From NCBI RefSeq assembly GCF_002157145.1, contig NZ_CP021361.1:1240001-1304000 (forward strand): a stretch of DNA of 64,000 nt. The letters run 5' to 3'. Positions 1-64,000 of the stretch are shown piece by piece (positions within the stretch are counted from its first letter, which is position 1; each line of letters starts with the position of its first letter). The DNA comes from Acidovorax carolinensis. GTDB lineage: Bacteria; Pseudomonadota; Gammaproteobacteria; Burkholderiales; Burkholderiaceae_C. The notes below the pieces were generated by a model. It was not told the DNA's origin. It made no database searches and was given only the letters and a program-made list of their open reading frames with translations. The position numbers were made by a program, and so were the translations under genes.

Positions 1-933
1 GGGGCACAGCGCGGTGCGGATGGTGTGGTCGCCCAGGCCCGCGGCAAACTGGGCCAGCGGGATGGTGAGGTCTTCGGAATACACGCCCAGGCTCGATAGC
101 GTGCCACCGGGCTTGAGCACTTTCATGGCCTGCGCGAACGTGGTCTGGGTGCCCAGCGCCTCGATGGAGCTGTCCGCGCCCTTGCCGCCGGTGAGCTTCA
201 TCACTTCCTCGATCACGTCCACGTTGCGGAAGTTCAGTGTCACGTCGGCGCCCATCTTCTTGGCAATGCCCAGGCGGTGGTCGTTGCCATCGACGGCGAT
301 GATGGTGGTGGCCCCCAGCAGGCGCGCGCCCGCCGTGGCGCACAGGCCAATGGGGCCCTGCGCAAACACCACCACGGTGTCGCCGATCTTGATGTTGGCG
401 TTTTCAGCGCCCTTGAAGCCGGTGGACATGATGTCGGGGCACATCAGCACCTGCTCGTCGGTCAGGCCGTCGGGGATGGGGGCCAGGTTGGCCTGCGCGT
501 CGGGCACCAGCACATATTCGGCCTGGGTGCCGTCAATCAGGTTGCCAAAGCGCCAGCCGGCGGTGGCCTTATAGCCATGGCAGCCGCACAGGCCGCGCGC
601 CACCAGGTAGCTGCCGTCTTGTGACGGCGCGCCATCCTGGGCGGCATACGAGTTGAAGTTGGGGCAAATGGCACCCGCAATCACGCGCTGGCCTTCGGTG
701 TAGCCCTGCACGGCACTGCCCAGCTTTTCGATCACGCCCACGGGTTCGTGCCCCACGGTCAGGCCCTTGGCCACGGGGTATTCGCCCTTGAGGATGTGCA
801 CGTCCGTGCCGCAGATGGTGGTGGTGGTGATGCGCACCAGCGCGTCGTTCGGGCCTACGTCAGGAATCGGCTTGTCGGCCAGCTCGATGCGGCCTTTTTC
901 AACAAAAACAGCGGCTTTCATCATGGCGGTCAT
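1..933 (-). CDS. Zinc-dependent secondary alcohol dehydrogenase (3' end cut by window)
   Basis: Medium-chain NAD(P)-dependent alcohol dehydrogenase, expected to oxidise a secondary alcohol or a related carbonyl substrate in the cytoplasm. The 311 codons seen start at the first ATG of a short run of Met codons. A good ribosome site (AAGGAGAG) lies about 8 nt upstream. Catalytic zinc ligands are visible in CGTDVH (C41) and GHEPVG (H62). A Rossmann dinucleotide site (AQGPIG) follows near residue 180. The C-terminal stretch DHTIRTALCP closely recalls the clostridial/Thermoanaerobacter isopropanol dehydrogenase branch, and the usual four-Cys structural zinc loop is not intact. The gene runs off the left window edge, so its last residues are unseen. 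The substrate cannot be told from sequence. Confidence 0.88.
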   Translation of the reverse strand, partial: MTAMMKAAVFVEKGRIELADKPIPDVGPNDALVRITTTTICGTDVHILKGEYPVAKGLTVGHEPVGVIEKLGSAVQGYTEGQRVIAGAICPNFNSYAAQDGAPSQDGSYLVARGLCGCHGYKATAGWRFGNLIDGTQAEYVLVPDAQANLAPIPDGLTDEQVLMCPDIMSTGFKGAENANIKIGDTVVVFAQGPIGLCATAGARLLGATTIIAVDGNDHRLGIAKKMGADVTLNFRNVDVIEEVMKLTGGKGADSSIEALGTQTTFAQAMKVLKPGGTLSSLGVYSEDLTIPLAQFAAGLGDHTIRTALCP

Positions 934-1040
934 GGTCGTGCTCTCCTTGCGTGTGAAAGTGTCACCTTACGCTGTCCGCATGTCCGTGGCGTGGCGGCGC
1001 CTGAGTGGGCTGCTCGGGTATCTGAAAAACGCTTGCGGCC

Positions 1041-1634
1041 TTAGCGGGCGCGCACCGCTGATTTGGGCCGGAAGGCCTTGCAGACCTCGTCGCGCGTTTC
1101 GAGGTAAGGCCCGCCGATCAGGTCGATGCAATAGGGCACAGCCGCAAAGATGCCGGGCACCAGTTGCACGCCGGTCGCATCCTTGAGGCCTTCCAGCGTT
1201 TCCGCGATGGCCTTGGGCTGGCCGGGCAGGTTGATGATGAGGCTCTGGTCGCGCACCACGGCCACCTGGCGCGAGAGGATGGCGGTGGGCACGAAGCGCA
1301 ACGATATCTGGCGCATCTGTTCGCCAAAGCCCGGCATCTCCTTGTGCGCCACGGCCAGCGTGGCCTCGGGTGTCACATCGCGCAGGGCAGGGCCCGTGCC
1401 GCCGGTGGTCAGCACCAGGTTGCAGCCCTCGTTGACCAGGGCGATCAGCGTGGCGCTGATGCGGTCCTGTTCGTCGGGAATCAGGCGGGGCTCGAACGTG
1501 ACGGGGTTGAGCAGGGCGCGGGTGAGCCAGTCCTGCAGGGCGGGCAGGCCCTTGTCTTCATACACGCCGGTGCTGGCGCGATCGCTGATTGAGACGATTC
1601 CGATCTTGACCGGGTCGTGGAGCGTTTCACTCAT
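1041..1634 (-). CDS. mog: Molybdopterin adenylyltransferase MogA
   Basis: Adenylates molybdopterin before molybdenum insertion, a late step of molybdenum cofactor synthesis in the cytoplasm. The 197-residue protein starts MSETLHDPVK and has the MoCF/MogA fold signatures: IVSISDRAS near the N terminus, then LTTGGTGPALRDVTPEAT near residue 75. Length is normal for MogA. The frame is open further upstream, but the chosen ATG overlaps the end of yjgA by 8 bases, which fits translational coupling in a yjgA-mog operon. NasA in this window is a molybdoenzyme and a plausible client of the cofactor. Confidence 0.93.
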   Translation of the reverse strand: MSETLHDPVKIGIVSISDRASTGVYEDKGLPALQDWLTRALLNPVTFEPRLIPDEQDRISATLIALVNEGCNLVLTTGGTGPALRDVTPEATLAVAHKEMPGFGEQMRQISLRFVPTAILSRQVAVVRDQSLIINLPGQPKAIAETLEGLKDATGVQLVPGIFAAVPYCIDLIGGPYLETRDEVCKAFRPKSAVRAR

Positions 1635-2304
1635 CGTGATCCTCGTTGTCGTCCTCGGGCATTTCTTCTTCTGCACCGGCCGCGCTGCCCAGGTGTTCGC
1701 GCACCAGCTGGAACAGCTCGCGGTAGGCCCGGCCCTTGCGCGGGGCCAGGCCCTGCGAGACCTGCACATTGGCGGTCTTGCCCGCCGGCGTTGCATCCTT
1801 GCGCGCCTGGCGGATCAGGGCGCGCAGTTGCTGGGTGTCGGTGTCGGGGTGCTCGGCCATCCAGGGGGCCAGGGCTTCGTCGTCGGCAATCAGCCGGTCG
1901 CGCCAGTGCTCGGCCAGGTGCAGCGAGAGCTTTTCACTGGCCGAGCCCTTGTGCTGCTCTTCCAGGGCCTGGCGCGCGGACTGCACCAGCTCGGGCTCCA
2001 GCTTGCGCATGAGCTTGCCCACATATTGCATCTGGCGGCGCTTGCCTTCGAAGTTGGTAATGCGCTTGGCTTCGGCCAGCGCGTCCACCAGCTTGTCGGG
2101 CAGACCCACGGCTTCAAACAGGTCGGTGCGCAGCGTCAGAAGTTCTTTGCCCAGGTCTTGCAGCTCATCGCTTTCGCGCTTGAGATCGGTGCGGCTGGCA
2201 TCGGGCGTGCCTTTGAGTTCGGCCTTGAGCTGAATGTCCAGTTCGCTGCCTTCGGCAACGAACTGGCCTCGCACAAAGTAGCCTTTTTTGGGTTTGCGTG
2301 ACAT
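1627..2304 (-). CDS. yjgA: DarP/YjgA family ribosome-associated protein
   Basis: YjgA (DarP) family protein, known from E. coli as a late 50S-subunit assembly factor. The 225 residues start MSRKPKKGYFVRGQF. A highly charged helical body follows, including SRTDLKRESDELQDLGKEL and the conserved segment ITNFEGKRRQMQYVGKLMR. The C-terminal tail is acidic (EEEMPEDDNEDHDE). The start was placed at the MSRKPKKG Met because the upstream in-frame extension is Ala-rich and would overlap the divergent pmbA gene. The two genes start 64 bp apart and probably share a promoter region. It is cotranscribed with mog. Confidence 0.92.
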   Translation of the reverse strand: MSRKPKKGYFVRGQFVAEGSELDIQLKAELKGTPDASRTDLKRESDELQDLGKELLTLRTDLFEAVGLPDKLVDALAEAKRITNFEGKRRQMQYVGKLMRKLEPELVQSARQALEEQHKGSASEKLSLHLAEHWRDRLIADDEALAPWMAEHPDTDTQQLRALIRQARKDATPAGKTANVQVSQGLAPRKGRAYRELFQLVREHLGSAAGAEEEMPEDDNEDHDE

Positions 2305-2368
2305 GGGTGGGGGCAAAGAGAGAGGTGGCGCAGCGCGCACCACAGCGGCAAGTATCATAGCCGCCGCT

Positions 2369-3811
2369 ATGAATAAACCCACCAAACGCGCCGCGCGCGC
2401 TCCCGGCACTGCGGCCACCGCCCCCGCCGCTGCCCATTCTGCCGTTCCGGAACGCGGCTTCAGCTACAGCCGCCCGTTCTTTGAAGGCCTGGTGGACCGC
2501 GCGCTGGCCCACGCCAAGAAGCTGGGCGCCACCGATGCGGGCGCCGAGGCGTCCGAGGGCTGTGGCCTGTCGGTCAGCGTGCGCAAGGGCGAGCTCGAAA
2601 ACGTGGAACGCAACCGCGACAAGTCGCTGGGCGTGACGGTCTACATCGGCCACCGCCGCGGCAACGCCAGCACCTCCGACTTCTCGGACAAGGCCATCGA
2701 GCAGACCGTGCAGGCCGCCTACGACATCGCCCGCTTCACCGCCGAAGACCCCATGGCCGGCCTGCCCGATGCAGACGACATTGCGCCACCCGGCACGCAC
2801 CGCGACCTCGATTTGTTCCACCCCTGGGCCATCGACAGCGAGCAGGCCGCACGCCTGGCCATGGAGTGCGAAGCCGCCGCCCTCAAGACCAGCCGCCGCA
2901 TCACCAACAGCGAAGGCGCGGGCGTGTCGGCCCAGCAAAGCCATTTTTTCAGCGCACACACGCGCGGCTTTCGCGGCGGCTATGCCAGCTCGCGCCACAG
3001 CTTTTCGGTGTCGCCCATTGCCTCGCTACCCGGCCGCAATGCCGAGATGCAGCGCGACGCCTGGTACAGCTCCATGCGCGACGCGGCCGAGCTGGCCTCG
3101 CCCGAGGCCGTGGGCCGCTATGCCGCCCAGCGCGCCTTGAGCCGCCTGGGCAGCCGCAAGATCCCCACCACGCAATGCCCGGTGCTGTTCGAGTCCTCTC
3201 TGGCCGCAGGCCTGCTGGGCGGCTTCGTGCAGGCCGTGAGCGGTGGCTCGCTTTACCGCAAGAGCAGCTTTTTGCTCGACTCGCTGGGCAAGATGGTTTT
3301 CCCCAAGCACATCGACATTCTGGAAGACCCCTTTGTGCCGCGCGGCAAGGGCAGCTCGCCGTTTGACGAAGAAGGCGTGCGCGTGGCACCGCGCAAGGTG
3401 GTGCAGGGCGGGCGGGTGCAGGGCTACTTCCTCAGCAGCTACTCGGCACGCAAGCTGGGCATGAAGACCACGGGCAATGCCGGCGGCTCGCACAACCTGA
3501 CCCTGACCTCGCGCCTCACGCAAGGCTGCGACAACCTCGACGCCATGCTGCAAAAGCTGGGCACGGGCCTGTTCGTGGTGGAGCTGATGGGCCAGGGCGT
3601 GAACTACGTGACGGGCGACTATTCGCGCGGCGCCAGCGGCTTTTGGGTGGAGAACGGCCAAATCGCCTTCCCCGTGCACGAGATCACCATTGCCGGCAAC
3701 CTGAAAGACATGCTCAAGGGTATTGAAGCGGTGGGTGCCGATGCCTACAACTACGGTGCCAAGACGGTGGGTTCCATCCTGGTCAACCGCATGAAGGTGG
3801 CTGGGAGCTGA
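2369..3811 (+). CDS. pmbA: PmbA/TldE metalloprotease component
   Basis: PmbA (TldE) is the partner of TldD in a zinc protease that matures modified peptides and degrades some unfolded small proteins. The 480-residue product starts MNKPTKRAARAP, with an Ala/Pro-rich N-terminal tail of about 30 residues. The PmbA body follows: AEASEGCGLSVSVRKGELENVE, then FESSLAAGLLGGF, and the C-terminal signature TTGNAGGSHNLTL with VNYVTGDYSRGASGFWVENG. The length is slightly above the family's usual 450 because of the tail. It is divergent from yjgA, an arrangement common in Burkholderiales. A strong hairpin terminator follows the stop. Confidence 0.95.
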   Translation: MNKPTKRAARAPGTAATAPAAAHSAVPERGFSYSRPFFEGLVDRALAHAKKLGATDAGAEASEGCGLSVSVRKGELENVERNRDKSLGVTVYIGHRRGNASTSDFSDKAIEQTVQAAYDIARFTAEDPMAGLPDADDIAPPGTHRDLDLFHPWAIDSEQAARLAMECEAAALKTSRRITNSEGAGVSAQQSHFFSAHTRGFRGGYASSRHSFSVSPIASLPGRNAEMQRDAWYSSMRDAAELASPEAVGRYAAQRALSRLGSRKIPTTQCPVLFESSLAAGLLGGFVQAVSGGSLYRKSSFLLDSLGKMVFPKHIDILEDPFVPRGKGSSPFDEEGVRVAPRKVVQGGRVQGYFLSSYSARKLGMKTTGNAGGSHNLTLTSRLTQGCDNLDAMLQKLGTGLFVVELMGQGVNYVTGDYSRGASGFWVENGQIAFPVHEITIAGNLKDMLKGIEAVGADAYNYGAKTVGSILVNRMKVAGS

Positions 3812-3861
3812 CACCAGGGATGTGGCGCAACCCATACGAACCGCTCCGCAGACGAAAAGAT

Positions 3862-3891
3862 AAGGCCCTCGTTCACTGCGAGGGCCTTTTT
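3862..3891 (+). terminator. Intrinsic terminator after pmbA
   Basis: A 10-bp stem (AAGGCCCTCG / CGAGGGCCTT) with a 7-nt loop is followed by a T run. It lies 50 bp after the pmbA stop and may also serve the converging TetR gene, because the A-rich left flank gives a T run on the other strand. Confidence 0.88.
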
Positions 3892-3926
3892 GCTTCTGAA
3901 GGCTGCGTTGTTCCCGTTGCTCCGCG

Positions 3927-4604
3927 TTACGCGCTGCCAGCCTGCGCACCCGCCAGCAAGGCCTGCACCGCTGCCTGCAGCACGGGCGTTGCCTCCTCGC
4001 CGCTGAGCAGGCCTGAACTCACGAACGCCCCATTGATGAGCACGGCCAACTGGGCCGCCAGAGCCTCGGGCCGGGATACGCCCAGCCGCTCTGCAATGCC
4101 CTGCAGGCGGCTGCGCAGCGTCACCATATGCTGCTGCGCCACGCGGCGGGCCGGGTGATCCTGCTCGGCAAATTCGGCTGCCACGTTGATCTGCGGGCAG
4201 CCCCGGTAGTTGGAGCGCGCGAGCCGCTCGCCGATCCACTGCATGTGGGCCTGCAGCTCGCCGGCTGGGTCGTCGGCGTGTTGCGCCGCCACCGCATCCC
4301 ACAGGCCCCAGAAGTCCACGTCCTCGCGCTCCAGAAACGCCACGATGAGGTCGTCCTTGGTGGGGAAATAACGGTACAGGCTGGTCTTGGCCACGGCCGC
4401 CTCGGCCACCACCAGGTCCACCCCCACGGCGCGCACACCGCGTTGGTAGAACAGGCTCGACGCCGTGTCGAGGATGCGCTCGCGCACGTCCAGCACGGGC
4501 TCGCTGGAGGCCATCGCAGTGCGCCGTGACGCGGGCTTGGAGGGGGCGCCTGGCGCGGTTACCGGGAGGGGATGGGAAAAAGAATGTGCAGCCATGCTTG
4601 ACAT
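3927..4604 (-). CDS. TetR/AcrR family transcriptional regulator
   Basis: One-component repressor expected to bind the two operators beside its own start. The 225 residues include a helix-turn-helix near residues 40-85 (VRERILDTASSLFYQRG, then AAVAKTSLYRYFPTKDDLIVAFLERED) and a longer, variable ligand-binding domain. The start is either the ATG at 4604 or one three codons downstream at 4595; neither has a clear Shine-Dalgarno site. The first 40 residues are Ser/Pro-rich and may not be structured. It is divergent from the NAD(P)-binding oxidoreductase, so that gene is the likely regulatory target along with itself. The ligand is unknown. Confidence 0.9.
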   Translation of the reverse strand: MSSMAAHSFSHPLPVTAPGAPSKPASRRTAMASSEPVLDVRERILDTASSLFYQRGVRAVGVDLVVAEAAVAKTSLYRYFPTKDDLIVAFLEREDVDFWGLWDAVAAQHADDPAGELQAHMQWIGERLARSNYRGCPQINVAAEFAEQDHPARRVAQQHMVTLRSRLQGIAERLGVSRPEALAAQLAVLINGAFVSSGLLSGEEATPVLQAAVQALLAGAQAGSA

Positions 4605-4606
4605 GA

Positions 4607-4648
4607 TACAGACCTGTCTGTAATCTTCAAAAAACAGACAGGTCTGTA
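4607..4648. promoter_or_regulatory. Paired TetR operators between divergent genes
   Basis: Two 16-bp near-palindromes: TACAGACCTGTCTGTA at 4607-4622, and its reverse complement (first base A instead of T) at 4633-4648. They face each other across a 10-bp AT-rich spacer. They sit directly upstream of the TetR start and about 32 bp before the oxidoreductase start, which is the expected position for repressing both genes. Binding itself is inferred. Confidence 0.8.
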
Positions 4649-4679
4649 TCGTCAATTTTTCTCTCCCGAAAGGTTCTCC

Positions 4680-5702
4680 ATGACATCCTCTATTCCTTCC
4701 ATCGCGGTGTACGGTGCCAGCGGTCATACCGGCCAGTTTGTGGTGCAGGAGGCCCTGCGCCGTGGCCTGCGCGTGGTGGCGGTGGGGCGCAATGCCGCCC
4801 GGCTGGCTGCGCTGTTTCCCTCGGGTGTGGAGTGCCGCGTGGCGGCGCTGGACGATCCGGCTGCGCTGGTGCAGGCCTTTGCCGGTTGTGGCGTGGTCAT
4901 TCATTGCGCGGGGCCGTTCATGGACACGGCTGCACCCGTGGCGCAGGCCGCACTGCGGGCCGGTTGCCACTACATCGACGTCACGGCAGAGCAACCCAGC
5001 GCCCAGGCCACCTTTGCCGATTTGCAGGCGCCCGCCGTCGCTGCCGGGCGCGTGGTGATTCCCGCCGCAGGTTTCTACGGCGGCCTGGCCGACCTGCTGG
5101 CTAGCGCCCTTGCCGCGCCCGGCCCCATCGACGAGATCACCGTGGCCATGGGGCTGGACCGCTGGTGGCCCACCGAAGGCACGCGGCTGACCGGCGAACG
5201 CAACAAGGCGCCGCGCCAAGTGGTGTCGGGCGGGCGCCTCGTGCCCCTGGTGCCTTCGCCCGAGGTGCCGGACTGGACCTTTGCCCCGCCCCTGGCGACC
5301 CATGCCATGGTCGAGCTGCCATTCAGCGAAACCATCACCCTGGCGCACCACCTGCAGGCCCACACCATCCGCTCGCTCATCAACCGCTCGGCCCTGGCCG
5401 ACATCCGCGATGCCAGCACCCCGCCGCCCACAGCGGTGGACGACAGCGGCCGGTCGGCCCAACGTTTTGAGCTGGTGGTGCGGCTGGTGCAGAACGGTGT
5501 GGCGCGAACGGCCGGTGTGCGCGGCCAGGACATTTACGCGGTGACGGCGCCATTGGTGCTGGAGGCTGCAGAGCGCCTGCTGGCCCCATCATTCCAGCGC
5601 AGCGGGGCGTTGGCACTGGGCGAAGCGGTGGACCCTGCAGATGCGCTGCGGGCGTTGAACGGCCAGGCGCTCGAAGTGTTTGGCGATGTGTTGCCAGTTT
5701 GA
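4680..5702 (+). CDS. Saccharopine dehydrogenase-like NAD(P)-binding oxidoreductase
   Basis: Putative cytoplasmic oxidoreductase of the saccharopine-dehydrogenase-like / trans-acting enoyl reductase fold, 340 residues. A Rossmann motif is clear at the N terminus (IAVYGASGHTGQFVVQEAL). It is followed by VVAVGRNAARLAAL, VIHCAGPFMDTAAPVAQAAL and the HYIDVTAEQPSA segment typical of this superfamily. The start has an AAAGGTT site upstream. The gene lies alone and divergent from the TetR regulator, behind two operators, so expression is probably switched on by the TetR ligand. The substrate is not predictable. Confidence 0.82.
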   Translation: MTSSIPSIAVYGASGHTGQFVVQEALRRGLRVVAVGRNAARLAALFPSGVECRVAALDDPAALVQAFAGCGVVIHCAGPFMDTAAPVAQAALRAGCHYIDVTAEQPSAQATFADLQAPAVAAGRVVIPAAGFYGGLADLLASALAAPGPIDEITVAMGLDRWWPTEGTRLTGERNKAPRQVVSGGRLVPLVPSPEVPDWTFAPPLATHAMVELPFSETITLAHHLQAHTIRSLINRSALADIRDASTPPPTAVDDSGRSAQRFELVVRLVQNGVARTAGVRGQDIYAVTAPLVLEAAERLLAPSFQRSGALALGEAVDPADALRALNGQALEVFGDVLPV

Positions 5703-6126
5703 ACGTGAACGGCGCCCCAGCATGCGCAGGCACGGTGGCCGTGTCGCCAGACCAGGGCGAAAATAATCGGGGTCGGATTCCAATTAATCCTTCAAACGTT
5801 GTAAACGTTGGATGACCGCTTCTTCTTGGCGTCACCCGCAGCCCCTGGCTGTTAACGGGCGTATCGAACCGACGCCTCGACGTTGCGTGACCCTTAACCC
5901 CACGCCATCGCCGCCGCAACGTCCACCCCACCTCCGCGGTCTTTGCCTTGCTCCAGATTCGGCATGTGCGACCTCGTCGTGATGGCGTCCGCAGACTGCG
6001 GTAGCGCAGGCGCTGTCGATCACACGAGATTCAAGCAAAAATAGCTGCCAGCGCTTGTCTATCAGGCGCTGGCAGCTATCAAAATAATACTGGCCGTCGT
6101 GTGACCAGTTGGGGGCTATCTCTCTA
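5703..6126. other. Intergenic region with no convincing gene
   Basis: This gap between two converging genes holds a copy of the atagct/agcgct repeat at its right end. Near 5760-5795 is a stretch (AATAATCGGGGTCGGATTCC) resembling the GGGTC-rich repeats that often flank REP-associated transposases. Short open frames here have no recognisable product. Confidence 0.5.
6036..6086. repeat. atagct/agcgct palindromic repeat, copy 1
   Basis: Near-perfect hairpin: ATAGCTGCCAGCGCTTG at 6041-6057 pairs with GGCGCTGGCAGCTAT at 6065-6079. It is flanked by A runs. This is the most symmetrical copy in the window and the reference for the others. Confidence 0.85.
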
Positions 6127-6573
6127 TCAGCTCGCCAGCGCGGCTTTCACGGCGGCCGAGACCTGGCCCATGTCGGCCTTGCCGGCCAGGCGGGTCTTGA
6201 CTACGCCCATGACCTTGCCCATGTCGCCGGGGCCTGCAGCGCCCAGCTCGGCCACGATGGCTTTGACGGCGACCAGGGTTTCTTCGGCCGACATGCGTTC
6301 GGGCAGATAGGCTTGCAGCACCGCCATTTCGGACTTTTCCTTGTCGGCCAGGTCTTGGCGGCCTGCGCCTTCAAAGGCGGTGATGGAATCCTTGCGCTGC
6401 TTGATGAGCTTGTCCACGATGGCCACGATGGCCACATCGTCCAGCACGACGCGTTCGTCCACTTCCTTTTGCTTCATCGCGGCCTGCAGCAGGCGGATGG
6501 TGCCCAGGCGCTCGCTGTCCTTGGCGCGCATGGCGGTTTTCATGTCTTCGGTGATCTGGTCTTTGAGGCTCAT
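6127..6573 (-). CDS. yqeY: GatB/YqeY domain-containing protein
   Basis: Small cytoplasmic protein of the YqeY family, related to the C-terminal tRNA-binding domain of GatB amidotransferase. The 148 residues show the family features MSLKDQITEDMKTAMRAKD, RLGTIRLLQAAMKQKEVDER, and the C-terminal helical GDMGKVMGVVKTRLAGKADMG. A purine-rich Shine-Dalgarno (AAGGAAG) precedes the ATG. It lies downstream of rpsU on the same strand, as is usual in proteobacteria, separated by a terminator and a long hairpin. Its precise role is not established; a link to translation is generally assumed. Confidence 0.93.
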   Translation of the reverse strand: MSLKDQITEDMKTAMRAKDSERLGTIRLLQAAMKQKEVDERVVLDDVAIVAIVDKLIKQRKDSITAFEGAGRQDLADKEKSEMAVLQAYLPERMSAEETLVAVKAIVAELGAAGPGDMGKVMGVVKTRLAGKADMGQVSAAVKAALAS

Positions 6574-6608
6574 GGCGGCTTCCTTTTTTGGTTTTCAAAC
6601 AGGGAAAA

Positions 6609-6709
6609 GGGTTTGCCAAAAGGCTTTCTGGCTAGGCGTCAACGCCGCAGGCAGTAGTGCTGCTACGACAAGGCGTTGCAACGACGCCAGAAAGCCTTTT
6701 GGCAAACCC
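6609..6709. repeat. Long imperfect hairpin between rpsU and yqeY
   Basis: Two 38-base arms, 6609-6646 and 6672-6709, are inverted copies. The outer 24 bases match perfectly (from GGGTTTGCCAAAAGGC inward). An inner GGCGTTG block also pairs, and the loop is 25 bases. No coding potential is evident. It could be a small mobile hairpin or an untranslated RNA element in the rpsU-yqeY transcript. Confidence 0.75.
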
Positions 6710-6711
6710 GA

Positions 6712-6749
6712 AAAACAAAAACCCGCGCTTGGCGTCCCTAGCGCGGGTT
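6712..6749 (-). terminator. Intrinsic terminator after rpsU
   Basis: Reading the minus strand, a 10-bp stem (AACCCGCGCT / AGCGCGGGTT) is followed by TTTTGTTTTT. It lies 31 bp after the rpsU stop. Confidence 0.88.
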
Positions 6750-6780
6750 CTGGGACCCAAGCAGGCTTGGGGTCCGAAGA

Positions 6781-6993
6781 TCAGTACATCTTCTTGGGCA
6801 GTTGCATGCTGCGAACGCGCTTGTAATGGCGCTTCACGGCGGCTGCCTTCTTGCGCTTGCGCTCGGCGGTGGGCTTTTCATAAAACTCACGGGCGCGCAG
6901 GTCGGTCAGCAGGCCGAGCTTTTCAATGGTGCGCTTGAAGCGACGCAGTGCAACGTCAAAGGGTTCGTTTTCTTTTACGCGGATCGTAGTCAT
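6781..6993 (-). CDS. rpsU: 30S ribosomal protein S21
   Basis: Small basic ribosomal protein bS21 of the 30S platform, needed for efficient initiation. The 70 residues start [20 protein letters not shown] and end [13 protein letters not shown]. They include the conserved [20 protein letters not shown]. Length is exact for the family. A sigma-70-type promoter and a leader hairpin lie upstream, and a strong terminator lies downstream, so it is probably made largely as a monocistronic message with read-through to yqeY. Confidence 0.98.
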
Positions 6994-7068
6994 TAGCTAA
7001 TGGTTTCCAAAATGTTGCTCGCAGAGGGGCTTGGGGAGATCGGGCCTCAAGACCATACGTAGCGGTTT

Positions 7069-7100
7069 CCCCGTCTGTAACTAGTATTTGGCCGACGGGG
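7069..7100 (-). promoter_or_regulatory. Hairpin in the rpsU 5' leader
   Basis: CCCCGTC and GACGGGG form a 7-bp stem with an 18-nt AT-rich loop, within the untranslated leader between the rpsU promoter and its ATG. Whether it regulates rpsU is not known. Confidence 0.5.
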
Positions 7101-7120
7101 CATTGCCAGCAAAGCCGGAG

Positions 7121-7148
7121 ATTATAGCCCGGCCGCAGCAAATTTCAA
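7121..7148 (-). promoter_or_regulatory. Sigma-70 promoter for rpsU
   Basis: Minus strand: -35 TTGAAA (7143-7148), 16-bp spacer, perfect -10 TATAAT (7121-7126). The -35 box overlaps the stop of the upstream flavoprotein gene. Confidence 0.75.
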
Positions 7149-8383
7149 GCGGGCAGCGCCTGGGCACAGGCGTGGGCGCTGGCCCAGGCCCACTGAAAGT
7201 TGTAGCCACCCAGCCAGCCCGTCACGTCGACCACCTCGCCAATGAAGTACAGGCCGGGCTGCGTCTTGCACTCCATGGTCTGCTGGGACAGCACGCGCGT
7301 GTCCACGCCGCCCAGCGTGACCTCGGCCTTTTTGTAGCCCTCGGTGCCCGTGGGCGTGAGCTCCCAGCGCGCCAGTTGCTCGGCCAGCCGCGCCAGGGCC
7401 TTGTCGCTGGCCTCGTTGATGGGGCGCTGCCAATCGGCCTCGCGCTGGGCCCAGGCGTCGGCCAGGCGGCTCGGGACCAACGTGGCCACCTCATTGGCGA
7501 TCAGCTTGCGTGAGCGGGCCTTGGCCTGCGCCAGCGCGGCGGGCAAGTCCACCGTGGGTGCCAGGTTGATGGCCAGTGGTGTGCCTTCTTGCCAGTAGCT
7601 CGATATCTGCAGCACCGCCGGGCCCGAGAGGCCACGGTGGGTGAACAGCAGGTCTTCGTCAAACGCCATGCGGTTTTTCTTGCTACCGGTGCTGATCTGC
7701 ACCGGCAAAGCCAGCCCCGCCAGCTGCGCATAGGGGGCCCAGCCCGCACCGTCAAAGGTCAGCGGCACGAGGCCCGGGCGGCGTTCTATGAGCGCAATGC
7801 CGAACTGCTGCGCCAGCCGATAGCCAAAGTCGGTGGCGCCGATCTTGGGGATCGACAGGCCGCCGGTGGCAATCACCAGCGAGCGCGCTGCTACCGGCCC
7901 GCGATCGGTATCCATTTGATAGCTTCCTGCGCTTTGTGCATCGGCGCCAGGGGCTGAAAAGGCTATTTTTTTGACACCGCAGGGTTGCCAGTGCGTGACG
8001 CCACCGGCGGCGCATTCCGCCAGCAGCATGGCGATGATGTCCTCGGCCGAGCGGTCGGCAAACAGCTGGCCCTTGTGCTTTTCATGAAAGGCAATGCCGT
8101 GCTTTTGCACCAGCGCGATGAAGTCCGCCGGTGTGTAGCGCGACAGCGCCGAGCGGCAGAACTGCGGGTTCTGCCCCACAAAGTGTTTGTGCGGCGCGGC
8201 GGGGTCGAGGTCGCGGTTGGTGAAGTTGCAGCGCCCGCCGCCCGAGATGCGAATCTTTTCGGCCACCTTGTCGGCATGGTCGATGAGCAGAACTCTCAGG
8301 CCGCGCTGGCCGGCCTGGGCGGCGCAGAACAGGCCGGCGGCGCCGGCACCGATGACGATGGCGTCGTAAAAAGGAATGGACAC
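7145..8383 (-). CDS. HI0933/YhiN family FAD-dependent oxidoreductase
   Basis: Flavoprotein of the HI0933 (YhiN/BaiN-like) family, about 412 residues. The N-terminal FAD motif reads IVIGAGAAGLFCAAQAG. SGGGRCNFTN follows near residue 45, SLVIATGGLSIPKIGATDFG in the middle, and the C-terminal signature GLYFIGEVVDVTGWLGGYNFQWAWASA. I place the start at a GTG (8383) just before the FAD motif because the upstream extension overlaps the divergent thioesterase. No clear ribosome site supports it. Residues of roughly 136-156 (KKIAFSAPGADAQSAGSYQ) are encoded by a copy of the atagct/agcgct repeat, in frame. The physiological substrate is unknown; some relatives reduce double bonds. Confidence 0.88.
   Translation of the reverse strand: MSIPFYDAIVIGAGAAGLFCAAQAGQRGLRVLLIDHADKVAEKIRISGGGRCNFTNRDLDPAAPHKHFVGQNPQFCRSALSRYTPADFIALVQKHGIAFHEKHKGQLFADRSAEDIIAMLLAECAAGGVTHWQPCGVKKIAFSAPGADAQSAGSYQMDTDRGPVAARSLVIATGGLSIPKIGATDFGYRLAQQFGIALIERRPGLVPLTFDGAGWAPYAQLAGLALPVQISTGSKKNRMAFDEDLLFTHRGLSGPAVLQISSYWQEGTPLAINLAPTVDLPAALAQAKARSRKLIANEVATLVPSRLADAWAQREADWQRPINEASDKALARLAEQLARWELTPTGTEGYKKAEVTLGGVDTRVLSQQTMECKTQPGLYFIGEVVDVTGWLGGYNFQWAWASAHACAQALPA
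7914..7974 (-). repeat. atagct/agcgct repeat inside the HI0933-family gene
   Basis: Minus strand AAAAAAATAGCC, then two GCGC-centred arms, then GAAGCTATCAAA match the family consensus. The copy lies entirely within an open reading frame without breaking it. Confidence 0.65.
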
Positions 8384-8455
8384 GGGGGTGGTGTGGGTCA
8401 GAGCGGAAACGGCAATTTTGCCCGGTGAGCGCGGGCGCGCTTCTAAAATTGGTGC

Positions 8456-8956
8456 ATGAACATCCCCTCCCACCAGCTCAGCATGACCGTGCTGATGTCC
8501 CCCGACATGGCCAATTTTTCGGGCAACGTGCACGGCGGCGCCATTTTGAAGCTGCTCGACCAGGTGGCGTATTCCTGCGCCAGCCGCTATTCGGCCTGCT
8601 ATGTGGTCACGCTGAGCGTGGACCAGGTGATGTTTCTGCAGCCCATCCATGTGGGCGAACTGGTGACGTTTCTCGCCAGCGTCAACTACACGGGCGCATC
8701 GTCGATGGAGGTGGGCATCAAGGTGGTGGCCGAAGACATCCGCTCGCAGGTGGTGCGGCATGTGAACAGCTGCTTTTTCACGATGGTGGCGGTGGACGAG
8801 GCGCGCAAACCGGTGAAGGTGCCGCCCCTGGCGCCTTCCACGCCCGATGAGCGCCGCCGCTGGGACGCCGCACTGCTGCGCAAATCGCTTCGCAAGGAGC
8901 TGGCCATGCGCTTTGAGCAGGCACGCCTGGCGCCGGGTGCAGCGCAGCCGGTCTGA
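8456..8956 (+). CDS. Acyl-CoA thioesterase (hotdog fold, YciA/BACH type)
   Basis: Single-hotdog acyl-CoA thioesterase of 166 residues, expected to hydrolyse acyl-CoA in the cytoplasm. The diagnostic segment is MSPDMANFSGNVHGGAILK, with NVHGGAILKLLDQVAY carrying the catalytic region. It is followed by VVTLSVDQVMFLQPIHVGELV and FTMVAVDEARKPVKVPPL, which are characteristic of YciA/cytosolic acyl-CoA hydrolases. The C-terminal 35 residues are charged. It is divergent from the flavoprotein gene. Chain-length preference cannot be inferred. Confidence 0.92.
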   Translation: MNIPSHQLSMTVLMSPDMANFSGNVHGGAILKLLDQVAYSCASRYSACYVVTLSVDQVMFLQPIHVGELVTFLASVNYTGASSMEVGIKVVAEDIRSQVVRHVNSCFFTMVAVDEARKPVKVPPLAPSTPDERRRWDAALLRKSLRKELAMRFEQARLAPGAAQPV

Positions 8957-8995
8957 TCAGCAACTGTGCTGCTTGCTTGCTGCCGCGCCGAGGCG

Positions 8996-9814
8996 TCAGC
9001 CCGCGCGGCGGCGTGCGGCAGCGGGCAGCGCGTGCGATGCCAGCGCCACGCCCCGCACCACATCGCCCACCACGATCACCGAGGGGCTGGCCAGCCCTTC
9101 GCGCGTGATGGTGGCGTGCAAACTGCCCAGCGTGGTGATGGCATGGCGCTGCTGGGGCAGGCTGGCGTGCTGGATGATGGCTACGGGTGTTTCGGGTGGC
9201 AGGCCGGTGAGCAGATCTTGCTCGATCTGCGCTGCGCCGCTCACACCCATGTAGATGACCAGTGTGAGCCGGGCATCGCGCGCGGTGGCGGCCAGCTGGC
9301 GCCAGTCGGTTCCGGCATCGCCGGGCTTGGCGTGGCCGGTGATGAAGACCACGCCGTGGGCATGTTCGCGGTGCGTGAGCGGCGCGCCCAGCGAGGTCAG
9401 GCCCGCCAGGCCCGCCGTGATGCCGTTGATGACGGTGACCGGCACACCCGCTGCACGCAGGTGCTCGACCTCTTCGCCACCACGGCCAAAGATGAACGGG
9501 TCGCCCCCCTTGAGGCGCACCACGTTCTCGCCTTCGTTCACGGCCATGAGCATCAGCTTTTCGATGAAGGCCTGCGGCGTGCTCTTGCAGCCGCCGCGCT
9601 TGCCCACATAGACGATGCGCGCCGTGGGCGATGCGTGCGCCACGACGGCATCGCTCACCAGGTCATCCACCAGCAGCACGGTGGCCGCCTGGATGGCCTT
9701 GAGGGCCTTGATGGTGAGAAGTTCCGGGTCGCCCGGGCCCGCGCCCACCAGCGTGCATGTTCCCCCGGAGGTGGCTGGCGGCGGCAGGCTGGTGGCGGGC
9801 ACGGTGGGTTTCAT
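8996..9814 (-). CDS. cobA: Uroporphyrinogen-III C-methyltransferase (SUMT)
   Basis: Transfers two methyl groups from S-adenosylmethionine to uroporphyrinogen III, giving precorrin-2 for siroheme. The 272 residues include the SUMT signatures LVGAGPGDPELLTIKAL near residue 22, VRLKGGDPFIFGRGGEE near residue 99, and TVINGITAGLAGLTSLGAPLTHR near residue 125. It is the single-domain form, without CysG oxidase/chelatase. Its start overlaps the ybiB stop by 4 bases. It is the last gene downstream of nirB-nirD-nasA, which makes sense because NirB needs siroheme. Confidence 0.96.
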   Translation of the reverse strand: MKPTVPATSLPPPATSGGTCTLVGAGPGDPELLTIKALKAIQAATVLLVDDLVSDAVVAHASPTARIVYVGKRGGCKSTPQAFIEKLMLMAVNEGENVVRLKGGDPFIFGRGGEEVEHLRAAGVPVTVINGITAGLAGLTSLGAPLTHREHAHGVVFITGHAKPGDAGTDWRQLAATARDARLTLVIYMGVSGAAQIEQDLLTGLPPETPVAIIQHASLPQQRHAITTLGSLHATITREGLASPSVIVVGDVVRGVALASHALPAAARRRAG

Positions 9815-10740
9815 GGTGTTGGCGATGGGGTCGATGTGGTTTGTGCAGCCAGACGCAATATGTGTTCCACCTGCTGCGCCAGCGCTGCTGGAACGGGCAG
9901 GTGGCCGTCCAGAACCTGCCGGGTGTAACGCGCGGTGGTGTCGATGTCAATCTCGGTGGGCAGGCCTGGCACATCGGGCGCGGTGCCGGGTTGCTGCTCT
10001 TGCAGCAGCTGGTGCACCCCGGCCACGAAGGCGTCGTAGCGGGGCGTGCGGCGCGGGTCGGCCGCCACCTCGCCTTCGAGGCCGCGCGAGAGCAGGGCGG
10101 TCATGTGCATGGCGCCAAAGGTGGCCTGCAGCATGTCGTAATACTCGGGATGGGTGTAGCTGGTCACCACCACGGCGGCGCCCGCGCAGGGGTTCATGAT
10201 CTTCACGGCGCTGTGCCCCGCGTTGCGCAGCCCCACTACTTCGCGCACGGCCAGCAGGCGTGCCAGGCCGGCGTGCAGGTGCCGGGTATCGATATGGGCC
10301 ACGCTTCCGGTTGATATTTTTTCAGGAGCTGTTAGCGCAGGAATACCAAGCGCCAGCAGCACATCGGATGCCAAAACCCGGCGTTTTTCGGTGCGCATGC
10401 CGTGCAGCAGCACGGGCAACCCCTCGCGCGCCAGAAGCAGTGCCAGCAGCGGCGTCAGCACGGGCAGCTTGCGCGCACCGTTGTAGCTGGGCAGCACGAC
10501 CAGGGGGCGGTCGCTGGCGGGCAGCAGCGCCATGCGGCTGTGGGTGGCGTCAAGAAAACCGCACATTTCCTCAGCCGTTTCGCCCTTGATGCGCATGGCC
10601 AGGCAGAAGGCGCCAACCTCCAGGTCGCTGGCGGCGCCGTCTAGCACCTGGCCGAACAGGTCGGCCGCCTGCTCCCGCGTGAGCGGCTTGGAGCCGCGTG
10701 GCCCACGGCCGATTTCCTTGATGTACTGGCTAATGCCCAT
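9811..10740 (-). CDS. ybiB: YbiB family protein (TrpD-like fold, DNA-binding)
   Basis: 309-residue member of the YbiB/TrpD2 family, which shares the anthranilate phosphoribosyltransferase fold but is reported to bind nucleic acid rather than act in tryptophan synthesis. Visible features: GISQYIKEIGRGPRGSKPLTREQA at the N terminus, the helical FCLAMRIKGETAEEMCGFLDAT, PSYNGARKLPVLTPLLALLLA, and KIMNPCAGAAVVVTSYTHPEY. Residues of about 125-145 (LLALGIPALTAPEKISTG) coincide with a repeat copy read in frame. It sits between nasA and cobA on the same strand, overlapping cobA by 4 bases. Confidence 0.85.
   Translation of the reverse strand: MGISQYIKEIGRGPRGSKPLTREQAADLFGQVLDGAASDLEVGAFCLAMRIKGETAEEMCGFLDATHSRMALLPASDRPLVVLPSYNGARKLPVLTPLLALLLAREGLPVLLHGMRTEKRRVLASDVLLALGIPALTAPEKISTGSVAHIDTRHLHAGLARLLAVREVVGLRNAGHSAVKIMNPCAGAAVVVTSYTHPEYYDMLQATFGAMHMTALLSRGLEGEVAADPRRTPRYDAFVAGVHQLLQEQQPGTAPDVPGLPTEIDIDTTARYTRQVLDGHLPVPAALAQQVEHILRLAAQTTSTPSPTP
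10305..10365 (-). repeat. Probable atagct/agcgct repeat inside ybiB
   Basis: Minus strand CTGGCGCTTGGTATTCCTGC, then GCTAACAGCTCCTGAAAAAATATCA, keeps the arms, the spacer and the A-rich end of the family. It is more diverged than other copies and is read in frame. Confidence 0.5.
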
Positions 10741-10768
10741 GGTTTTGGTTGGCGGGATGGGTGAAAAA

Positions 10769-10839
10769 GGGCTCCAGCGTCGTTATTTCGGCTTGCCGTA
10801 TGCAAGTACTGTCTGCGCCGAGATGCCTAGCTGGAGCCC
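10769..10839. repeat. Inverted repeat between nasA and ybiB
   Basis: Perfect 10-bp arms GGGCTCCAGC (10769-10778) and GCTGGAGCCC (10830-10839) are separated by 51 bp. They lie within the 166-bp gap between two genes of the nitrate operon. No T run follows on either side. This may be a processing site or a repeat remnant. Confidence 0.55.
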
Positions 10840-10906
10840 AGTTGCACCCATCCTGATGCTGTGGGTGATTGGTTCGCTATTTTCCTTGAGATCAGACAAC
10901 TTTTGG

Positions 10907-13753
10907 TTATATGGCGGCCTGCGCCAGCGGCTTGGGCGCCAGCGGCCCCGCGGCGCGCACCATGCGCTTGAGTTCGGGCAGGCACGAGCCGCATTGGGTG
11001 CCGCAGCGCAGTTGGCCTTGCAGCTGGGCCAGGCGGTCGTCGTCGGTGCCGTGGCATTGGGCCAGCTTCGCGTTGATGGCGGTGTCGGTCACGTTGAAGC
11101 AGGTGCACACCGGCTTGCCGCGCGACTGCACCGCCACGGGTGCCTTGGCGCCGGGCACCAGCAGCAGGCGGCCATAGGTCTGTGCGGGCAGTTCTTCTTG
11201 CAGCAGGGTCTTGAGCCAGCCTTCGGCGCTGGTGTCACCCGCCAGCACGATGCCTTCCAGCGTGGTGTTGTCCCCATGGCGTGCCAGCCGCGCCGCGCGG
11301 CGCTGGCCGCGCTTCTTGTCGGCGTAGCGCAGCGTGTCGGTGGTGGCCAGGCCCAGCAGGGATTCGATGCGTTCCACCATGGCGTCCGGCGGGGCCTCGT
11401 GCGCGGCGGCGCGCAGCAGCACACCCACGCGCTCGCGCCCGGGTTCACCCAGCGGCGTGTTGTTGCTGAAGGGCACACAACTGGTGAACTGGAAGACGGG
11501 AAACTGTGCCATGAGTGCGGACAAGGCTTCGCGCGCAGCCAATGCCCTGTCAGCGGGCAGCCAGGCCATGGCCAGTAGCGTCCACGGCAGTTCGGCCTTG
11601 AGCACTTTGACGGCGGCGTGTTTCAGCTCGGGCTGTTTGGAGGTGGGGCAGAACGCCGAGGTGGTGAGCGCATTCACGCCCGCCAGCCGTTCGCCGGTGG
11701 AGGAGCAGCCGCTCAAGAATTCGCTGCCCCAGTGCATGGCTATGAAGGCCTGCGACAGGCCCAGCGTGGCATCGGCCTGCACGGGCACCACGATGGAGCC
11801 GCGCTTGCTGGTCACATGCACGAGGTCACCGTTTTTCAGGCCGCGTCGTTCCATGTCCTGCGGGTGCAGTTGCACGCTGGGCTCGGCCACATGGCCGAAC
11901 AGGCGGCCCAGGGTGCCGGTGCGGGTCATGCCGTGCCACTGGTCGCGCAGGCGGCCGGTGGTCAGGCTGAAGGGGTAGCGCGAGTCGCGTTGTTCGGCGG
12001 TGGGTTGCCAGGCATGTGCTGCAAAGCGTGCGCGGCCGTCGCTGGTGGGGAAGATGCCGTCTTCGTACAGGCGGGCCTTGCCCGAGGCTGCACCCTCAGG
12101 CAGTGGCCATTGCTGCGGGCCTTGGGATTCGAGCAGGTCCCACGACAACCCGGTGATGTCCAGGTCGCGCCCGCGCGTGCTTTCGCGGTGTTCGTTCCAC
12201 ACCATTTCAGCGCCCTGGTCGGCGTGGTCGGTGGTGTAGGGAAACAGCGTGGGCTGGCCGGGGCGCAGGCGTGCCTCGAGCTGGTGCGCAAACTGCACCG
12301 CAATGGCCCAGTCGTGGCGCGCCAGGCCGGGTGCGGGCACGGCAGTGCGCACGCGGGAAATGCGGCGCTCGCTGTTGGTCACGGTGCCGGTTTTTTCGCC
12401 CCAGGTGGTGGCGGGCAGCAGCAGGTCGGCGAATTGCGCGGTTTCAGCCGTGGCAAAGGCCTCCTGCACCACCACGAACTCGGCGCGCTGCAGCGCGCGG
12501 CGCACGGTGGCCTGGTCGGGCATGCTTTGCGCGGGGTTGGTGCAGGCAATCCACAGGGCCTTGACCTCGCCATCGGCAGCGGCCTGGAACATTTCTACCG
12601 CTGTCTTGCCGGGCTGGCTGGGCACATCGGCCACGCCCCACAGCGCGGCCACTTCGGCACGGTGCTGGGGGTTGGCCAGATCACGGTGCGCGCTGAGCAA
12701 ATTGGCCATGCCACCCACCTCGCGCCCGCCCATGGCGTTGGGTTGGCCGGTCAGGCTGAACGGCCCCGCGCCGGGCTTGCCGATCTGGCCCGTGGCCAGG
12801 TGCAGGTTGATGAGCGCGGCGTTCTTGGCGGTGCCGCTGCTGCTCTGGTTGAGGCCCTGGCAGTAGAGGCTCAGCGTGGCTTTGGACGTTGCAAACCACT
12901 TTGCGGCCGTGGTCAGGTCGGCCACCGAGATGCCGCACACCTGCGCCACGCGCTCGGGTGTGGCGTCGCGCACCAGGGCCTTGAGTTCATCGAAACCTGT
13001 GGTGTGTGCGGCAATGAAAGCCGCGTCGATCCAGCCCTCCCACAGCATCAGGTGCAGCATGCCGTTGAACAGCATCACGTCGCTGCCCGGCTGTATGGGC
13101 AAAAACAGGTCGGCCATGCCGGCGGTGTCGGTGCGGCGCGGATCGGCCACGATGAGCTTCATGCCCGGGTTGGCGGCGCGTGCGTCTTCGATGCGGCGGA
13201 ACAGCACAGGGTGGGCCCAGGCCGTGTTGCTGCCCACGATGAACAGGCACTGCGCGTGGTTCAAATCGTCATAGCAGGCGGGCGGCGCGTCGGCGCCCAG
13301 CGTGCTCTTGTAGCCCGCCACGGCGCTGCTCATGCACAGGCGCGAGTTGGTGTCGATGTTGTTGGTGCCGATCAGGCCCTTGGCCAGCTTGTTGAAGACG
13401 TAATAGTCCTCGGTGAGCAGCTGGCCGCTGACGTAAAAGCCCACGGCATCGGGGCCATGCTGTGCGATGGTGTTGGCGAATTTGTCTGCGGCCATTGCCA
13501 GCGCTGATTCCCACGGTAGAGGCAGTGCTGCTGCGTTGCGCTGCGCGCGGTGCAGGGGGTGCAGCAGACGGGTCTGCAGTGTGATGGGGCTGGTGGCAGT
13601 GAGGTGCAGGGTCGAGCCCTTGGTGCACAGGCGGCCGAAGTTGGCGGGGTGGGTGGGGTCGCCGCGCACACCGGTGATTTGCGCGCCTTCGGATTCGATG
13701 ATCACGCCGCAGCCTACGCCGCAGTAGGGGCAGGTGGATTTGGTTTCTTGCAT
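10907..13753 (-). CDS. nasA: Assimilatory nitrate reductase, catalytic subunit
   Basis: Cytoplasmic molybdenum enzyme that reduces nitrate to nitrite. The 948 residues begin with a [4Fe-4S] motif (CPYCGVGCGV, Cys 8, 11 and 15, plus a Cys in GRLCTKG near 43). The molybdopterin-guanine-dinucleotide domains follow, with DTNSRLCMSSAVAGYK, PGMKLIVADPRRTDTA and LTGQPNAMGGREVGG. The dinucleotide-binding C-terminal domain contains SLTTGRLRDQWHGMTRTG. The last 70 residues add a BFD-like [2Fe-2S] segment (VCTCFNVTD ... RCGTQCGSC), the form typical of single-polypeptide NasA/NasC enzymes. It is third in the nirB operon, separated from nirD by a 686-bp palindromic repeat. It needs the molybdenum cofactor that mog helps make. 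Confidence 0.96.
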   Translation of the reverse strand: MQETKSTCPYCGVGCGVIIESEGAQITGVRGDPTHPANFGRLCTKGSTLHLTATSPITLQTRLLHPLHRAQRNAAALPLPWESALAMAADKFANTIAQHGPDAVGFYVSGQLLTEDYYVFNKLAKGLIGTNNIDTNSRLCMSSAVAGYKSTLGADAPPACYDDLNHAQCLFIVGSNTAWAHPVLFRRIEDARAANPGMKLIVADPRRTDTAGMADLFLPIQPGSDVMLFNGMLHLMLWEGWIDAAFIAAHTTGFDELKALVRDATPERVAQVCGISVADLTTAAKWFATSKATLSLYCQGLNQSSSGTAKNAALINLHLATGQIGKPGAGPFSLTGQPNAMGGREVGGMANLLSAHRDLANPQHRAEVAALWGVADVPSQPGKTAVEMFQAAADGEVKALWIACTNPAQSMPDQATVRRALQRAEFVVVQEAFATAETAQFADLLLPATTWGEKTGTVTNSERRISRVRTAVPAPGLARHDWAIAVQFAHQLEARLRPGQPTLFPYTTDHADQGAEMVWNEHRESTRGRDLDITGLSWDLLESQGPQQWPLPEGAASGKARLYEDGIFPTSDGRARFAAHAWQPTAEQRDSRYPFSLTTGRLRDQWHGMTRTGTLGRLFGHVAEPSVQLHPQDMERRGLKNGDLVHVTSKRGSIVVPVQADATLGLSQAFIAMHWGSEFLSGCSSTGERLAGVNALTTSAFCPTSKQPELKHAAVKVLKAELPWTLLAMAWLPADRALAAREALSALMAQFPVFQFTSCVPFSNNTPLGEPGRERVGVLLRAAAHEAPPDAMVERIESLLGLATTDTLRYADKKRGQRRAARLARHGDNTTLEGIVLAGDTSAEGWLKTLLQEELPAQTYGRLLLVPGAKAPVAVQSRGKPVCTCFNVTDTAINAKLAQCHGTDDDRLAQLQGQLRCGTQCGSCLPELKRMVRAAGPLAPKPLAQAAI

Positions 13754-13770
13754 GGCGTGGGTTTTGGGTG

Positions 13771-13822
13771 TTTTTGGGCTCTAGCGCTTATTCATCAAGC
13801 GCTGGTAGCTATTTTTTCTGTA
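13771..13822. repeat. atagct/agcgct repeat upstream of nasA
   Basis: CTCTAGCGCTTATTCATCAAGCGCTGGTAGCTATTTTTT pattern: two AGCGCT arms around a TTATTCATC spacer, then TAGCTA and a T run. It lies 18-70 bp before the nasA start. Confidence 0.8.
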
Positions 13823-13839
13823 GTGTCTATTTTTCACTG

Positions 13840-13872
13840 GCCGTTCGTGCTGAGCTTGTCGAAGCCGGAACG
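13840..13872. repeat. Interspersed motif gttcgtgctgagcttgtcgaag
   Basis: GTTCGTGCTGAGCTTGTCGA within 13845-13866 is a short motif that I recognise as recurring in many proteobacterial intergenic regions. It is partly self-complementary around GAGCTT. It lies just outside the large palindrome. Confidence 0.5.
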
Positions 13873-13902
13873 TGCCAGTTGGGACAGCATGCTTGGTTTC
13901 AA

Positions 13903-14588
13903 GGCGGAGGCCGGGAGTCGCCCGGCATGCGAGTAACTTTCTTTTGCTTCGCCAAAAGAAAGTCACCAAAGAAAAGGCGACCCCCAGTCTGCGACCCCTT
14001 CGCTGCGCTACGGGGCGACCTGCGTCGGTGCGGTTGCGGGGTGCGCCGCAGAACTCACTGCGCTGCTGTGCAGCTCCGTTCAAACAACTGCGGCGAGTCA
14101 GATCACGAGGCATGCGCGCTTCGACGCGCATGCTCACCCCGCAAGCGCCCCGACGCAGGCGCAGCCAGCAGGGGTTGGACAGCCGAACAGCCGAATATCC
14201 ACACGGGCCATTGCTTCGCTCGGCCCAGTTTGCGCAGCGCGTGGCGCTTGCGCCTGCGATGTGGGGCCGAGCGCAGCGCAGCGAAGCAATGGCCCGAATG
14301 GATGTTGGTTCCCCAGCCCCTCTGTATGTGCCGAGGAGCGCAGCGGGCGGGGTGGCATGTGTGCCGCAGGACACACATGCATCGTGGTCTGACTCGTCGC
14401 AGTTGTTTGAGCGGAGCGCGTCAGCGCGCAGCGAGTTCTGCGACGCACCCCGTCGGCGAGCACCACAGGTTGCCCCAGCGCGCAGCGCTGGGGACGCAGA
14501 CAGCGGGGTCGCCTTTTCTTTGGTGACTTTCTTTTGGCGACGCAAAAGAAAGTTACTGCGCCGCCGGGCGCATACCCCGGCCTCCGCC
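13903..14588. repeat. 686-bp imperfect palindrome between nirD and nasA
   Basis: The two halves are inverted, diverged copies of one unit of about 340 bp centred near 14246. Outer ends GGCGGAGGCCGGG and CCCCGGCCTCCGCC pair. Next come near-identical blocks containing AACTTTCTTTTGC and AAGTCACCAAAGAAAAGGCG, then CAAACAACTGCG. The centre is flanked by GGGCCATTGCTTCGCT (14205-14220) and its reverse complement (14280-14295). Each arm also folds on itself: GCATGCGCG/CGCGCATGC at 14110-14133 and GCATGTGTG/CACACATGC at 14355-14380, two stems related by compensatory changes. The long open frames crossing it are by-products of the repeat and have no recognisable domain. Confidence 0.85.
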
Positions 14589-14633
14589 CTCTGCAAAGGC
14601 AAGCCAGCAAAAATAGGCAGCCCCGTAAACAAA

Positions 14634-15017
14634 TCAAACCCCCACAGTCCTGCGTGCAGGCCCCGCCACAGGCCGGGTCAGATCGGTCGCTACAGATGCC
14701 AACTCCTGCGAATCCATATACACCGCCCCATCCTCCACCCTCACCGCAAACTTCGGCGTGCACCCCTCATCCGGCGCCGCCGCCTGCCCATCGCACAAGC
14801 CAATCGTCCAGTTGTGCATCGGGCAAGCCACCTGCGTGCCAAACACAATGCCTTGGCTCAGCGGCCCGCCCTTGTGCGGGCAGCGGTCCAGCAGCGCAAA
14901 AACGCCGCCCGCATCGTTGCGGAAAACCGCCACATCCAGGCCCTTTTCGCGGGCGACGCGGCGCGAGCCGAGCACCGGGATGTCTTCCACGCGGCAGATC
15001 AGTTTCCAGGCATTCAT
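14634..15017 (-). CDS. nirD: Nitrite reductase small subunit, Rieske type
   Basis: Small subunit of the NADH-dependent assimilatory nitrite reductase, partner of NirB. The 127 residues carry a complete Rieske [2Fe-2S] ligand set: C46 and H48 in RCPHKGG, C65 and H68 in ACPMHNW. Some enterobacterial NirD proteins lack these ligands, so this one probably holds a real cluster. The body (FAVRVEDGAVYMD) is typical of NirD. It lies after nirB but is separated from it by 185 bp holding a repeat and a MITE, and from nasA by the 686-bp palindrome. All are on the same strand, so operon membership is likely if read-through persists. Confidence 0.95.
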   Translation of the reverse strand: MNAWKLICRVEDIPVLGSRRVAREKGLDVAVFRNDAGGVFALLDRCPHKGGPLSQGIVFGTQVACPMHNWTIGLCDGQAAAPDEGCTPKFAVRVEDGAVYMDSQELASVATDLTRPVAGPARRTVGV

Positions 15018-15074
15018 TGCTATTCCTTTGGTAGCTGCTTGCGCTTATCCATCAAGCGCTAGAGACATTTTTTA
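15018..15074. repeat. atagct/agcgct repeat between nirD and the MITE
   Basis: GGTAGCTGCTTGCGCTTATCCATCAAGCGCTAGAGACATTTTTTA: paired GCGCTT/AAGCGC arms plus the T-rich end. The T-rich end (ATTTTTTA) is the target into which the neighbouring MITE inserted. Confidence 0.8.
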
Positions 15075-15188
15075 GGCTCTTCTAGCGAATAGTAGTGATG
15101 GCATGCTCCGTACGTCCTCAAACAGCGTTTTTGGAGTACGGCGTTTATCGAGTGCATCACTAGCATTCGCTAGAAGAGCCATTTTTTA
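15067..15188. mobile_element. 106-bp MITE with 8-bp target duplication
   Basis: The element spans 15075-15180. Terminal inverted repeats of 26 bp start GGCTCTTCTAGCGAAT and match with two mismatches. It is flanked by a perfect direct repeat ATTTTTTA (15067-15074 and 15181-15188). The core has a second small inverted repeat (CCGTAC/GTACGG). It is too short to encode a transposase. The 8-bp AT-rich duplication and GGCTCTT ends suggest mobilisation by an ISL3-like transposase, which is an inference from family features. Confidence 0.85.
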
Positions 15189-15202
15189 TTCAATAAATGG
15201 GA

Positions 15203-17650
15203 TCAAGCCACGGCAATCGGAATGAACTGGCGCTGGTCCACTGCTGCCTTGTCAAACTCGAACCAAGGGTCGGGCTCGCCGTCGAGCGCAAACTGCAGCT
15301 GCTCCCACAGCGCCTTGCGGCCCTCGTGGTCTTCCAGAATGCGCTTTTTCACATAGTCCAGGCCCACGCGGTTCACGTAGTGCACGGTGCGCTCCAGGTA
15401 CCAGCCTTCCTGGCGGTACAGCTCGCAAAACGCGCCGGTGTACTCCAGCACTTCTTCTGCGGTTTTGAGCTTGGTGAAGAAGTGGGCCACCTCGGTCTTG
15501 ATGCCGCCGTTGCCGGCCACGTACATCTCCCAGCCGCTGTCCACGCCGATGATGCCCACGTCCTTGATGCCGGCCTCGGCGCAGTTGCGCGGGCAGCCGC
15601 TCACCGCAAACTTGACCTTGTGCGGGGCATACATGCGCCACATGGCGCGCTCCAGGTCCTTGCCCATCTGCGTGCTGTCTTGGGTGCCCATGCGGCACCA
15701 CTCGCTGCCCACGCAGGTCTTCACGGTGCGCAGCGCCTTGGCATAGGCGTGGCCGCTGGGCATGCCGATGTCCTTCCACACGTTGACCAGGTCTTCCTTC
15801 TTCACGCCCAGCAAATCGATGCGCTGGCCGCCCGTGACCTTGATGGTGGGGATGTGGTACTTGTCGGCCGCATCGGCAATGCGGCGCAGCTCGTCGGCCG
15901 TGGTCTCTCCCCCCCACATGCGGGGGATGACGCTGTAGGTGCCGTCTTTCTGGATGTTGGCGTGGCTGCGCTCGTTGATGGCGCGGCTTTGCGGGTCGTC
16001 CTTGGCGTCCTTGGGCCAGGTGCTGATGAGGTAGTAGTTGACGGCGGGGCGGCAGGTGGCGCAGCCGTTGGGCGTCTTCCACTCCATGAATCGGAACACG
16101 TCGCCAATGCTCAGCAGCTTGTTGGCGCGGATCGCGTCGCGCACGGCCTGGTGCCCATGGTCGGTGCAGCCGCACAGGGCCTTGGTCTTGGGTGTGGCGC
16201 TGTAGTCGCCACCGGCGGTGAACATGATGATCTGCTCAACCAGCCCGGTGCACGAACCGCAACTCGCGCTGGCCTTGGTGTGCTTGCGCACTTCATCGAG
16301 CGTGAACAGGCCCTTGTCCTTGATGGCCTTGCAGATGGCGCCCTTGGTCACGCCGTTGCAGCCGCACACTTCGTCGCTGTCCTGCATGGCGGCGGCCTTG
16401 CTCTGGCCCTGGTGGCCGGTGTCGCCCAGGTGCGATTCGCCGAACATCAGCTTGTCGCGGATGTCGTTCACCGTGCGGCCGTCGCGCAGCAGCTTGAAGT
16501 ACCAGCTGCCGTCCACGGTGTCGCCATACAGGCAGGCGCCCACCAGCTTGTCGTCCTTGATGACGAGCTTTTTGTACACGCCGCCAAAGGGGTCGCTCAT
16601 CACGATCTCCTCGGTGTCGGCGCCGCCCTGGAAGTCGCCCGCACTGAACAGGTCGATGCCCGTCACCTTGAGCTTGGTGGACGTGAGCGAGCCCTGGTAG
16701 CGGCCAATGCCGAACTCGGCCAGATGGTTGGCCAGCACCTTGCCCTGCTCGAACAGCGGCGCCACCAGGCCATAGGCAATGCCCCGGTGCGCGGCGCATT
16801 CGCCCACGGCGTAGATGCGGGCGTCGGTGGTGGTCTGCAGCGTGTCGCTGACCACGATGCCGCGGTTCACATGCAGGCGCATCTTTTCAGCCAGTGCGGT
16901 GTTGGGGCGGATGCCCACGGCCATCACCACCAGGTCGGCGGGCACCTCGGTGCCGTCCTTGAACTTCACTGCCTTCACGCGGCCCGTGTCGTCACCCAGC
17001 AGCTCCTGCGTCTGTGCCTTCATGAGGAACTGCATGCCGCGCTCGGCCAGCGACTTTTGCAGCATCCGGCCGGCCACGTCGTCGAGCTGGCGTTCCATCA
17101 GCCAGTCGCCCACATGCACCACGCTCACCTGCATGCCGCGCTTCATGAGGCCGTTGGCGGCCTCCAGGCCCAGCAGGCCACCGCCGATCACCACCGCATG
17201 TTTGTAGGTGGCGGCCGCGTCGATCATGGCCTGCGTGTCGGCAATGTCGCGGTAGGCCAGCACGCCCTGCAAATCCTTGCCCGGGATGGGCAGGATGAAC
17301 GGGTTGGAGCCCGTGGCCATGATGAGGCGGTCGTATTCGGCGGTGATGGTCTCGCCCGCTGCATTGGTGGCGTGGACGGTGCGGTGCACGCGGTCCACGT
17401 CGGTCACGGTGAAACCCGTGTGCAGCGTTATGTGGTGATCGGCATACCACTGCCAGTCGTTCAGGATGATCTCGTCAATGGTCTGCTCGCCGGCCAGCAC
17501 GGGCGACAACAGGATGCGGTTGTAGTTGGGGTGCGGCTCGGCGCCGAACACCGTGATGTCGTACAGGTCGGGCGCAATCTTCAGCAGCTCTTCGAGCGTG
17601 CGCACACCGGCCATGCCGTTCCCCACCATCACCAGCCTGGATTTTTTCAT
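15203..17650 (-). CDS. nirB: Nitrite reductase large subunit (NADH, siroheme)
   Basis: Catalytic subunit of cytoplasmic nitrite reductase, reducing nitrite to ammonium with NADH, FAD, Fe-S centres and siroheme. The 815 residues start MKKSRLVMVGNGMAG with the FAD-binding site. A second dinucleotide site is VVIGGGLLGLEAANGL near residue 150. A BFD-type [2Fe-2S] domain contains CGCNGVTKGAICKAI. The siroheme/[4Fe-4S] ligands are C646 and C652 in TCVGSEWCRMG and C686 and C690 in SGCPRNCAEAG. A perfect Shine-Dalgarno (GGAGGT) sits before the ATG. The open frame extends upstream but only into the regulatory leader. It is the first gene of the nitrate/nitrite operon. Confidence 0.97.
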   Translation of the reverse strand: MKKSRLVMVGNGMAGVRTLEELLKIAPDLYDITVFGAEPHPNYNRILLSPVLAGEQTIDEIILNDWQWYADHHITLHTGFTVTDVDRVHRTVHATNAAGETITAEYDRLIMATGSNPFILPIPGKDLQGVLAYRDIADTQAMIDAAATYKHAVVIGGGLLGLEAANGLMKRGMQVSVVHVGDWLMERQLDDVAGRMLQKSLAERGMQFLMKAQTQELLGDDTGRVKAVKFKDGTEVPADLVVMAVGIRPNTALAEKMRLHVNRGIVVSDTLQTTTDARIYAVGECAAHRGIAYGLVAPLFEQGKVLANHLAEFGIGRYQGSLTSTKLKVTGIDLFSAGDFQGGADTEEIVMSDPFGGVYKKLVIKDDKLVGACLYGDTVDGSWYFKLLRDGRTVNDIRDKLMFGESHLGDTGHQGQSKAAAMQDSDEVCGCNGVTKGAICKAIKDKGLFTLDEVRKHTKASASCGSCTGLVEQIIMFTAGGDYSATPKTKALCGCTDHGHQAVRDAIRANKLLSIGDVFRFMEWKTPNGCATCRPAVNYYLISTWPKDAKDDPQSRAINERSHANIQKDGTYSVIPRMWGGETTADELRRIADAADKYHIPTIKVTGGQRIDLLGVKKEDLVNVWKDIGMPSGHAYAKALRTVKTCVGSEWCRMGTQDSTQMGKDLERAMWRMYAPHKVKFAVSGCPRNCAEAGIKDVGIIGVDSGWEMYVAGNGGIKTEVAHFFTKLKTAEEVLEYTGAFCELYRQEGWYLERTVHYVNRVGLDYVKKRILEDHEGRKALWEQLQFALDGEPDPWFEFDKAAVDQRQFIPIAVA

Positions 17651-17675
17651 CGTGACCTCCGTAGGCGTTTCGGAA

Positions 17676-17735
17676 AAACAAAAAGGCGTCCGCACGGTGC
17701 GCTGGCCTGGCAGCCAACACCCTCGCAGGGACGCC
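17676..17735 (-). terminator. Attenuator terminator in the nirB leader
   Basis: Minus strand: GGCGTCC (17729-17735) pairs with GGACGCC (17685-17691) across a GC-rich internal fold, followed by TTTTTGTTTTT. It ends 26 bp before the nirB start, so it would stop transcription before nirB unless antitermination occurs. Confidence 0.85.
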
Positions 17736-17747
17736 ATCGTCTTCGTC

Positions 17748-17798
17748 AGCCCAACACGCCATTGCACCGGGCTCAACATGCGGCCTACCTTGGCCACA
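17748..17798 (-). promoter_or_regulatory. ANTAR-type twin hexaloop hairpins in the nirB leader
   Basis: In the minus-strand transcript the first hairpin (17779-17798) is stem TGTGGCC / GGCCGCA with loop AAGGTA. The second (17748-17773) is a 10-bp stem AGCCCGGTGC / GTGTTGGGCT, with several G-U pairs and loop AATGGC. Both six-base loops have A at position 1 and G at position 4, the signature recognised by ANTAR antiterminators. NasT encoded at 34614-35240 is the likely ligand. Confidence 0.8.
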
Positions 17799-17809
17799 CC
17801 CGGGGTAAT

Positions 17810-17824
17810 GCAAGGCCTGTGCCA
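17810..17824 (-). promoter_or_regulatory. Sigma-54 promoter of nirB
   Basis: Minus strand TGGCACAGGCCTTGC matches the -24/-12 consensus (TGGCAC N5 TTGC) with correct spacing. The predicted start is about 12 nt further on, just before the first ANTAR hairpin. The nrtA unit has the same promoter type. Confidence 0.85.
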
Positions 17825-17861
17825 GCGGTGAGCGGAATGGAGGGTTTTGGCGAAATCGGGC

Positions 17862-17915
17862 TGCAACGCTTATGTATAAAGCGCGAATAGCTATCAAAAA
17901 AGAAGTAGCGATAGA
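17862..17915. repeat. atagct/agcgct repeat upstream of the nirB promoter
   Basis: AACGCTTATGTATAAAGCGC followed by GAATAGCTATCAAAAAAGAAG; arms, spacer and A-rich end match the family. Confidence 0.75.
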
Positions 17916-17957
17916 GGCGGGCTCGCGTTGCCGGTGCAAGGCCAGCGTGGCGGTTGG

Positions 17958-17992
17958 GCCAGCTTGGTGCGTGTGCACCACGGGGAGCTGGC
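17958..17992. repeat. Inverted repeat near the end of the RND operon
   Basis: GCCAGCT (17958-17964) plus TGGTGC pair with GCACCA plus AGCTGGC (17986-17992) around GTGT, with a CGGGG bulge on one side. It lies 115 bp after the outer-membrane-factor stop and 135 bp upstream of the nirB sigma-54 promoter. It may be a terminator-like structure or an activator site; its half-sites are in the opposite order to the NtrC consensus. Confidence 0.5.
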
Positions 17993-18106
17993 CTCAACGT
18001 GGTGGGCATGGCGGATCAGCGCCCACGCTTCACCAAAGGGCTTGCACCGCCCTGCGCTGGAAACTGCTTGTCTCACAGCGCAGTGCGAAAACCTTCGCGC
18101 GCCGCT

Positions 18107-19684
18107 TCAGGTGCCGGGCGTTGTCGTGCTATCGCCCGTGGCGGCGTCGTTCCATCCGCCGCCCAGCACCTTGTACAGCGTGATGCGGTTGGCCTGTTCG
18201 GCCAGCGCCAGACCGATCAGCGTCTGCTGCGCGCTGTAGAGCGAGCGCTGGGCGTCCAGCACGGGCAGGTAGCTGTCGGCGCCCAGGCGGTAGCGGGCTT
18301 CGGACAACTGCAATGCCTTCAGCGTGGCCGCCTGCAGCGATTGCTGGGCCTGCAGGCGCTCGGCCAGCGTGGCGCGTTCGGCCAGGGCATCGGCCACTTC
18401 GCGGAACGCGGTTTGCACGGCCTTGTCGTATTGGGCCAGGGCGGTGTCGCGCGCGGTTTCGGCGATCTGGAGGTTGGCGCGGTTGCGGCCAGCATCAAAG
18501 ATGGGCAGGCGGATCTGTGGCGCAAAGCTCCAGGTGCCGTTGCCGCCGTCAAACAGGCCCGACAGCGCGTTGCTGGCGGTGCCCGCCGACGCCGTGAGCG
18601 TGATGCTGGGGAAGAACGCGGCACGCGCCGCGCCAATGCTGGCGTAGGCGCCGCGCAGGGTGTATTCGGCGGCGCGCACGTCGGGGCGGTTGAGCAGCAC
18701 CGACGAGGGCAGGTCGGCCGGCACCGCCAGCAGGGTGGCGGCGGGCGTGGCAGTGCTGGGGTTGGGGGCGACCGACGTCGTTGTCGTTGCCGGTGCGGCC
18801 TGGGTGGGCGACGCCTCGGTCGCCCCGGCTGCCGGGTTCGCGCCATCAGGCAGCAGGGCCGCAGGCACTGGCGCGCCCGCCAGCAGGGCCAGTGCATTGC
18901 GGTCGCGCGCCACCTGGCTGGTGAAGGCGGCCACATCGGCGCGGGCGGTGTCCACCGTGGTCTGGGTTTGCGCCAACGTCAGGCCCGAGGCAGCGCCCAG
19001 CTCGTAGCTGCGCTGGGTCAGCTCGTATGACTTCTGGCGGCTGCGCAGGGTGTCTTGCGCCAGTTGCAGGCGCCGGCCATCGGCGTCCAGCGTGAGCCAG
19101 GCGTTGGCCACCTCGGCCACCAGGCTCAGTTGCACGCTGCGGCGGTTCTCGGTGGTGCGCAAAAATTCCTGCAGCGCGGCCTCGTTGAGGTTCTTCACGC
19201 GGCCAAACAGGTCAATCTCGTAGCTGCTGAAGCCCAGCTGCGCGCTGTACTGGCTGCTGGTGGGCGAGCGGCCGCTGGCGGTCAGGTCGTCGGCCGTGCG
19301 CGTGCGCGTGCCGGCGGCGGTGGCGCCCACGGCAGGGAAGCGGTTGGACTGCTCCACGCCATATTGCGCGCGGGCCTTCTCGATGGCCAGCATCGCCACG
19401 CGCAGGTCGCGGTTGTTTTGCAGCGCCAGCGCCACCAGCGCGCGCAGGCGCGGCTCCTGCAGAAATTCCTGCCAGCCCATCGGGCCGATCTCGGGTGCCA
19501 GCGCGGTGCCGTCCGCCACGCTCGTGCCGGTCAGCGTGGCAGGCACGGGCAGTGCGGGACGCGCATAGTCTGGCGCCAGGCTGGTGCAGCCAGCGAGGCT
19601 CAGCAGAGCCAGCAAGGCCAGTGCGCTGGCGGCGGTGGCGCGCACCACGGTGCGGCGGGGGGCGATCAGGGGGGTGCGGCTCAT
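18107..19684 (-). CDS. RND efflux outer-membrane lipoprotein (NodT/OprM family)
   Basis: Outer-membrane channel of a tripartite drug efflux pump. The 525 residues begin with a lipoprotein signal ending LLSLAGC. Two outer membrane efflux protein repeats follow, with [19 protein letters not shown] near residue 150 and [32 protein letters not shown] near residue 350. Between them is a 35-residue Ala/Thr/Pro-rich insert ([20 protein letters not shown]). The gene overlaps the end of the pump gene by 4 bases. It is the third gene of the operon adaptor-pump-channel. Confidence 0.93.
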
Positions 19685-22600
19685 GCGGCGGCTCCGGTTT
19701 CGCTGGCTGTCTGCTTTGCCTTGCGGTCGGCAAAGTAGCCGCGAATCAGGACAAAGAACACCGGCACAAAAAAGATGCCCAGCACGGTGGCCGACACCAT
19801 GCCGCCCAGCACCGCCGTGCCGATGGCCTGGCGCCCACCGGCGCCCGCGCCGCTGCCCAGGGCCAGGGGCAACACGCCAAAACCAAAGGCCAGCGAAGTC
19901 ATCAAAATGGGGCGCAACCGCAGGCGCACGGCTTCCAGCGTGGCATCGAGCACGCTGCGGCCGCGCTCTTGAAGCTGGGTGGCAAATTCCACGATCAAGA
20001 TGGCATTTTTGGACGACAGCCCCACGGTGGTGAGCAGGCCCACCTGAAAGTACACGTCGTTCGACAGCCCGCGAAACCCGATGCCCAGCAGCGCCCCGAC
20101 AATGCCCAGCGGCACCACCAGAATCACCGAGAACGGCACCGACCAGCTTTCGTAGAGTGCGGCCAGACACAGGAACACGAACAGGATGGACACCGCATAC
20201 AGCAGCGGCGCCTGCGAGCCCGACAGCCGCTCCTGGAACGAGGCGCCGGTCCATTCGTAGCCAATGCCCGGAGGCATTTCCTTCATGATGTCTTCGACCG
20301 CCGCCATGGCCACGCCCGAGCTCACGCCCGCCGCCGCATTGCCCACGAACTCGTAGCTGGGGCTGCCGTTGTAGCGCTGCAGCTGCGGCGAGCCATAGGT
20401 CCAGCGGGTGCTCGAAAACGCCGAGAACGGCACCATCTGCCCCTGGTTGTTGCGCACCGTCCAGGGCGCCACGTCCTGCGGCAGCATGCGAAACGGCGCA
20501 TCGCCCTGCATGTAGACCCGTTTGACGCGCCCCTTGTTGAGAAAGTCATTCACATAGGTGCCGCCCAGCGCGCTCGACAGCGTGTTGTTCACGTCCACCG
20601 TGGCCAGGCCCAAGGCGCCGGCCTTGCTGTCGTCAATGTCCACACCCAGCTGCGCGGTGTCGTCCAGGTTGGTGCTGCGCGTGTTGCTCAGCTCGGTGCG
20701 CTGGGCTGCCAGTTCGAGCACCTTGTCGCGCGCGGCCACCAGGGCGTCGTGGCCCAGGCCGTTCAGGTCCTTGAGCTGGAAGTTGAAGCCCGCATTGGCC
20801 CCCAGCCCGCGCACGGCGGGCGGCAGCAGCACGAAAATGCGCGCATCGCGGATGGCGGCCAGGTCCTTGGTGGCCTTGCGGGCAATGGCGTCGGCGCTCT
20901 GGTCGGGGCGTGTGCGCTGGCTCCAGTTGGTCAGCCGCACAAAGCCGCGCGCCGAGCTCTGGTCGCCGCCTGAGCCGGTGATCGAGTTGAAGCTGATCAC
21001 ATCGGGCTGGGCGGCAAAGTATTTCTGCACCTGGGCCATCACCGCCTGCAGCCGGGCGTTGGACGAACCTGGCGGCAGGGTGATCTGCACCGACACCGCG
21101 CCCTGGTCCTCATTGGGCAAGAACGACGTGGGCAGGCGCAAGAACAGCACCGCCATGCCCGCGCAGATCAGCAGATACACCAGCATCATGCGTTTGCCCC
21201 GGCGCACCACGGTGCCCACGCCGCGCTGGTAGCCGTCGGCCGTGCGGTCAAAACGGCGGTTGAAGCCGACAAAAAAGCGGTCGATCCAGCCCGCAACGCC
21301 CTTGCGCGGCGCGCCATGGGGGCTGTGCTGCCCTTTGGCAATGGGCTTGAGCAAGGTGGCGCACAGCGCGGGCGTGAGCGTCAGGGCCACCAGCACCGAC
21401 AGCACCATGGCCGACACGATGGTGATGGAAAACTGCCGGTAGATCACCCCGGTGGAGCCGCCGAAGAACGCCATGGGGATGAACACCGCCGACAGCGTGA
21501 GCGCAATGCCCACGAGGGCCGGCGTGATCTCGGCCATCGACTTGCGCGTGGCCTCTTTGGGCGACAGGCCTTCCTCGCTCATAACGCGCTCGACGTTTTC
21601 CACCACCACGATGGCGTCGTCCACCAGCAGGCCAATGGCCAGCACCAGGCCGAACATGGTCAGCGTGTTGATCGAAAAGCCCGCTGCCGAGAGCACGCCA
21701 AAGGTGCCCAGCAGCACCACCGGCACCGCAATGGCCGGAATCAGCGTGGCGCGGAAATTCTGCAAGAAGACATACATCACCAGCACCACCAGCACCATGG
21801 CTTCGAACAGGGCCTTGACGACTTCTTCGATGGAGGCGCTCACGAATGGCGTGGTGTCGTAGCTGGTAAAGGGCTTGAGCTGGTAGGGAAAAAAGGGCTG
21901 CAGCTCGGCGATCTTGGCATTCACGGCCTCGGCCACGGCCATGGCGTTGGCGCCGTCGGCCAGCACCACGCCCATGCCGGCGCCGGGCTGGCCGTTCAGG
22001 CGCGAGGTGATGGTGAGGTTTTCCGCACCGAGCTCGATGCGCGCCACGTCCTTCAGGCGCACGGCGGCGCCGTCGCTGGTGGACTTGAGCACGATCTGCT
22101 CGAACTCTTCCTTTGTCTGCAGCTTGCTGCGCGCCGTGATGGTGGCGTTGAGCTGCTGCTCGCCCACGGCGGGCAGGGCGCCGAGCTGGCCCGCCGAGAC
22201 CTGTGCGTTCTGCGCGTTGATGGCGCTGTCGATGTCCGACGGCATGAGCGCGAATTTTTCGAGCTTGCCCGGATCGAGCCACACGCGCATGGCGTAGCCG
22301 GTGCCCAGCGTGAGGACGTCGCCCACGCCGTCAATGCGGCTGATCACGTCGACCAGGTTGCTGGCAATGTAGTCACCAATGTCCACCTGCGACACGCTGG
22401 GGTCGGGCGAGGTGAAGGTGATGATCATCAGGTAGTCGTTGCCGCCCTTGGTGACCGAGACGCCGCGGCTTTGCACGGCCTGCGGCAGGCGCGACATGGC
22501 CTGCTGCAACTTGTTTTGCACCTGCACCTGGGCCACGTCGATATTGGTGCCAGCGTTGAAGGTGAGCGTGGTGCGCGAGCTGCCCGAGGCGTCGCTGGTC

Positions 22601-22839
22601 GATCCCATGTAGATCAGGTTGTCCAGGCCCTTGAGCTGCTGCTCGATCACCTGCGTGACCGAGTCTTCGACCGTCTTGGCCGAGGCACCGGTGTACTGGG
22701 CGCTGATCGACACGCGCGGCGGCGCGATGTCGGGATATTGCTCCAGCGGCAATGTCTTGATGGACATGGCGCCGGCCAGCATGATGATGATGGCGATGAC
22801 CCACGCGAAGATGGGCCGGTTGATGAAGAACTGAGCCAT
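19681..22839 (-). CDS. RND multidrug efflux pump, HAE1 (AcrB/MexB-like)
   Basis: Inner-membrane proton-driven drug exporter of 1052 residues, full length for the HAE1 family. The start [23 protein letters not shown] is the first transmembrane helix. [22 protein letters not shown] and the TM4 motif [22 protein letters not shown], with the two proton-relay Asp residues, are present. So is the second-half [20 protein letters not shown] with its conserved Lys. It lies 13 bp after the adaptor and overlaps the channel gene. Substrates are unknown; hydrophobic drugs are typical. Confidence 0.95.
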
Positions 22840-22852
22840 GGCGGGCCAGCCC

Positions 22853-24163
22853 TCAGCGCGCAGCCGCTGCGGCGGATGCGGTTGCTGCAGCGCCTGCAGC
22901 CGGGCCTGCTGGCGCTGCCGGTGTTGCGGCGGCAGGGGGTGTGGCCGCCATCGGCTTGACCACCACCTCGGTCGGCTTCACGGCGTCGCCGGGCTTGATG
23001 CGCTGAAAGCCATCCACCACCACACGATCACCGGCTGCCAGCCCGCTGCCCACCAGCCAGCGGTTGCCCACCGCTGCGTCTACCGCAATCTTGCGCCGTT
23101 CGATCTTGCCTTCGGCGTTGACCAGCAGCACGCTGGCATTGCCCGCGGTGTCGCGGTTCACGCCCTGCTGGGGCACCAGCAGCGCCTGTTCGTTGATGCC
23201 GGTTTCCAGCACCGCCCGCACATACATGCCGGGCATGAGCAGGCCGTCGGGGTTGGGCACCACGGCACGCAGCGTCACGGCGCCGGTGCCGGGGTTCACG
23301 CTCACGCCGGCAAACTGCAGCTTGCCGGGGTGAGGGTAGCGGCTGCCATCTTCCAGTTGCAGGGTGATGGGCGCTTCGGCCTGCCCGCTTTTCTGGATGC
23401 GCCCGCGCGCCAGGTCGCTTTTGAGGCGCAGCACCTCGGTGCTGGACTGGGTGACATCCACATACAGCGGATCGAGCTGCGAGATGGTGGTGAGCGCGGC
23501 GGTCTGGTTGGCGGTAACCAGTGCGCCCGGCGTGACGGTGGAGGTGGTGGTGCGGCCCGAAATCGGCGCCTTGATGCGCGTGTAGCCCAGGTTGATGCGC
23601 GCGTTGTCCAGCGCGGCGCGGGCAACGGCCAGGTCGGAGCGGGCCTGCACTACAGCGGCCTGGCTGTCGTCATACACCTGGCGGCTGACCGCATCGATCT
23701 TCACCAGTTCGGCATTGCGCCGGGCGTTGACCTCGGCCGTGCCCACGCTGGCCTGCGCCTTGGCCACCGAGGCCTGGGCGCTGGCCAGCGCCACTTCATA
23801 CGGCGAGGCATCCAGCTGGTACAGCACCTGGCCGGCCTTGACCTGCGCGCCCTCGGTGAACAGCCGCTGCTGCACGATGCCACCCACCTGGGGGCGGATT
23901 TCGGCGCTGAGGAAGGCGCTGGTGCGGCCGGGCAGTTCGGTGGTGACGGTCTGGCGCTCGGGTTGCAGGGTGACCACGCCCACTTCGGCCGGTCCCTTGG
24001 GCGCCGCAGGCGCCTTCTTGTCAGAGCAGGCGCCCACCAGCAATGCCAGGCCCGCCAGGGTAGCCACGGCCAGCCGGCGGGACGAACGGAAAGCTTGCAG
24101 GGGCGTGGTGGAGCAGGGAGGCAGCGTGGGGGCAGGCAAGTGGTCAGTGAAAAGAGGTGTCAT
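22853..24163 (-). CDS. RND efflux periplasmic adaptor (AcrA/MexA family)
   Basis: Membrane-fusion lipoprotein linking the pump to the outer-membrane channel. The 436 residues carry a lipobox (LLVGACSD) and a lipoyl half (AEIRPQVGGIVQQRLFTEGAQVKAGQVLYQLD). An alpha-helical hairpin follows (ASVAKAQASVGTAEVNARRNAELV), then the barrel (YTRIKAPISGRTTTSTVTPGALV). The C terminus is a long Ala/Pro tail. The frame allows a start 10 codons earlier (24193); no ribosome site decides between them. It is the first gene of the operon and is divergent from the sensor kinase, which with its regulator probably controls it. Confidence 0.92.
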   Translation of the reverse strand: MTPLFTDHLPAPTLPPCSTTPLQAFRSSRRLAVATLAGLALLVGACSDKKAPAAPKGPAEVGVVTLQPERQTVTTELPGRTSAFLSAEIRPQVGGIVQQRLFTEGAQVKAGQVLYQLDASPYEVALASAQASVAKAQASVGTAEVNARRNAELVKIDAVSRQVYDDSQAAVVQARSDLAVARAALDNARINLGYTRIKAPISGRTTTSTVTPGALVTANQTAALTTISQLDPLYVDVTQSSTEVLRLKSDLARGRIQKSGQAEAPITLQLEDGSRYPHPGKLQFAGVSVNPGTGAVTLRAVVPNPDGLLMPGMYVRAVLETGINEQALLVPQQGVNRDTAGNASVLLVNAEGKIERRKIAVDAAVGNRWLVGSGLAAGDRVVVDGFQRIKPGDAVKPTEVVVKPMAATPPAAATPAAPAGPAAGAAATASAAAAAR

Positions 24164-24278
24164 GGGCGCGCGCGGTCCTTGGTTGCGAAACATTCTGACG
24201 CAAAAAGTAGGAGGAACGTGGAAGTCTGCGGCGCCTGGGGATATGGCGCGCCCTGCGGCACCGGCGGTGCTCTAATTC

Positions 24279-25790
24279 ATGCGCGGCAGCGCCCGTTGCG
24301 CTGCGCCATCCGCCATTGATGCGGCCTATTTCCACTCCAACGTGTCACCTGCCTTGCTCCGTCTCAAACCCGGCATCACGGCCAAGTTGTTTCTGGCCGT
24401 GCTGGCCACGGCCGTCTTCGTGGTGATTGCCATGGGCCTGGCCGCGCAGTGGAGCTTCAGCCGGGGATTTGTCGGCTATCTCAACGAGTTGGCGGTGGAG
24501 CGTCTCGAAGCCGTGCGGCCGCGGGTGATCGAGGCCTACCTCGCCAACGGCGCTAGCTGGGATTTTCTGCGCGACGAAAAGGGCAAGTGGCGCAAGCTGC
24601 TGCGCCCCGTGGCGGGCGTGGATGCGCCGCTCACCCCGGCGTCGGTTGCGGCAACCCCCCCGATGTCCGACCTCACCGGCGCCATGCTGCGCTTTGCGCT
24701 GCTGGATGCCGACGCGCGCCTGGTGGTGGGCTATGCCGATGTGCGGCCCAATGCCCCGCGCCTGCCCCTGGTGGTGAATGGCCACACCGTGGGATGGCTG
24801 ACCACGGCACCGTTCGAAACCGTGAGCGCCGCCGGCGACGTGCGTTTTGCGCAAAGCCAGTTGCGCGCCAGCTGGACCATGGGCGCGGTGTCGGTGCTGC
24901 TGGCGGCCCTGATCGCCCTGTGGGCCGCGCGCGCCTTGCTGCGCCCGGTGCGTCAGGTGGCCGAGGCCACGCACCGGCTGGCGGCTGGCGACTACGCCAC
25001 GCGCGTGGACATTGCCTCGCGCGACGAGGTCGGCCAGCTGGCCCGCGACTTCAACCGCCTGGCGGTCGCCCTGGAGCGCAACGAGCAGATGCGCCGCGAT
25101 TTCATGGCCGATATTTCGCACGAGCTGCGCACGCCGCTCGGGGTGCTCAACGGCGAGCTGGAAGCCCTGGAAGACGGGGTGCGCCCGCTGACGCGACAGT
25201 CCCTGCAATCGCTGCAGGCCGAAGTGGCCACGCTCAACAAGCTGGTCAGCGACCTGTATGACCTGTCGCTGGCCGATGCCGGCGCCATGACGCACCGGCC
25301 CGTGCCGGTGGACCTGGCCGGCGTGTTGCAGGCCAGCGTGGCATCGTTTCGTGCGCGCCTGGCCGAAGCCGGCATTGCGCTGGAGCTGCGGCTCGATGCC
25401 CGGGCGCTGGTGGTGGCGGCCGATGCGCGCCGGCTGGGGCAGCTCTTTGGCAACCTGCTCGAAAACGCGGTGCGCTACACCGACGCGGGCGGCACGCTGC
25501 GCGTGGCGGCCCGGCGCGAAGGCGGCGCCATCGTGGTGGAGTTTTGCGACTCGGCCCCTGGCGTTTCGCCCGAGCACCTGCCGCGCCTTTTTGACCGCTT
25601 TTACCGCGTCGAGGCCTCGCGCAACCGCGCCAGCGGCGGGGCGGGCCTGGGCCTGGCCATCAGCCGCCGCATCGTGGAGGCGCACCGGGGCGAGATCAGC
25701 GCACACGCCTCAGCGCTGGGCGGGCTGTGCATCGCCATGCGGTTTCCGCTGCTGTCTGCCGACGCCACGCAGCAAGGTGGCCGCGCGTGA
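24279..25790 (+). CDS. Sensor histidine kinase, BaeS-like
   Basis: Membrane-bound sensor of a two-component system, about 503 residues. TM1 (TAKLFLAVLATAVFVVIAMGLAA) spans roughly residues 35-57, then a periplasmic domain of about 150 residues. TM2 (MGAVSVLLAALIALWAARALL) is followed by a HAMP region. The HisKA motif FMADISHELRTPLGVLNGE has the phospho-acceptor H281, and the ATPase domain shows NLLENAVRYT and GGAGLGLAISRRIVEAH. The exact start is unsure because the first 20 residues are unlike a membrane leader; a GTG at 24342 is an alternative. It overlaps the response regulator by 4 bases and is divergent from the RND operon, as in envelope-stress BaeSR systems. Confidence 0.88.
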   Translation: MRGSARCAAPSAIDAAYFHSNVSPALLRLKPGITAKLFLAVLATAVFVVIAMGLAAQWSFSRGFVGYLNELAVERLEAVRPRVIEAYLANGASWDFLRDEKGKWRKLLRPVAGVDAPLTPASVAATPPMSDLTGAMLRFALLDADARLVVGYADVRPNAPRLPLVVNGHTVGWLTTAPFETVSAAGDVRFAQSQLRASWTMGAVSVLLAALIALWAARALLRPVRQVAEATHRLAAGDYATRVDIASRDEVGQLARDFNRLAVALERNEQMRRDFMADISHELRTPLGVLNGELEALEDGVRPLTRQSLQSLQAEVATLNKLVSDLYDLSLADAGAMTHRPVPVDLAGVLQASVASFRARLAEAGIALELRLDARALVVAADARRLGQLFGNLLENAVRYTDAGGTLRVAARREGGAIVVEFCDSAPGVSPEHLPRLFDRFYRVEASRNRASGGAGLGLAISRRIVEAHRGEISAHASALGGLCIAMRFPLLSADATQQGGRA

Positions 25791-26506
25791 ACGCGCCCCT
25801 TGCCAGCGGTGCGCCACAGCCCGCCCATATCCTGGTGGTGGAAGACGAGCCCAAGATGGCGGCGCTGCTGATGGACTATCTGCACGCCGCCGGGCACCGG
25901 GCCGACTGGCTGGCCGATGGCCGCGGGGTCAGCGCGTTTGTGCAGGCCCGGCACCCCGACCTGGTGCTGCTGGACGTGATGCTGCCGGGGCGCGACGGCC
26001 TGCAGGTGTGCCGCGATCTGCGCGGCTTCAGCGACGTGCCCATCATCATGCTCACGGCCCGCGCCGACGAGGCCGACCGCCTGGCCGGGCTCGAAGGGGG
26101 CGCGGACGACTACATCTGCAAAACCCCCTTCAGCCCCCGCGAGATCGTGGCCCGCGTCAAGGCCATCCTGCGGCGCAGCCGGCGTGCGCAGGCCGGCGTG
26201 GCGTCCGAATCAAAGGGGTTGGCGGCGCTGCACATCGACGCGGCGGCCTACCGTGCCAGCTTTCATGGGGTGGCGCTGGAGCTGACGCCGGTGGAGTTCC
26301 GGCTGCTGCGGTCGCTGGCGGCCGTGCCGGGGCAGGTGCTGTCGCGCGAAGTGCTGCTCAACAAGCTGCACGATGACCGCCGCGACGTCACCGACCGCGC
26401 CGTGGACGCCCACATCAAGAACCTGCGCCGCAAGCTGGAACAGGCGGCGCCGGGCTGCGAGCCGATCCGGGCCGTCTATGGCGTGGGCTTTCGGCTGGAG
26501 CTGTAG
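25787..26506 (+). CDS. OmpR-family response regulator, BaeR-like
   Basis: DNA-binding partner of the adjacent kinase, 239 residues from a GTG start overlapping the kinase stop (GTGA). The receiver domain has the acidic pair E19/D20, phospho-acceptor D63 (LLLDVMLPG), T90 and K112. The winged-helix domain reads LTPVEFRLLRSLAAVPGQVLSREVLLNKL, with the recognition region RAVDAHIKNLRRKL. The loop after the conserved Lys reads KTPF where most OmpR-type receivers read KPF, an extra Thr. Likely targets are the divergent efflux operon. Confidence 0.93.
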   Translation: MNAPLASGAPQPAHILVVEDEPKMAALLMDYLHAAGHRADWLADGRGVSAFVQARHPDLVLLDVMLPGRDGLQVCRDLRGFSDVPIIMLTARADEADRLAGLEGGADDYICKTPFSPREIVARVKAILRRSRRAQAGVASESKGLAALHIDAAAYRASFHGVALELTPVEFRLLRSLAAVPGQVLSREVLLNKLHDDRRDVTDRAVDAHIKNLRRKLEQAAPGCEPIRAVYGVGFRLEL

Positions 26507-26562
26507 GGGCCGGGCCGGTGGGGCATGCCTGCACGGATGCCCTGTTTTGCATCAAAAGTGCC

Positions 26563-26612
26563 GCTGGCGCATATGGATAAAGCGCAAGCAGCTACTGAAT
26601 TAATAGTGTTTA
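26563..26612. repeat. atagct/agcgct repeat between two converging genes
   Basis: GGCGCATATGGATAAAGCGCAAGCAGCTACTGAATTAATAG: arms and spacer match; the A-rich end is degenerate. It falls between the response regulator and the BASS transporter. Confidence 0.7.
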
Positions 26613-26627
26613 CCGCCCGCCCCGGAA

Positions 26628-27587
26628 TCAGGCCGGCTTGCTCGAAGCGCTGGCGTCGTCCTCGTTGCGAAAGCGCTGGAACAGCGTGGCCACCAGCGGA
26701 CCGGAGATGTTGTGCCACACGCTGAAAATCGCGCTGGGCACCGCCGCCAGGGGCGAAAAATGCGCCGTGGCCAGCGCCACGCCCAGGCCCGAGTTCTGCA
26801 TGCCCACCTCGATCGACAAGGCCTTGCGCTTGGACACATCCATGCCCGTGAGCTTGCCCAGCCAGTAGCCCAGCAACAGGCCCAGGCCGTTGTGCAGCAC
26901 CACCACGGCAAAGATCATCAGGCCGCTGGTGGCGATGCGGGCCTGGTTGCCCGCCACCACCGCCGCCACGATGGCCACGATGGCGGCCACCGACACCAGC
27001 GGCAGCACCGAAACGGCCGCCTTGACCTTGTCGCGCAGCAGCGACTGCGCCACCACGCCCAAGGCAATCGGCAGCACCACCACCTGCACGATGGACCAGA
27101 ACATGGCCGAGGCGCTAACCTCCAGCCACTGGCTGGCCAACAGGTAAATGAGGGCGGGCGTTACCACCGGCGCCAGCAGCGTGGTCACCGAGGTGATGGC
27201 CACCGACAGGGCCACGTCGCCGCGGGCCAGAAAGGTCATCACGTTCGACGCCGTGCCACCGGGGCAGCAGCCCACCAGGATCACGCCCACGGCCACTTCG
27301 GGCGGCAGGTTCAGCGCCTTGGAAAGCACCCATGCAAGCCCCGGCATGATGATGAACTGGCCGAGTACGCCGATGGCCACGTCCAGGGGGCGCTTGGCAA
27401 CTTCCTTGAAATCATCCTTCGAGAGCGTCAGGCCCATGCCGAACATGATGATGCCCAGCAGCGGCACGATGTAGGGGCCGATCCATTTGAACTGGGCCGG
27501 TGCATAAAACGCCAGCACGGCGAACACAAGAACCCAGAGGGCAAACGTTTTGCCAACGAACTGGCTGAGGCGGGCAATGGCCTGCAT
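26628..27587 (-). CDS. Bile acid:sodium symporter family (BASS) transporter
   Basis: Inner-membrane secondary transporter of 319 residues with about ten hydrophobic helices. Family marks are [17 protein letters not shown] near residue 43, the unwound-helix segment [29 protein letters not shown] near residue 105, and the second crossover [18 protein letters not shown] near residue 265. These are the sodium-binding regions. The start has AAGGA 8 nt upstream. Relatives carry small organic acids such as pantoate or ketoacids; the substrate here is unknown. It converges with the response regulator gene. Confidence 0.92.
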
Positions 27588-27949
27588 GGTGCATATCCTT
27601 GAAAGGCGCGGCGGTCGCGGCAACGCGGTGCTGTCGTGCAGCACGCGGGGGCAGCGCAACGGCTGCGAAAGATTGAACGGGGAAAGCCTGTGAACGCCGT
27701 GCGGTACGCGGCGATGGACATGCACAGTGCGCAGGTGTGGAGCACACAGCGTGCAATTGCCTGCACCAACCGGGTGGGTTGCTGCTGCGGCACTAGGGTT
27801 AACCCTGATTGTAGTAATTGGTAAATCCCTTGTCCGCGGCTCGGTTGATGGCCCGGCAAGGGTGCACATTGCTGTGGGATGTCACCCATTGGGCCTACCA
27901 TGTCTGTCGGGCCCTGTGGTCCGTGCATTTTTTTGAAAGGATGCCAGTC
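27588..27949. other. Intergenic region with no gene seen
   Basis: Shared upstream region of the BASS transporter and the YidB-like gene. It is less GC-rich around 27790-27830 (GGGTTAACCCTGATTGTAGT), where a promoter may lie. No convincing repeat or coding frame was found. Confidence 0.4.
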
Positions 27950-28573
27950 ATGAACTCCCCTGCCTCCCTTGTTGACGAACTCATGGCCCAGCTTCAGGGC
28001 GCGCCGCTGCAGCAGATGGCCCAGCAACTGGGCACCAGCCCCGAGCAGACCGAGGGCGCCGTGGGCGCGGCCCTGCCGCTGCTGCTGGGTACGCTGGGGC
28101 GCAATGCGGCCCAGCCCCAGGGTGCCATGGACCTGTTTGGCGCCTTGCAACGCGACCACAGCGGCGGCCCCGATCTGGGCGGGCTGCTGGGTTCGCTGCT
28201 GGGCGGTGGTGGCGGCAGTGCGGGCGGTGGCGCGCCCGACGGCGCGGCCATCCTGGGTCACATCTTTGGCGGCAATCAGCAGCGTGCCGAGGCCGGCCTG
28301 GGCCAGGCCACGGGCCTGGGCGCCAATGCCGGGCAGTTGCTGCAGATGCTGGCCCCCATCGTGATGTCGTTCCTGGCGCAGCGCATGGGCTCTGGCGGCA
28401 TGGACGCCAGCGGCCTCGGCCAGGTGCTGGGCCAGGAGCAGGCGCGCGTGCAGCAGCAAGGCGGCCTGGGCGGTGGTTTGCTGGGCAGCCTGCTCGACCA
28501 GGATGGCGACGGCCAGGTGGGGCTGGGCGACCTGCTCAAGATGGGCGGTGGCCTGCTTGGTGGACGGCGCTGA
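27950..28573 (+). CDS. YidB-like DUF937 protein
   Basis: 207-residue DUF937/YidB family protein of unknown function. The N-terminal helix reads LVDELMAQLQGAPLQQMAQQLGTSPEQTEGAVGAALPLLLGTLGRNA. A Gly-rich hinge GGLLGSLLGGGGGSAGGGAPDG follows. Then comes ILGHIFGGNQQRAEAGLGQATGL with LLQMLAPIVMSFLAQRM. The C terminus has DQDGDGQVGLGDLLKMGGGLLGG, whose DQDGDGQV resembles a calcium-binding EF-like loop. Of two nearby ATGs I chose 27950, because the GAAAGG ribosome site is correctly spaced for it. It is probably cytoplasmic. Confidence 0.85.
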   Translation: MNSPASLVDELMAQLQGAPLQQMAQQLGTSPEQTEGAVGAALPLLLGTLGRNAAQPQGAMDLFGALQRDHSGGPDLGGLLGSLLGGGGGSAGGGAPDGAAILGHIFGGNQQRAEAGLGQATGLGANAGQLLQMLAPIVMSFLAQRMGSGGMDASGLGQVLGQEQARVQQQGGLGGGLLGSLLDQDGDGQVGLGDLLKMGGGLLGGRR

Positions 28574-28589
28574 AGTGTTGTAGATTGCT

Positions 28590-28655
28590 CTGTTTTTGAT
28601 AGCTTTCAGCGCTTTATGGATAGGCGCTGGAAGCCAATCTGATCAAAAAATAGGC
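28590..28655. repeat. atagct/agcgct repeat downstream of the YidB-like gene
   Basis: TTTTTGATAGCTTTCAGCGC, TTTATGGATA spacer, GGCGCTGGAAGCC, then ATCAAAAAATAG: a full-length copy in the intergenic gap before the CBS gene. Confidence 0.85.
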
Positions 28656-28787
28656 TGCGGTGCCAAGGGCGCTGCGGTGTTGCCCAATACCGCCAGACCG
28701 GGCTCTTGTTCATGCCGGAGTTGCGCACAAGGCAGGATGCGTTGAAACTCTTTCACGTCCGCCATCATTTTTGTAGGGAGGCCCTTC

Positions 28788-29228
28788 ATGACTGCCGTTG
28801 CTGAAATTCTCAAATCCAAGAACGACAACACTGTTCACGCCATCGCTCCGGGAGATTCGGTGCTGGATGCGCTGCAGCGCATGGCCGACAAGCACATCGG
28901 GGCCCTGCTGGTGATGGAGGGCGAGACCATCGTGGGCATATTCACCGAGCGCGACTACGCCCGCAAGATTGCCCTGATGGGCCGCACCTCGTCGGTGACG
29001 TTGGTCAGCGATGTGATGACCGCCGACGTGATGTATGTGCGCCCCACCCAGACCAGCCAGGAATGCATGGCGCTCATGACCGAAAACCGCCTGCGCCATC
29101 TGCCCGTGGTCGATGGCAGCAAGCTGGTGGGCTTGATCTCCATCGGCGATCTGGTCAAAGACATCATTTCCGAGCAGAAATTCATCATCGAGCAGCTCGA
29201 GCACTACATCACGGGCGGTGGCCGCTGA
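28788..29228 (+). CDS. Tandem CBS-domain protein
   Basis: Cytoplasmic 146-residue protein made only of two CBS motifs, which usually bind adenine nucleotides and sense energy state. CBS1 covers VHAIAPGDSVLDALQRMADKHIGALLVMEGETIVGIFTERDYARK. CBS2 covers VMYVRPTQTSQECMALMTENRLRHLPVVDGSKLVGLISIGDLVKDI. Length and order match stand-alone CBS-pair proteins common in Burkholderiales. No partner domain or neighbour indicates the target. Confidence 0.93.
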   Translation: MTAVAEILKSKNDNTVHAIAPGDSVLDALQRMADKHIGALLVMEGETIVGIFTERDYARKIALMGRTSSVTLVSDVMTADVMYVRPTQTSQECMALMTENRLRHLPVVDGSKLVGLISIGDLVKDIISEQKFIIEQLEHYITGGGR

Positions 29229-29236
29229 AATTAAAC

Positions 29237-29345
29237 ACCCCCCCTGAGCCGCTTCGCGTCATCCCCCCAGGGGGACGCCACCAGCGCGGCGGGGCGGCCC
29301 TTGCGCGGTGGCTGCTGGCCTGGTCCGCGCCGTGTCGTGGTTTGT
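29237..29345. repeat. GC-rich ~85-100 bp intergenic repeat, copy A
   Basis: Starts ACCCCCCCTGAGCCGCTTCG, continues with a hairpin closed by CCCCCC/GGGGG, then GGGGCGGCCCTTG. Other copies are near 30250-30337 (inverted), 52960-53050 and 56202-56300. All four sit just after a stop codon. Confidence 0.75.
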
Positions 29346-29417
29346 GGTGCGGTGGCGCGCCTGAAATGCAAAAAACACTGGCTGCGTGCAGCCAGTGCCT
29401 TTGATGCGAGCACCGGG

Positions 29418-30230
29418 TCAGGCTGCTTTTTCGACATGCCCCTGGCGCGTGTACAAAAAGTCGATCACGGCCTTGCGGCAATGCACGTAGCGCGGGTCTT
29501 CGGCCAGTGCCACGCGGTTGCGCGGGCGCGGCAGGTCTACCGCCAGCACCTCGCCAATGGTGGCGGCGGGGCCGTTGGTCATCATCACGATCTTGTTGGA
29601 CAGCAGCACGGCCTCGTCCACATCGTGCGTCACCATCACCACGGTGCTTTGCGTGCGCGCCACGATCTCCAGCAGCTCGTCCTGCAGTCGCGCGCGGGTG
29701 AGGGCATCCAGCGCTCCAAAGGGCTCGTCCATCAGCAGCACCTGCGGCTGCATCGATAGCGCCCGCGCAATGCCCACGCGCTGCTTCATGCCGCCCGAGA
29801 TCTCGCCAGGGCGCTTTTGCGCCGCGTGCGCAAGGCCCACCAGCGCCAGCGCCGCATCGGTGCGCGCCGCAAGCTGGGCCTTGCTTTCGGTTTTGCCGAA
29901 CACCCGTTCCACCGCCAGATGCACGTTGTCAAAGCAGGTCAGCCAGGGCAAGAGCGAGTGGTTCTGAAAGACCACCGCGCGTTCGGGGCCCGGGCCCTTG
30001 ATCTCCTTGTTGGCGCACAGCAGGGCGCCGCTGGTGGGCGTGGTAAGCCCGGCGATCAGGTTGAGCAGGGTGGATTTGCCGCAGCCCGAGTGCCCGATGA
30101 GGGCCACGAACTCGCCCTTGGCGACCGTGAGGTTGATGCCCTGCAGCGCCGGGAACAGGCCCTTGGCCGTCTTGAAGGTCTGCTCGACGCCCTGGATTTC
30201 GATGAACTTGGTGGTGAGAGATGTATGCAT
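29418..30230 (-). CDS. nrtD: Nitrate ABC transporter ATP-binding protein
   Basis: ATPase of a nitrate/sulfonate/taurine-type importer, 270 residues. Walker A is [10 protein letters not shown], the signature is [16 protein letters not shown], Walker B is [12 protein letters not shown], and the switch His is VTHDVDEAV. The start MHTSLTTKF has GGAG 9 nt upstream. The C-terminal tail lacks any substrate-binding domain, so it is the NrtD type, not NrtC. It lies downstream of nrtA and nrtB on the same strand, with an inverted GC-rich repeat in the 107-bp gap after nrtB. It is expected to be governed by the nrtA sigma-54/antitermination leader. Confidence 0.93.
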
Positions 30231-30249
30231 GAGGAACTCCTGGTTATTC

Positions 30250-30337
30250 CGAGGACCACCGTGGAGCCGGCTTTGCCGGGCCACTGGTGGTGCCCCCTGG
30301 AGGGGGTGACGCGCCGCAGGCCCGGCTCAGGGGCGGG
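30250..30337. repeat. GC-rich intergenic repeat, copy B (inverted)
   Basis: Reverse-complement orientation relative to copies A, C and D: GGTGCCCCCTGGAGGGGGTG followed by CGGCTCAGGGG, plus the GGCTTTGCCGGGCCACTGGTGG part shared with copy C. It sits between nrtB and nrtD. Confidence 0.75.
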
Positions 30338-31282
30338 TCAAGCTTTGACCTCTTCAAACGTAAATGCGGTGGCCAGCTTGATGAGTGCGAACTCCAGCAC
30401 CAGCCCGACGATGCCGATCACGAAGATGGCGATGATGATGTTCTTGACGTTGAGGTTGTTCCACTCGTCCCACACCCAAAAGCCGATGCCCACGCCGCCC
30501 GTCAGCATCTCGGCGGCCACGATCACCAGCCACGCCGTGCCCACGGCCAGGCGCACACCGGTCAGCATGTAGGGCAGCACGGCGGGGAACAAGATCTTGG
30601 TGGCAATCTTCCACTCAGACAGGTTCAGCACGCGGGCCACGTTCATGTAGTCCTGCGGTACGCGCTGCACGCCCGTGGCGGTGTTGATGATCATGGGCCA
30701 GATCGAGCAGATGAAAATCGTCCAGATCGCCGCCGGGTTGGCGCCCTTGAACACCAGCAAACCAATCGGCAGCCAGGCCAGCGGCGACACCGGCCGCAGC
30801 AGGCTGATGAGCGGGTTGAACATGCGCGACAGGAAGTTGAAGCGCCCGATCACAAAGCCCGCCGGAATGCCCACCACGGCCGCCAGCCCGAAGCCCACGG
30901 CCACGCGCTGCAGCGAGGCCAGCACGTTCCAGCCCACGCCCTGGTCGTTGGGGCCGTTGCTGTAGAACGGGTTGCTGAACACCTCCAGCGCCTGCAGCCA
31001 CGTTTCGCGCGGCCCGGGAATGCTATTGCCGGTGCTGGCCGACACCAGCGCCCACAGCCCCACGAGCAAGCCCAGTCCGCACAGGGGCGGCAGAACCGCC
31101 AGCCAGAAACTGCGCGACAGGGCCGCCCAGTCACGCCCCGGCATGGGGGCAGGCGCAGTCGCTGGTTTCAAGTGATTTTGGCCACTGGCGCTTGCTGGCT
31201 GTGCGCTGATAGCTACATTTATAATAGCATCATGTGGAGCGGGCGTGGGCTCCAGAGGGGAGTGGAAGATGGCGCTGACCAT
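30338..31282 (-). CDS. nrtB: Nitrate ABC transporter permease
   Basis: Inner-membrane permease of 314 residues. TM segments start at about residue 58 (FWLAVLPPLCGLGLLVGLWALV). The binding-protein-dependent permease loop appears as VARVLNLSEWKIATKILFPAVLPYMLTGVRLAVG, with the NrtB/SsuC-type GVGIGFWVWDEWNNLNV later. GGAG lies upstream of the ATG. The first 50 residues are a polar tail. Residues of about 18-39 (AIINVAISAQPASASGQ) are encoded by an atagct/agcgct repeat copy, read in frame. It forms the importer with the frameshifted nrtA and with nrtD. Confidence 0.93.
   Translation of the reverse strand: MVSAIFHSPLEPTPAPHDAIINVAISAQPASASGQNHLKPATAPAPMPGRDWAALSRSFWLAVLPPLCGLGLLVGLWALVSASTGNSIPGPRETWLQALEVFSNPFYSNGPNDQGVGWNVLASLQRVAVGFGLAAVVGIPAGFVIGRFNFLSRMFNPLISLLRPVSPLAWLPIGLLVFKGANPAAIWTIFICSIWPMIINTATGVQRVPQDYMNVARVLNLSEWKIATKILFPAVLPYMLTGVRLAVGTAWLVIVAAEMLTGGVGIGFWVWDEWNNLNVKNIIIAIFVIGIVGLVLEFALIKLATAFTFEEVKA
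31165..31230 (-). repeat. atagct/agcgct repeat inside nrtB
   Basis: Minus strand TATAAATGTAGCTATCAGCGC, then CAGCAAGCGCCAGTGGCC. It aligns base for base over most of its length with the copy in the mltB-like gene, and it is in frame near the N terminus. Confidence 0.75.
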
Positions 31283-31298
31283 GGTGATCTCCTATTGC

Positions 31299-32541
31299 TC
31301 AGGCTTTGATCTTGAAACCGTCGGCGTACCTGGCGGGGTCCTTGCCGTCCCAGACCACGCCGTCGATCAGCTTGCTCGTGCGCAGCACATCCTTGGGCAC
31401 GTTCACCTTGAGGGCGCTGGCCACCGACCTGTAAAGCTCCACCTGGTTCACCTGCTTGGCCACGGCCAGGTAATCGGGGTGGCTCTTGAGCAGGCCCCAG
31501 CGCTTGTGCTGGGTGAGGAACCACATGCCATCGCTCAGGTAGGGGAAGTTCACCGCGCCATCGTTGAAGAACTTCATGTGGTTCGGGTCGTCCCAGGTCT
31601 TGCCCATGCCATTCTGGTAGCGGCCGAGGATGCGCTGGTTGATGGCGTCCACGCTGGTGTTGATGTAAGACTTCTGCGCCACCGTCTCGGCCATCTTCAT
31701 CTTGTTCGACAGGCTGGCATCAATCCACTGGCTGGCCTCCAGCACCGCCATCATCACGGCGCGCGTGGTGTTGGGGTTCTTTTTTACGAAGTCGGCCGTG
31801 GTGCCCAGCACCTTCTCGGGTGGTCCTTCCAGATGTCCTGCGTGGTGTTGGCCGTCACGCCGATGCCGTCCATGATGGCGCGGTGGTTCCAGGGCTCGCC
31901 CACGCAAAAACCGTCCATGTTGCCCACGCGCATGTTGGCCACCATCTGTGGCGGCGGCACGGTGATCAGCTTGGCGCCCGACAGCGGGTTGATGCCCGCC
32001 GCCGCCAGCCAGTAGTGCATCCACATCGCGTGCGTGCCGGTGGGGAAGGTGCCGGCAAAGGTGTATTCGCGCTTTTCCCTGGCCATCAGCGCGGCGAGCG
32101 ACGGGCCGTCCACCGCGCCCTTGTCGGCCAGGGCTTTGGACAGCGTGATCGCCTGGCCGTTGTGGTTCAGGTTCATCAGCACCGCCATGTCCTTCTTCGG
32201 GCCGGCCGTGCCCAGGTGCACGCCATACACCAGGCCATACAGCACATGGGCAAAGTCCAGCTCGCCGTTTACCAGCTTGTCGCGCACACCGGCCCAGCTG
32301 GCCTCCTTGGTGGGGATGATGGTCACGCCGTACTTCTTGTCGAAGCCCAGCACCGAGGCCATCACCACGCTGGCGCAGTCGGTCAGCGGAATGAAGCCGA
32401 TCTTCACTTCTTTCTTCTCCGGGCGTCCGAGCCCTGGGCGTGGACGAGCGCGCGCAGCGCGGGGCTGATGCCCACGGCGCCCACGGTGGCGGCTTGCAGC
32501 ACGGTGCGGCGGTTGAGGCTGGTTTTCAACAGATCGGTCAT
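31299..32541 (-). pseudogene. nrtA: Nitrate-binding protein NrtA, two frameshifts
   Basis: Periplasmic nitrate-binding lobe of the importer. A Tat-like signal (LNRRTVLQAATVGAVGISPA) starts at 32541. The body EVKIGFIPLTDCASVVMASVLGF continues in a second frame, and the last third (EKVLGTTADFVKKNPNTTRAVMMAVLEASQW to the stop) in a third. The breaks are at about 32419 and 31820. In each, one C seems missing from a C run before GAG, and adding two bases restores 415 codons. Everything else is intact, with no decay, so either these are sequence errors in the assembly or the transporter has been lost recently. The downstream genes are whole. Confidence 0.85.
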
Positions 32542-32562
32542 GGGGCTTCCCTTGGGCGTGGC

Positions 32563-32630
32563 AAACAAAAAAGGCGTCCTCACACCGCGCCAGCTGCATG
32601 GAGCAGCGGTGCGCGGGTGGGGACGCCTTT
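32563..32630 (-). terminator. Attenuator terminator in the nrtA leader
   Basis: Minus strand: AAAGGCGTCC (32621-32630) pairs with GGACGCCTTT (32570-32579) over a GC-rich fold, followed by a T run (TTTTTTGTTTG). It ends 22 bp before the nrtA start. The stem core GGCGTCC/GGACGCC is the same as in the nirB attenuator. Confidence 0.88.
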
Positions 32631-32640
32631 GTCCGGGTTC

Positions 32641-32696
32641 TGGCCACATCCGCCCGCCGTTGGGCGGATCGGCCAATGCAGACCTGTGAGGGTCTG
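32641..32696 (-). promoter_or_regulatory. ANTAR-type hairpins in the nrtA leader
   Basis: Transcript order: stem CAGACC / GGTCTG with six-base loop CTCACA (32679-32696), then an 8-bp stem ATCCGCCC / GGGCGGAT with loop AACGGC (32648-32669), extended by TGGCC/GGCCA. The second loop has A1 and G4 as ANTAR proteins require; the first does not. The arrangement parallels the nirB leader. Confidence 0.7.
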
Positions 32697-32707
32697 ATTG
32701 CATCAAT

Positions 32708-32722
32708 GCAAGCCCTGTGCCA
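32708..32722 (-). promoter_or_regulatory. Sigma-54 promoter of nrtA
   Basis: Minus strand TGGCACAGGGCTTGC is a near-perfect -24/-12 element. It differs from the nirB promoter by one base over 15. Confidence 0.87.
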
Positions 32723-32820
32723 GCTTGTCGAACTGGTGTTTGCTATTGAATGTAGAGCGTGTTGCGCAAGGCAGGTGGGCGCTACAAGGCTACTTGTTGC
32801 AAAAAGGGCGTGAGCACCTG

Positions 32821-32837
32821 TGCACCGCTGTTGTGCG
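32821..32837. promoter_or_regulatory. Candidate NtrC site upstream of nrtA
   Basis: TGCAC-N7-GTGCG, one mismatch from the TGCAC-N7-GTGCA enhancer consensus. It lies about 100 bp upstream of the -24 element, a normal enhancer distance. It is a single site, so support is modest. Confidence 0.45.
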
Positions 32838-32964
32838 ATGCACCATCAGGGCGACAGGAAGGTCGCGGTGTTGTGAGGCGAGGGCGGCGGAAAGCTGAAA
32901 CGGCAAAAAGGACATTGCTCCGTGTCGCTTCACGGATACCAACAACCTATGAGGCTTGTGGATT

Positions 32965-32992
32965 GCATATAAAACACTATTTTTATATCAAC
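32965..32992. promoter_or_regulatory. AT-rich inverted repeat upstream of the metQ-like gene
   Basis: ATATAAAA and TTTTTATAT flank CACTA, forming an AT-rich dyad 120-145 bp before the start. The composition suits a CysB-like LysR regulator of sulfur genes or a promoter region; this is inference only. Confidence 0.4.
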
Positions 32993-33111
32993 AATTGGCT
33001 AAAGAACGGGTTCCAAGTGGGTTCGTTGTTACACTTTCCGTCAAGCGTCAGGGTAATTCCGTATTTTCGAGAACCTGCCGTGCATTCGTTGATTCATTGA
33101 AAGAGCCTGTC

Positions 33112-33897
33112 ATGTTGAAAAACACCCTGTCCGCACTCGCCCTCGCAGCTCTGGCCCTCAGCGCCCATGCAGCAGACGTGCTGAAAGTGGCCGCCACGGC
33201 CGTGCCGCACGCTGAAATCCTGAACTTCGTCAAACCCCAGCTCAAGGCGCAGGGTGTGGACCTGCAGGTCAAGGAGTTCAGCGACTACATCCAGCCCAAC
33301 GCGGCGGTCGAAGACAAGCAGCTCGATGCCAACTTCTTCCAGCACCAGCCCTACCTGGACAGCTACAACAAGGACCGCAAGAGCAGCCTGGTGCAGGTGC
33401 CCAACGGCAAGGTGCATGTGGAGCCCTTCGGCGCCTACTCCAGCAAGATCAAGAACGTGAAGGACCTGAAAGATGGCGCCACGGTGGCGATTCCGAACGA
33501 CCCATCCAATGGTGGCCGCGCGCTGATATTGCTGGCCAAGCAAGGGCTGATCGAGCTCAAGGACCCCAAGAGCCTCACGCCCACGCCGCTGGACGTGGCC
33601 AAGAACCCCAAGAAGCTGAAGTTCAAGGAACTCGAAGCGCCCCTGCTGCCCCGCGCACTGGCCGACGTGGATATGGCTCTGATCAACACCAACTACGCGA
33701 TCGAAGCCAAGCTCAACCCCACCAAGGACGCGCTGTTCATCGAAGGCGCAGATTCGCCCTACACCAACATCGTTGCAGCCCGCGCAGACCGTGCAAACGA
33801 CGCGAGCATCGCCAAGCTGATCAAGGCCCTGCACACGCCGGAAGTGAAGAAGTTCATTCAGGACAAGTACAAGGGTGCCGTGGTCCCTGCGTTCTGA
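33112..33897 (+). CDS. metQ: MetQ/NlpA family substrate-binding protein
   Basis: Periplasmic binding protein of the methionine (MetQ/NlpA) family, 261 residues. A Sec signal peptide (MLKNTLSALALAALALSAHA) is followed directly by the mature start ADVLKVAATAVPHAEIL. It has no lipobox Cys, so it should be soluble in the periplasm. Family motifs include FSDYIQPNAAVEDKQLDANFFQHQPYL, VPNGKVHVEPFGAYSSKIK, VAIPNDPSNGGRALILLAKQGLI and the C-terminal FIQDKYKGAVVPAF. The partner metN and metI genes are not beside it. A strong terminator follows, so it is monocistronic. Ligand could be methionine or another small sulfur compound. Confidence 0.9.
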   Translation: MLKNTLSALALAALALSAHAADVLKVAATAVPHAEILNFVKPQLKAQGVDLQVKEFSDYIQPNAAVEDKQLDANFFQHQPYLDSYNKDRKSSLVQVPNGKVHVEPFGAYSSKIKNVKDLKDGATVAIPNDPSNGGRALILLAKQGLIELKDPKSLTPTPLDVAKNPKKLKFKELEAPLLPRALADVDMALINTNYAIEAKLNPTKDALFIEGADSPYTNIVAARADRANDASIAKLIKALHTPEVKKFIQDKYKGAVVPAF

Positions 33898-33927
33898 GTG
33901 CACATCAACCAACTTTTCACGCCTTCC

Positions 33928-33957
33928 AAAACGCTGCCTTCGGGCAGCGTTTTTTTT
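33928..33957 (+). terminator. Intrinsic terminator after the metQ-like gene
   Basis: Stem ACGCTGCC / GGCAGCGT with a stable TTCG loop and eight T residues. Confidence 0.93.
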
Positions 33958-34008
33958 GCGCCCGACTGAGGTACTTTCTGCCGTTGCGTCTTTGCGGCAG
34001 GTGGTTCG

Positions 34009-34434
34009 TCAGGCCGCGCTGTGTGGGGATTCTGTCGCGCCATGGCTGTGCAGGCGAAGGCGGGGCATGAGCGCAAAGACCAGGAGCAGGGCCAGATACA
34101 CGGCGCCCGAAACCCGGTCGCGACTGAGGATGAACTCGGTCAGTGATTGGCTCTGAACGACGAGCGCAAGGCCCAGCTCCGCCGCAATGGAGAGTGCCAA
34201 TGCCAATAAACCCGTTGCGATGGCTCGGGCGGGATGCCGGATGTGCGGAAAGTGCCGCAAGATGAAGCCGGCTGCAAGGTAGATGACGATGGCCATGACA
34301 GGCATCTCGGCCAGCTCGGCCCATCGCTCGCCGATGCGCGGAACGAGCAACGGAACACGGACGACGCCCAGGACAAAACCCGTGCCGAGCACGATGGCGA
34401 AGTACACAACGGCCGCAGCGATGGTTTTTTTCAT
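34009..34434 (-). CDS. Small integral membrane protein, unknown function
   Basis: 141-residue hydrophobic protein with four likely membrane helices: TIAAAVVYFAIVLGTGFVLGV at 3-23, MPVMAIVIYLAAGFIL near 44-59, AIATGLLALALSIAAELGLALVV near 70-92, and VSGAVYLALLLVFALM near 107-122. The tail is short, with His and Arg. I do not recognise a family with confidence. It lies alone between metQ (converging) and nasT, with no shared promoter evident. The start has GGGAGC upstream. Confidence 0.7.
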   Translation of the reverse strand: MKKTIAAAVVYFAIVLGTGFVLGVVRVPLLVPRIGERWAELAEMPVMAIVIYLAAGFILRHFPHIRHPARAIATGLLALALSIAAELGLALVVQSQSLTEFILSRDRVSGAVYLALLLVFALMPRLRLHSHGATESPHSAA

Positions 34435-34613
34435 GGGAGCTCGCTTTTCAGTGGGGTGACGGGGTGTCCAGGCGGACGGCTTCCTGATCGCCGGTCACAG
34501 GTCGGAAATGGCTCGGGGGTTGCCGATGTTGGCACCGAATCCAATGCGGCTCGATCCGCGTGGCTTGGCCACGGCCCCATGAATGTGCCGTGCATCTGCC
34601 AAGGGCCAGGGCC

Positions 34614-35240
34614 TCAGCCCAGCAAGTCCATCACATCCAGCATCCGCTGCGCCACATCGGCCAGCTTCAGGCCCTTGTCCATGGCGGTCTTGCGCAGTTT
34701 TTCATAGGCGGCCTGTTCGCTCAGGCCCTGGCGCTGCATGAGCAGGCCCTTGGCGCGGTCGATGGTTTTGCGGTCTTTGAGCTCGGTGCGGGCGTCGGCC
34801 AGTTCGGTGCGCAGGGCCTGCTCGTGCTGAAAGCGCGCCATGGCCACATCCAGGATGGGGCGGATGCGCTGCGGCGCCAGGCCCGCCACGATGTAGGCAG
34901 ACACACCGGCGGCCACGGCGTCTTTCACATGCGTGGTGTCTTCATCGTTGGTGAACATGACGATGGGGCGGCGGGCGTCGCGCGTGGCCATCACCACATG
35001 CTCCAGCGCGTCGCGGGCCTCGCTTTCGGCGTCCACGATGATCAGGTCGGGCTGCAACTGGGCCAGCCGCTCGCTCAGGAACACATCGGCCGGCAGCGTG
35101 GCAATGAGGTTGAAATTGTTTTCCAGCAGGCCAATGCGCAGCGCCCGCGAGCGCTCGGCCTGGGTGGCGGCGTGTTCGTCGTCGGGGTCGGCAATGGCCA
35201 GGTCGGGGACCACCACCACAATGCGCAGGGCGTCGGTCAT
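34614..35240 (-). CDS. nasT: ANTAR-domain antiterminator response regulator NasT
   Basis: RNA-binding regulator of nitrate assimilation, 208 residues from MTDALRIVVVVPDLAI. The N-terminal receiver-like domain has LIIVDAESEARDALEHV in the acceptor region and PIVMFTNDEDTTHVKDAVAAGVSAYIV. A coiled linker follows. The ANTAR domain occupies the last 55 residues (LKDRKTIDRAKGLLMQRQGLSEQAAYEKLRKTAMDKGLKLADVAQRML). ANTAR proteins bind twin hexaloop hairpins and prevent terminators forming. Matching leaders precede nirB and nrtA in this window. The usual sensor partner NasS is not adjacent. The start has no clear ribosome site; an upstream ATG at 35270 is possible. Confidence 0.9.
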   Translation of the reverse strand: MTDALRIVVVVPDLAIADPDDEHAATQAERSRALRIGLLENNFNLIATLPADVFLSERLAQLQPDLIIVDAESEARDALEHVVMATRDARRPIVMFTNDEDTTHVKDAVAAGVSAYIVAGLAPQRIRPILDVAMARFQHEQALRTELADARTELKDRKTIDRAKGLLMQRQGLSEQAAYEKLRKTAMDKGLKLADVAQRMLDVMDLLG

Positions 35241-35397
35241 GCGTGGGGGTAAGCAAGATTTACGCCACATGCTGGTGCGCCGGTCTGGTGCACAGCACTG
35301 GTGCGGGCAATGAACCTGGTGGTCGCCAGGCTGGGTGTGGCACCTGCATTCCGGCTGCAGGCGTGGCCGCGCTGGTCCCGGGTTTTACACTCGGGGC

Positions 35398-36441
35398 ATG
35401 AGCTTGCTGATCCTGGGTATTGAATCTTCGTGCGATGAAACCGGCGTGGCGCTGGTCCGCTCTACGGGCGGGGTGGCTGTGCCCACCTTGCTGGCGCATG
35501 CATTGCACAGCCAGATCGAGATGCACCAGGCCTATGGCGGTGTGGTGCCCGAGCTGGCCAGCCGCGACCATATCCGCCGCGTGCTGCCCCTGACCGAGGC
35601 CGTGCTGGCCGAATCCGGCCAGCGCCTTGCGGACGTGGATGTGGTGGCCTACACCCGCGGGCCGGGCCTGGCGGGCGCACTGCTGGTGGGCGCTGGCGTC
35701 GCCTGCGCGCTGGGCGCGGCACTGGGCAAACCGGTGCTGGGCGTGCACCATCTTGAAGGGCATTTGCTGTCGCCGTTTTTAAGTGCCGACCCGCCTGAGT
35801 TCCCCTTCGTCGCCTTGCTGGTGTCGGGCGGCCACACCCAGCTCATGCGGGTGGACGGCGTGGGCCGCTACGAACTGCTGGGCGAAACCATTGACGATGC
35901 GGCGGGCGAGGCCTTTGACAAGTCGGCCAAGCTGATGGGCTTGGGCTATCCCGGCGGCCCGGCCTTGTCGCGCCTGGCCGAGCAAGGCAGCGCCACGGCC
36001 TTCAAGTTGCCGCGCCCGCTGCTGCACAGCGGCAACCTCGATTTTTCGTTTGCCGGTCTCAAGACTGCGGTGCTCACGCAGGCCAAGAAGCTGGGCGATG
36101 CGCTGGAAGCGCGCAAAGCCGATCTGGCTGCGAGCACCGAGGCGGCGATTGTAGACGTGCTGGTCAAGAAAACCCTCACTGCACTCAAGCAGACGGGCCT
36201 CCAGCGCGTGGTGGTGGCGGGTGGCGTGGGCGCCAACCGCCATTTGCGTGCCCAGCTCAATGCCGCCTGCGCGCAGAACCAGGTGCGTGTGCATTACCCG
36301 GAACTGCACCTGTGCACCGACAACGGCGCCATGATTGCGATGGCGGCGGCCATGCGGCTGCAGGCCGGCCAGCAGACGGCCAACCGCGACTATGCGTTTG
36401 ACGTCAAGCCCCGCTGGCCGCTCGACGCGCTGGCGTCCTGA
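35398..36441 (+). CDS. tsaD: tRNA threonylcarbamoyladenosine synthase subunit TsaD
   Basis: Catalytic subunit that transfers threonylcarbamoyl to A37 of ANN-decoding tRNAs, with TsaB and TsaE. The 347 residues start [20 protein letters not shown]. The metal-binding HHLEGH (H118, H122) is present, as are [51 protein letters not shown] and [17 protein letters not shown]. Length and order are canonical. A short promoter region separates it from divergent nasT. Confidence 0.98.
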
Positions 36442-36594
36442 GTTGCCCGGGCGTTGAACAGCGCCGCCCGGCCCCAACGCTCGGGTGCCATGTGCGCGGC
36501 GGTGTGCAGCTTTACGCGGGCTTCACTTTTCCGTATCGGGCAGGACATGACCGCATCGCACAATGGGGCATGCCATGCACGTTGCCTCTTTCCC

Positions 36595-38031
36595 ATGAAT
36601 GACCATTCCTTTGCCAACACAGGGCGCGCTACGCCCCGCGCGCCCTTTCGTCTGACTGCTTCTGCGGGACATTGGGTATTGATCTCGACAGTGGTGCTGC
36701 TGGCTGGCTGTGCCAGCCTGGTGCCGCCCGACAGCCGCCTGCCGCAAACGCCCGTTCCGACGGCCTGGTCCGCGCAAACGCCTGCGGACATGCCCGCCAC
36801 GCCGCTCGCTCAATGGTGGCAGCGGTTCAACGACCCGCAGCTTACGCGGCTGGTCACGCAGGCCTTGCAGGCCAACACCAGCCTGCGCAGTGCGCAAGCC
36901 GCCTTGCAGCAGGCGCGTGCGCAGGTGGATGTGCAGACCGCCGGCCTGTTGCCCAGCGTGGGGGCTTCGGCGTCGGCGCAGCGCAGCCGGGCATCGAACA
37001 GCACCGGCAACAGCTTTCAGGCGGGGTTTGACGCCAGCTGGGAGCCCGATGTGTTTGGCCGCCTGCGCAGCGGCGTGAATGCCAGCGAGGCCGATGCACA
37101 GGCTGCGCAGGCCAGCCTGGCCGACGTGCAGGTGTCGCTGGCCGCTGAAACCGCCGTGAACTACATCGAGCTGCGCGGGCTGCAGCAGCGGCTGGCCATT
37201 GCGCGCAGCAATCTGGCCAGCCAGCAGGAAACCCTGCAGATCACCCAGTGGCGGCTGCAGGCCGGCCTCACCACCTCGCTGGTGGCCGAGCAGGCCCGTG
37301 CGGCGGCCGAGCAGACGGCCGCGCAGATTCCGGCACTCGAATCGAGCCTGGCCCAGTCGCGCCACAGCCTGGCCGTGCTGACCGGTCAGGCCCCCCTGGC
37401 GCTGGATGCGCTGCTGGCCGACACGGTGGCCGTGCCGCAACCCGCGCAAGACCTGGCGCTGGCCATTCCCGCAGAAACGCTGCGCCAGCGGCCTGACGTG
37501 CGCGCGGCCGAGCAGCGCATTGCCGCTGCGCTGGCCCGGGTGTCGCAGGCCGACGCCGCGCGCTACCCCGACTTCAACATCTCGGGCAATCTGGGCCTGC
37601 GTGCGCTGACGCTGGGCGCCCTCACCAACGGCGGCTCCATTGCCAGCGCGTTGCTGGCCAGTGTGTCGATGCCGGTGTTCGATGGCGGCGCGGCGCGCGC
37701 CCAGGTGCGCGTGCAGGAGGCGGCGCTGGAACAGGCCCGTGTGGCTTACGAGGCCTCGGTGCTCACGGCGCTCAAGGATGTGGAGGACGCCCTGGTGGCC
37801 CTGCGCGGAAATCGCGAGCGCCTGGTGCGGTTGCAGGCGGCGGCCGATGCCGCAGGCAATGCGGCCTTGCTGGCGCAGCAGCGCTACAGCAGCGGTTTGA
37901 TCGACTTCCAGTCGGTGCTGGAAACCCAGCGCACGCTGCTGTCCACCCAGGACAGCGTGGCCACCACCGTGGCCAGCGTTTCGGCCGACCATGTGCGGCT
38001 GTACAAGGCGTTGGGCGGCGGCTGGCAATAG
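36595..38031 (+). CDS. Outer-membrane efflux lipoprotein (NodT/OprM family)
   Basis: Outer-membrane channel for the adjoining MacAB-like system. The 478 residues have a lipoprotein signal (WVLISTVVLLAGCASL, lipidated Cys near residue 41). Two efflux repeats follow: FNDPQLTRLVTQALQANTSLRSAQAALQQARAQV, and [32 protein letters not shown]. The second ends in IDFQSVLETQRTLLSTQDSVA. The frame is open for 47 codons further upstream; the chosen Met lies just before the signal sequence. Adaptor, ATPase and permease genes follow on the same strand, the last three overlapping, so this is one operon. Confidence 0.92.
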   Translation: MNDHSFANTGRATPRAPFRLTASAGHWVLISTVVLLAGCASLVPPDSRLPQTPVPTAWSAQTPADMPATPLAQWWQRFNDPQLTRLVTQALQANTSLRSAQAALQQARAQVDVQTAGLLPSVGASASAQRSRASNSTGNSFQAGFDASWEPDVFGRLRSGVNASEADAQAAQASLADVQVSLAAETAVNYIELRGLQQRLAIARSNLASQQETLQITQWRLQAGLTTSLVAEQARAAAEQTAAQIPALESSLAQSRHSLAVLTGQAPLALDALLADTVAVPQPAQDLALAIPAETLRQRPDVRAAEQRIAAALARVSQADAARYPDFNISGNLGLRALTLGALTNGGSIASALLASVSMPVFDGGAARAQVRVQEAALEQARVAYEASVLTALKDVEDALVALRGNRERLVRLQAAADAAGNAALLAQQRYSSGLIDFQSVLETQRTLLSTQDSVATTVASVSADHVRLYKALGGGWQ

Positions 38032-38087
38032 CCCCGCAGTAGCCCGCGCCTGCCACCCCAACCGACTCCCACCCCCTACCGAATCTG

Positions 38088-39439
38088 ATGGCCATGACTT
38101 CTCCTGAAAAAAACACCGCTGCCGCCAGCCCGTCCACCGCCGCTGCCGACCTGCAAACGCTGATCGGCGGTGGCAAGCCGCGCCGCTGGTGGCAGCGCTC
38201 GACCCTGTGGCTGGGCGTGGCGGTGCTGGTGCTGGCGGGCGGCGGCATCACCTACTGGCAGAGCCAGCAGCGCGCCAGCGCAGCCCCGGTGTATGTGACC
38301 GAGGAGGTGCGCCGGGGCAACCTCACGCTCAACGTGTCGGCCAACGGCACCTTGCAGCCCACGCGGGCGGTGACCATTGGCAGCGAGCTGTCGGGCACGG
38401 TCAGAAACGTGCTGGTGGACGTGAACGACAAGGTCAAAAAGGGCCAGGTACTGGTTGAGCTAGACACCGCCAAGCTCGATGCGCAGGTGCTGCGCTCGCG
38501 GGCCTCGCTGGCGGCGGCGCAGGCGCGGCTGGCGCAGGCGGTGGCCACCACCAAAGAGGCGCTGGCCGGCTTTGGGCGGCTTGAAGAAGTGGCGCGCCTG
38601 TCGGGCGGCAAGGTGCCTTCGGCCGCAGAGCTTGACAGCGGCCGGGCCACGCTCGACCGTGCCCGGGCCGACGAAGCCAGTGCCCGCGCCTCGGTGGACG
38701 ACGCCCGGGCAGCGCTTTCCACCGATGTCACCAACCTGTCCAAGGCCTCGATCCGCTCGCCCATCGACGGCGTGGTGCTGACCCGCACGGTCGAGCCAGG
38801 CAACGCCGTGGCTGCCTCGCTGCAGGCCGTCACGCTGTTCACGCTGGCCGAAGACCTCACGCGGCTGCGGCTGGACGTGAGCGTGGACGAGGCAGACGTG
38901 GGCTCGGTGAAGCTCGACCAGAAGGCCAGCTTCACGGTCAGCGCCTATCCCTCGCGCCGCTATCCGGCCAAGGTCACGCGGGTGTCGTTCGGCTCCACCA
39001 AAACCGACAACGTGGTCACCTACATCACTTGGCTGGAGGTGGACAACTCCGACCTGAGCTTGCGCCCCGGCATGACAGCGGCGGCCACCATTACCTCCAC
39101 CGAGCGCAACGATGTGCTGCTGGTGCCCAACACGGCGCTGCGTTTCACCCCCGCCATTGCGGCGGGGGCGGCAGCCAAACCGGCGTCGTCCGGCGGCGGC
39201 ATCATGTCGCAGCTGATGCCGCGCATGCCGCGCTCGGGCGCGCGCCGGGCGGGTGGCAGCGGTGAAGCGGCCGACGGTGCGGGCCGGGTGCGCCAGGTGT
39301 GGGTGCTCAAGGACGGCACCGCGCACGCCGTGGCGGTGCAGGTGGGCATCAGCGATGGCCGCCGCACCGAGGTCAGCGGCGAAGGCCTGTCCGAGGGCAT
39401 GGCCGTCATCACCGACCAGCGCTCAGCCGGGGCGGCGCC

Positions 39440-39443
<4 letters not shown>
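38088..39443 (+). CDS. MacA-like periplasmic adaptor
   Basis: Membrane-fusion subunit of an ABC-type tripartite exporter, 451 residues. One N-terminal membrane helix (LWLGVAVLVLAGGGITYW, about residues 44-61) is followed by a lipoyl/barrel part (VTIGSELSGTVRNVLVDVNDKVKKGQVLVELD). A helical hairpin comes next (LRSRASLAAAQARLAQAVATT), then SIRSPIDGVVLTRTVEPGNAVA and VSVDEADVGSVKLDQKASF. A low-complexity Ala/Gly/Ser insert near 355-395 interrupts the last domain. Its stop overlaps the ATPase start by 4 bases (ATGA). Confidence 0.92.
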
Positions 39444-40191
<748 letters not shown>

Positions 40192-40192
<1 letters not shown>

Positions 40193-41397
40193 TGCTTTTG
40201 AACACCCTTCTTCTGGCGCTGCGCTCGATCCGGCGCAACCTGATGCGCTCGTTTCTCACCATCCTGGGCATCGTGATCGGCGTCAGTGCCGTCATCACCA
40301 TGGTTACGCTGGGCAATGGCGCCACCATGGCGGTGCAAAACCAGATCTCGGGCCTGGGCACCAACCTGCTGCAGGTGCGCCCCGGCCAGCGCATGGGGCC
40401 CGGCGGCGGCTCGGGCGCCCCCGCGTTCAAGGACACCGATGCCGACGCCATTGCCCAGCAGATCGGCGGCATTCTGGCCGTGGCGCCCGAGGCGCGGGCC
40501 AGCGCCACCGTGGTGGCCGGTGGGCGCAACTGGACCACCAGCATCATCGGCAGCACCAATGCCTGGCTGCAGACGGGCAACTGGGCCGTGCGCACCGGGC
40601 GGGTTTTTTCGGACGCCGAGCTGCGCGCCGGTGCCGCCGTGTGTCTGATTGGCGAAACCGTGCGCCGCGAGCTCTATGGCACACGCGACGCCGTGGGCGA
40701 GCAATTGCGGGTGAAGGCGTTTTCGTGCGAGGTGGTGGGCGTGCTGGCCTCCAAAGGGCAGGGCGCCTTTGGCAACGACCAGGACGACACCGTGCTGGTG
40801 CCCCTGCGCACGCTGCAGCGCCGCGTCACCGGCAACACGCGCGTGAACACCCTGCTGGTGTCCATGCAGGATGGCAGCGACCCCGAGCGGGTGAAGGCCA
40901 GCCTCACGCAGCTGCTGCGCGAGCTGCGCAAGCTCGCCGATACCGACGAAGACAACTTCAACGTGCTTGACACCAAGCAGCTGGCCGACACGCTTTCGGG
41001 CACCACCAAGGTCATGACCATGCTGTTGGGGGCCGTGGCGGCAGTGAGCCTGCTGGTGGGCGGCATCGGCATCATGAACATCATGCTGGTGAGCGTGACC
41101 GAGCGCACCCGTGAGATCGGCCTGCGCCTGGCCATTGGCGCCCTGGAGCGCGAGGTGCTGCTGCAGTTCCTGATCGAGGCCGTGGTGCTGGCCGCCCTGG
41201 GCGGGCTGATCGGCATCGTGCTGGCCACCGGGGCATCCATCGGCTTGTCGGCCCTGATGGATGTGCCCTACATCTTCAACCCCGGCGTCAACCTGCTGTC
41301 GTTCGTGTTCTCGGCCGGGATCGGGGTGGTGTTTGGCTACTTTCCGGCGCGGCGCGCAGCGCGCATGGACCCGATTGACGCGCTGCGGCATGAGTGA
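40192..41397 (+). CDS. MacB-type ABC transporter permease
   Basis: Mechanotransmission-type permease of 401 residues. TM1 lies in RSFLTILGIVIGVSAVITMVTLGNG near residue 18. A periplasmic MacB_PCD domain of about 230 residues follows, then three C-terminal helices, including VAAVSLLVGGIGIMNIMLVSVTERTREIGLRLAIGA and the final VFGYFPARRAARMDPIDALRHE, which is the FtsX/MacB family ending. The start codon is embedded in the ATPase stop (TGATG). Likely exported molecules include macrolides, peptides or lipids; none can be chosen from sequence. Confidence 0.94.
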
Positions 41398-41419
41398 AGC
41401 GCGGTGGGCACCGTCTTTT

Positions 41420-41490
41420 GCCGGTGGTTGCTATCAATAGTTGAGCTGTTGGCGCTTGCCAGACAAGCGCCAGGGCCTGATTTCATCTCA
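41420..41490. repeat. atagct/agcgct repeat between the MacB permease and GGDEF genes
   Basis: GGTTGCTATCAATAGTTGAGC, then GGCGCTTG and CAAGCGCC arms, then a GGGCCTGATTTCATC end. A slightly longer copy, with perfect 8-bp arms. Confidence 0.75.
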
Positions 41491-42732
41491 AGCCCTGCGG
41501 GGCTCGACGGATCTGCCGCCAGGCAGCGCCAGATGCAGTGCGTTGTCGGCCGCCACGCACACGCGGTTGCGGCCGCTGTTCTTGGCCTGGTAGAGCGCGC
41601 TGTCGGCACTGGCGATCAGCGCGTTGGCATGAAACGGGCCGCTGGTCCAGGTGGCTGCACCGGCGCTGACGGTGACCGGCACCGGGCTTTGCTGCCAGCA
41701 AAACGGCGTGTTCTGCACCGCCAGCCGCAGTTGCTCCGCCACCTCGCGCGCGCCGGCGGGCGAGGTGTCGGGCAGAAGCACCAGGAACTCCTCGCCACCC
41801 CAGCGCGCCACCAGGTCGGTGGCGCGGGCGCGCTCTTGCAGCAGCCTGGCCAGTGTCTGCAGCACATGGTCGCCGGCGGCATGGCCGTGCTGGTCGTTGA
41901 CCTTCTTGAAAAAGTCGATGTCGATCATCAGCGCAGACAGGGGCGTGCCCCGCCGCTGCGCGCGCAGGGCTTCGTGGGCCAGAAAATCATCGGCAGCGCG
42001 GCGGTTGGGCAGGCCGGTAAGGGCGTCCTGGGTGGCCGCCTGGCTCAGCTTGCGCTGCAGCCTGTAAAGCACCACGCCCACCAGCGCCAGGGCCATGCCC
42101 AGCGAAAGAAAGAGCCACAGCAGCGCGCCTGGCATGCCGATCGACTGGTCGAGCCGGTCATCGCGAATGATGCGCTCGGGGGCCTGCAGCACGAGCAGGG
42201 CGCGCATGGCAAACAGCGCGCTGCCGATGACCGAGGGGGCACTCAGCACCAGCGCCAGCAACCGGGGCGCACGCGCATCCTCGTGGCGAACGCAGCGCAG
42301 CATGGTCGCTCCGGTCCAGGCGCTGATCCCGCTGGCCAGGGCTGAAATGGCAGCCATGCGCCAGGCAGATTGTTCGTGCGCCAGCCAGACCACTTGCACC
42401 ACGCCGGCGCAAAACAGCAGGGCGATGAACAGGCTGTCGGTGGGCGGGCGCCCCATCGCCCGCTGCAGCCCGCGCACCTGTAGCACAAGGGCCGCCACCA
42501 GCAGCATGTTGGCGGCTGCATGGGCAGGAAAACCCGCCCAGTTGCCGCTAATGAGGTAAACGAAAAAAGCAGCGCCTTGCAAAAATGCAAAGCCCGCCCA
42601 ATGCAGTGAAGCGCGGCGCATGGGCAGCAGCAGCCCGGCTGCGAGCAGCCAGCCCAAGGCCACAAAGCATTCGAGAAGGATGCCGACCAGCAAAGTGGCA
42701 TGTACGGCGGAGAGATTTTCGAGTGAGGCCAT
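41488..42732 (-). CDS. Membrane-anchored diguanylate cyclase
   Basis: Enzyme making cyclic di-GMP, 414 residues. An N-terminal membrane domain of six or seven helices (about residues 5-220, starting LENLSAVHATLLVGILLECFVALGWLLAAGL) resembles other uncharacterised sensor domains. The GGDEF domain covers roughly 245-400: DALTGLPNRRAADDFLAHE, IDIDFFKKVNDQHGHAAGD, and an intact RWGGEEF active site near residue 312. The inhibitory site RATD sits five residues before GGEEF, so product feedback is expected. No EAL domain. The signal sensed is unknown. Confidence 0.93.
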   Translation of the reverse strand: MASLENLSAVHATLLVGILLECFVALGWLLAAGLLLPMRRASLHWAGFAFLQGAAFFVYLISGNWAGFPAHAAANMLLVAALVLQVRGLQRAMGRPPTDSLFIALLFCAGVVQVVWLAHEQSAWRMAAISALASGISAWTGATMLRCVRHEDARAPRLLALVLSAPSVIGSALFAMRALLVLQAPERIIRDDRLDQSIGMPGALLWLFLSLGMALALVGVVLYRLQRKLSQAATQDALTGLPNRRAADDFLAHEALRAQRRGTPLSALMIDIDFFKKVNDQHGHAAGDHVLQTLARLLQERARATDLVARWGGEEFLVLLPDTSPAGAREVAEQLRLAVQNTPFCWQQSPVPVTVSAGAATWTSGPFHANALIASADSALYQAKNSGRNRVCVAADNALHLALPGGRSVEPRRA

Positions 42733-42911
42733 GGCGGTGGACAGGTGGGATGGCGCCAGAGCCCCAGATCTGGCGTTCCAAGTCCGATGGCTTCCCGACT
42801 CCCACCCTCGGTCTTGTGAACGGTATGCCCGCTTATTATCCAACGTCCCTGCGCCGGCCCCCGGGCTTGAAACCGGTTTTCCGATGCGCGTCGTGAATGG
42901 TGTGCCCGATA

Positions 42912-42952
42912 CACAAAAAGCTGGTTGAAGCGCATGCGCTTCAACCAGCTTT
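42912..42952 (-). terminator. Terminator after the Hsp20 gene, a perfect 36-bp palindrome
   Basis: The 18-base half AAAGCTGGTTGAAGCGCA (42917-42934) is followed by its exact reverse complement. On the minus strand the stem runs into TTTTTGTG, as an intrinsic terminator for the small heat-shock gene would. The symmetry is unusually complete. Confidence 0.8.
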
Positions 42953-42996
42953 AGCTATTGAATGCGTAGCTATCGAGGGTTGCCCCTCTCGGCCAT

Positions 42997-43389
42997 TTAA
43001 TGCACGACCAGCTGCACCGACTTGTCGGCCGGCACCAGCCGCGCCAGCGTCAGCGTGAGCACGCCGTTTTCGAGCTTGGCCGTGCTGGCCGAGGCGTCGA
43101 TTTCATCGGCCAGCTCCCATGCCCGCTGCACCTGGCGGGGTGCGCCTGCCACGCTTTGCAGCTTGACCACATTGCCCTCGATGCTGATCTGCAATTGCTC
43201 GCGCGCCAGGCCGGGCACATCGAGCTGCAGCGTGGTGGCCTTGTCGTCGCGCGTCACGGTGCAACCGGCGGCGGTGCTGGCGCGGGCCGGTGTTGGAAGG
43301 GTGCCCATCAGGAAGCGTTGCAGCGCCAGATCGGCAGAGCGGGGTGCGTTGGCGTAGGCGGCGCGGCGGATCACGGGGGCGAAAATCAT
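42997..43389 (-). CDS. Small heat-shock protein, Hsp20 family
   Basis: ATP-independent chaperone of 130 residues with an alpha-crystallin domain over the last 90: ATTLQLDVPGLAREQLQISIEGNVVKLQSV, then the A-x-x-x-G-V-L-x-L pattern in AKLENGVLTLTLARLVP. The N-terminal arm (MIFAPVIRRAAYANAPRSADLALQRFL) matches short betaproteobacterial Hsp20 proteins. The C-terminal I-x-I/V anchor is absent or reduced to VQLVVH. It is monocistronic, with a perfect palindromic terminator, and is divergent from a binding-protein gene. No heat-shock element was identified. Confidence 0.9.
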   Translation of the reverse strand: MIFAPVIRRAAYANAPRSADLALQRFLMGTLPTPARASTAAGCTVTRDDKATTLQLDVPGLAREQLQISIEGNVVKLQSVAGAPRQVQRAWELADEIDASASTAKLENGVLTLTLARLVPADKSVQLVVH

Positions 43390-43481
43390 GGGTTGCTCCT
43401 ATACACTGCGCGGCTCCCGGTGTGGTCGCCGCATGTCCAAGAGGTGTGTACGGTCACGCCGCATTTCAAGGAAAAAATGGC

Positions 43482-44828
43482 ATGAATAAATTGCAGTCGG
43501 TGGGCTTGAAATCAGGCGCGGCGGTATTACGTCCATGCGTTTTGGCGGTGATTGCCGCCGTGGCTGGCACGCTGGCCCCGGTGTCCGCCAGCGGGGCACA
43601 GGCCACCGCACCCAGCGCTGCCGTGTCGCAGGCCAAGCCGGTGAAGCTGGCTTTGATCGAAAGCCTGTCGGGGCCTTTCGCCAACACGGGCGAGGCGGTT
43701 TTTCGCAACGTCTTCTGGGCCATAGAGCGCGTGAATGCGCGCGGCGGCGTGCGCCTGCCCGCAGCCGCCGGCGGTGCGCGCCCGCTGGCGCTGGAGCGCT
43801 ACGACAGCAAGGGCCAGAACGAAGAGGCCCTGTCGGCCCTGCGCGCGGCCATCGACGATGGCGCGCAGGTCATCCTGCAGGGCAATTCGTCGGCCACGGC
43901 GGCGGTGCTGATCGACGCCATCAACAAGCACAACGAGCGCGAGCCGGGCAAGCGCGTGCTGTTTCTCAACTACTCGGCGGTGGACCCCATCCTCACCAAC
44001 GAGAAATGCAGCTTCTGGCATTTCCGCTTTGATGCCCATGCCGACATGCGCATGGCCGCGCTCATGGAAGTGGTGCGTGAGGACAAGGCGCTCAAAAGCG
44101 TGTACCTCATCGGCCAGGACTACAGCTTTGGCCAGGCCGTGCTGCGCGAGGCCAAACGCCAGCTGGCCGCGCAGCGCCCCGATGTGGCCGTGGTGGGCGA
44201 CGAGCTGCACCCCGTGGGCCGCGTGAAGGACTTCGCACCCTATGCCGTCAAGATCAAGGCCAGCGGCGCGCAGGCCGTCGTCACTGGCAACTGGGGCAAC
44301 GATCTCACGCTGCTGGTCAAGGCCGCGCGCGAAGTGGGCTTTGACGGCAGCTTCTACACCTTCTATGGCAACGCGCTGGGCGCTCCCGCCGCTTTGGGCG
44401 ATGCCGGCGTGGGCAAGGTGGTGGCCGTGGCCGACTGGCTGCCCAATGTGCCGGGCGCGCAAAGCGAGGCGTTCTACCAGTCGTTCCGCAGTCGATTCCC
44501 CAAGCCGGAGGATGACTATGTGCACATGCGCATGCAGCTCATGGTGGAGGCGCTGGCCCAGTCCATCGAGCGCGCGGGCAGCACCGACGTGGTGGCCGTG
44601 GCCCGGCAGATGGAAAAATCCAGCGTGCAGCTGGCCGGCCAGGGCGGCAGCATGCGCGCGGCCGACCACCAATTCCAGCAGGCCCTGGCCGTGGGCGTGA
44701 TGGACAAAAAGGGCGCACCCGGCGTGAAGTTCGACGTGGAAGGCTCGGGCTACGGCTTTCGCGTGGTGCGGCAGATTGCCGCGGCCAAAGCGCAGCAGCC
44801 GCACAGCTGCACCATGCAGCGGTTTTGA
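43482..44828 (+). CDS. Leu/Ile/Val-type periplasmic binding protein
   Basis: Periplasmic ABC-transport or sensory binding protein, 448 residues. The signal peptide covers about the first 40 residues (LRPCVLAVIAAVAGTLAPVSASG). The mature fold starts KPVKLALIESLSGPFANTGEAVFRNV. Later marks are GAQVILQGNSSATAAVLIDAIN, LIGQDYSFGQAVLREAKRQL, and VTGNWGNDLTLLVKAAREVGFDGSFYTFY. Relatives accompany branched-chain amino acid, aromatic or urea importers. No permease or ATPase is adjacent, so the partner lies elsewhere. AAGGA precedes the start. Confidence 0.9.
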   Translation: MNKLQSVGLKSGAAVLRPCVLAVIAAVAGTLAPVSASGAQATAPSAAVSQAKPVKLALIESLSGPFANTGEAVFRNVFWAIERVNARGGVRLPAAAGGARPLALERYDSKGQNEEALSALRAAIDDGAQVILQGNSSATAAVLIDAINKHNEREPGKRVLFLNYSAVDPILTNEKCSFWHFRFDAHADMRMAALMEVVREDKALKSVYLIGQDYSFGQAVLREAKRQLAAQRPDVAVVGDELHPVGRVKDFAPYAVKIKASGAQAVVTGNWGNDLTLLVKAAREVGFDGSFYTFYGNALGAPAALGDAGVGKVVAVADWLPNVPGAQSEAFYQSFRSRFPKPEDDYVHMRMQLMVEALAQSIERAGSTDVVAVARQMEKSSVQLAGQGGSMRAADHQFQQALAVGVMDKKGAPGVKFDVEGSGYGFRVVRQIAAAKAQQPHSCTMQRF

Positions 44829-44909
44829 GCGCGTCAGCGCCGCAGCGCGGCGGGTGGGCGGCTGGCTGCTGCCGTACCGCTGCGCTGGTCGCAGCGTCGG
44901 CCCCAGCGC

Positions 44910-45676
44910 TCAGCGCCGAATCCGGTAGCCCGTCTTGAAGACCCACCACACCGCGGCCAGGCACGCCGCCATGAATGCCAGCGTCATGCCCACGCTCACG
45001 CCGATGTGCACGTCGGCTGCGCCGTAGAAGGCCCAGCGCAGGCCGCTGATGAGATAAACCACCGGGTTGAACAGCGAGACGGTCTGCCAAAACGGCGGCA
45101 GCATGCTGATGCTGTAGAACGCGCCGCCCAGAAACGTCAGCGGCGTGATGACCAGCAGCGGAATGATCTGCAGCTTCTGAAAGCTGTCGGCCCATAGGCC
45201 GATGAGAAACCCGAACAGGCAGAAGGTGATGGCCGTCAGCACGAGAAAACCGAGCATCCACACCGGGTGCGCGACCTCGTAAGGCACGAACACCCGCGCC
45301 GTCGCCAGGATCAGCGCACCGACGATCAGCGATTTGGTGGCCGCCGCGCCCACATAGCCCAGCAGCACCTCGACCCAGTTGACCGGTGCGCTCAGCAGCT
45401 CGTAGATGGTGCCCGACCACTTGGGCATGTAGATGCCAAAAGCCGAGTTGGAAATGCTCTCCGAGAGCAGCGACAGCATCAGCAGCCCCGGGATGATGTA
45501 AGCCCCATAGTCCACGCCCCCAATGTCGCCCATGCGCGAGCCAATGGCCGAGCCGAAAACGATGAAATACAGCGAGGTCGAGAGCACCGGCGCAATCAGG
45601 CTTTGCGCCCAGGTGCGAAAAGCGCGGTGCATCTCGAAGCGGTAAATGGCGCGCACGCCGTGCAGGTTCAAGCCCA

Positions 45677-45680
<4 letters not shown>
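44910..45680 (-). CDS. ABC-2 type transporter permease (YadH-like)
   Basis: Inner-membrane exporter permease of 256 residues with six helices. The N-terminal part reads [40 protein letters not shown]. The ABC-2 conserved centre is [42 protein letters not shown], with [32 protein letters not shown] later. It overlaps the ATPase stop by 4 bases, so the pair is cotranscribed. The substrate of the YadGH-like family is unknown. Confidence 0.93.
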
Positions 45681-46642
<962 letters not shown>

Positions 46643-46672
46643 GCGGTGTTTGCTTGAAAGTGGTGGGTCGGC

Positions 46673-47772
46673 TTAGCGTGCACGCGCTGCGGCTACCTCG
46701 CGCCCCAGTTCGATCACGGCCATGGCGTAGTAGCTTGACCAGTTGTAGCGCGTGATGGCATAAAAATTCTCGGTTCCGGCCACATAGCTCGGCGCGTCGC
46801 CGCCGTTTTGCAGCTCCACCAGCGCCAGCGGTCCGGTGTGCTGGGCGCCTGCGGCATCGAGCACGGCGCCCTTGGCTTGCATGCTGGCGGCGCTGAAGGT
46901 GGGCAGGATGTCGGGGCCAGCAACTCGTCAAGCTGCACGCGCGCGGGATCGGCGTCGAACTGCACGCTGTAGTGCGTGGGCATGCCCGGCTTCCAGCCAT
47001 GGGCGATGAAATAGTTGGCTACCGAGCCGATGGCGTCGGCGGGGCTTGTGAACAGGTCCACGCGGCCATCTCCGTCGAAATCGATGGCGTGGCGTACCCA
47101 GCTCGATGGCATGAATTGTCCCAGGCCCATGGCGCCGGCGTAGCTGCCGCGCGGCTCGAACGGATCAACATTGCTGCGGTGCGTGAGGCTCAGAAACTGC
47201 TCCAGCTCGCGCTTGAAAAACTCGGTGCGCTCGGCGGCGCGCGGGTGCGCGGCCGGAAAGTCAAAGGCCAGCGTGGCCAGCGCGTCCATCACCCGGAAGT
47301 TGCCCATCTGCTGGCCGTAGATGGTTTCCACGCCGATGATGCCCACGATGATTTCGGCGGGCACGCCAAATTCGCTTTCTGCGCGTGCCAGCGTTTCGGC
47401 GTTGTCCTGCCAAAAGCGCAGGCCCGCACGGATGCGCACCGGGTCGATGAAGCGGCTGCGGTACACCCGCCAGTTCTTGGCCGTGCCTTTGGGCGGCGGC
47501 AGCATGAGCTTGGGCACCTGGGGCAGAAAGCGGGCCTGGCCGATGGCCTGGCGCACCCATTCGTGGTCGAGGTTGCGGCGCTCGGCCAGGTCGTCGGCAA
47601 ACAGCAGCGCCTCGGGGCGCGTGGCGTAGGCGGGGCCGATGGGCGCGGCGGCGTTGCGCGATGGCGCGGCAGCCCGGGATTTTGCAGGTTTGTGGTGTTT
47701 TTGGGCCATTGCGCTTGCAGGTATTGCGCAAGCAGCTATCAATAAAATAGCGGTTGATACGGTTTTCAGCAT
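46673..47772 (-). pseudogene. mltB: MltB-like lytic murein transglycosylase, one frameshift
   Basis: Periplasmic lytic transglycosylase cutting peptidoglycan. The signal peptide MLKTVSTAILLIAACAIPASAMA is followed by FADDLAERRNLDHEWVRQAIGQA, PAEIIVGIIGVETIYGQQMGNFRVMDALATLAFDFP (catalytic Glu in GVETIYG), and SYAGAMGLGQFMPSSW. The frame breaks near 46913 after VQLDELLAP, where one C seems missing from a C run. The rest continues as MQAKGAVLDAAG ... YNWSSYYAMAVIELGREVA. Adding one base gives 367 codons. Residues of about 7-24, the heart of the signal peptide, are encoded by an atagct/agcgct repeat. It may be a sequence error; otherwise the protein loses its last quarter. Confidence 0.85.
47695..47762 (-). 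repeat. atagct/agcgct repeat forming the MltB signal peptide
   Basis: Minus strand CTATTTTATTGATAGCTGCT, GCGCAATACCTGCAAGCGCAATGGCC. It matches the nrtB copy over the same arms and the TGGCC end. Its coding frame reads TAILLIAACAIPASAMA. Confidence 0.75.
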
Positions 47773-47782
47773 GTCAATGGGC

Positions 47783-49843
47783 TCAACGGCGCGCGGTGGC
47801 GGCGGGCCAGGAAAGGGTTCGGAATTCGCGGCGCAGGGCGCCGAGCTGGTGGGCCGCGTTCTCGGGTTGCGCGGCATAGCGCCATTGCTCCAGCCGCAGC
47901 AGCCAGTCGGCAACGCCTTGCGCGGCGTCGCCAAATTGTGCCTGCACGCGGTGGGCCATGGCGCGCGGTGGCAGGGTGTCGGGCAGGGTCAATCCACTTT
48001 GGGCAAGGCGCTGGCGGGCGCGGGCCAGCAGGCGCAGCCAGGGGTCGTGCTGGCTGCGCTCCCACAGCGTCCAGCCGGCACCGCCCAGCGCGGCCAGCCC
48101 CACCAGCGCGCCCAGCGCAGTGACGAGGTCTTGCCAGCTGGGTGATTCAAACCCCAGCGCCTTCAATAGGTCGAGCTGGCGGCTTTGCGTGTAGTTCAAC
48201 ACCCACTGGTTCCAGCCGTTGTTCACCGCTTCCCACATGGCGCGCAGGTTTTGCGCCAGGCCGGGGCTCATCACGGTGCCCATGGCGGTGGCCAGCGCAC
48301 CGCGCGGGGCCTGCAGGCGCTCGAACGCACCGGTGCGCCCGGGGGCCACCGCGCTGGTGGGGTCCACGCGCACCCAGCCGCGCCCGGCCATCCACACTTC
48401 GGCCCAGGCGTGGGCGTCGCTCTGGCGCACGGTCCAGTAGCCGTCCACGGCGTTGCGCTCGCCGCCCTGGTAGCCGGTGACGATGCGCGCGGGAATGTCC
48501 ATGGCGCGCATCAGCACCACAAAGGCCGAGGCGATGTGCTCGCAAAAACCTTCTTTGCGGTCGAACCAGAATTCGTCGGCCGTGTGCTGGCCGTACACGC
48601 CGGGCTCCAGCGTGTAGCGGTAGCCGCCGGTGCGCAGGCGCGCCAGCGCGGCGCTGACCAGCGCGGGCGTGGCGTCAAGGGTTGGGTCGGGGGCGATGCG
48701 CGGGTCGCTGCGCAGCTCCTGGGCCAGGGCGAGCGTGCGCGGGTTGAAGCCTGGGGGCAGCTCGGTGTAGGCGCGCAGCGCGGGGGTGGCGGTGTCGGGC
48801 CCGTGGCGGAACTGCGGGTAGCTTGTTGCCTGGTAGCGCGTCACGTCGGTGATCGGGCGGCTGGTCAGCCACTGCAGGTCGTCCGTCATGAAGGTGCCCA
48901 TGCCGGCTACGCCGGGCTTGTCGCGCGCGGCGTCCAGCACCAGCAGCCAGGGGCGCTTGTGGGGCTCCAGCGTGACTTCGTAGCGCAGCGCCGGGCCTTG
49001 GACCCGAAGTTGCGCGGGGCTGTTGGGCCGCTCCAGCGCGCGGTTGCCCGCCCGGTACGACAAGGGGTGCCACTCGCTGCCATCAAAGGTGGCAAACACC
49101 GGCCCCCGAAAATACAGATCGCTCTGGGGTGGCGGGGCCCCGCCGGGGGTGTCGAAGCGCACGCGCAGCGCCACGCTGTCGTCCAGCGCCAGCTCGGCGA
49201 TGTTGCCCACCTTCATCACCCCCGACAGCCCGCTGCGCCCGGCCATGGTGTCGCTGGGCATGCCCCACAGTGGCGCCATGCGCGGAAACAGCAGGAACAG
49301 CGCCGCCATGATGGGCGCCCCCAGCAGCGCCATGGTGCCGGCCACGCGAAACGCGTGCGCCAACGGCGGGCGTCCCACCGGCATGTGGGCGTTGACCAGG
49401 GCCGTAAGCAGCCCCAACAGCGCCACCAGCATGGCCACGGCCGTGGGCAGCGATTGGGAGAAGAAGAAGTTGCTGAGCATCGTGAAGAAGCCCAGGAAGA
49501 ACACCACCATGGCGTCGCGCCGCGCACGCAGCTCCAGCGTCTTGAGCGCCAGCAGCATCACGATGAGCGTGACGCCGGCATCGCGTCCCAGAATGGTTTG
49601 GTGGGTGAACAGGGTGCCGGTCACGGCCAGCACCAGCAAACCGGCCACGGCCCAGCGCCCCGGCAGTGGCCGGCCCCTCCAGGCCAGCCAGCCGCGCCAC
49701 AGCAGCACGGCGCCGGCCATCAGGCTGGCCCACGCTGGCAGATGGGTGACCTGCGGGGCCACCACCCAGGCAATCACCAGCAGCAGGAACAGCGTGTCCC
49801 GCGTGTCGCGTGGCAGGGTGGCAAGGGTTTGGCGCAGGGTCAT
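47783..49843 (-). CDS. Transglutaminase-like membrane protein (TgpA family, DUF3488)
   Basis: Inner-membrane protein of 686 residues with seven or so N-terminal helices (first: LFLLLVIAWVVAPQVTHLPAWASLMAGAVLLW). A periplasmic transglutaminase-core domain contains WFDRKEGFCEHIASAFVVLMRAMDIPARIVTGYQGGE (catalytic Cys in GFCEH), the catalytic His in SDAHAWAEVW, and Asp in VRVDPTSAV. One more helix lies near the C terminus. It is the third gene of a moxR-DUF58-tgpA set widespread in proteobacteria, where TgpA is essential in Pseudomonas. Start MTLRQTLATLPRDTRD is the first Met of the frame near the leader. Confidence 0.92.
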   Translation of the reverse strand: MTLRQTLATLPRDTRDTLFLLLVIAWVVAPQVTHLPAWASLMAGAVLLWRGWLAWRGRPLPGRWAVAGLLVLAVTGTLFTHQTILGRDAGVTLIVMLLALKTLELRARRDAMVVFFLGFFTMLSNFFFSQSLPTAVAMLVALLGLLTALVNAHMPVGRPPLAHAFRVAGTMALLGAPIMAALFLLFPRMAPLWGMPSDTMAGRSGLSGVMKVGNIAELALDDSVALRVRFDTPGGAPPPQSDLYFRGPVFATFDGSEWHPLSYRAGNRALERPNSPAQLRVQGPALRYEVTLEPHKRPWLLVLDAARDKPGVAGMGTFMTDDLQWLTSRPITDVTRYQATSYPQFRHGPDTATPALRAYTELPPGFNPRTLALAQELRSDPRIAPDPTLDATPALVSAALARLRTGGYRYTLEPGVYGQHTADEFWFDRKEGFCEHIASAFVVLMRAMDIPARIVTGYQGGERNAVDGYWTVRQSDAHAWAEVWMAGRGWVRVDPTSAVAPGRTGAFERLQAPRGALATAMGTVMSPGLAQNLRAMWEAVNNGWNQWVLNYTQSRQLDLLKALGFESPSWQDLVTALGALVGLAALGGAGWTLWERSQHDPWLRLLARARQRLAQSGLTLPDTLPPRAMAHRVQAQFGDAAQGVADWLLRLEQWRYAAQPENAAHQLGALRREFRTLSWPAATARR

Positions 49844-49874
49844 GGGGCGAGGCGCAACGCCCGCGCACAGGGCG

Positions 49875-49940
49875 GACGATTGCTATTAAATGAAGAGCAA
49901 ATACCGCTTGATGGGTAAGCGCTACAGGCCATTTTTATGC
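49875..49940. repeat. atagct/agcgct repeat between tgpA and the DUF58 gene
   Basis: TTGCTATTAAATGAAGAGCAAATACCGCTTGATGGGTAAGCGCTACAGGCCATTTTTAT pattern: GCTTG/AAGCGC arms with a GATGGGT spacer and T-rich end. Confidence 0.7.
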
Positions 49941-49958
49941 ATATTATTAGAGTGGGGC

Positions 49959-51047
49959 TCAGCACAGCGCCAGGGCTTCGAGGCAGCGCTGGCGGTGGGC
50001 CGCGCCGGTGTCGGGGGGCAGTTCCAGCGCGGGCAGGCGCAGTCCATAGTCGATGCCCAGCCGGTCGGCCTGCAGCACCCAGGCCGTCAGGCGCGAGATG
50101 CGGGCTTCGTGGTCGGGCAGGGCGGCATGGGCCAGGTCCAGCCACAGCTCATGGCGCTGGGACTGCTGGGTGTCGCGGCTGACGAGGTCGTCCGTGCCGG
50201 TGGCCAGCGATTTGGCGGCCTTCTTCCAGACCACCAGCTTGAGCGGATCGCCCCGCCGGTAGGCACGCACGCCGTCGAATTCGCCAATGCCCTGGGTGCT
50301 GGCGCTGCCCGTGCCGCTGGCACGCGGCTCGCCGGGCGGCAGCGGCGGTGCGGGCGCCTCGGGGGCGGGGTACACCAGCACTTGCGCGGCGGGGCGCCAG
50401 TAGCTCCAGACACGGAAGGTGCCCAGCGGAAAGCGGGTTTCGGCCATTAGCGTGGGTACCCGGTGCAGGCCCCGGCGCTGGGGCCGGAACGCCACCTGCA
50501 CGCTGGCGCTGCCCTGCGCGGGCACATCGGTCAGCGCCCAGTCATGGCTGGCCTTGCCATGGCCGTGCACGGACAGCGCAATGGCGTGGCGCGGCGTGCG
50601 CCGGTCGCTGAAAAGCTGCACTTCAAACGCCGTGCTGCCGCCCAGAAAGTGGGGCTCGGGCGCTTTGAGGTGCAGCGTGATGCCGCGCAGCGTGGCGTGG
50701 CACACATGCATGCCCACCACCGCGCTACCCGCCAGCAAGAAGGTCAGCAGATAGCCCAGGTTGAGCTGGAAATTGATGGACGCAATGAGCAACACGAGCA
50801 GCGTCAATGCCAGCATCCAGCCGGCTCCGGTGGGCAGGATGTAGACATTGCGCTGCGTAAGCACCAGGGTGTCGGACAGCGGCAGGCGTGCCTCCCACCA
50901 GCGCTGAAAGCGTGCACGCGCCAGGGCCAGCGGATTCAGCCCGAACCCATGCGACGCTGCGGCGCCGCGTGCGGATGGCGTGGGTGCAAGTAGATCGGCA
51001 GCTGCGGCGGAGGCGCCGGACTTGGGCGGCATGGCTTGCTGCGTCAA
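49959..51047 (-). CDS. DUF58 domain-containing protein
   Basis: 362-residue membrane protein. Two close helices near residues 75-115 (TGAGWMLALTLLVLLIASINFQLNLGYLLTFLLAGSAVVGM) follow a short cytoplasmic start. The C-terminal DUF58 region has RASGTGSASTQGIGEFDGVRAYRRGDPLKLVVWKKAAKS, where the G-EFDGVR-YR-GD motif is the family hallmark. It resembles a VWA-type fold and is generally paired with MoxR ATPases. It starts inside the moxR stop (4-base overlap). Function is unknown; a chaperone or enzyme-maturation role is proposed for such pairs. Confidence 0.9.
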   Translation of the reverse strand: MTQQAMPPKSGASAAAADLLAPTPSARGAAASHGFGLNPLALARARFQRWWEARLPLSDTLVLTQRNVYILPTGAGWMLALTLLVLLIASINFQLNLGYLLTFLLAGSAVVGMHVCHATLRGITLHLKAPEPHFLGGSTAFEVQLFSDRRTPRHAIALSVHGHGKASHDWALTDVPAQGSASVQVAFRPQRRGLHRVPTLMAETRFPLGTFRVWSYWRPAAQVLVYPAPEAPAPPLPPGEPRASGTGSASTQGIGEFDGVRAYRRGDPLKLVVWKKAAKSLATGTDDLVSRDTQQSQRHELWLDLAHAALPDHEARISRLTAWVLQADRLGIDYGLRLPALELPPDTGAAHRQRCLEALALC

Positions 51048-51964
51048 GGCAGGGGCACCGACTCAGCCATCGCGCGCACCTGTTCCACGGCGCCGCGCCG
51101 CGCATCGCCCACGGGTACCAGGCGGTGGGCGATGGTCTGCGGCAGCACGGCCTGCACATCGTCGGGCGCCACATAGTCGCGCCCTTCGACAAGCGCCTGG
51201 GCCTTGGCGGCGCGCACCAGCGCGATGCCCGCGCGCGGCGACAGTCCCTGCAAGAACCAGCGGCCCGTGCGGGTGGCGGCAATCAGGTCCTGCACATAGT
51301 TGAGCAGCGGCTCGGCGGTGTGCACGGCCAGCACCTGGCGCTGCAGTTGCGCCAGCTCGTCCTGCGACAGCAGGGGTAGCAGGCCGTCGACCAGGTCGCG
51401 GCGGTCGCCACCGGCCAGCAACACGCGCTCGGCGGCGCGGTCGGGGTAGCCGATGGAGATCCGCATCAGGAAGCGGTCGAGCTGCGATTCGGGCAGCGCA
51501 AAGGTGCCCAGCTGGTCGTGCGGGTTCTGGGTGGCAATCACGAAAAACGGGTGGGGCAGGGCGCGGGTTTCGCCTTCCACCGACACCTGTTTTTCTTCCA
51601 TGGCTTCGAGCAGGGCGCTCTGGGTCTTGGGGCTGGCGCGGTTGATCTCATCGGCCAGCAGCACCTGGGCAAACACCGGGCCGGGGTGGAACACGAAGGC
51701 TTCCTTGCCGCGCTCGTACACCGACACGCCGGTGAGGTCGCTGGGCATGAGGTCGGCGGTGAACTGCACGCGCGAGAACTGCAGGCCAAACGTGCGCGCC
51801 AGCGCATGGGCCAGCGTGGTCTTGCCCACGCCCGGCACATCCTCGATGAGCAGATGGCCGCCCGCCAGCAGGCAGGCCACGCAGTCTTGTACCTGGGCGG
51901 TTTTGCCCACAATCACCGTGTTAAGCTGATCTAAAAGAGATTTGATTTTTGGCTGTGCATGCAT
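51044..51964 (-). CDS. MoxR-family AAA+ ATPase
   Basis: Cytoplasmic AAA+ ATPase of 306 residues, thought to act as a chaperone with VWA/DUF58 partners. Walker A is DVPGVGKTTLAHALA near residue 46 and Walker B is VLLADEINRASPKTQSALLEAMEE near residue 105. Sensor 1 lies in FFVIATQNPHDQLGTFALPESQLDRFLM. The lid contains GLSPRAGIALVRAAKAQALVEGRDYVAPDDV. It is first in the moxR-DUF58-tgpA operon and divergent from the deacetylase-family gene. Confidence 0.95.
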   Translation of the reverse strand: MHAQPKIKSLLDQLNTVIVGKTAQVQDCVACLLAGGHLLIEDVPGVGKTTLAHALARTFGLQFSRVQFTADLMPSDLTGVSVYERGKEAFVFHPGPVFAQVLLADEINRASPKTQSALLEAMEEKQVSVEGETRALPHPFFVIATQNPHDQLGTFALPESQLDRFLMRISIGYPDRAAERVLLAGGDRRDLVDGLLPLLSQDELAQLQRQVLAVHTAEPLLNYVQDLIAATRTGRWFLQGLSPRAGIALVRAAKAQALVEGRDYVAPDDVQAVLPQTIAHRLVPVGDARRGAVEQVRAMAESVPLP

Positions 51965-52005
51965 GGCGCCACGTTATCCGAAAAAAGAGACACGGGGATT
52001 TCACT

Positions 52006-52959
52006 GTGAGCAAGACAGGCTATTTCACCCATCCCGACTGCCGAAAGCACGAAATGGGGCCGGGGCATCCCGAATGCCCCGAGCGGCTGGACGCCATCGA
52101 AGACCGTCTGCTGATCACCGGCGTGGCCGATGCCCTGGAGCGATACGAGGCGCCCGAGGCCTCACTGGCCGACATCGAGCTGGCGCACAACCGGCTCCAT
52201 GTGGCGGCCATGCGCGGCCTGTCGGATCTGCTCAACGAAGAACTGCTGGCGGGTGGTCCCGCTTATTCGCAGATCGACACCGACACCTCGATCAACGCGC
52301 ACACCTGGAAGGCCTCGTTGCGCGCCGCCGGAGCGGCCCTGGCCGCCACCGACGCGGTGATGGCCGGCGAGATCACCAACGCGTTTTGCGCGGTGCGCCC
52401 GCCTGGTCACCATGCCTGCCATGACAAGGCCATGGGTTTTTGCTTTTTCAACAACGTCGCGGTGGCGGCCAAATATGCGCTGCAGCGCTACAACCTGCAG
52501 CGCGTGGCGGTGGTGGACTTCGACGTGCACCACGGCAACGGCACCGAAGACATCCTGGCGGGCGACCCGCGTGCGCTGATGGTGAGCATCTACCAGCACC
52601 CGTTCTACCCCTACAGCGGTGACCAGAATCCGGCGCCCAACATGGTGAACGTGCCTGTGCCGGCCTACACGCGCGGCATGGATATCCGCGAAATGATCGA
52701 GATGATGTGGATTCCGCGCCTGGAAGCCTTCAAGCCCGAGATGATCTTCATCAGTGCCGGCTTTGACGGCCACCGCGAGGACGACATGGGGCAGCTGGGT
52801 ATGGTGGAGGCCGACTACGCCTGGATCACCCACCGGATCATGGACATCGCCCGGCGCTATTCCAAGGGTCGCATCGTGTCGTGCCTGGAAGGGGGCTATG
52901 TGATGAGCGCCCTGGCGCGCAGCGTGGAAGCGCATGTGCGCGTGCTGGCGGATCTTTGA
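52006..52959 (+). CDS. Histone deacetylase family protein (AcuC/HDAC class II-like)
   Basis: Zinc amidohydrolase of the histone deacetylase superfamily, 317 residues, probably deacetylating small acylated amines or protein lysines. The N terminus is YFTHPDCRKHEMGPGHPECPERLDAI. The active site is seen in AVRPPGHHACHDKAMGFCFFNNVAVAA (His pair), VAVVDFDVHHGNGTEDI (metal Asp and His), and FISAGFDGHREDDMG (metal Asp). I chose the GTG at 52006, with GGGGAT upstream; an ATG at 51949 would overlap the divergent moxR. A GC-rich repeat follows the stop. Confidence 0.88.
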   Translation: MSKTGYFTHPDCRKHEMGPGHPECPERLDAIEDRLLITGVADALERYEAPEASLADIELAHNRLHVAAMRGLSDLLNEELLAGGPAYSQIDTDTSINAHTWKASLRAAGAALAATDAVMAGEITNAFCAVRPPGHHACHDKAMGFCFFNNVAVAAKYALQRYNLQRVAVVDFDVHHGNGTEDILAGDPRALMVSIYQHPFYPYSGDQNPAPNMVNVPVPAYTRGMDIREMIEMMWIPRLEAFKPEMIFISAGFDGHREDDMGQLGMVEADYAWITHRIMDIARRYSKGRIVSCLEGGYVMSALARSVEAHVRVLADL

Positions 52960-53050
52960 ACTCCCCCTGAGCCGCCTGCGGCGTCTTCCCCCTGAGGGGG
53001 ACGCCACCCGTGGCCTGGCAAAGCCAGTTCCACGGTGGCACTGGCCTGGA
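52960..53050. repeat. GC-rich intergenic repeat, copy C
   Basis: ACTCCCCCTGAGCCGCCTGC, a CCCCCTGAGGGGG hairpin, then CACCCGTGGCCTGGCAAAGCC and CCACGGTGGCACTGG. It starts at the preceding stop codon. Confidence 0.75.
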
Positions 53051-53099
53051 GATGCGCCGGTTTCGGCGGTCCTGGGTCGTGCGAAACACTGGAGAAAAA

Positions 53100-53888
53100 A
53101 TGACGAAGAATCCCAATGATCTGCTGCAGATCACCCGTGACACGCGTGGCGTGGTGACACTGACCCTGAACGACTCCGCCCGCTTCAATGCGCTGGGCTC
53201 AGAGATGCTGGCCGCGCTGCAGCAGGCGCTGGACGATGCGGGCCGCGACGAATCCGTGCGCGTGGTGGTATTGGCCGCAGCGGGCAAGGCGTTTTGTGCC
53301 GGTCACAACCTCAAGGACATGGCGGCCCACTCCGAGCTGGCCTGGTACCAGCAGCTCTTTACGCAGTGCAGCCGCGTGATGCTGAGCATCCACAGACTGC
53401 CGGTGCCGGTGATCGCCCGGGTGCAGGGCATGGCCACCGCGGCCGGTTGCCAGCTGGTCGCGCAGTGCGATCTGGCCGTGGCGGCGGACAACGCCAGCTT
53501 TGCCACCAGTGGCATCCATTACGGCCTTTTCTGTGCCACGCCCAGCGTGCCGCTGGTGCGCAACATGCCGGCCAAGCGCGCCATGGAAATGCTGCTCACC
53601 GGTGATTTCATCGACGCCCCCACGGCGCTGGCGCAGGGCCTGGTAAACCGCGTGGTGGCGCCCGATGCGCTGGATGCCGAGGTGGAGAAACTCGTGCAAT
53701 CCATTGTGCAAAAGCCCCGCGTGGCGGTGGCCATGGGCAAGGCGCTGGTCTACCAGCAGCGTGAGCTGGGCCTGGATGCGGCTTACCAGCTGGCTGGCCA
53801 GACCATGGCCGCCAACATGATGGACGCGGCAGCGCAAGAGGGCGCGCGGGCCTTTGCCGAGAAACGTTCTCCTTCGTGGAAGGCGTGA
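53100..53888 (+). CDS. Enoyl-CoA hydratase/isomerase family protein (ECHDC3-like)
   Basis: Crotonase-fold protein of 262 residues. ALGSEMLAALQQALDDAG and the oxyanion-hole segments GKAFCAGHNLKDMAAH and QGMATAAGCQLVAQCDLAVAADNASFATSGIHYGLFCATP are clear. The positions that hold the two catalytic Glu residues in true enoyl-CoA hydratases are not Glu here (GMATAAGCQL, GLFCATPSVPL), as in the ECHDC3 subgroup. Hydratase activity is therefore doubtful, and the reaction is unknown. GGAG precedes the start. The stop overlaps the MscS start by one base. Confidence 0.88.
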   Translation: MTKNPNDLLQITRDTRGVVTLTLNDSARFNALGSEMLAALQQALDDAGRDESVRVVVLAAAGKAFCAGHNLKDMAAHSELAWYQQLFTQCSRVMLSIHRLPVPVIARVQGMATAAGCQLVAQCDLAVAADNASFATSGIHYGLFCATPSVPLVRNMPAKRAMEMLLTGDFIDAPTALAQGLVNRVVAPDALDAEVEKLVQSIVQKPRVAVAMGKALVYQQRELGLDAAYQLAGQTMAANMMDAAAQEGARAFAEKRSPSWKA

Positions 53889-55222
53889 TGCCCGTGCAAA
53901 CTGGTTCGCCGATGTTGGATGACGTGCAGCAATGGTTTGGAGCGTTTGCGAAAACCACGGTATTGATTGAGCTGGGTGCGCTGGCCGTGTGCGTGGCACT
54001 GGCCTGGCTCATGGTGTCGGCCTTGCGCCGCGCGCTGCACCGCGACGAGCCGCGCTCCATCCTGTTTGGCCGCAAGGTGGTGGACGGCGTGCTGTTTCCA
54101 CTGACCTTGCTGGGCCTGGGTTATGTGGCCCGATCGGTGCTGGCGCTGTGGGTGCCGCTGGCCGCGTTCAAGGTGGTCATTCCGGTGCTCATTTCGCTGG
54201 TGGTGATCCGGGTGGGGGTCAAGGTGCTGCAGGCGGCTTATCCGCAGTCCGGCTGGGTGCGGCCGATCGAGCGCACCATTTCGTGGCTGGCCTGGCTGGT
54301 CATGGTGTTGTGGGTCACGGGCCTGTTGCCGCTGGTGCTGGAGCAACTCGACGAAATCACCTGGAAGGTGGGGACCACCACGCTGTCGGTGCGTACCATG
54401 ATCGAAGGCTTCGTGACGGCCTGTGCCGTGCTGATTGTGGCCCTGTGGATCTCTTCGTCCATCGAGTCGCGCCTGCTGCGCTCGGTCACGGGCAGCGAGC
54501 TGTCGGTGCGCAAGGCGTTCAGCAATGCCGCGCGCGCCTTGCTGATGTTTCTGGGCCTGATCCTGGCCCTCTCGGCCGTGGGCATCGACCTCACGGCCCT
54601 GTCGGTGCTGGGCGGCGCCGTGGGCGTGGGCATCGGCTTTGGCCTGCAGAAGCTGGCGGCCAACTATGTGAGTGGTTTCGTGATCCTGGCCGAGCGCAGC
54701 GTGCGCATTGGTGACAACGTCCGCGTGGATGGCTTTGAGGGCCGCATCACCGACATCACGGGGCGCTACACGGTGATCCGTTCGGGCGTGGGCCGTGAAT
54801 CCATCGTGCCCAACGAGATGCTCATCACCCAACGGGTGGAGAACCTCTCGCTGGCCGATCCGCGCGTTTGGCTGTCCACGGTGGTCAGTGTGGGCTATGA
54901 CAGCGATGTCGATCTCGTCATCCGACTGCTGGGGGAGGCGGCGCTGGTCAACCCGCGCGTGCTGCGCGAGCCAGGGCCGGCCGTGTCACTGTCGGCTTTT
55001 GGAGCAGACGGCCTGGAGTTCACGGTCGGGTTCTGGATCACCGACCCCGAAAACGGGGTGCTCGGTTTGCGCTCGGACATCAACCGCGCCATCCTCGCGG
55101 CGCTGCGTGCCCACCGCATTGATATTCCCTATCCGCAGCGCGTAGTGCATCTGCGGCCGCAGGATTTGCCCGCTTCCGGCGAAGCGGGTCGCGCGTCGCC
55201 AGGCCCAGTACCGGTCACCTGA
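53888..55222 (+). CDS. MscS-family mechanosensitive channel
   Basis: Inner-membrane small-conductance channel homolog of 444 residues. Several N-terminal helices (VLIELGALAVCVALAWLMVSALRRAL onward) precede the pore helix ALSVLGGAVGVGIGFGLQKLAANYVSGFVILAERSVRIGD, a canonical TM3 and beta-domain entry. The cytoplasmic cage has VRVDGFEGRITDITGRYTVIRSGVGRESIVPNEML. GGAAGG lies 7-8 nt before the ATG at 53888. It overlaps the crotonase-family stop by one base, so the two are coexpressed without an obvious functional link. Confidence 0.93.
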   Translation: MPVQTGSPMLDDVQQWFGAFAKTTVLIELGALAVCVALAWLMVSALRRALHRDEPRSILFGRKVVDGVLFPLTLLGLGYVARSVLALWVPLAAFKVVIPVLISLVVIRVGVKVLQAAYPQSGWVRPIERTISWLAWLVMVLWVTGLLPLVLEQLDEITWKVGTTTLSVRTMIEGFVTACAVLIVALWISSSIESRLLRSVTGSELSVRKAFSNAARALLMFLGLILALSAVGIDLTALSVLGGAVGVGIGFGLQKLAANYVSGFVILAERSVRIGDNVRVDGFEGRITDITGRYTVIRSGVGRESIVPNEMLITQRVENLSLADPRVWLSTVVSVGYDSDVDLVIRLLGEAALVNPRVLREPGPAVSLSAFGADGLEFTVGFWITDPENGVLGLRSDINRAILAALRAHRIDIPYPQRVVHLRPQDLPASGEAGRASPGPVPVT

Positions 55223-55281
55223 TCCGCAGGGGATGGCTTCTGGTGCGGCAGGGAGCTTGACCCTCCGGTGACAGCGTGGAC

Positions 55282-55335
55282 TGGACAAGTGCAGCGCCCA
55301 CTGGCCTATAATCTATAAAAAAGCACGGTCGTTCT
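55282..55335 (+). promoter_or_regulatory. Promoter and TetR-type operator upstream of etfB
   Basis: -10 TATAAT at 55307-55312, with a weak -35 TGGACA 19 bp earlier. Just downstream is the palindrome AGCACGGTCGTTCT (55322-55335), which fits AGNACG-N2-CGTNCT. The position suits a repressor of fatty-acid or acyl-CoA genes of TetR type; the regulator is not in this window. Confidence 0.55.
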
Positions 55336-55396
55336 TTTTGTCATGTCTTTGTATCGCGGGCAGCAGCGGTTTCGTTGCGGTGCGGCATAGAATGTT

Positions 55397-55418
55397 TTAG
55401 TTAACGTAAACGTCAATT
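55397..55418 (+). promoter_or_regulatory. LiuR-like operator upstream of etfB
   Basis: TTAACGTAAACGTCAA (55401-55416), reverse complement TTGACGTTTACGTTAA, resembles the MerR-family LiuR site found before branched-chain amino acid and acyl-CoA oxidation genes in proteobacteria. It lies 30 bp before the ETF start. Confidence 0.5.
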
Positions 55419-55445
55419 CAACAAGTCTATTTAGGAGCTGCAGTA

Positions 55446-56201
55446 ATGAAGGTCTTGGTCCCAGTCAAGCGCGTGGTGGACTACAACGTCAAAGTCCGCG
55501 TCAAATCGGACGGCACGGGCGTGGACACCGCCAACGTCAAGATGAGCATGAACCCCTTTGACGAAATCGCCGTCGAAGAAGCCGTGCGCCTGAAAGAAAA
55601 AGGCCTGGTGACCGAAGTCATCGCGGTGAGCTGCGGCGTGGCCCAGTGCCAGGAAACCCTGCGCACCGCCATGGCCATCGGTGCCGACCGCGCCATCCTG
55701 GTGGAAACCCCTGCCGATCTCGACCTCCAGCCCCTGGCCGTCGCCAAGCTCTTGAAGGCCCTGGTCGACAAGGAACAACCCGGCCTCATCATCCTGGGCA
55801 AGCAAGCCATCGACGACGACGCCAACCAGACCGGCCAGATGCTCGCAGCCCTGGCCGACCTGCCCCAGGCCACCTTTGCCAGCAAGGTCGAGCTCACGGC
55901 CGACAGCGTCAGCGTCACCCGCGAAGTCGATGGCGGCCTGGAAACCCTGGCCTTGACGCTGCCTGCCGTCATCACCACCGACCTGCGCCTGAACGAGCCC
56001 CGCTACGTCACCTTGCCCAACATCATGAAGGCCAAGAAAAAGCAGCTCGACACCGTCAAGCCCGAAGACCTCGGAGTGGACGTCACCCCCCGCTTGAGGA
56101 CCCTCAAGGTCACCGAACCCGCCAAGCGCGGTGCCGGCATCAAGGTGGCCGACGTGGCTGCCCTGGTCGACAAACTCAAGAACGAAGCGAAAGTGATTTG
56201 A
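55446..56201 (+). CDS. etfB: Electron transfer flavoprotein beta subunit
   Basis: ETF small subunit carrying electrons from acyl-CoA dehydrogenases to ETF:ubiquinone oxidoreductase; it binds AMP. The 251 residues start [42 protein letters not shown], the ETF-beta signature [29 protein letters not shown] and [21 protein letters not shown] at the end match the family throughout. AGGAG precedes the ATG. Two candidate operators lie upstream. etfA follows after a 151-bp gap containing a GC-rich repeat. Confidence 0.98.
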
Positions 56202-56300
56202 CCCCCCTGAGCCGCTTCGCGTCATCCCCCCAGGGGGACGACACCCTCGGTGCGGGGCGGCCCTTCCTTGGTGTCCCGCGCATCGGCCCCGGTGGATCGA
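56202..56300. repeat. GC-rich intergenic repeat, copy D
   Basis: ACCCCCCTGAGCCGCTTCGC, CCCCCC/GGGGG hairpin, then GGGGCGGCCCTTCC. It is nearly identical to copy A in its first 45 bases. It begins at the etfB stop and separates etfB from etfA. Confidence 0.78.
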
Positions 56301-56352
56301 GGGCCGCGGTGGATACCGACACCACTAAAGAATCAAGAGAAAGACGACCGTC

Positions 56353-57285
56353 ATGACATCTCTCGTTATTGCTGAACACGACAACGCCACCATCAAAGGC
56401 GCCACCCTCAACACCGTCACTGCCGCCGTCCAGTGCGGAGGCGACGTCCATGTGCTGATCGCCGGCCACAACGCCAGCGCCGCCGCCCAGGCCGCCTCCA
56501 AAATAGCCGGCGTCGCCAAAGTCATCCACGCCGAAGCCCCCGGCCTGGAACATGGCCTCGCTGAAAACGTCGCCGCCCAGGTCCTCGCCATCGCCAGCAA
56601 CTACAGCCACATCCTCTTCCCCGCCACCGCCAGCGGCAAGAACGTGGCCCCCCGCGTGGCGGCCAAGCTTGACGTCGCCCAGATCAGCGACATCACCAAG
56701 GTGATCGCGGCCGACACCTTCGAGCGCCCCATCTACGCCGGCAACGCCATCGCCACCGTGCAAAGCGCAGACAGCGTCAAGATCATCACCGTGCGCACCA
56801 CCGGCTTTGACGCCGCAGCGGCCACCGGAGGCAGCGCAGCAGTGGAAACCACCGCCGCCACGGCAGACAACGGCAAAAGCCGCTTCATGGGCAGCGAAAT
56901 CGCCAAGAGCGACCGCCCCGAACTCACCGCCGCCAAGATCATCGTCTCCGGTGGCCGGGCCCTCGGGAGCAAGGAAAAGTTCGACGAAGTCATGACCCCG
57001 CTGGCCGACAAGCTCGGCGCCGCCCTGGGCGCCAGCCGCGCCGCGGTCGACGCAGGCTACGCCCCCAACGACTGGCAAGTGGGCCAGACCGGCAAGATCG
57101 TGGCACCCCAGCTGTACATCGCAGCGGGCATCTCGGGCGCCATCCAGCACCTGGCCGGCATGAAGGACTCCAAGGTGATCGTGGCGATCAACAAGGACCC
57201 GGAGGCGCCGATCTTCAGCGTGGCCGACTATGGGCTGGAGGCGGATCTGTTCACGGCCGTGCCGGAACTGGTCAAGGCGCTGTAA
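56353..57285 (+). CDS. etfA: Electron transfer flavoprotein alpha subunit
   Basis: ETF large subunit, which holds the FAD with the beta subunit. The 310 residues start [25 protein letters not shown]. The C-terminal FAD domain has [75 protein letters not shown], the ETF-alpha signature, and [22 protein letters not shown] at the end. It is separated from etfB by an inserted repeat, but order and strand are normal. A hairpin terminator follows. Confidence 0.98.
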
Positions 57286-57300
57286 GGTCTGCGGGCCCGC

Positions 57301-57331
57301 AAAAAGGCATCGCTTGCGGTGCCTTTTTTTT
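57301..57331 (+). terminator. Intrinsic terminator after etfA
   Basis: Stem AAAAAGGCATCG / CGGTGCCTTTTTTT with loop CTTG (one G-T pair) and a T run; it ends 27 bp before the next gene. Confidence 0.85.
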
Positions 57332-57357
57332 GACATTCACATCCCCTGGAGATTCCC

Positions 57358-59178
57358 ATGAGCTACACCGCCCCCGTCAAGGACATGCTGTTCAACATGC
57401 AGCACCTGGCGAATATTGAACAGATCGCACAAATCCCTGGCTTTGAAGACGCGGGCCTCGATACCGCGCAGGCCGTGCTGGAAGAATGCGCCAAGTTCAC
57501 CGAGGGCGTGCTGGCTCCGCTGAACTTCGAGGGTGACAAGAACCCGTCGTCGTGGAAGGACGGCGTGGTCACGGCCACGCCCGGCTTCAAGAACGCCTTT
57601 CGCCAGCTTACCGAGGGTGGCTGGCAGGGCCTGCAGCACCCGGCCGACTTTGGTGGCCAGGGCCTGCCCAAGACCATTGGCGCGGCCTGCATGGAAATGC
57701 TCAACAGTGCCAATATGAGCTTTGCCCTGTGCCCGCTGCTGACCGACGGCGCCATCGAGGCGTTGCTGACGGCCGGCAGCGATGAGCTCAAGGCCATCTA
57801 CCTTGAAAAGCTCATCTCCGGCCAGTGGACCGGCACCATGAACCTGACCGAGCCGCAGGCCGGCTCGGACCTGGCCCTGGTGCGCACCAAGGCCGATCCG
57901 CAGCCCGATGGCACGTACAAGATTTTCGGTACCAAGATTTTCATCACCTGGGGTGAGCACGACATGGCCGAGAACATCGTGCACCTCGTGCTGGCCCGTG
58001 TGGCGGGAGCGCCCGAAGGCGTGAAGGGCATCAGCCTGTTCGTCGTGCCCAAGTTCCTGGTGAACCAGGATGGCAGCCTGGGTGCGCGCAATGACGCGTA
58101 TTGTGTGAGCATCGAGCACAAGCTCGGTATCAAGGCCAGCCCCACGGCCGTGCTGCAGTTTGGCGACGGCACGGCGGCGAGCATCGCAGACAGCGCCGGT
58201 CCCGGCGCTGTGGGCTATCTTGTGGGCCAGGAAAACCGTGGCCTCGAATACATGTTCATCATGATGAACGCCGCGCGCTTTGGCGTAGGGGTCCAGGGCA
58301 TTGCGATCGCCGAGCGCGCCTACCAGAAGGCCGTGGGCTACGCCAAGGACCGCGTGCAAAGCCGCCCGGTGGATGGCAGCATCAACGCCAGCGCGGCCAT
58401 CATCCACCACCCCGATGTGCGCCGCATGCTCATGACCATGCGCGCCACCACCGAAGGCTGCCGCGCCATGGCCGCCGTGGCCGCCGCCGCCTATGACGCC
58501 GCCCACCACCACCCGGACGCTGACACGCGCAAGCAGAACGCCACGTTCTATGAATTCATGGTGCCGCTGGTCAAGGGCTACAGCACCGAGATGAGCCAGG
58601 AAGTCACGAGCCTGGGCGTGCAGGTGCATGGCGGCATGGGCTTTATCGAGGAAACCGGCGCGGCCCAGTACTACCGCGACGCCAAGATCCTGACCATCTA
58701 CGAAGGCACCACCGCCATCCAGGCCAACGACTTGGTGGGCCGCAAGACCGCGCGCGATGGCGGTCAGACCGCCAAGGGCATTGCCGCACAGATCGAAAAG
58801 ACCGAGGGCGAACTGCTGGCCAGCGGCACCCCCGCCGCCAAGGCCGTGGCGCGCCGGCTGGCGGCGGCGCGCCAGGCCTTTCTGGATGTGGTGGACTTTG
58901 TCGCCGGTGGCGCCAAGGCCAGCCCCAATGCCGTTTTTGCGGGCAGCGTGCCTTACCTCATGCTGGCGGGCAATTTGGTGGCCGGCTGGCAGTTGGCGCG
59001 CAGCTTGCTGGTGGCCGAGGCACTGTTGCCCAAGGGACAGGACGAAGCCTTTCTGCGCGCAAAAATCACCACGGCGCAGTTCTATGCCGAGCACATTCTG
59101 GTCAAGGCACCGGGCCTGCGCGACAGCATCGTCGAAGGCGCTGGCAGCGTGACCGATCTGGCGCTGGAATCGTTCTGA
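57358..59178 (+). CDS. Acyl-CoA dehydrogenase
   Basis: FAD enzyme desaturating acyl-CoA thioesters and passing electrons to ETF. The 606-residue length is that of the larger FadE-like bacterial group with an added C-terminal domain, longer than the 380-400 of classic members. Motifs: [77 protein letters not shown], and [38 protein letters not shown], with the probable catalytic Glu in YEGTT near residue 449. GGAG precedes the ATG. It lies directly after etfBA, fitting a shared role in fatty-acid oxidation. Confidence 0.95.
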
Positions 59179-59204
59179 GTCTGTGACCAGGCTGCCTGCG
59201 CTGC

Positions 59205-59275
59205 AGGGGGTTTTTTGATATAAAAATGATAGCTACTAGCGTTTTATGAGTAAGCGCTAGGGGCATTTTCATCCC
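59205..59275. repeat. atagct/agcgct repeat before the nitronate monooxygenase gene
   Basis: GATATAAAAATGATAGCTACTAGCGTTTTATGAGTAAGCGCTAGGGGCATTTTCAT pattern; complete with TTTTATGAGTAAG spacer and both end motifs. Confidence 0.85.
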
Positions 59276-59300
59276 TATTTTCGTTCAGGAAGTTGTTGCC

Positions 59301-60254
59301 ATGTCCAAACTGCCTCCCGCGTTGCAGAACTTGTCGTTGCCCGTCATCGGCTCGCCGCTGTTCATCATCAGCAACCCCAAGCTCGTGATCGAGCAGTGCA
59401 AGGCCGGTATCGTGGGCTCGATGCCCGCGCTCAACGCGCGCCCCGCAGAATTGCTGGATGAGTGGTTGGCCGAGATCACCGAGACGCTGGCCGCCTACAA
59501 CAAGGCCCACCCCGACAAGCCCGCCGCGCCCTTTGCCATCAACCAGATCGTGCACAAGAGCAACGACCGGCTGGAGCACGACATGCAGGTCTGCGCCAAA
59601 TACAAGGTGCCGATCATCATCACGAGCCTGGGCGCGCGCGAAGACGTGAACCAGGCCGTGCACGCCTGGGGCGGCATCGTGCTGCACGACATCATCAACA
59701 ACAAGTTTGCGCACAAGGCGATTGAAAAGGGCGCCGACGGCCTGATCGCCGTGGCCGCGGGCGCTGGCGGCCATGCCGGCGTGAAGAGCCCGTTTGCGCT
59801 GATCCAGGAAATTCGCCAGTGGTTCGACGGACCGATCGCCCTGAGCGGCTCCATCGCCAGCGGCGACGCCGTGCTGGCCGCGCAGGCCATGGGCGCGGAC
59901 TTTGGCTACATCGGCTCGGCCTTCATCGCCACGCACGAGGCGCGGGCATCGGATGCCTACAAGCAGGCCATTGTGGAGGGCAACTCCGACGACATCGTTT
60001 ACAGCAACCTGTTCACCGGCGTGCACGGCAATTACCTGGCGCCGTCGATCCGCGCTGCGGGCATGGACCCGGACAACCTGCCCGAGTCCGACCCGAGCAA
60101 GATGAACTTTGGCGGCGATGCGAAGAAGGCGTGGAAGGATATCTGGGGCTGTGGCCAGGGCATTGGGGCCATCAATGCGGTAACGAGCACGGCGGAGCTG
60201 GTGACCAAGCTGCGTGGTGAGTATGAGGCGGCGCGGGCGCGGTTGAAGCTGTAG
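59301..60254 (+). CDS. Nitronate monooxygenase family flavoprotein
   Basis: FMN-dependent TIM-barrel protein of the nitronate monooxygenase / 2-nitropropane dioxygenase family, 317 residues. It probably detoxifies alkyl nitronates, though many homologs are unassigned. Motifs: LPVIGSPLFIISNPKLVIEQCKAGIVGSMPALNAR, KVPIIITSLGAREDVNQAVHAWGGIVLHDI, LIAVAAGAGGHAGVKSPFALIQEIRQWF, and the phosphate-binding ALSGSIASGDAVLAAQAMGADFGYIGSAFIAT. It is downstream of the acyl-CoA dehydrogenase with only a repeat between; a functional link is not clear. Confidence 0.93.
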   Translation: MSKLPPALQNLSLPVIGSPLFIISNPKLVIEQCKAGIVGSMPALNARPAELLDEWLAEITETLAAYNKAHPDKPAAPFAINQIVHKSNDRLEHDMQVCAKYKVPIIITSLGAREDVNQAVHAWGGIVLHDIINNKFAHKAIEKGADGLIAVAAGAGGHAGVKSPFALIQEIRQWFDGPIALSGSIASGDAVLAAQAMGADFGYIGSAFIATHEARASDAYKQAIVEGNSDDIVYSNLFTGVHGNYLAPSIRAAGMDPDNLPESDPSKMNFGGDAKKAWKDIWGCGQGIGAINAVTSTAELVTKLRGEYEAARARLKL

Positions 60255-60274
60255 GTTCTGGTCTTTTGTGGCTG

Positions 60275-60325
60275 TAGTGCTTGGCTGCTGAGCGCTGGTA
60301 GCTATTTTTTTGATAGTTCTTTGCG
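60275..60325. repeat. Half copy of the atagct/agcgct repeat
   Basis: GCTTGGCTGCTGAGCGCTGGTAGCTATTTTTTTGATAG: one arm and the T-rich end are clear; the other arm is degenerate. Confidence 0.6.
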
Positions 60326-60329
60326 TGCT

Positions 60330-60385
60330 TTTGCGAAGGACGGAGGCCGGGGCGAGACCCGGCCTCCGCCCTCAACCCAGGCACC
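60330..60385. repeat. Short hairpin sharing the ends of the 686-bp palindrome
   Basis: GGACGGAGGCCGGG and CCCGGCCTCCGCC pair around GCGAGA. These are the outer-end sequences of the palindrome at 13903-14588, here with nothing between them. Confidence 0.6.
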
Positions 60386-60779
60386 ACCCAAAAAACAGCT
60401 ATGAACTAGATAGCGATTAACGCTTGTTCCATCGGCGCTGGAAGCCAGTTCCACGGTGTGGTTGATGCCCCAGCGGCTACCCAGTCATCCGAAATGGGCT
60501 ACGAACTGGCGGTTCTAGGGTCGTAAATGGTTAACGCAGGTCATAGAAACGCATTGCGCCTGTGATTTATCGGATTTTCAGTAATTGCTGAAAGTTCGAT
60601 AACGGCGAAGGGCCATCGCAGGTTTGGCTTTGTGGGTGGCCCCCGCAACCTAGGTCTGCGGGCCTACCCAGCGAGCGCTCTTCAGCGCGCTTCGGCAAAC
60701 ATTGCGTTGTCCGACGACAATAGAAGATTTTGCGGCTTTGCCGCCTGGTGGACTTCCAGCCGCCGATTCTTTTTGCCGC
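60386..60779. other. Intergenic region upstream of the acyltransferase
   Basis: Holds a diverged atagct/agcgct copy at 60395-60455 (AAACAGCTATGAACTAGATA, then AACGCTTG and GGCGCTGGAAGCC). I see no gene or clear promoter in the remainder; AT-rich stretches near 60540-60600 may carry one. Confidence 0.5.
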
Positions 60780-61901
60780 ATGACATCTCCTCACTCCCGC
60801 ACGCCGCTGATCGATATGGTCAAGGGCATTGCCTGCGCCACCATCGTGTGGCACCACCTCGCTTTTTATGGCCCCATGTCTGACATCGCGCAGCCGCTGG
60901 CGCCCGGGTTGATGGCCTGGCTCTACGACTATGGGCGCATGGCCGTGCAGATCTTTCTGGTGCTGGGCGGGTATCTGGCCGCGAGCAGCCTGGCGCCCCA
61001 GGGGCTGGCGCGGTTTGACAGCGCCAGCCAGCAGATCGCACGGCGCTTTGTGCGGCTGGTAGTGCCTTATGCGGTGGCGCTGGTGCTGGCCGTGGTGGTG
61101 GCGGCGCTGGTGCGCAGCTGGCTGGACCATCCCTCGGTGCCCGGTGAGCCCAGTCTGGCCCAGCTGGTGGCCAATGCGCTGCTGCTGCAAGATATCGTGG
61201 GCGAAGAGGCCCTTTCTGCGGGCGTGTGGTACGTCGCCATTGATTTCCAGCTGTTCGTTGGCTCGGTGCTGCTGCTGACGCTGGTGCGGTCGGTTTGTGG
61301 CGAGGGGCGCGCGCACCATGCTGCCTGGTTGGGGCGTGCGCTGGTGGTCGTCGGCACGGCGGCGTCGCTGCTGGTTTTCAACCGCGAGCCTGAACTTGAC
61401 ATGTGGGCCCTGTATTTCCTGGGGTCCTATGGACTCGGCATGATGGCCTTCTGGGCCGTGCAGACCCCGCGCCGCGGCGCGTGGATGGCGGTCATCGCAG
61501 TGTTGGGCGCCGCCGCCCTGGCGCTGGATTTTCGGGAGCGCATTGCCTTGGCGCTGGTGACGGCGCTGACTCTGGCCTGGGCGCTGCGGTCAGCCCGCTG
61601 GCGGCAATGGCAGGGGTTCGCGCCCGTGGTGCGGCTCGGTCAGATGTCGTATTCGGTGTTTCTGGTGCACTTTCCGGTGTGCCTGCTGCTCAATGCGGTG
61701 GTCAGCCACCTCTGGCCGCAAGCGCCCGGGTGGAATGCCCTGGGCATGCTGGCAGCCTTCACCCTGTCGCTCATGGCAGGGCGGCTGCTGTATCAGCGCG
61801 TGGAACGCCACGTGCCATCATGGACCACGGCGCTGCGCTGGCAGGCCGGGCTGGTCGGCACCGGTATGCTGGTGGCGGTTACCGCCAGCCATTGGGGCTA
61901 A
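60780..61901 (+). CDS. Acyltransferase family 3 (OafA/YrhL-type) membrane protein
   Basis: Integral membrane acyltransferase of 373 residues, expected to O-acylate a surface polysaccharide or other periplasmic substrate. The N-terminal RTPLIDMVKGIACATIVWHHLAFYGPM carries the family's conserved His. MAVQIFLVLGGYLAASSLAP, RRFVRLVVPYAVALVLAVVVAALV, and the C-terminal GQMSYSVFLVHFPVCLLLNAVV with a second conserved His follow. About ten helices. No glycan cluster is nearby, so the acceptor is unknown. The start MTSPHSRT was chosen because the upstream frame is not membrane-like. Confidence 0.88.
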   Translation: MTSPHSRTPLIDMVKGIACATIVWHHLAFYGPMSDIAQPLAPGLMAWLYDYGRMAVQIFLVLGGYLAASSLAPQGLARFDSASQQIARRFVRLVVPYAVALVLAVVVAALVRSWLDHPSVPGEPSLAQLVANALLLQDIVGEEALSAGVWYVAIDFQLFVGSVLLLTLVRSVCGEGRAHHAAWLGRALVVVGTAASLLVFNREPELDMWALYFLGSYGLGMMAFWAVQTPRRGAWMAVIAVLGAAALALDFRERIALALVTALTLAWALRSARWRQWQGFAPVVRLGQMSYSVFLVHFPVCLLLNAVVSHLWPQAPGWNALGMLAAFTLSLMAGRLLYQRVERHVPSWTTALRWQAGLVGTGMLVAVTASHWG

Positions 61902-61954
61902 TCCAGCGCGCCCGGTCCTCGGTGTGGCGCAGGGCTGTCCGTCCGCCGGGCGGG

Positions 61955-62368
61955 TCAGCGGTGCAGTTCGCCCGCGCTCTCGGGTTGGTAGATGATGCTT
62001 TTGACCCGCACCGTCATCGACTTGCCACCAGGCCCGGGCCATGCCAGTTCATCGCCCACCGACAGGCCGAGCAGGGCGCTGCCCACGGGTGCAAAAATCG
62101 AGATGCGGTCGGCGCTGCCATCCATGTCGCGCGGGTACACCAGCGTCAGGCAAAACTCCTTACCGCTCTCCTGGATCGTGAACTGCACCGTGGAGTTCAT
62201 GGTCACCACATTGGGCGGAATTTCCTCGGGCGCCACCACGTCGGCGCGGTCCAGCTCTGCCTGCAGGTCGGCCTTGCCCGGAAAGACACTGGCCGGAATC
62301 GCCGCCAGCAGTGCTTCAATGCGATCCAGGTCCAGGGAAGACAGGGTGATCTGGGGTTTGCGCGCCAT
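61955..62368 (-). CDS. Rnk-like GreA/GreB-fold regulator of nucleoside diphosphate kinase
   Basis: 137-residue protein with the Rnk layout. A short N-terminal helical hairpin (ITLSSLDLDRIEALLAAI) comes first. The GreA/GreB C-terminal domain follows: VVAPEEIPPNVVTMNSTVQFTI, FCLTLVYPRDMDGSADRISIFAPVGSALLGLSVGDELAWPGPGGKSMTVRVKSI. Rnk binds RNA polymerase or nucleoside diphosphate kinase; GreA-type acidic tips are missing from the short hairpin. GAGGT lies before the ATG at 62368. It is divergent from the radical SAM gene; the SOS box in the gap could affect both. Confidence 0.88.
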   Translation of the reverse strand: MARKPQITLSSLDLDRIEALLAAIPASVFPGKADLQAELDRADVVAPEEIPPNVVTMNSTVQFTIQESGKEFCLTLVYPRDMDGSADRISIFAPVGSALLGLSVGDELAWPGPGGKSMTVRVKSIIYQPESAGELHR

Positions 62369-62480
62369 GAAGTACCTCGAAAGCTGGTTGTAAAGGCTGG
62401 GACTGTAGTGGATCGCTAATCTCGCACTGCGCCGCGTGGTCAAAAGCGGTGTCTTGGTCCACACGGATAAATTCGAAAAA

Positions 62481-62496
62481 CTGTACATTCATACAG
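62481..62496 (+). promoter_or_regulatory. LexA (SOS) box upstream of the radical SAM gene
   Basis: CTGTACATTCATACAG is a CTGT-N8-ACAG match to the LexA operator, with a partly alternating AT core. It ends 2 bp before the start codon of the radical SAM gene, a position that would block its transcription. Confidence 0.82.
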
Positions 62497-62498
62497 TT

Positions 62499-63650
62499 AT
62501 GAAAAATGATGTCGATCCCGCAGATTCGCCCAGCGGCCCGCCACCGGAGGCGCGAATCCCCATACAAGCCATTCGCGGGCGGGGTGCCGCCACCGCCATG
62601 CCGCACCGGTTCATGCGCGAGACCCGCGCGGTGGTCGATGACGGCTGGGATTTTTCGCCCGATGGCGAGGCGCAGGCCGCGCTGCCGCCCACCCGCGTGC
62701 ACCTGGAGACCGCCCGCAGCGCGCTGTGCGCCAACGATTCCCCCGACATCTTTTTTGAACATTCGGTGAACCCCTACCGGGGTTGCGAGCATGGCTGCGT
62801 CTATTGCTACGCCCGGCCCACGCACAGTTATGTGAACCTGTCGCCGGGACTGGATTTTGAAACGCAGATCATTGCCAAGCACAACATCGCCGAGGTGCTG
62901 CGCGCCGAGCTGGCCCGCCCTGGCCATGTGCCGCGCCTGCTGAACGTCGGCTCGGCCACCGACTGCTATCAGCCCATGGAGCGCGAGTTGCGCCTGACGC
63001 GCGGCGTGATCGAGCTGCTGCGGGATGCGCGGCATCCGTTCTCGCTCATCACCAAAAGCAGCGGGGTGGAGCGCGACCTGGACCTGCTGGCGCCGCTGGC
63101 AGCGCAGCGCCTGGCGGCGGTGTATGTGACCATCACCACGCTGGATGCGGCCCTGGCCCGGCGCATGGAGCCGCGCGCGGCCGCGCCGCACCGGCGCCTG
63201 CGCACCATCCGTGCGCTGGCCGAGGCGGGTGTGCCTGTGGGCGTGAGCGTGGCGCCGCAGATTCCCTTCATCACCGAAGACATGGAAAAGGTTCTGGAGG
63301 CGGCGTACGAGGCCGGTGCGCGCAGCGCTTTCTACACGGTGATCCGGCTTCCGTGGGAGCTGGATGCGCTGTTTCGCGAATGGCTGGCCCTGCATTACCC
63401 CGATCGCGCCGCGCGCGTGATGGCACGCATCCAGGACCTGCACCACCTGGGCCCGGCGGCCCGCGCCGCAGGCAAGAGCTACGACAGCAGTTACGTGTCG
63501 CGCATGAAGGGGGCGGGCCTGTGGGCCGACCTGCTGCGCCAGCGGTTTGCCGCATCGTGCCGGCGGCTGGGGCTCAACCGCGAGCGGGTGGAACTGGACC
63601 TGGGCCAGTTCCGTCCGGCGCTGGCGCGCGGGCAGGCGTGCCTGTTTTAG
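62499..63650 (+). CDS. PA0069-family radical SAM protein, SOS-linked
   Basis: 383-residue radical S-adenosylmethionine enzyme of the PA0069 / Rv2578c family. The [4Fe-4S] Cys motif is RGCEHGCVYCYARP (C96, C100, C103). Before it is IFFEHSVNPYRG, after it LDFETQIIAKHNIAEVLRAEL. Barrel strands include NVGSATDCYQPMERELRLTRGVIELL and VPVGVSVAPQIPFITEDMEKVLEAA. Family function is not settled; some spore photoproduct lyase-like or DNA-damage role is suspected, and the Pseudomonas homolog is, as I recall it, in the SOS regulon. The ATG at 62499 was chosen because a LexA box ends just upstream of it. Induction by DNA damage is therefore likely here too. Confidence 0.9.
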   Translation: MKNDVDPADSPSGPPPEARIPIQAIRGRGAATAMPHRFMRETRAVVDDGWDFSPDGEAQAALPPTRVHLETARSALCANDSPDIFFEHSVNPYRGCEHGCVYCYARPTHSYVNLSPGLDFETQIIAKHNIAEVLRAELARPGHVPRLLNVGSATDCYQPMERELRLTRGVIELLRDARHPFSLITKSSGVERDLDLLAPLAAQRLAAVYVTITTLDAALARRMEPRAAAPHRRLRTIRALAEAGVPVGVSVAPQIPFITEDMEKVLEAAYEAGARSAFYTVIRLPWELDALFREWLALHYPDRAARVMARIQDLHHLGPAARAAGKSYDSSYVSRMKGAGLWADLLRQRFAASCRRLGLNRERVELDLGQFRPALARGQACLF

Positions 63651-63669
63651 GGTTGCGCGAATCACCTGG

Positions 63670-64000
63670 CTAGCCCATCCACATCTGCTGCACCACCTGC
63701 GTGTAAAGCGGAATACCCAGCAGGATGTTGAGCGGGAATGTCACACCCAGCGAAAGGCTCACATAGAGCGACGGGTCGGCCTCGGGGATTGCGTAGCGCA
63801 CCACTGCGGGTACCGCGATGTACGACGCACTGGCCGCCAGCACCATCAGCAGCACCGCATCACCGGCCGGCACCTGCAGCAACCACGCCAGCACCAGTGC
63901 CAGGCTTGCATGCATCAGCGGCCCCAGCACCGCATAGGCCAGCACCCAGGGGGACTGCTTGCGCACCGCAGGCAGGTTGCGCGCAGTGCTCAGTCCCATG
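63670..64000 (-). CDS. Sodium-dependent bicarbonate transporter-like permease (C-terminal part)
   Basis: C-terminal 109 or more residues of an SbtA-like (DUF897) membrane permease; the start lies beyond the right window edge. Visible segments: WVLAYAVLGPLMHASLALVLAWLLQVPAGDAVLLMVLAASASYIAVPAVVRYAIPEADPSLYVSLSLGVTFPLNILLGIPLYTQVVQ. The ASASYIAVPAVVR and LGVTFPLNILLGIPLY motifs are typical of the family. It converges with the radical SAM gene, 19 bp from its stop. The Met near the window edge is internal, not a start. Confidence 0.85.
   Translation of the reverse strand, partial: MGLSTARNLPAVRKQSPWVLAYAVLGPLMHASLALVLAWLLQVPAGDAVLLMVLAASASYIAVPAVVRYAIPEADPSLYVSLSLGVTFPLNILLGIPLYTQVVQQMWMG

Follow-up and report, generated by a model that had tools for sequence, protein, structure and literature searches.

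A predicted NasT-controlled leader with an additional hairpin behind a sigma-54-type promoter upstream of nirB in Acidovorax carolinensis

The nirB and nrtA leaders and the putative regulator

The 64-kb stretch of the genome analyzed herein (the window) carries nirB and a nirD-like gene on the minus strand (Table 1). Upstream of nirB are a sigma-54-type promoter sequence, three hairpins with six-base loops (HP1, HP2, and HP3), an intrinsic terminator, and a U tract; loops with A at position 1 and G at position 4 are referred to as A1/G4. The initial annotation had listed the sigma-54 site, two A1/G4 hairpins with the loops AAGGTA (HP1) and AATGGC (HP2), the terminator, and the T run, and all of these elements were present on the minus strand. 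It had overlooked HP3 and a second leader before nrtA. The 3' arm of HP3 is the 5' arm of the terminator. HP1 and HP2 have C:G closing pairs, the HP2-HP3 linker is approximately 5 nt, and the HP1-HP2 linker is 4-6 nt depending on where the stems are taken to end. Only four pairs were predicted for HP3 of nirB, one of them within the hexaloop, which can thus close to a tetraloop. The nirB transcript is predicted from the -12 position to start at approximately 17798.

Table 1. Positions in the window of the leader elements and of the genes discussed in the text
Feature	Position	Strand	Remark
nirB sigma-54 -24/-12 site TGGCACAGGCCTTGC	17810..17824	-	pattern TGGCAC-N5-TTGC; same place in relatives
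nirB HP1 GTGTGGCC-AAGGTA-GGCCGCAT	17778..17799	-	A1/G4 loop; additional hairpin at the presumed 5' end of the transcript
nirB HP1 inner stem GTGGCC-AAGGTA-GGCCGC	17797-17780	-	
nirB HP2 AGCCCGGTGC-AATGGC-GTGTTGGGCT	17748..17773	-	A1/G4 loop; canonical ANTAR P1
nirB HP2 core stem GCCCGGTGC-AATGGC-GTGTTGGGC	within 17773-17748	-	
nirB HP3 AGAC-GATGGC-GTCC	17729..17742	-	G1/G4 loop; ANTAR P2 position; putative antiterminator
nirB intrinsic terminator GGCGTCC...GGACGCC	17685..17735	-	GGCGTCC common to HP3
nirB U tract TTTTTGTTTTT	17674..17684	-	
nirB, nitrite reductase large subunit (TIGR02374)	15203..17650	-	ATG at 17650
nirD-like Rieske protein gene	14634..15017	-	
nrtA sigma-54 site TGGCACAGGGCTTGC	32708..32722	-	
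nrtA HP1 CAGACC-CTCACA-GGTCTG	32679..32696	-	loop not A1/G4
nrtA HP2 ATCCGCCC-AACGGC-GGGCGGAT	32648..32669	-	
nrtA HP3 GGAC-AAAGGC-GTCC	32621..32634	-	A1/G4 loop; overlaps the terminator
nrtA terminator stem, then TTTTTT	32573..32627	-	
nrtA	31302-32541	-	split over three frames; changes near 32407-32434 and 31811-31820
nasT	34614..35240	-	open frame extends to ATG at 35270
Two overlapping NtrC-like sites immediately upstream of nasT	35276-35305	-	1 and 2 mismatches to the assumed consensus

In the window, outer-membrane and AcrB-type efflux genes are located upstream of nirB. The approximately 880 bp at 13754-14633, between the nirD-like gene and a molybdopterin oxidoreductase gene, held open reading frames that gave no Pfam match when tested. 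In one relative (locus L162), the gene upstream of nirB encodes an MFS transporter (L162:7893-9176, minus strand) and is preceded by a separate leader of this type at L162:9309.

The sigma-54 pattern occurred twice in the window, both times before an ANTAR-type leader (nirB and nrtA); 0.54 copies were expected from shuffles, and two or more were found in 9 of 100 shuffles. Three copies of the pattern GACRANGGCGTC were present (0.06 expected), a number reached in none of 100 shuffles. Two of these copies are inside the nirB and nrtA leaders, and the third is outside them at 8354-8365 on the plus strand. The third copy was not accepted as a leader; it scored 16.7 bits with R1, a covariance model of the HP2+HP3 core. 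The predicted fold of the nirB leader was better than that of 200 out of 200 shuffles (z -4.76). When the growing transcript was folded stepwise, HP1, HP2, and HP3 appeared in turn, and HP3 was permanently lost only once the 3' arm of the terminator emerged, with one intermediate length being an exception. A simple terminator scan with a loop limit of 3-8 nt reported none at the nirB leader.

The nrtA leader folded in a similar manner, HP3 being lost with the 3' arm of the terminator, and also with one exception. nirB was part of the training set of R1 and the nrtA leader of the window was not; R1 matched the latter (32671-32619) with 45.2 bits and nirB with 37.6 bits, while the next score in the 64 kb was 16.8 bits. 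These two leaders were the strong R1 matches in the 4.12-Mb genome. A third match in this genome (position 3679526, 26.4 bits) was judged to be a chance match; it includes an HP3-like sequence, no T run was seen after it, and it is antisense to what by eye reads as a glycosyltransferase gene. The 15 other matches listed for this genome scored 21.6 bits or less. Many nrtA leaders of the genus (loci L194-L217) have a gap of 35-46 nt between HP2 and HP3, and in several of these a further hairpin is inserted, for example CAAAGCCC-CCCAAT-GGGCTTTG. nrtA is intact in relatives, and its split form in the window represents either a broken gene or sequencing errors.

The proposal in the initial annotation of a sigma-54-type promoter followed by an ANTAR-type leader was supported. 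nasT stands near nrtABC and was the only ANTAR gene found in the genome. The nearest solved relatives of NasT by sequence were 1s8n (putative antiterminator), 6wsh (response regulator), NasR (4akk), and AmiR (1qo0). A nasS gene was not found beside nasT. The NMT1_2 gene that matched strongly in the vicinity of nasT is the interrupted nrtA, which has a twin-arginine-like start. In the whole genome, no other NasS-like gene matched strongly, and five weaker NMT1_2 genes (27-46 bits) were located elsewhere. A second strong NMT1_2 gene (approximately 273-288 bits), a possible sensor, is present away from nasT in 23 of 46 genomes of the genus (G030, G043, G007, and 20 others) and absent from that of the window.

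NtrC-like sites were scored against what we take to be the NtrC consensus. The best site of nirB had three mismatches, and 581 of 2000 random stretches (approximately 29%) contained one that was as good or better, while the best site of nrtA had two mismatches (5.5% of random stretches). When 2000 random stretches of 300 bp were examined, 16 (0.8%) contained a site with one mismatch, like the better of the two sites upstream of nasT. With the same assumed consensus, the nirB regions of relatives had a site with two mismatches or fewer in 36 out of 53 cases, versus 5.5% of random stretches. The indication of NtrC control of nirB was weak in the window and better in relatives.

Conservation of the hairpin pair that overlaps the terminator

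The nirB upstream set comprised 83 regions, one per genome, from 119 genomes; 36 genomes with weaker or partial matches were left out. A sigma-54-like site was present 150-260 nt before the start codon in 54 regions (52 distinct), and nearly all of the 29 regions without this site were from outside the genus. Within the genus, the leader was found in 45 of the 46 genomes with a nirB match, the exception being G002. A hairpin of the HP3 type (GGAC/AGAC-N6-GYCC) was detected in 51 of the 52 distinct leaders by a search in which the stem letters were fixed and the loop was free, its overlap with the terminator being read off the alignment and uncounted. All 51 loops had G4, and position 1 was G in 41 and A in 10. 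The other leader patterns demanded a purine at position 1 and G4 in HP3 and, therefore, their counts cannot show other letters.

To examine covariation, we aligned 52 HP2+HP3 cores (27 from nirB and 25 from narK-RNA loci), the rows of this alignment having been chosen by loop pattern. In the stems, 93.8% of cells were paired, and the covariation score was 0.511, versus 0.145 in shuffles and 0.149 or less in slid versions of the structure. Pairs changed on both sides gave a weaker signal: six were found and 4.7 expected, and 37 of 500 shuffles reached six.

The nirB leader has tandem six-base loops, a second hairpin that overlaps the terminator, and a linker within the range of 5-12 nt, as in ANTAR dual-hairpin leaders. 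Since the hairpin that overlaps the terminator is P2 in the ANTAR leaders described to date, HP2 and HP3 are expected to form the core site for NasT. The initial annotation had paired HP1 with HP2, both of which are upstream of the terminator and do not overlap it. A1 and G4 occur in both core loops of the nrtA leader; in nirB, the HP3 loop GATGGC has G1, and we consequently class the nirB leader as a variant rather than a plain member of the ANTAR group.

R1 also linked this core to ANTAR genes in other genomes. In a sample of 200 genomes of the order, an ANTAR gene was present in 35 of the 37 genomes with an R1 match versus 97 of the 200 overall (Fisher p 8e-11, with relatedness not removed and on the assumption that both searches drew the same 200 genomes). 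For 22 of the 39 matches, a same-strand ANTAR gene lay no more than 1 kb upstream; these position data covered R1-positive contigs and some others, and the figure of 97 came from a separate ANTAR search. At the class level, 28 of 369 genomes had matches. Among the 28 loci read (L252-L279), one was without a recognized core. In 8 of the remaining 27, three of which were from one genus, an A1/G4 hairpin with a C:G closing pair started within 45 nt upstream of the inner stem of HP2, a count that had no shuffle control. The sigma-54 pattern used did not detect a site in 15 of the 27, and the link to sigma-54 is, thus, not universal.

An Rfam scan of the window at the gathering threshold gave no match. 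The only known RNA family to give any signal was narK RNA (RF03032), which scored 12.8 bits at the nirB leader, below its cut-off of 43.2. A search of 300 genomes from the order detected RF03032 in 34, three of which exceeded the cut-off. Its consensus contains a sigma-54 site, the hairpin CC-AACGGC-GG, and then CGACAAAGACGUCGC, which the Rfam structure line, with one hairpin only, leaves unpaired. CGACAAAGACGUCGC could fold as a hairpin with an A1/G4 hexaloop, which would be ANTAR P2. In 28 of 30 RF03032 loci fetched from the order, a core with both loops was followed by a T run, and the second loop had A1 in all 28, although the pattern allowed A or G. The consensus, these cores, and the association of R1 matches with ANTAR genes make it highly likely that narK RNA is the NasT/ANTAR target site together with its sigma-54 promoter.

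Loop variation, the third hairpin, and possible mechanisms

The position 1 letter of the HP3 loop differed between the two leaders. A paired-leader table covered 46 genomes of the genus; both leaders were read in 31, and 14 were without an nrtA locus in the table. Among the 31, HP3 had G1 in 27 nirB leaders and in no nrtA leader, all 31 of which had A1. Position 1 was A in all 30 distinct nrtA leaders. Among 50 nirB leaders, 40 had G and 10 had A, and among 13 further leaders, 11 had G and 2 had A. G1 is able to pair with C6 in the HP3 loop. This pairing may stabilize HP3 without protein and, thus, the requirement for NasT may differ between nirB and nrtA.

HP1 varied more widely. In 45 alignable nirB leaders, its A1/G4 loop was kept in 8, and the loop ends were able to pair, leaving a tetraloop, in 26. 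In the genus, HP1 with A1/G4 was found in 8 of 46 nirB leaders (0.52 expected from shuffles). The 30 distinct nrtA leaders included 23 with such a hairpin (0.24 expected), and 13 further leaders included 5; only one of these 13 (in L162) was tied to a gene, that for the MFS transporter. The nrtA count is a regrouped one; an earlier group (19 of 19) had omitted nrtA leaders filed under another label. The seven nrtA leaders without an A1/G4 HP1 are those of the window and its nearest relatives. In the 31 genomes, an A1/G4 HP1 was present before nrtA only in 22, before nirB only in 4, including the genome of the window, before both in 1, and before neither in 4; two genomes of this last class, G006 and G033, do have A1/G4 loops before nrtA, which is undercounted by two. 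The loop splits in HP1 and HP3 track clades and, therefore, may be explained by a few independent events. At the level of the order, 34 distinct leaders were extracted by pattern from 59 loci. The distance between the sigma-54 site and HP2 was 34 nt or less in 22 of these, which consequently have little or no space for HP1, and 40 nt or more in 12. A third A1/G4 hairpin with a C:G closing pair was found in 8 of the 12 long leaders (0.21 expected from shuffles), representing seven genera and six families, none of them the family of the window.

The pairing proposed in the initial annotation implies that NasT binds HP1+HP2 and blocks termination from upstream, with HP3 being the 5' arm of the terminator folded on itself. 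In nirB of the window, HP1 and HP2 both have A1/G4 loops, C:G closing pairs, and a short linker, HP3 has G1, and the long HP2-HP3 gaps seen before nrtA in much of the genus are also compatible with this arrangement. However, few nirB leaders keep the A1/G4 loop of HP1 and nearly all have the HP3-type hairpin, and the 22 short leaders of the order set still carry the HP2/HP3 pair. HP1+HP2 was rejected as the core pair because the HP1 loop is not conserved and HP1 is absent from two-hairpin leaders, and we consider a role of this type to be quite improbable. The possibility that HP1 stabilizes the 5' end of the mRNA or insulates its folding, untouched by NasT and with incidental A1/G4 letters, is plausible, albeit doubtful. 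A hairpin is kept at this position in most nirB leaders even though its loop is usually without A1/G4, and the nrtA leader of the window is itself among the seven exceptions. An incidental origin is not easily reconciled with the excess of A1/G4 HP1 over shuffles in nrtA leaders and in the long leaders of other genera, or with position 2, which was A in all 28 A1/G4 HP1 loops of the genus, while positions 3, 5, and 6 varied (positions 1 and 4 were the selection).

G1 in HP3 may instead have largely freed nirB from NasT by making HP3 stable on its own, which would result in a fixed partial read-through. The G1-C6 pairing, the near-complete split between nirB and nrtA in the same genomes, and the predicted stability of the common G1 form of the genus (-6.0 kcal/mol versus -4.0 for the A1 form) favor this explanation. 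Nevertheless, HP3 of nirB in the window (-3.7 kcal/mol) is no more stable than the A1 form, and the loop G4, HP2 loop, terminator, and spacing all remain conserved, which makes this escape from NasT unlikely. The loops are small, the base pairs are few, and two copies of the sigma-54 pattern are not rare in shuffles; however, given the conservation, covariation, second leader, and association with ANTAR genes, the likelihood of chance hairpins before an ordinary terminator appears to be negligible.

Based on the sequence, the predicted folds, their conservation, the second leader, and the single ANTAR gene, we consider it quite likely that the nirB leader follows a sigma-54 promoter and attenuates transcription under the control of NasT. 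G1 and the few pairs of HP3, the low RF03032 score, the 29 of 83 regions without a sigma-54 site, and the lack of a clear NasS in the genome count against this reading. We infer promoter use, NasT binding, read-through, a response to nitrate, and a role for HP1. Sigma-54 polymerase would start at approximately 17798, and HP1 would form at the 5' end of the transcript, followed by HP2 and then HP3. If NasT is inactive, the 3' arm of the terminator would displace HP3, and transcription would end at the U tract. If NasT is active, one monomer of this ANTAR protein may bind HP2 and its partner HP3, such that the terminator is blocked and nirBD is read. The nrtA leader would work in the same manner with a fully canonical HP2/HP3 pair. 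HP1 may be a third, optional hairpin of the NasT type that adds a contact with NasT.

We tentatively propose that three-hairpin NasT leaders represent a functional class in which HP1 is a second docking option. NasT may bind all three loops, or it may load early on HP1-HP2 and then move to HP2-HP3. Whether HP1 has acquired or lost its A1/G4 loop, together with the change from A1 to G1 in HP3, may then give each operon a different read-through under a single NasT, with the transporter ranked before the reductase, and narK RNA would be the two-hairpin form.

Comparison with known systems

The ANTAR leaders described to date have two hexaloops with A1/G4, a terminal C:G pair, and a second hairpin that overlaps the terminator (PMC3369931, PMC3369936, PMC7496416), and the linker is 5-12 nt in the eut leaders of Enterococcus (PMC3369931, PMC3369936, PMC7496416). 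The loop A1 is needed in EutV targets and was reported to be important for NasR (PMC3369931, PMC3369936). The nirB leader resembles Enterococcus eut/EutV and Klebsiella nasF/NasR in its tandem hexaloops, C:G closure, terminator overlap, and short linker; it differs in having three hairpins, G1 in the overlapping loop, and another sensor arrangement. In the ANTAR mechanism described to date, a single leader forms either the antiterminator or the terminator, and the 'processive antitermination' of the initial annotation does not correspond to it.

The leader of Pseudomonas nirBD (nalA) is described as having a sigma-54/NtrC promoter and a transcription block that is relieved by NasT (PMC12830290, the reference list of which gives Romeo et al. 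2012 and Nie et al. 2024 on this subject). Therefore, the main idea of the initial annotation was already known in kind. The window differs from nalA in its third hairpin, in G1 of HP3, and in having no clear NasS, although nalA is compared here by its description and may share the hairpin or G1. In Paracoccus, the nasA leader binds NasT and contains the hairpins HI and HII, which have been studied by mutation; the mutant in HI no longer grew on nitrate (PMC3795266, PMC5424462). Oligomer formation by NasT was also reported (PMC3795266). In Paracoccus, nasS and nasT are cotranscribed, whereas nasT of the window is near nrtABC without a clear nasS. Our literature searches found no three-hairpin NasT leader with terminator overlap, no leader-specific G1 in HP3, no paper joining narK, ANTAR, and Rfam, and none on the narK RNA motif in Betaproteobacteria, which does not establish their absence from print.

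Three predicted hairpins also occur in mycobacterial PPE1-5' RNA, which binds the ANTAR protein PdtaR (PMC8131098). In contrast to the nirB leader, this RNA is described as a titrating RNA near a start codon and not as a leader with a hairpin that overlaps a terminator (PMC8131098). RF03032 has the same combination of a sigma-54 site and an ANTAR pair as the nirB leader, with one hairpin annotated by Rfam. The present results correct the core pairing for NasT, point to a third, optional site as well as to an altered loop, and provide a likely regulator for narK RNA, an unexplained Rfam family. If HP1 is functional, antitermination by ANTAR proteins extends beyond a single dimer bound to two hairpins.
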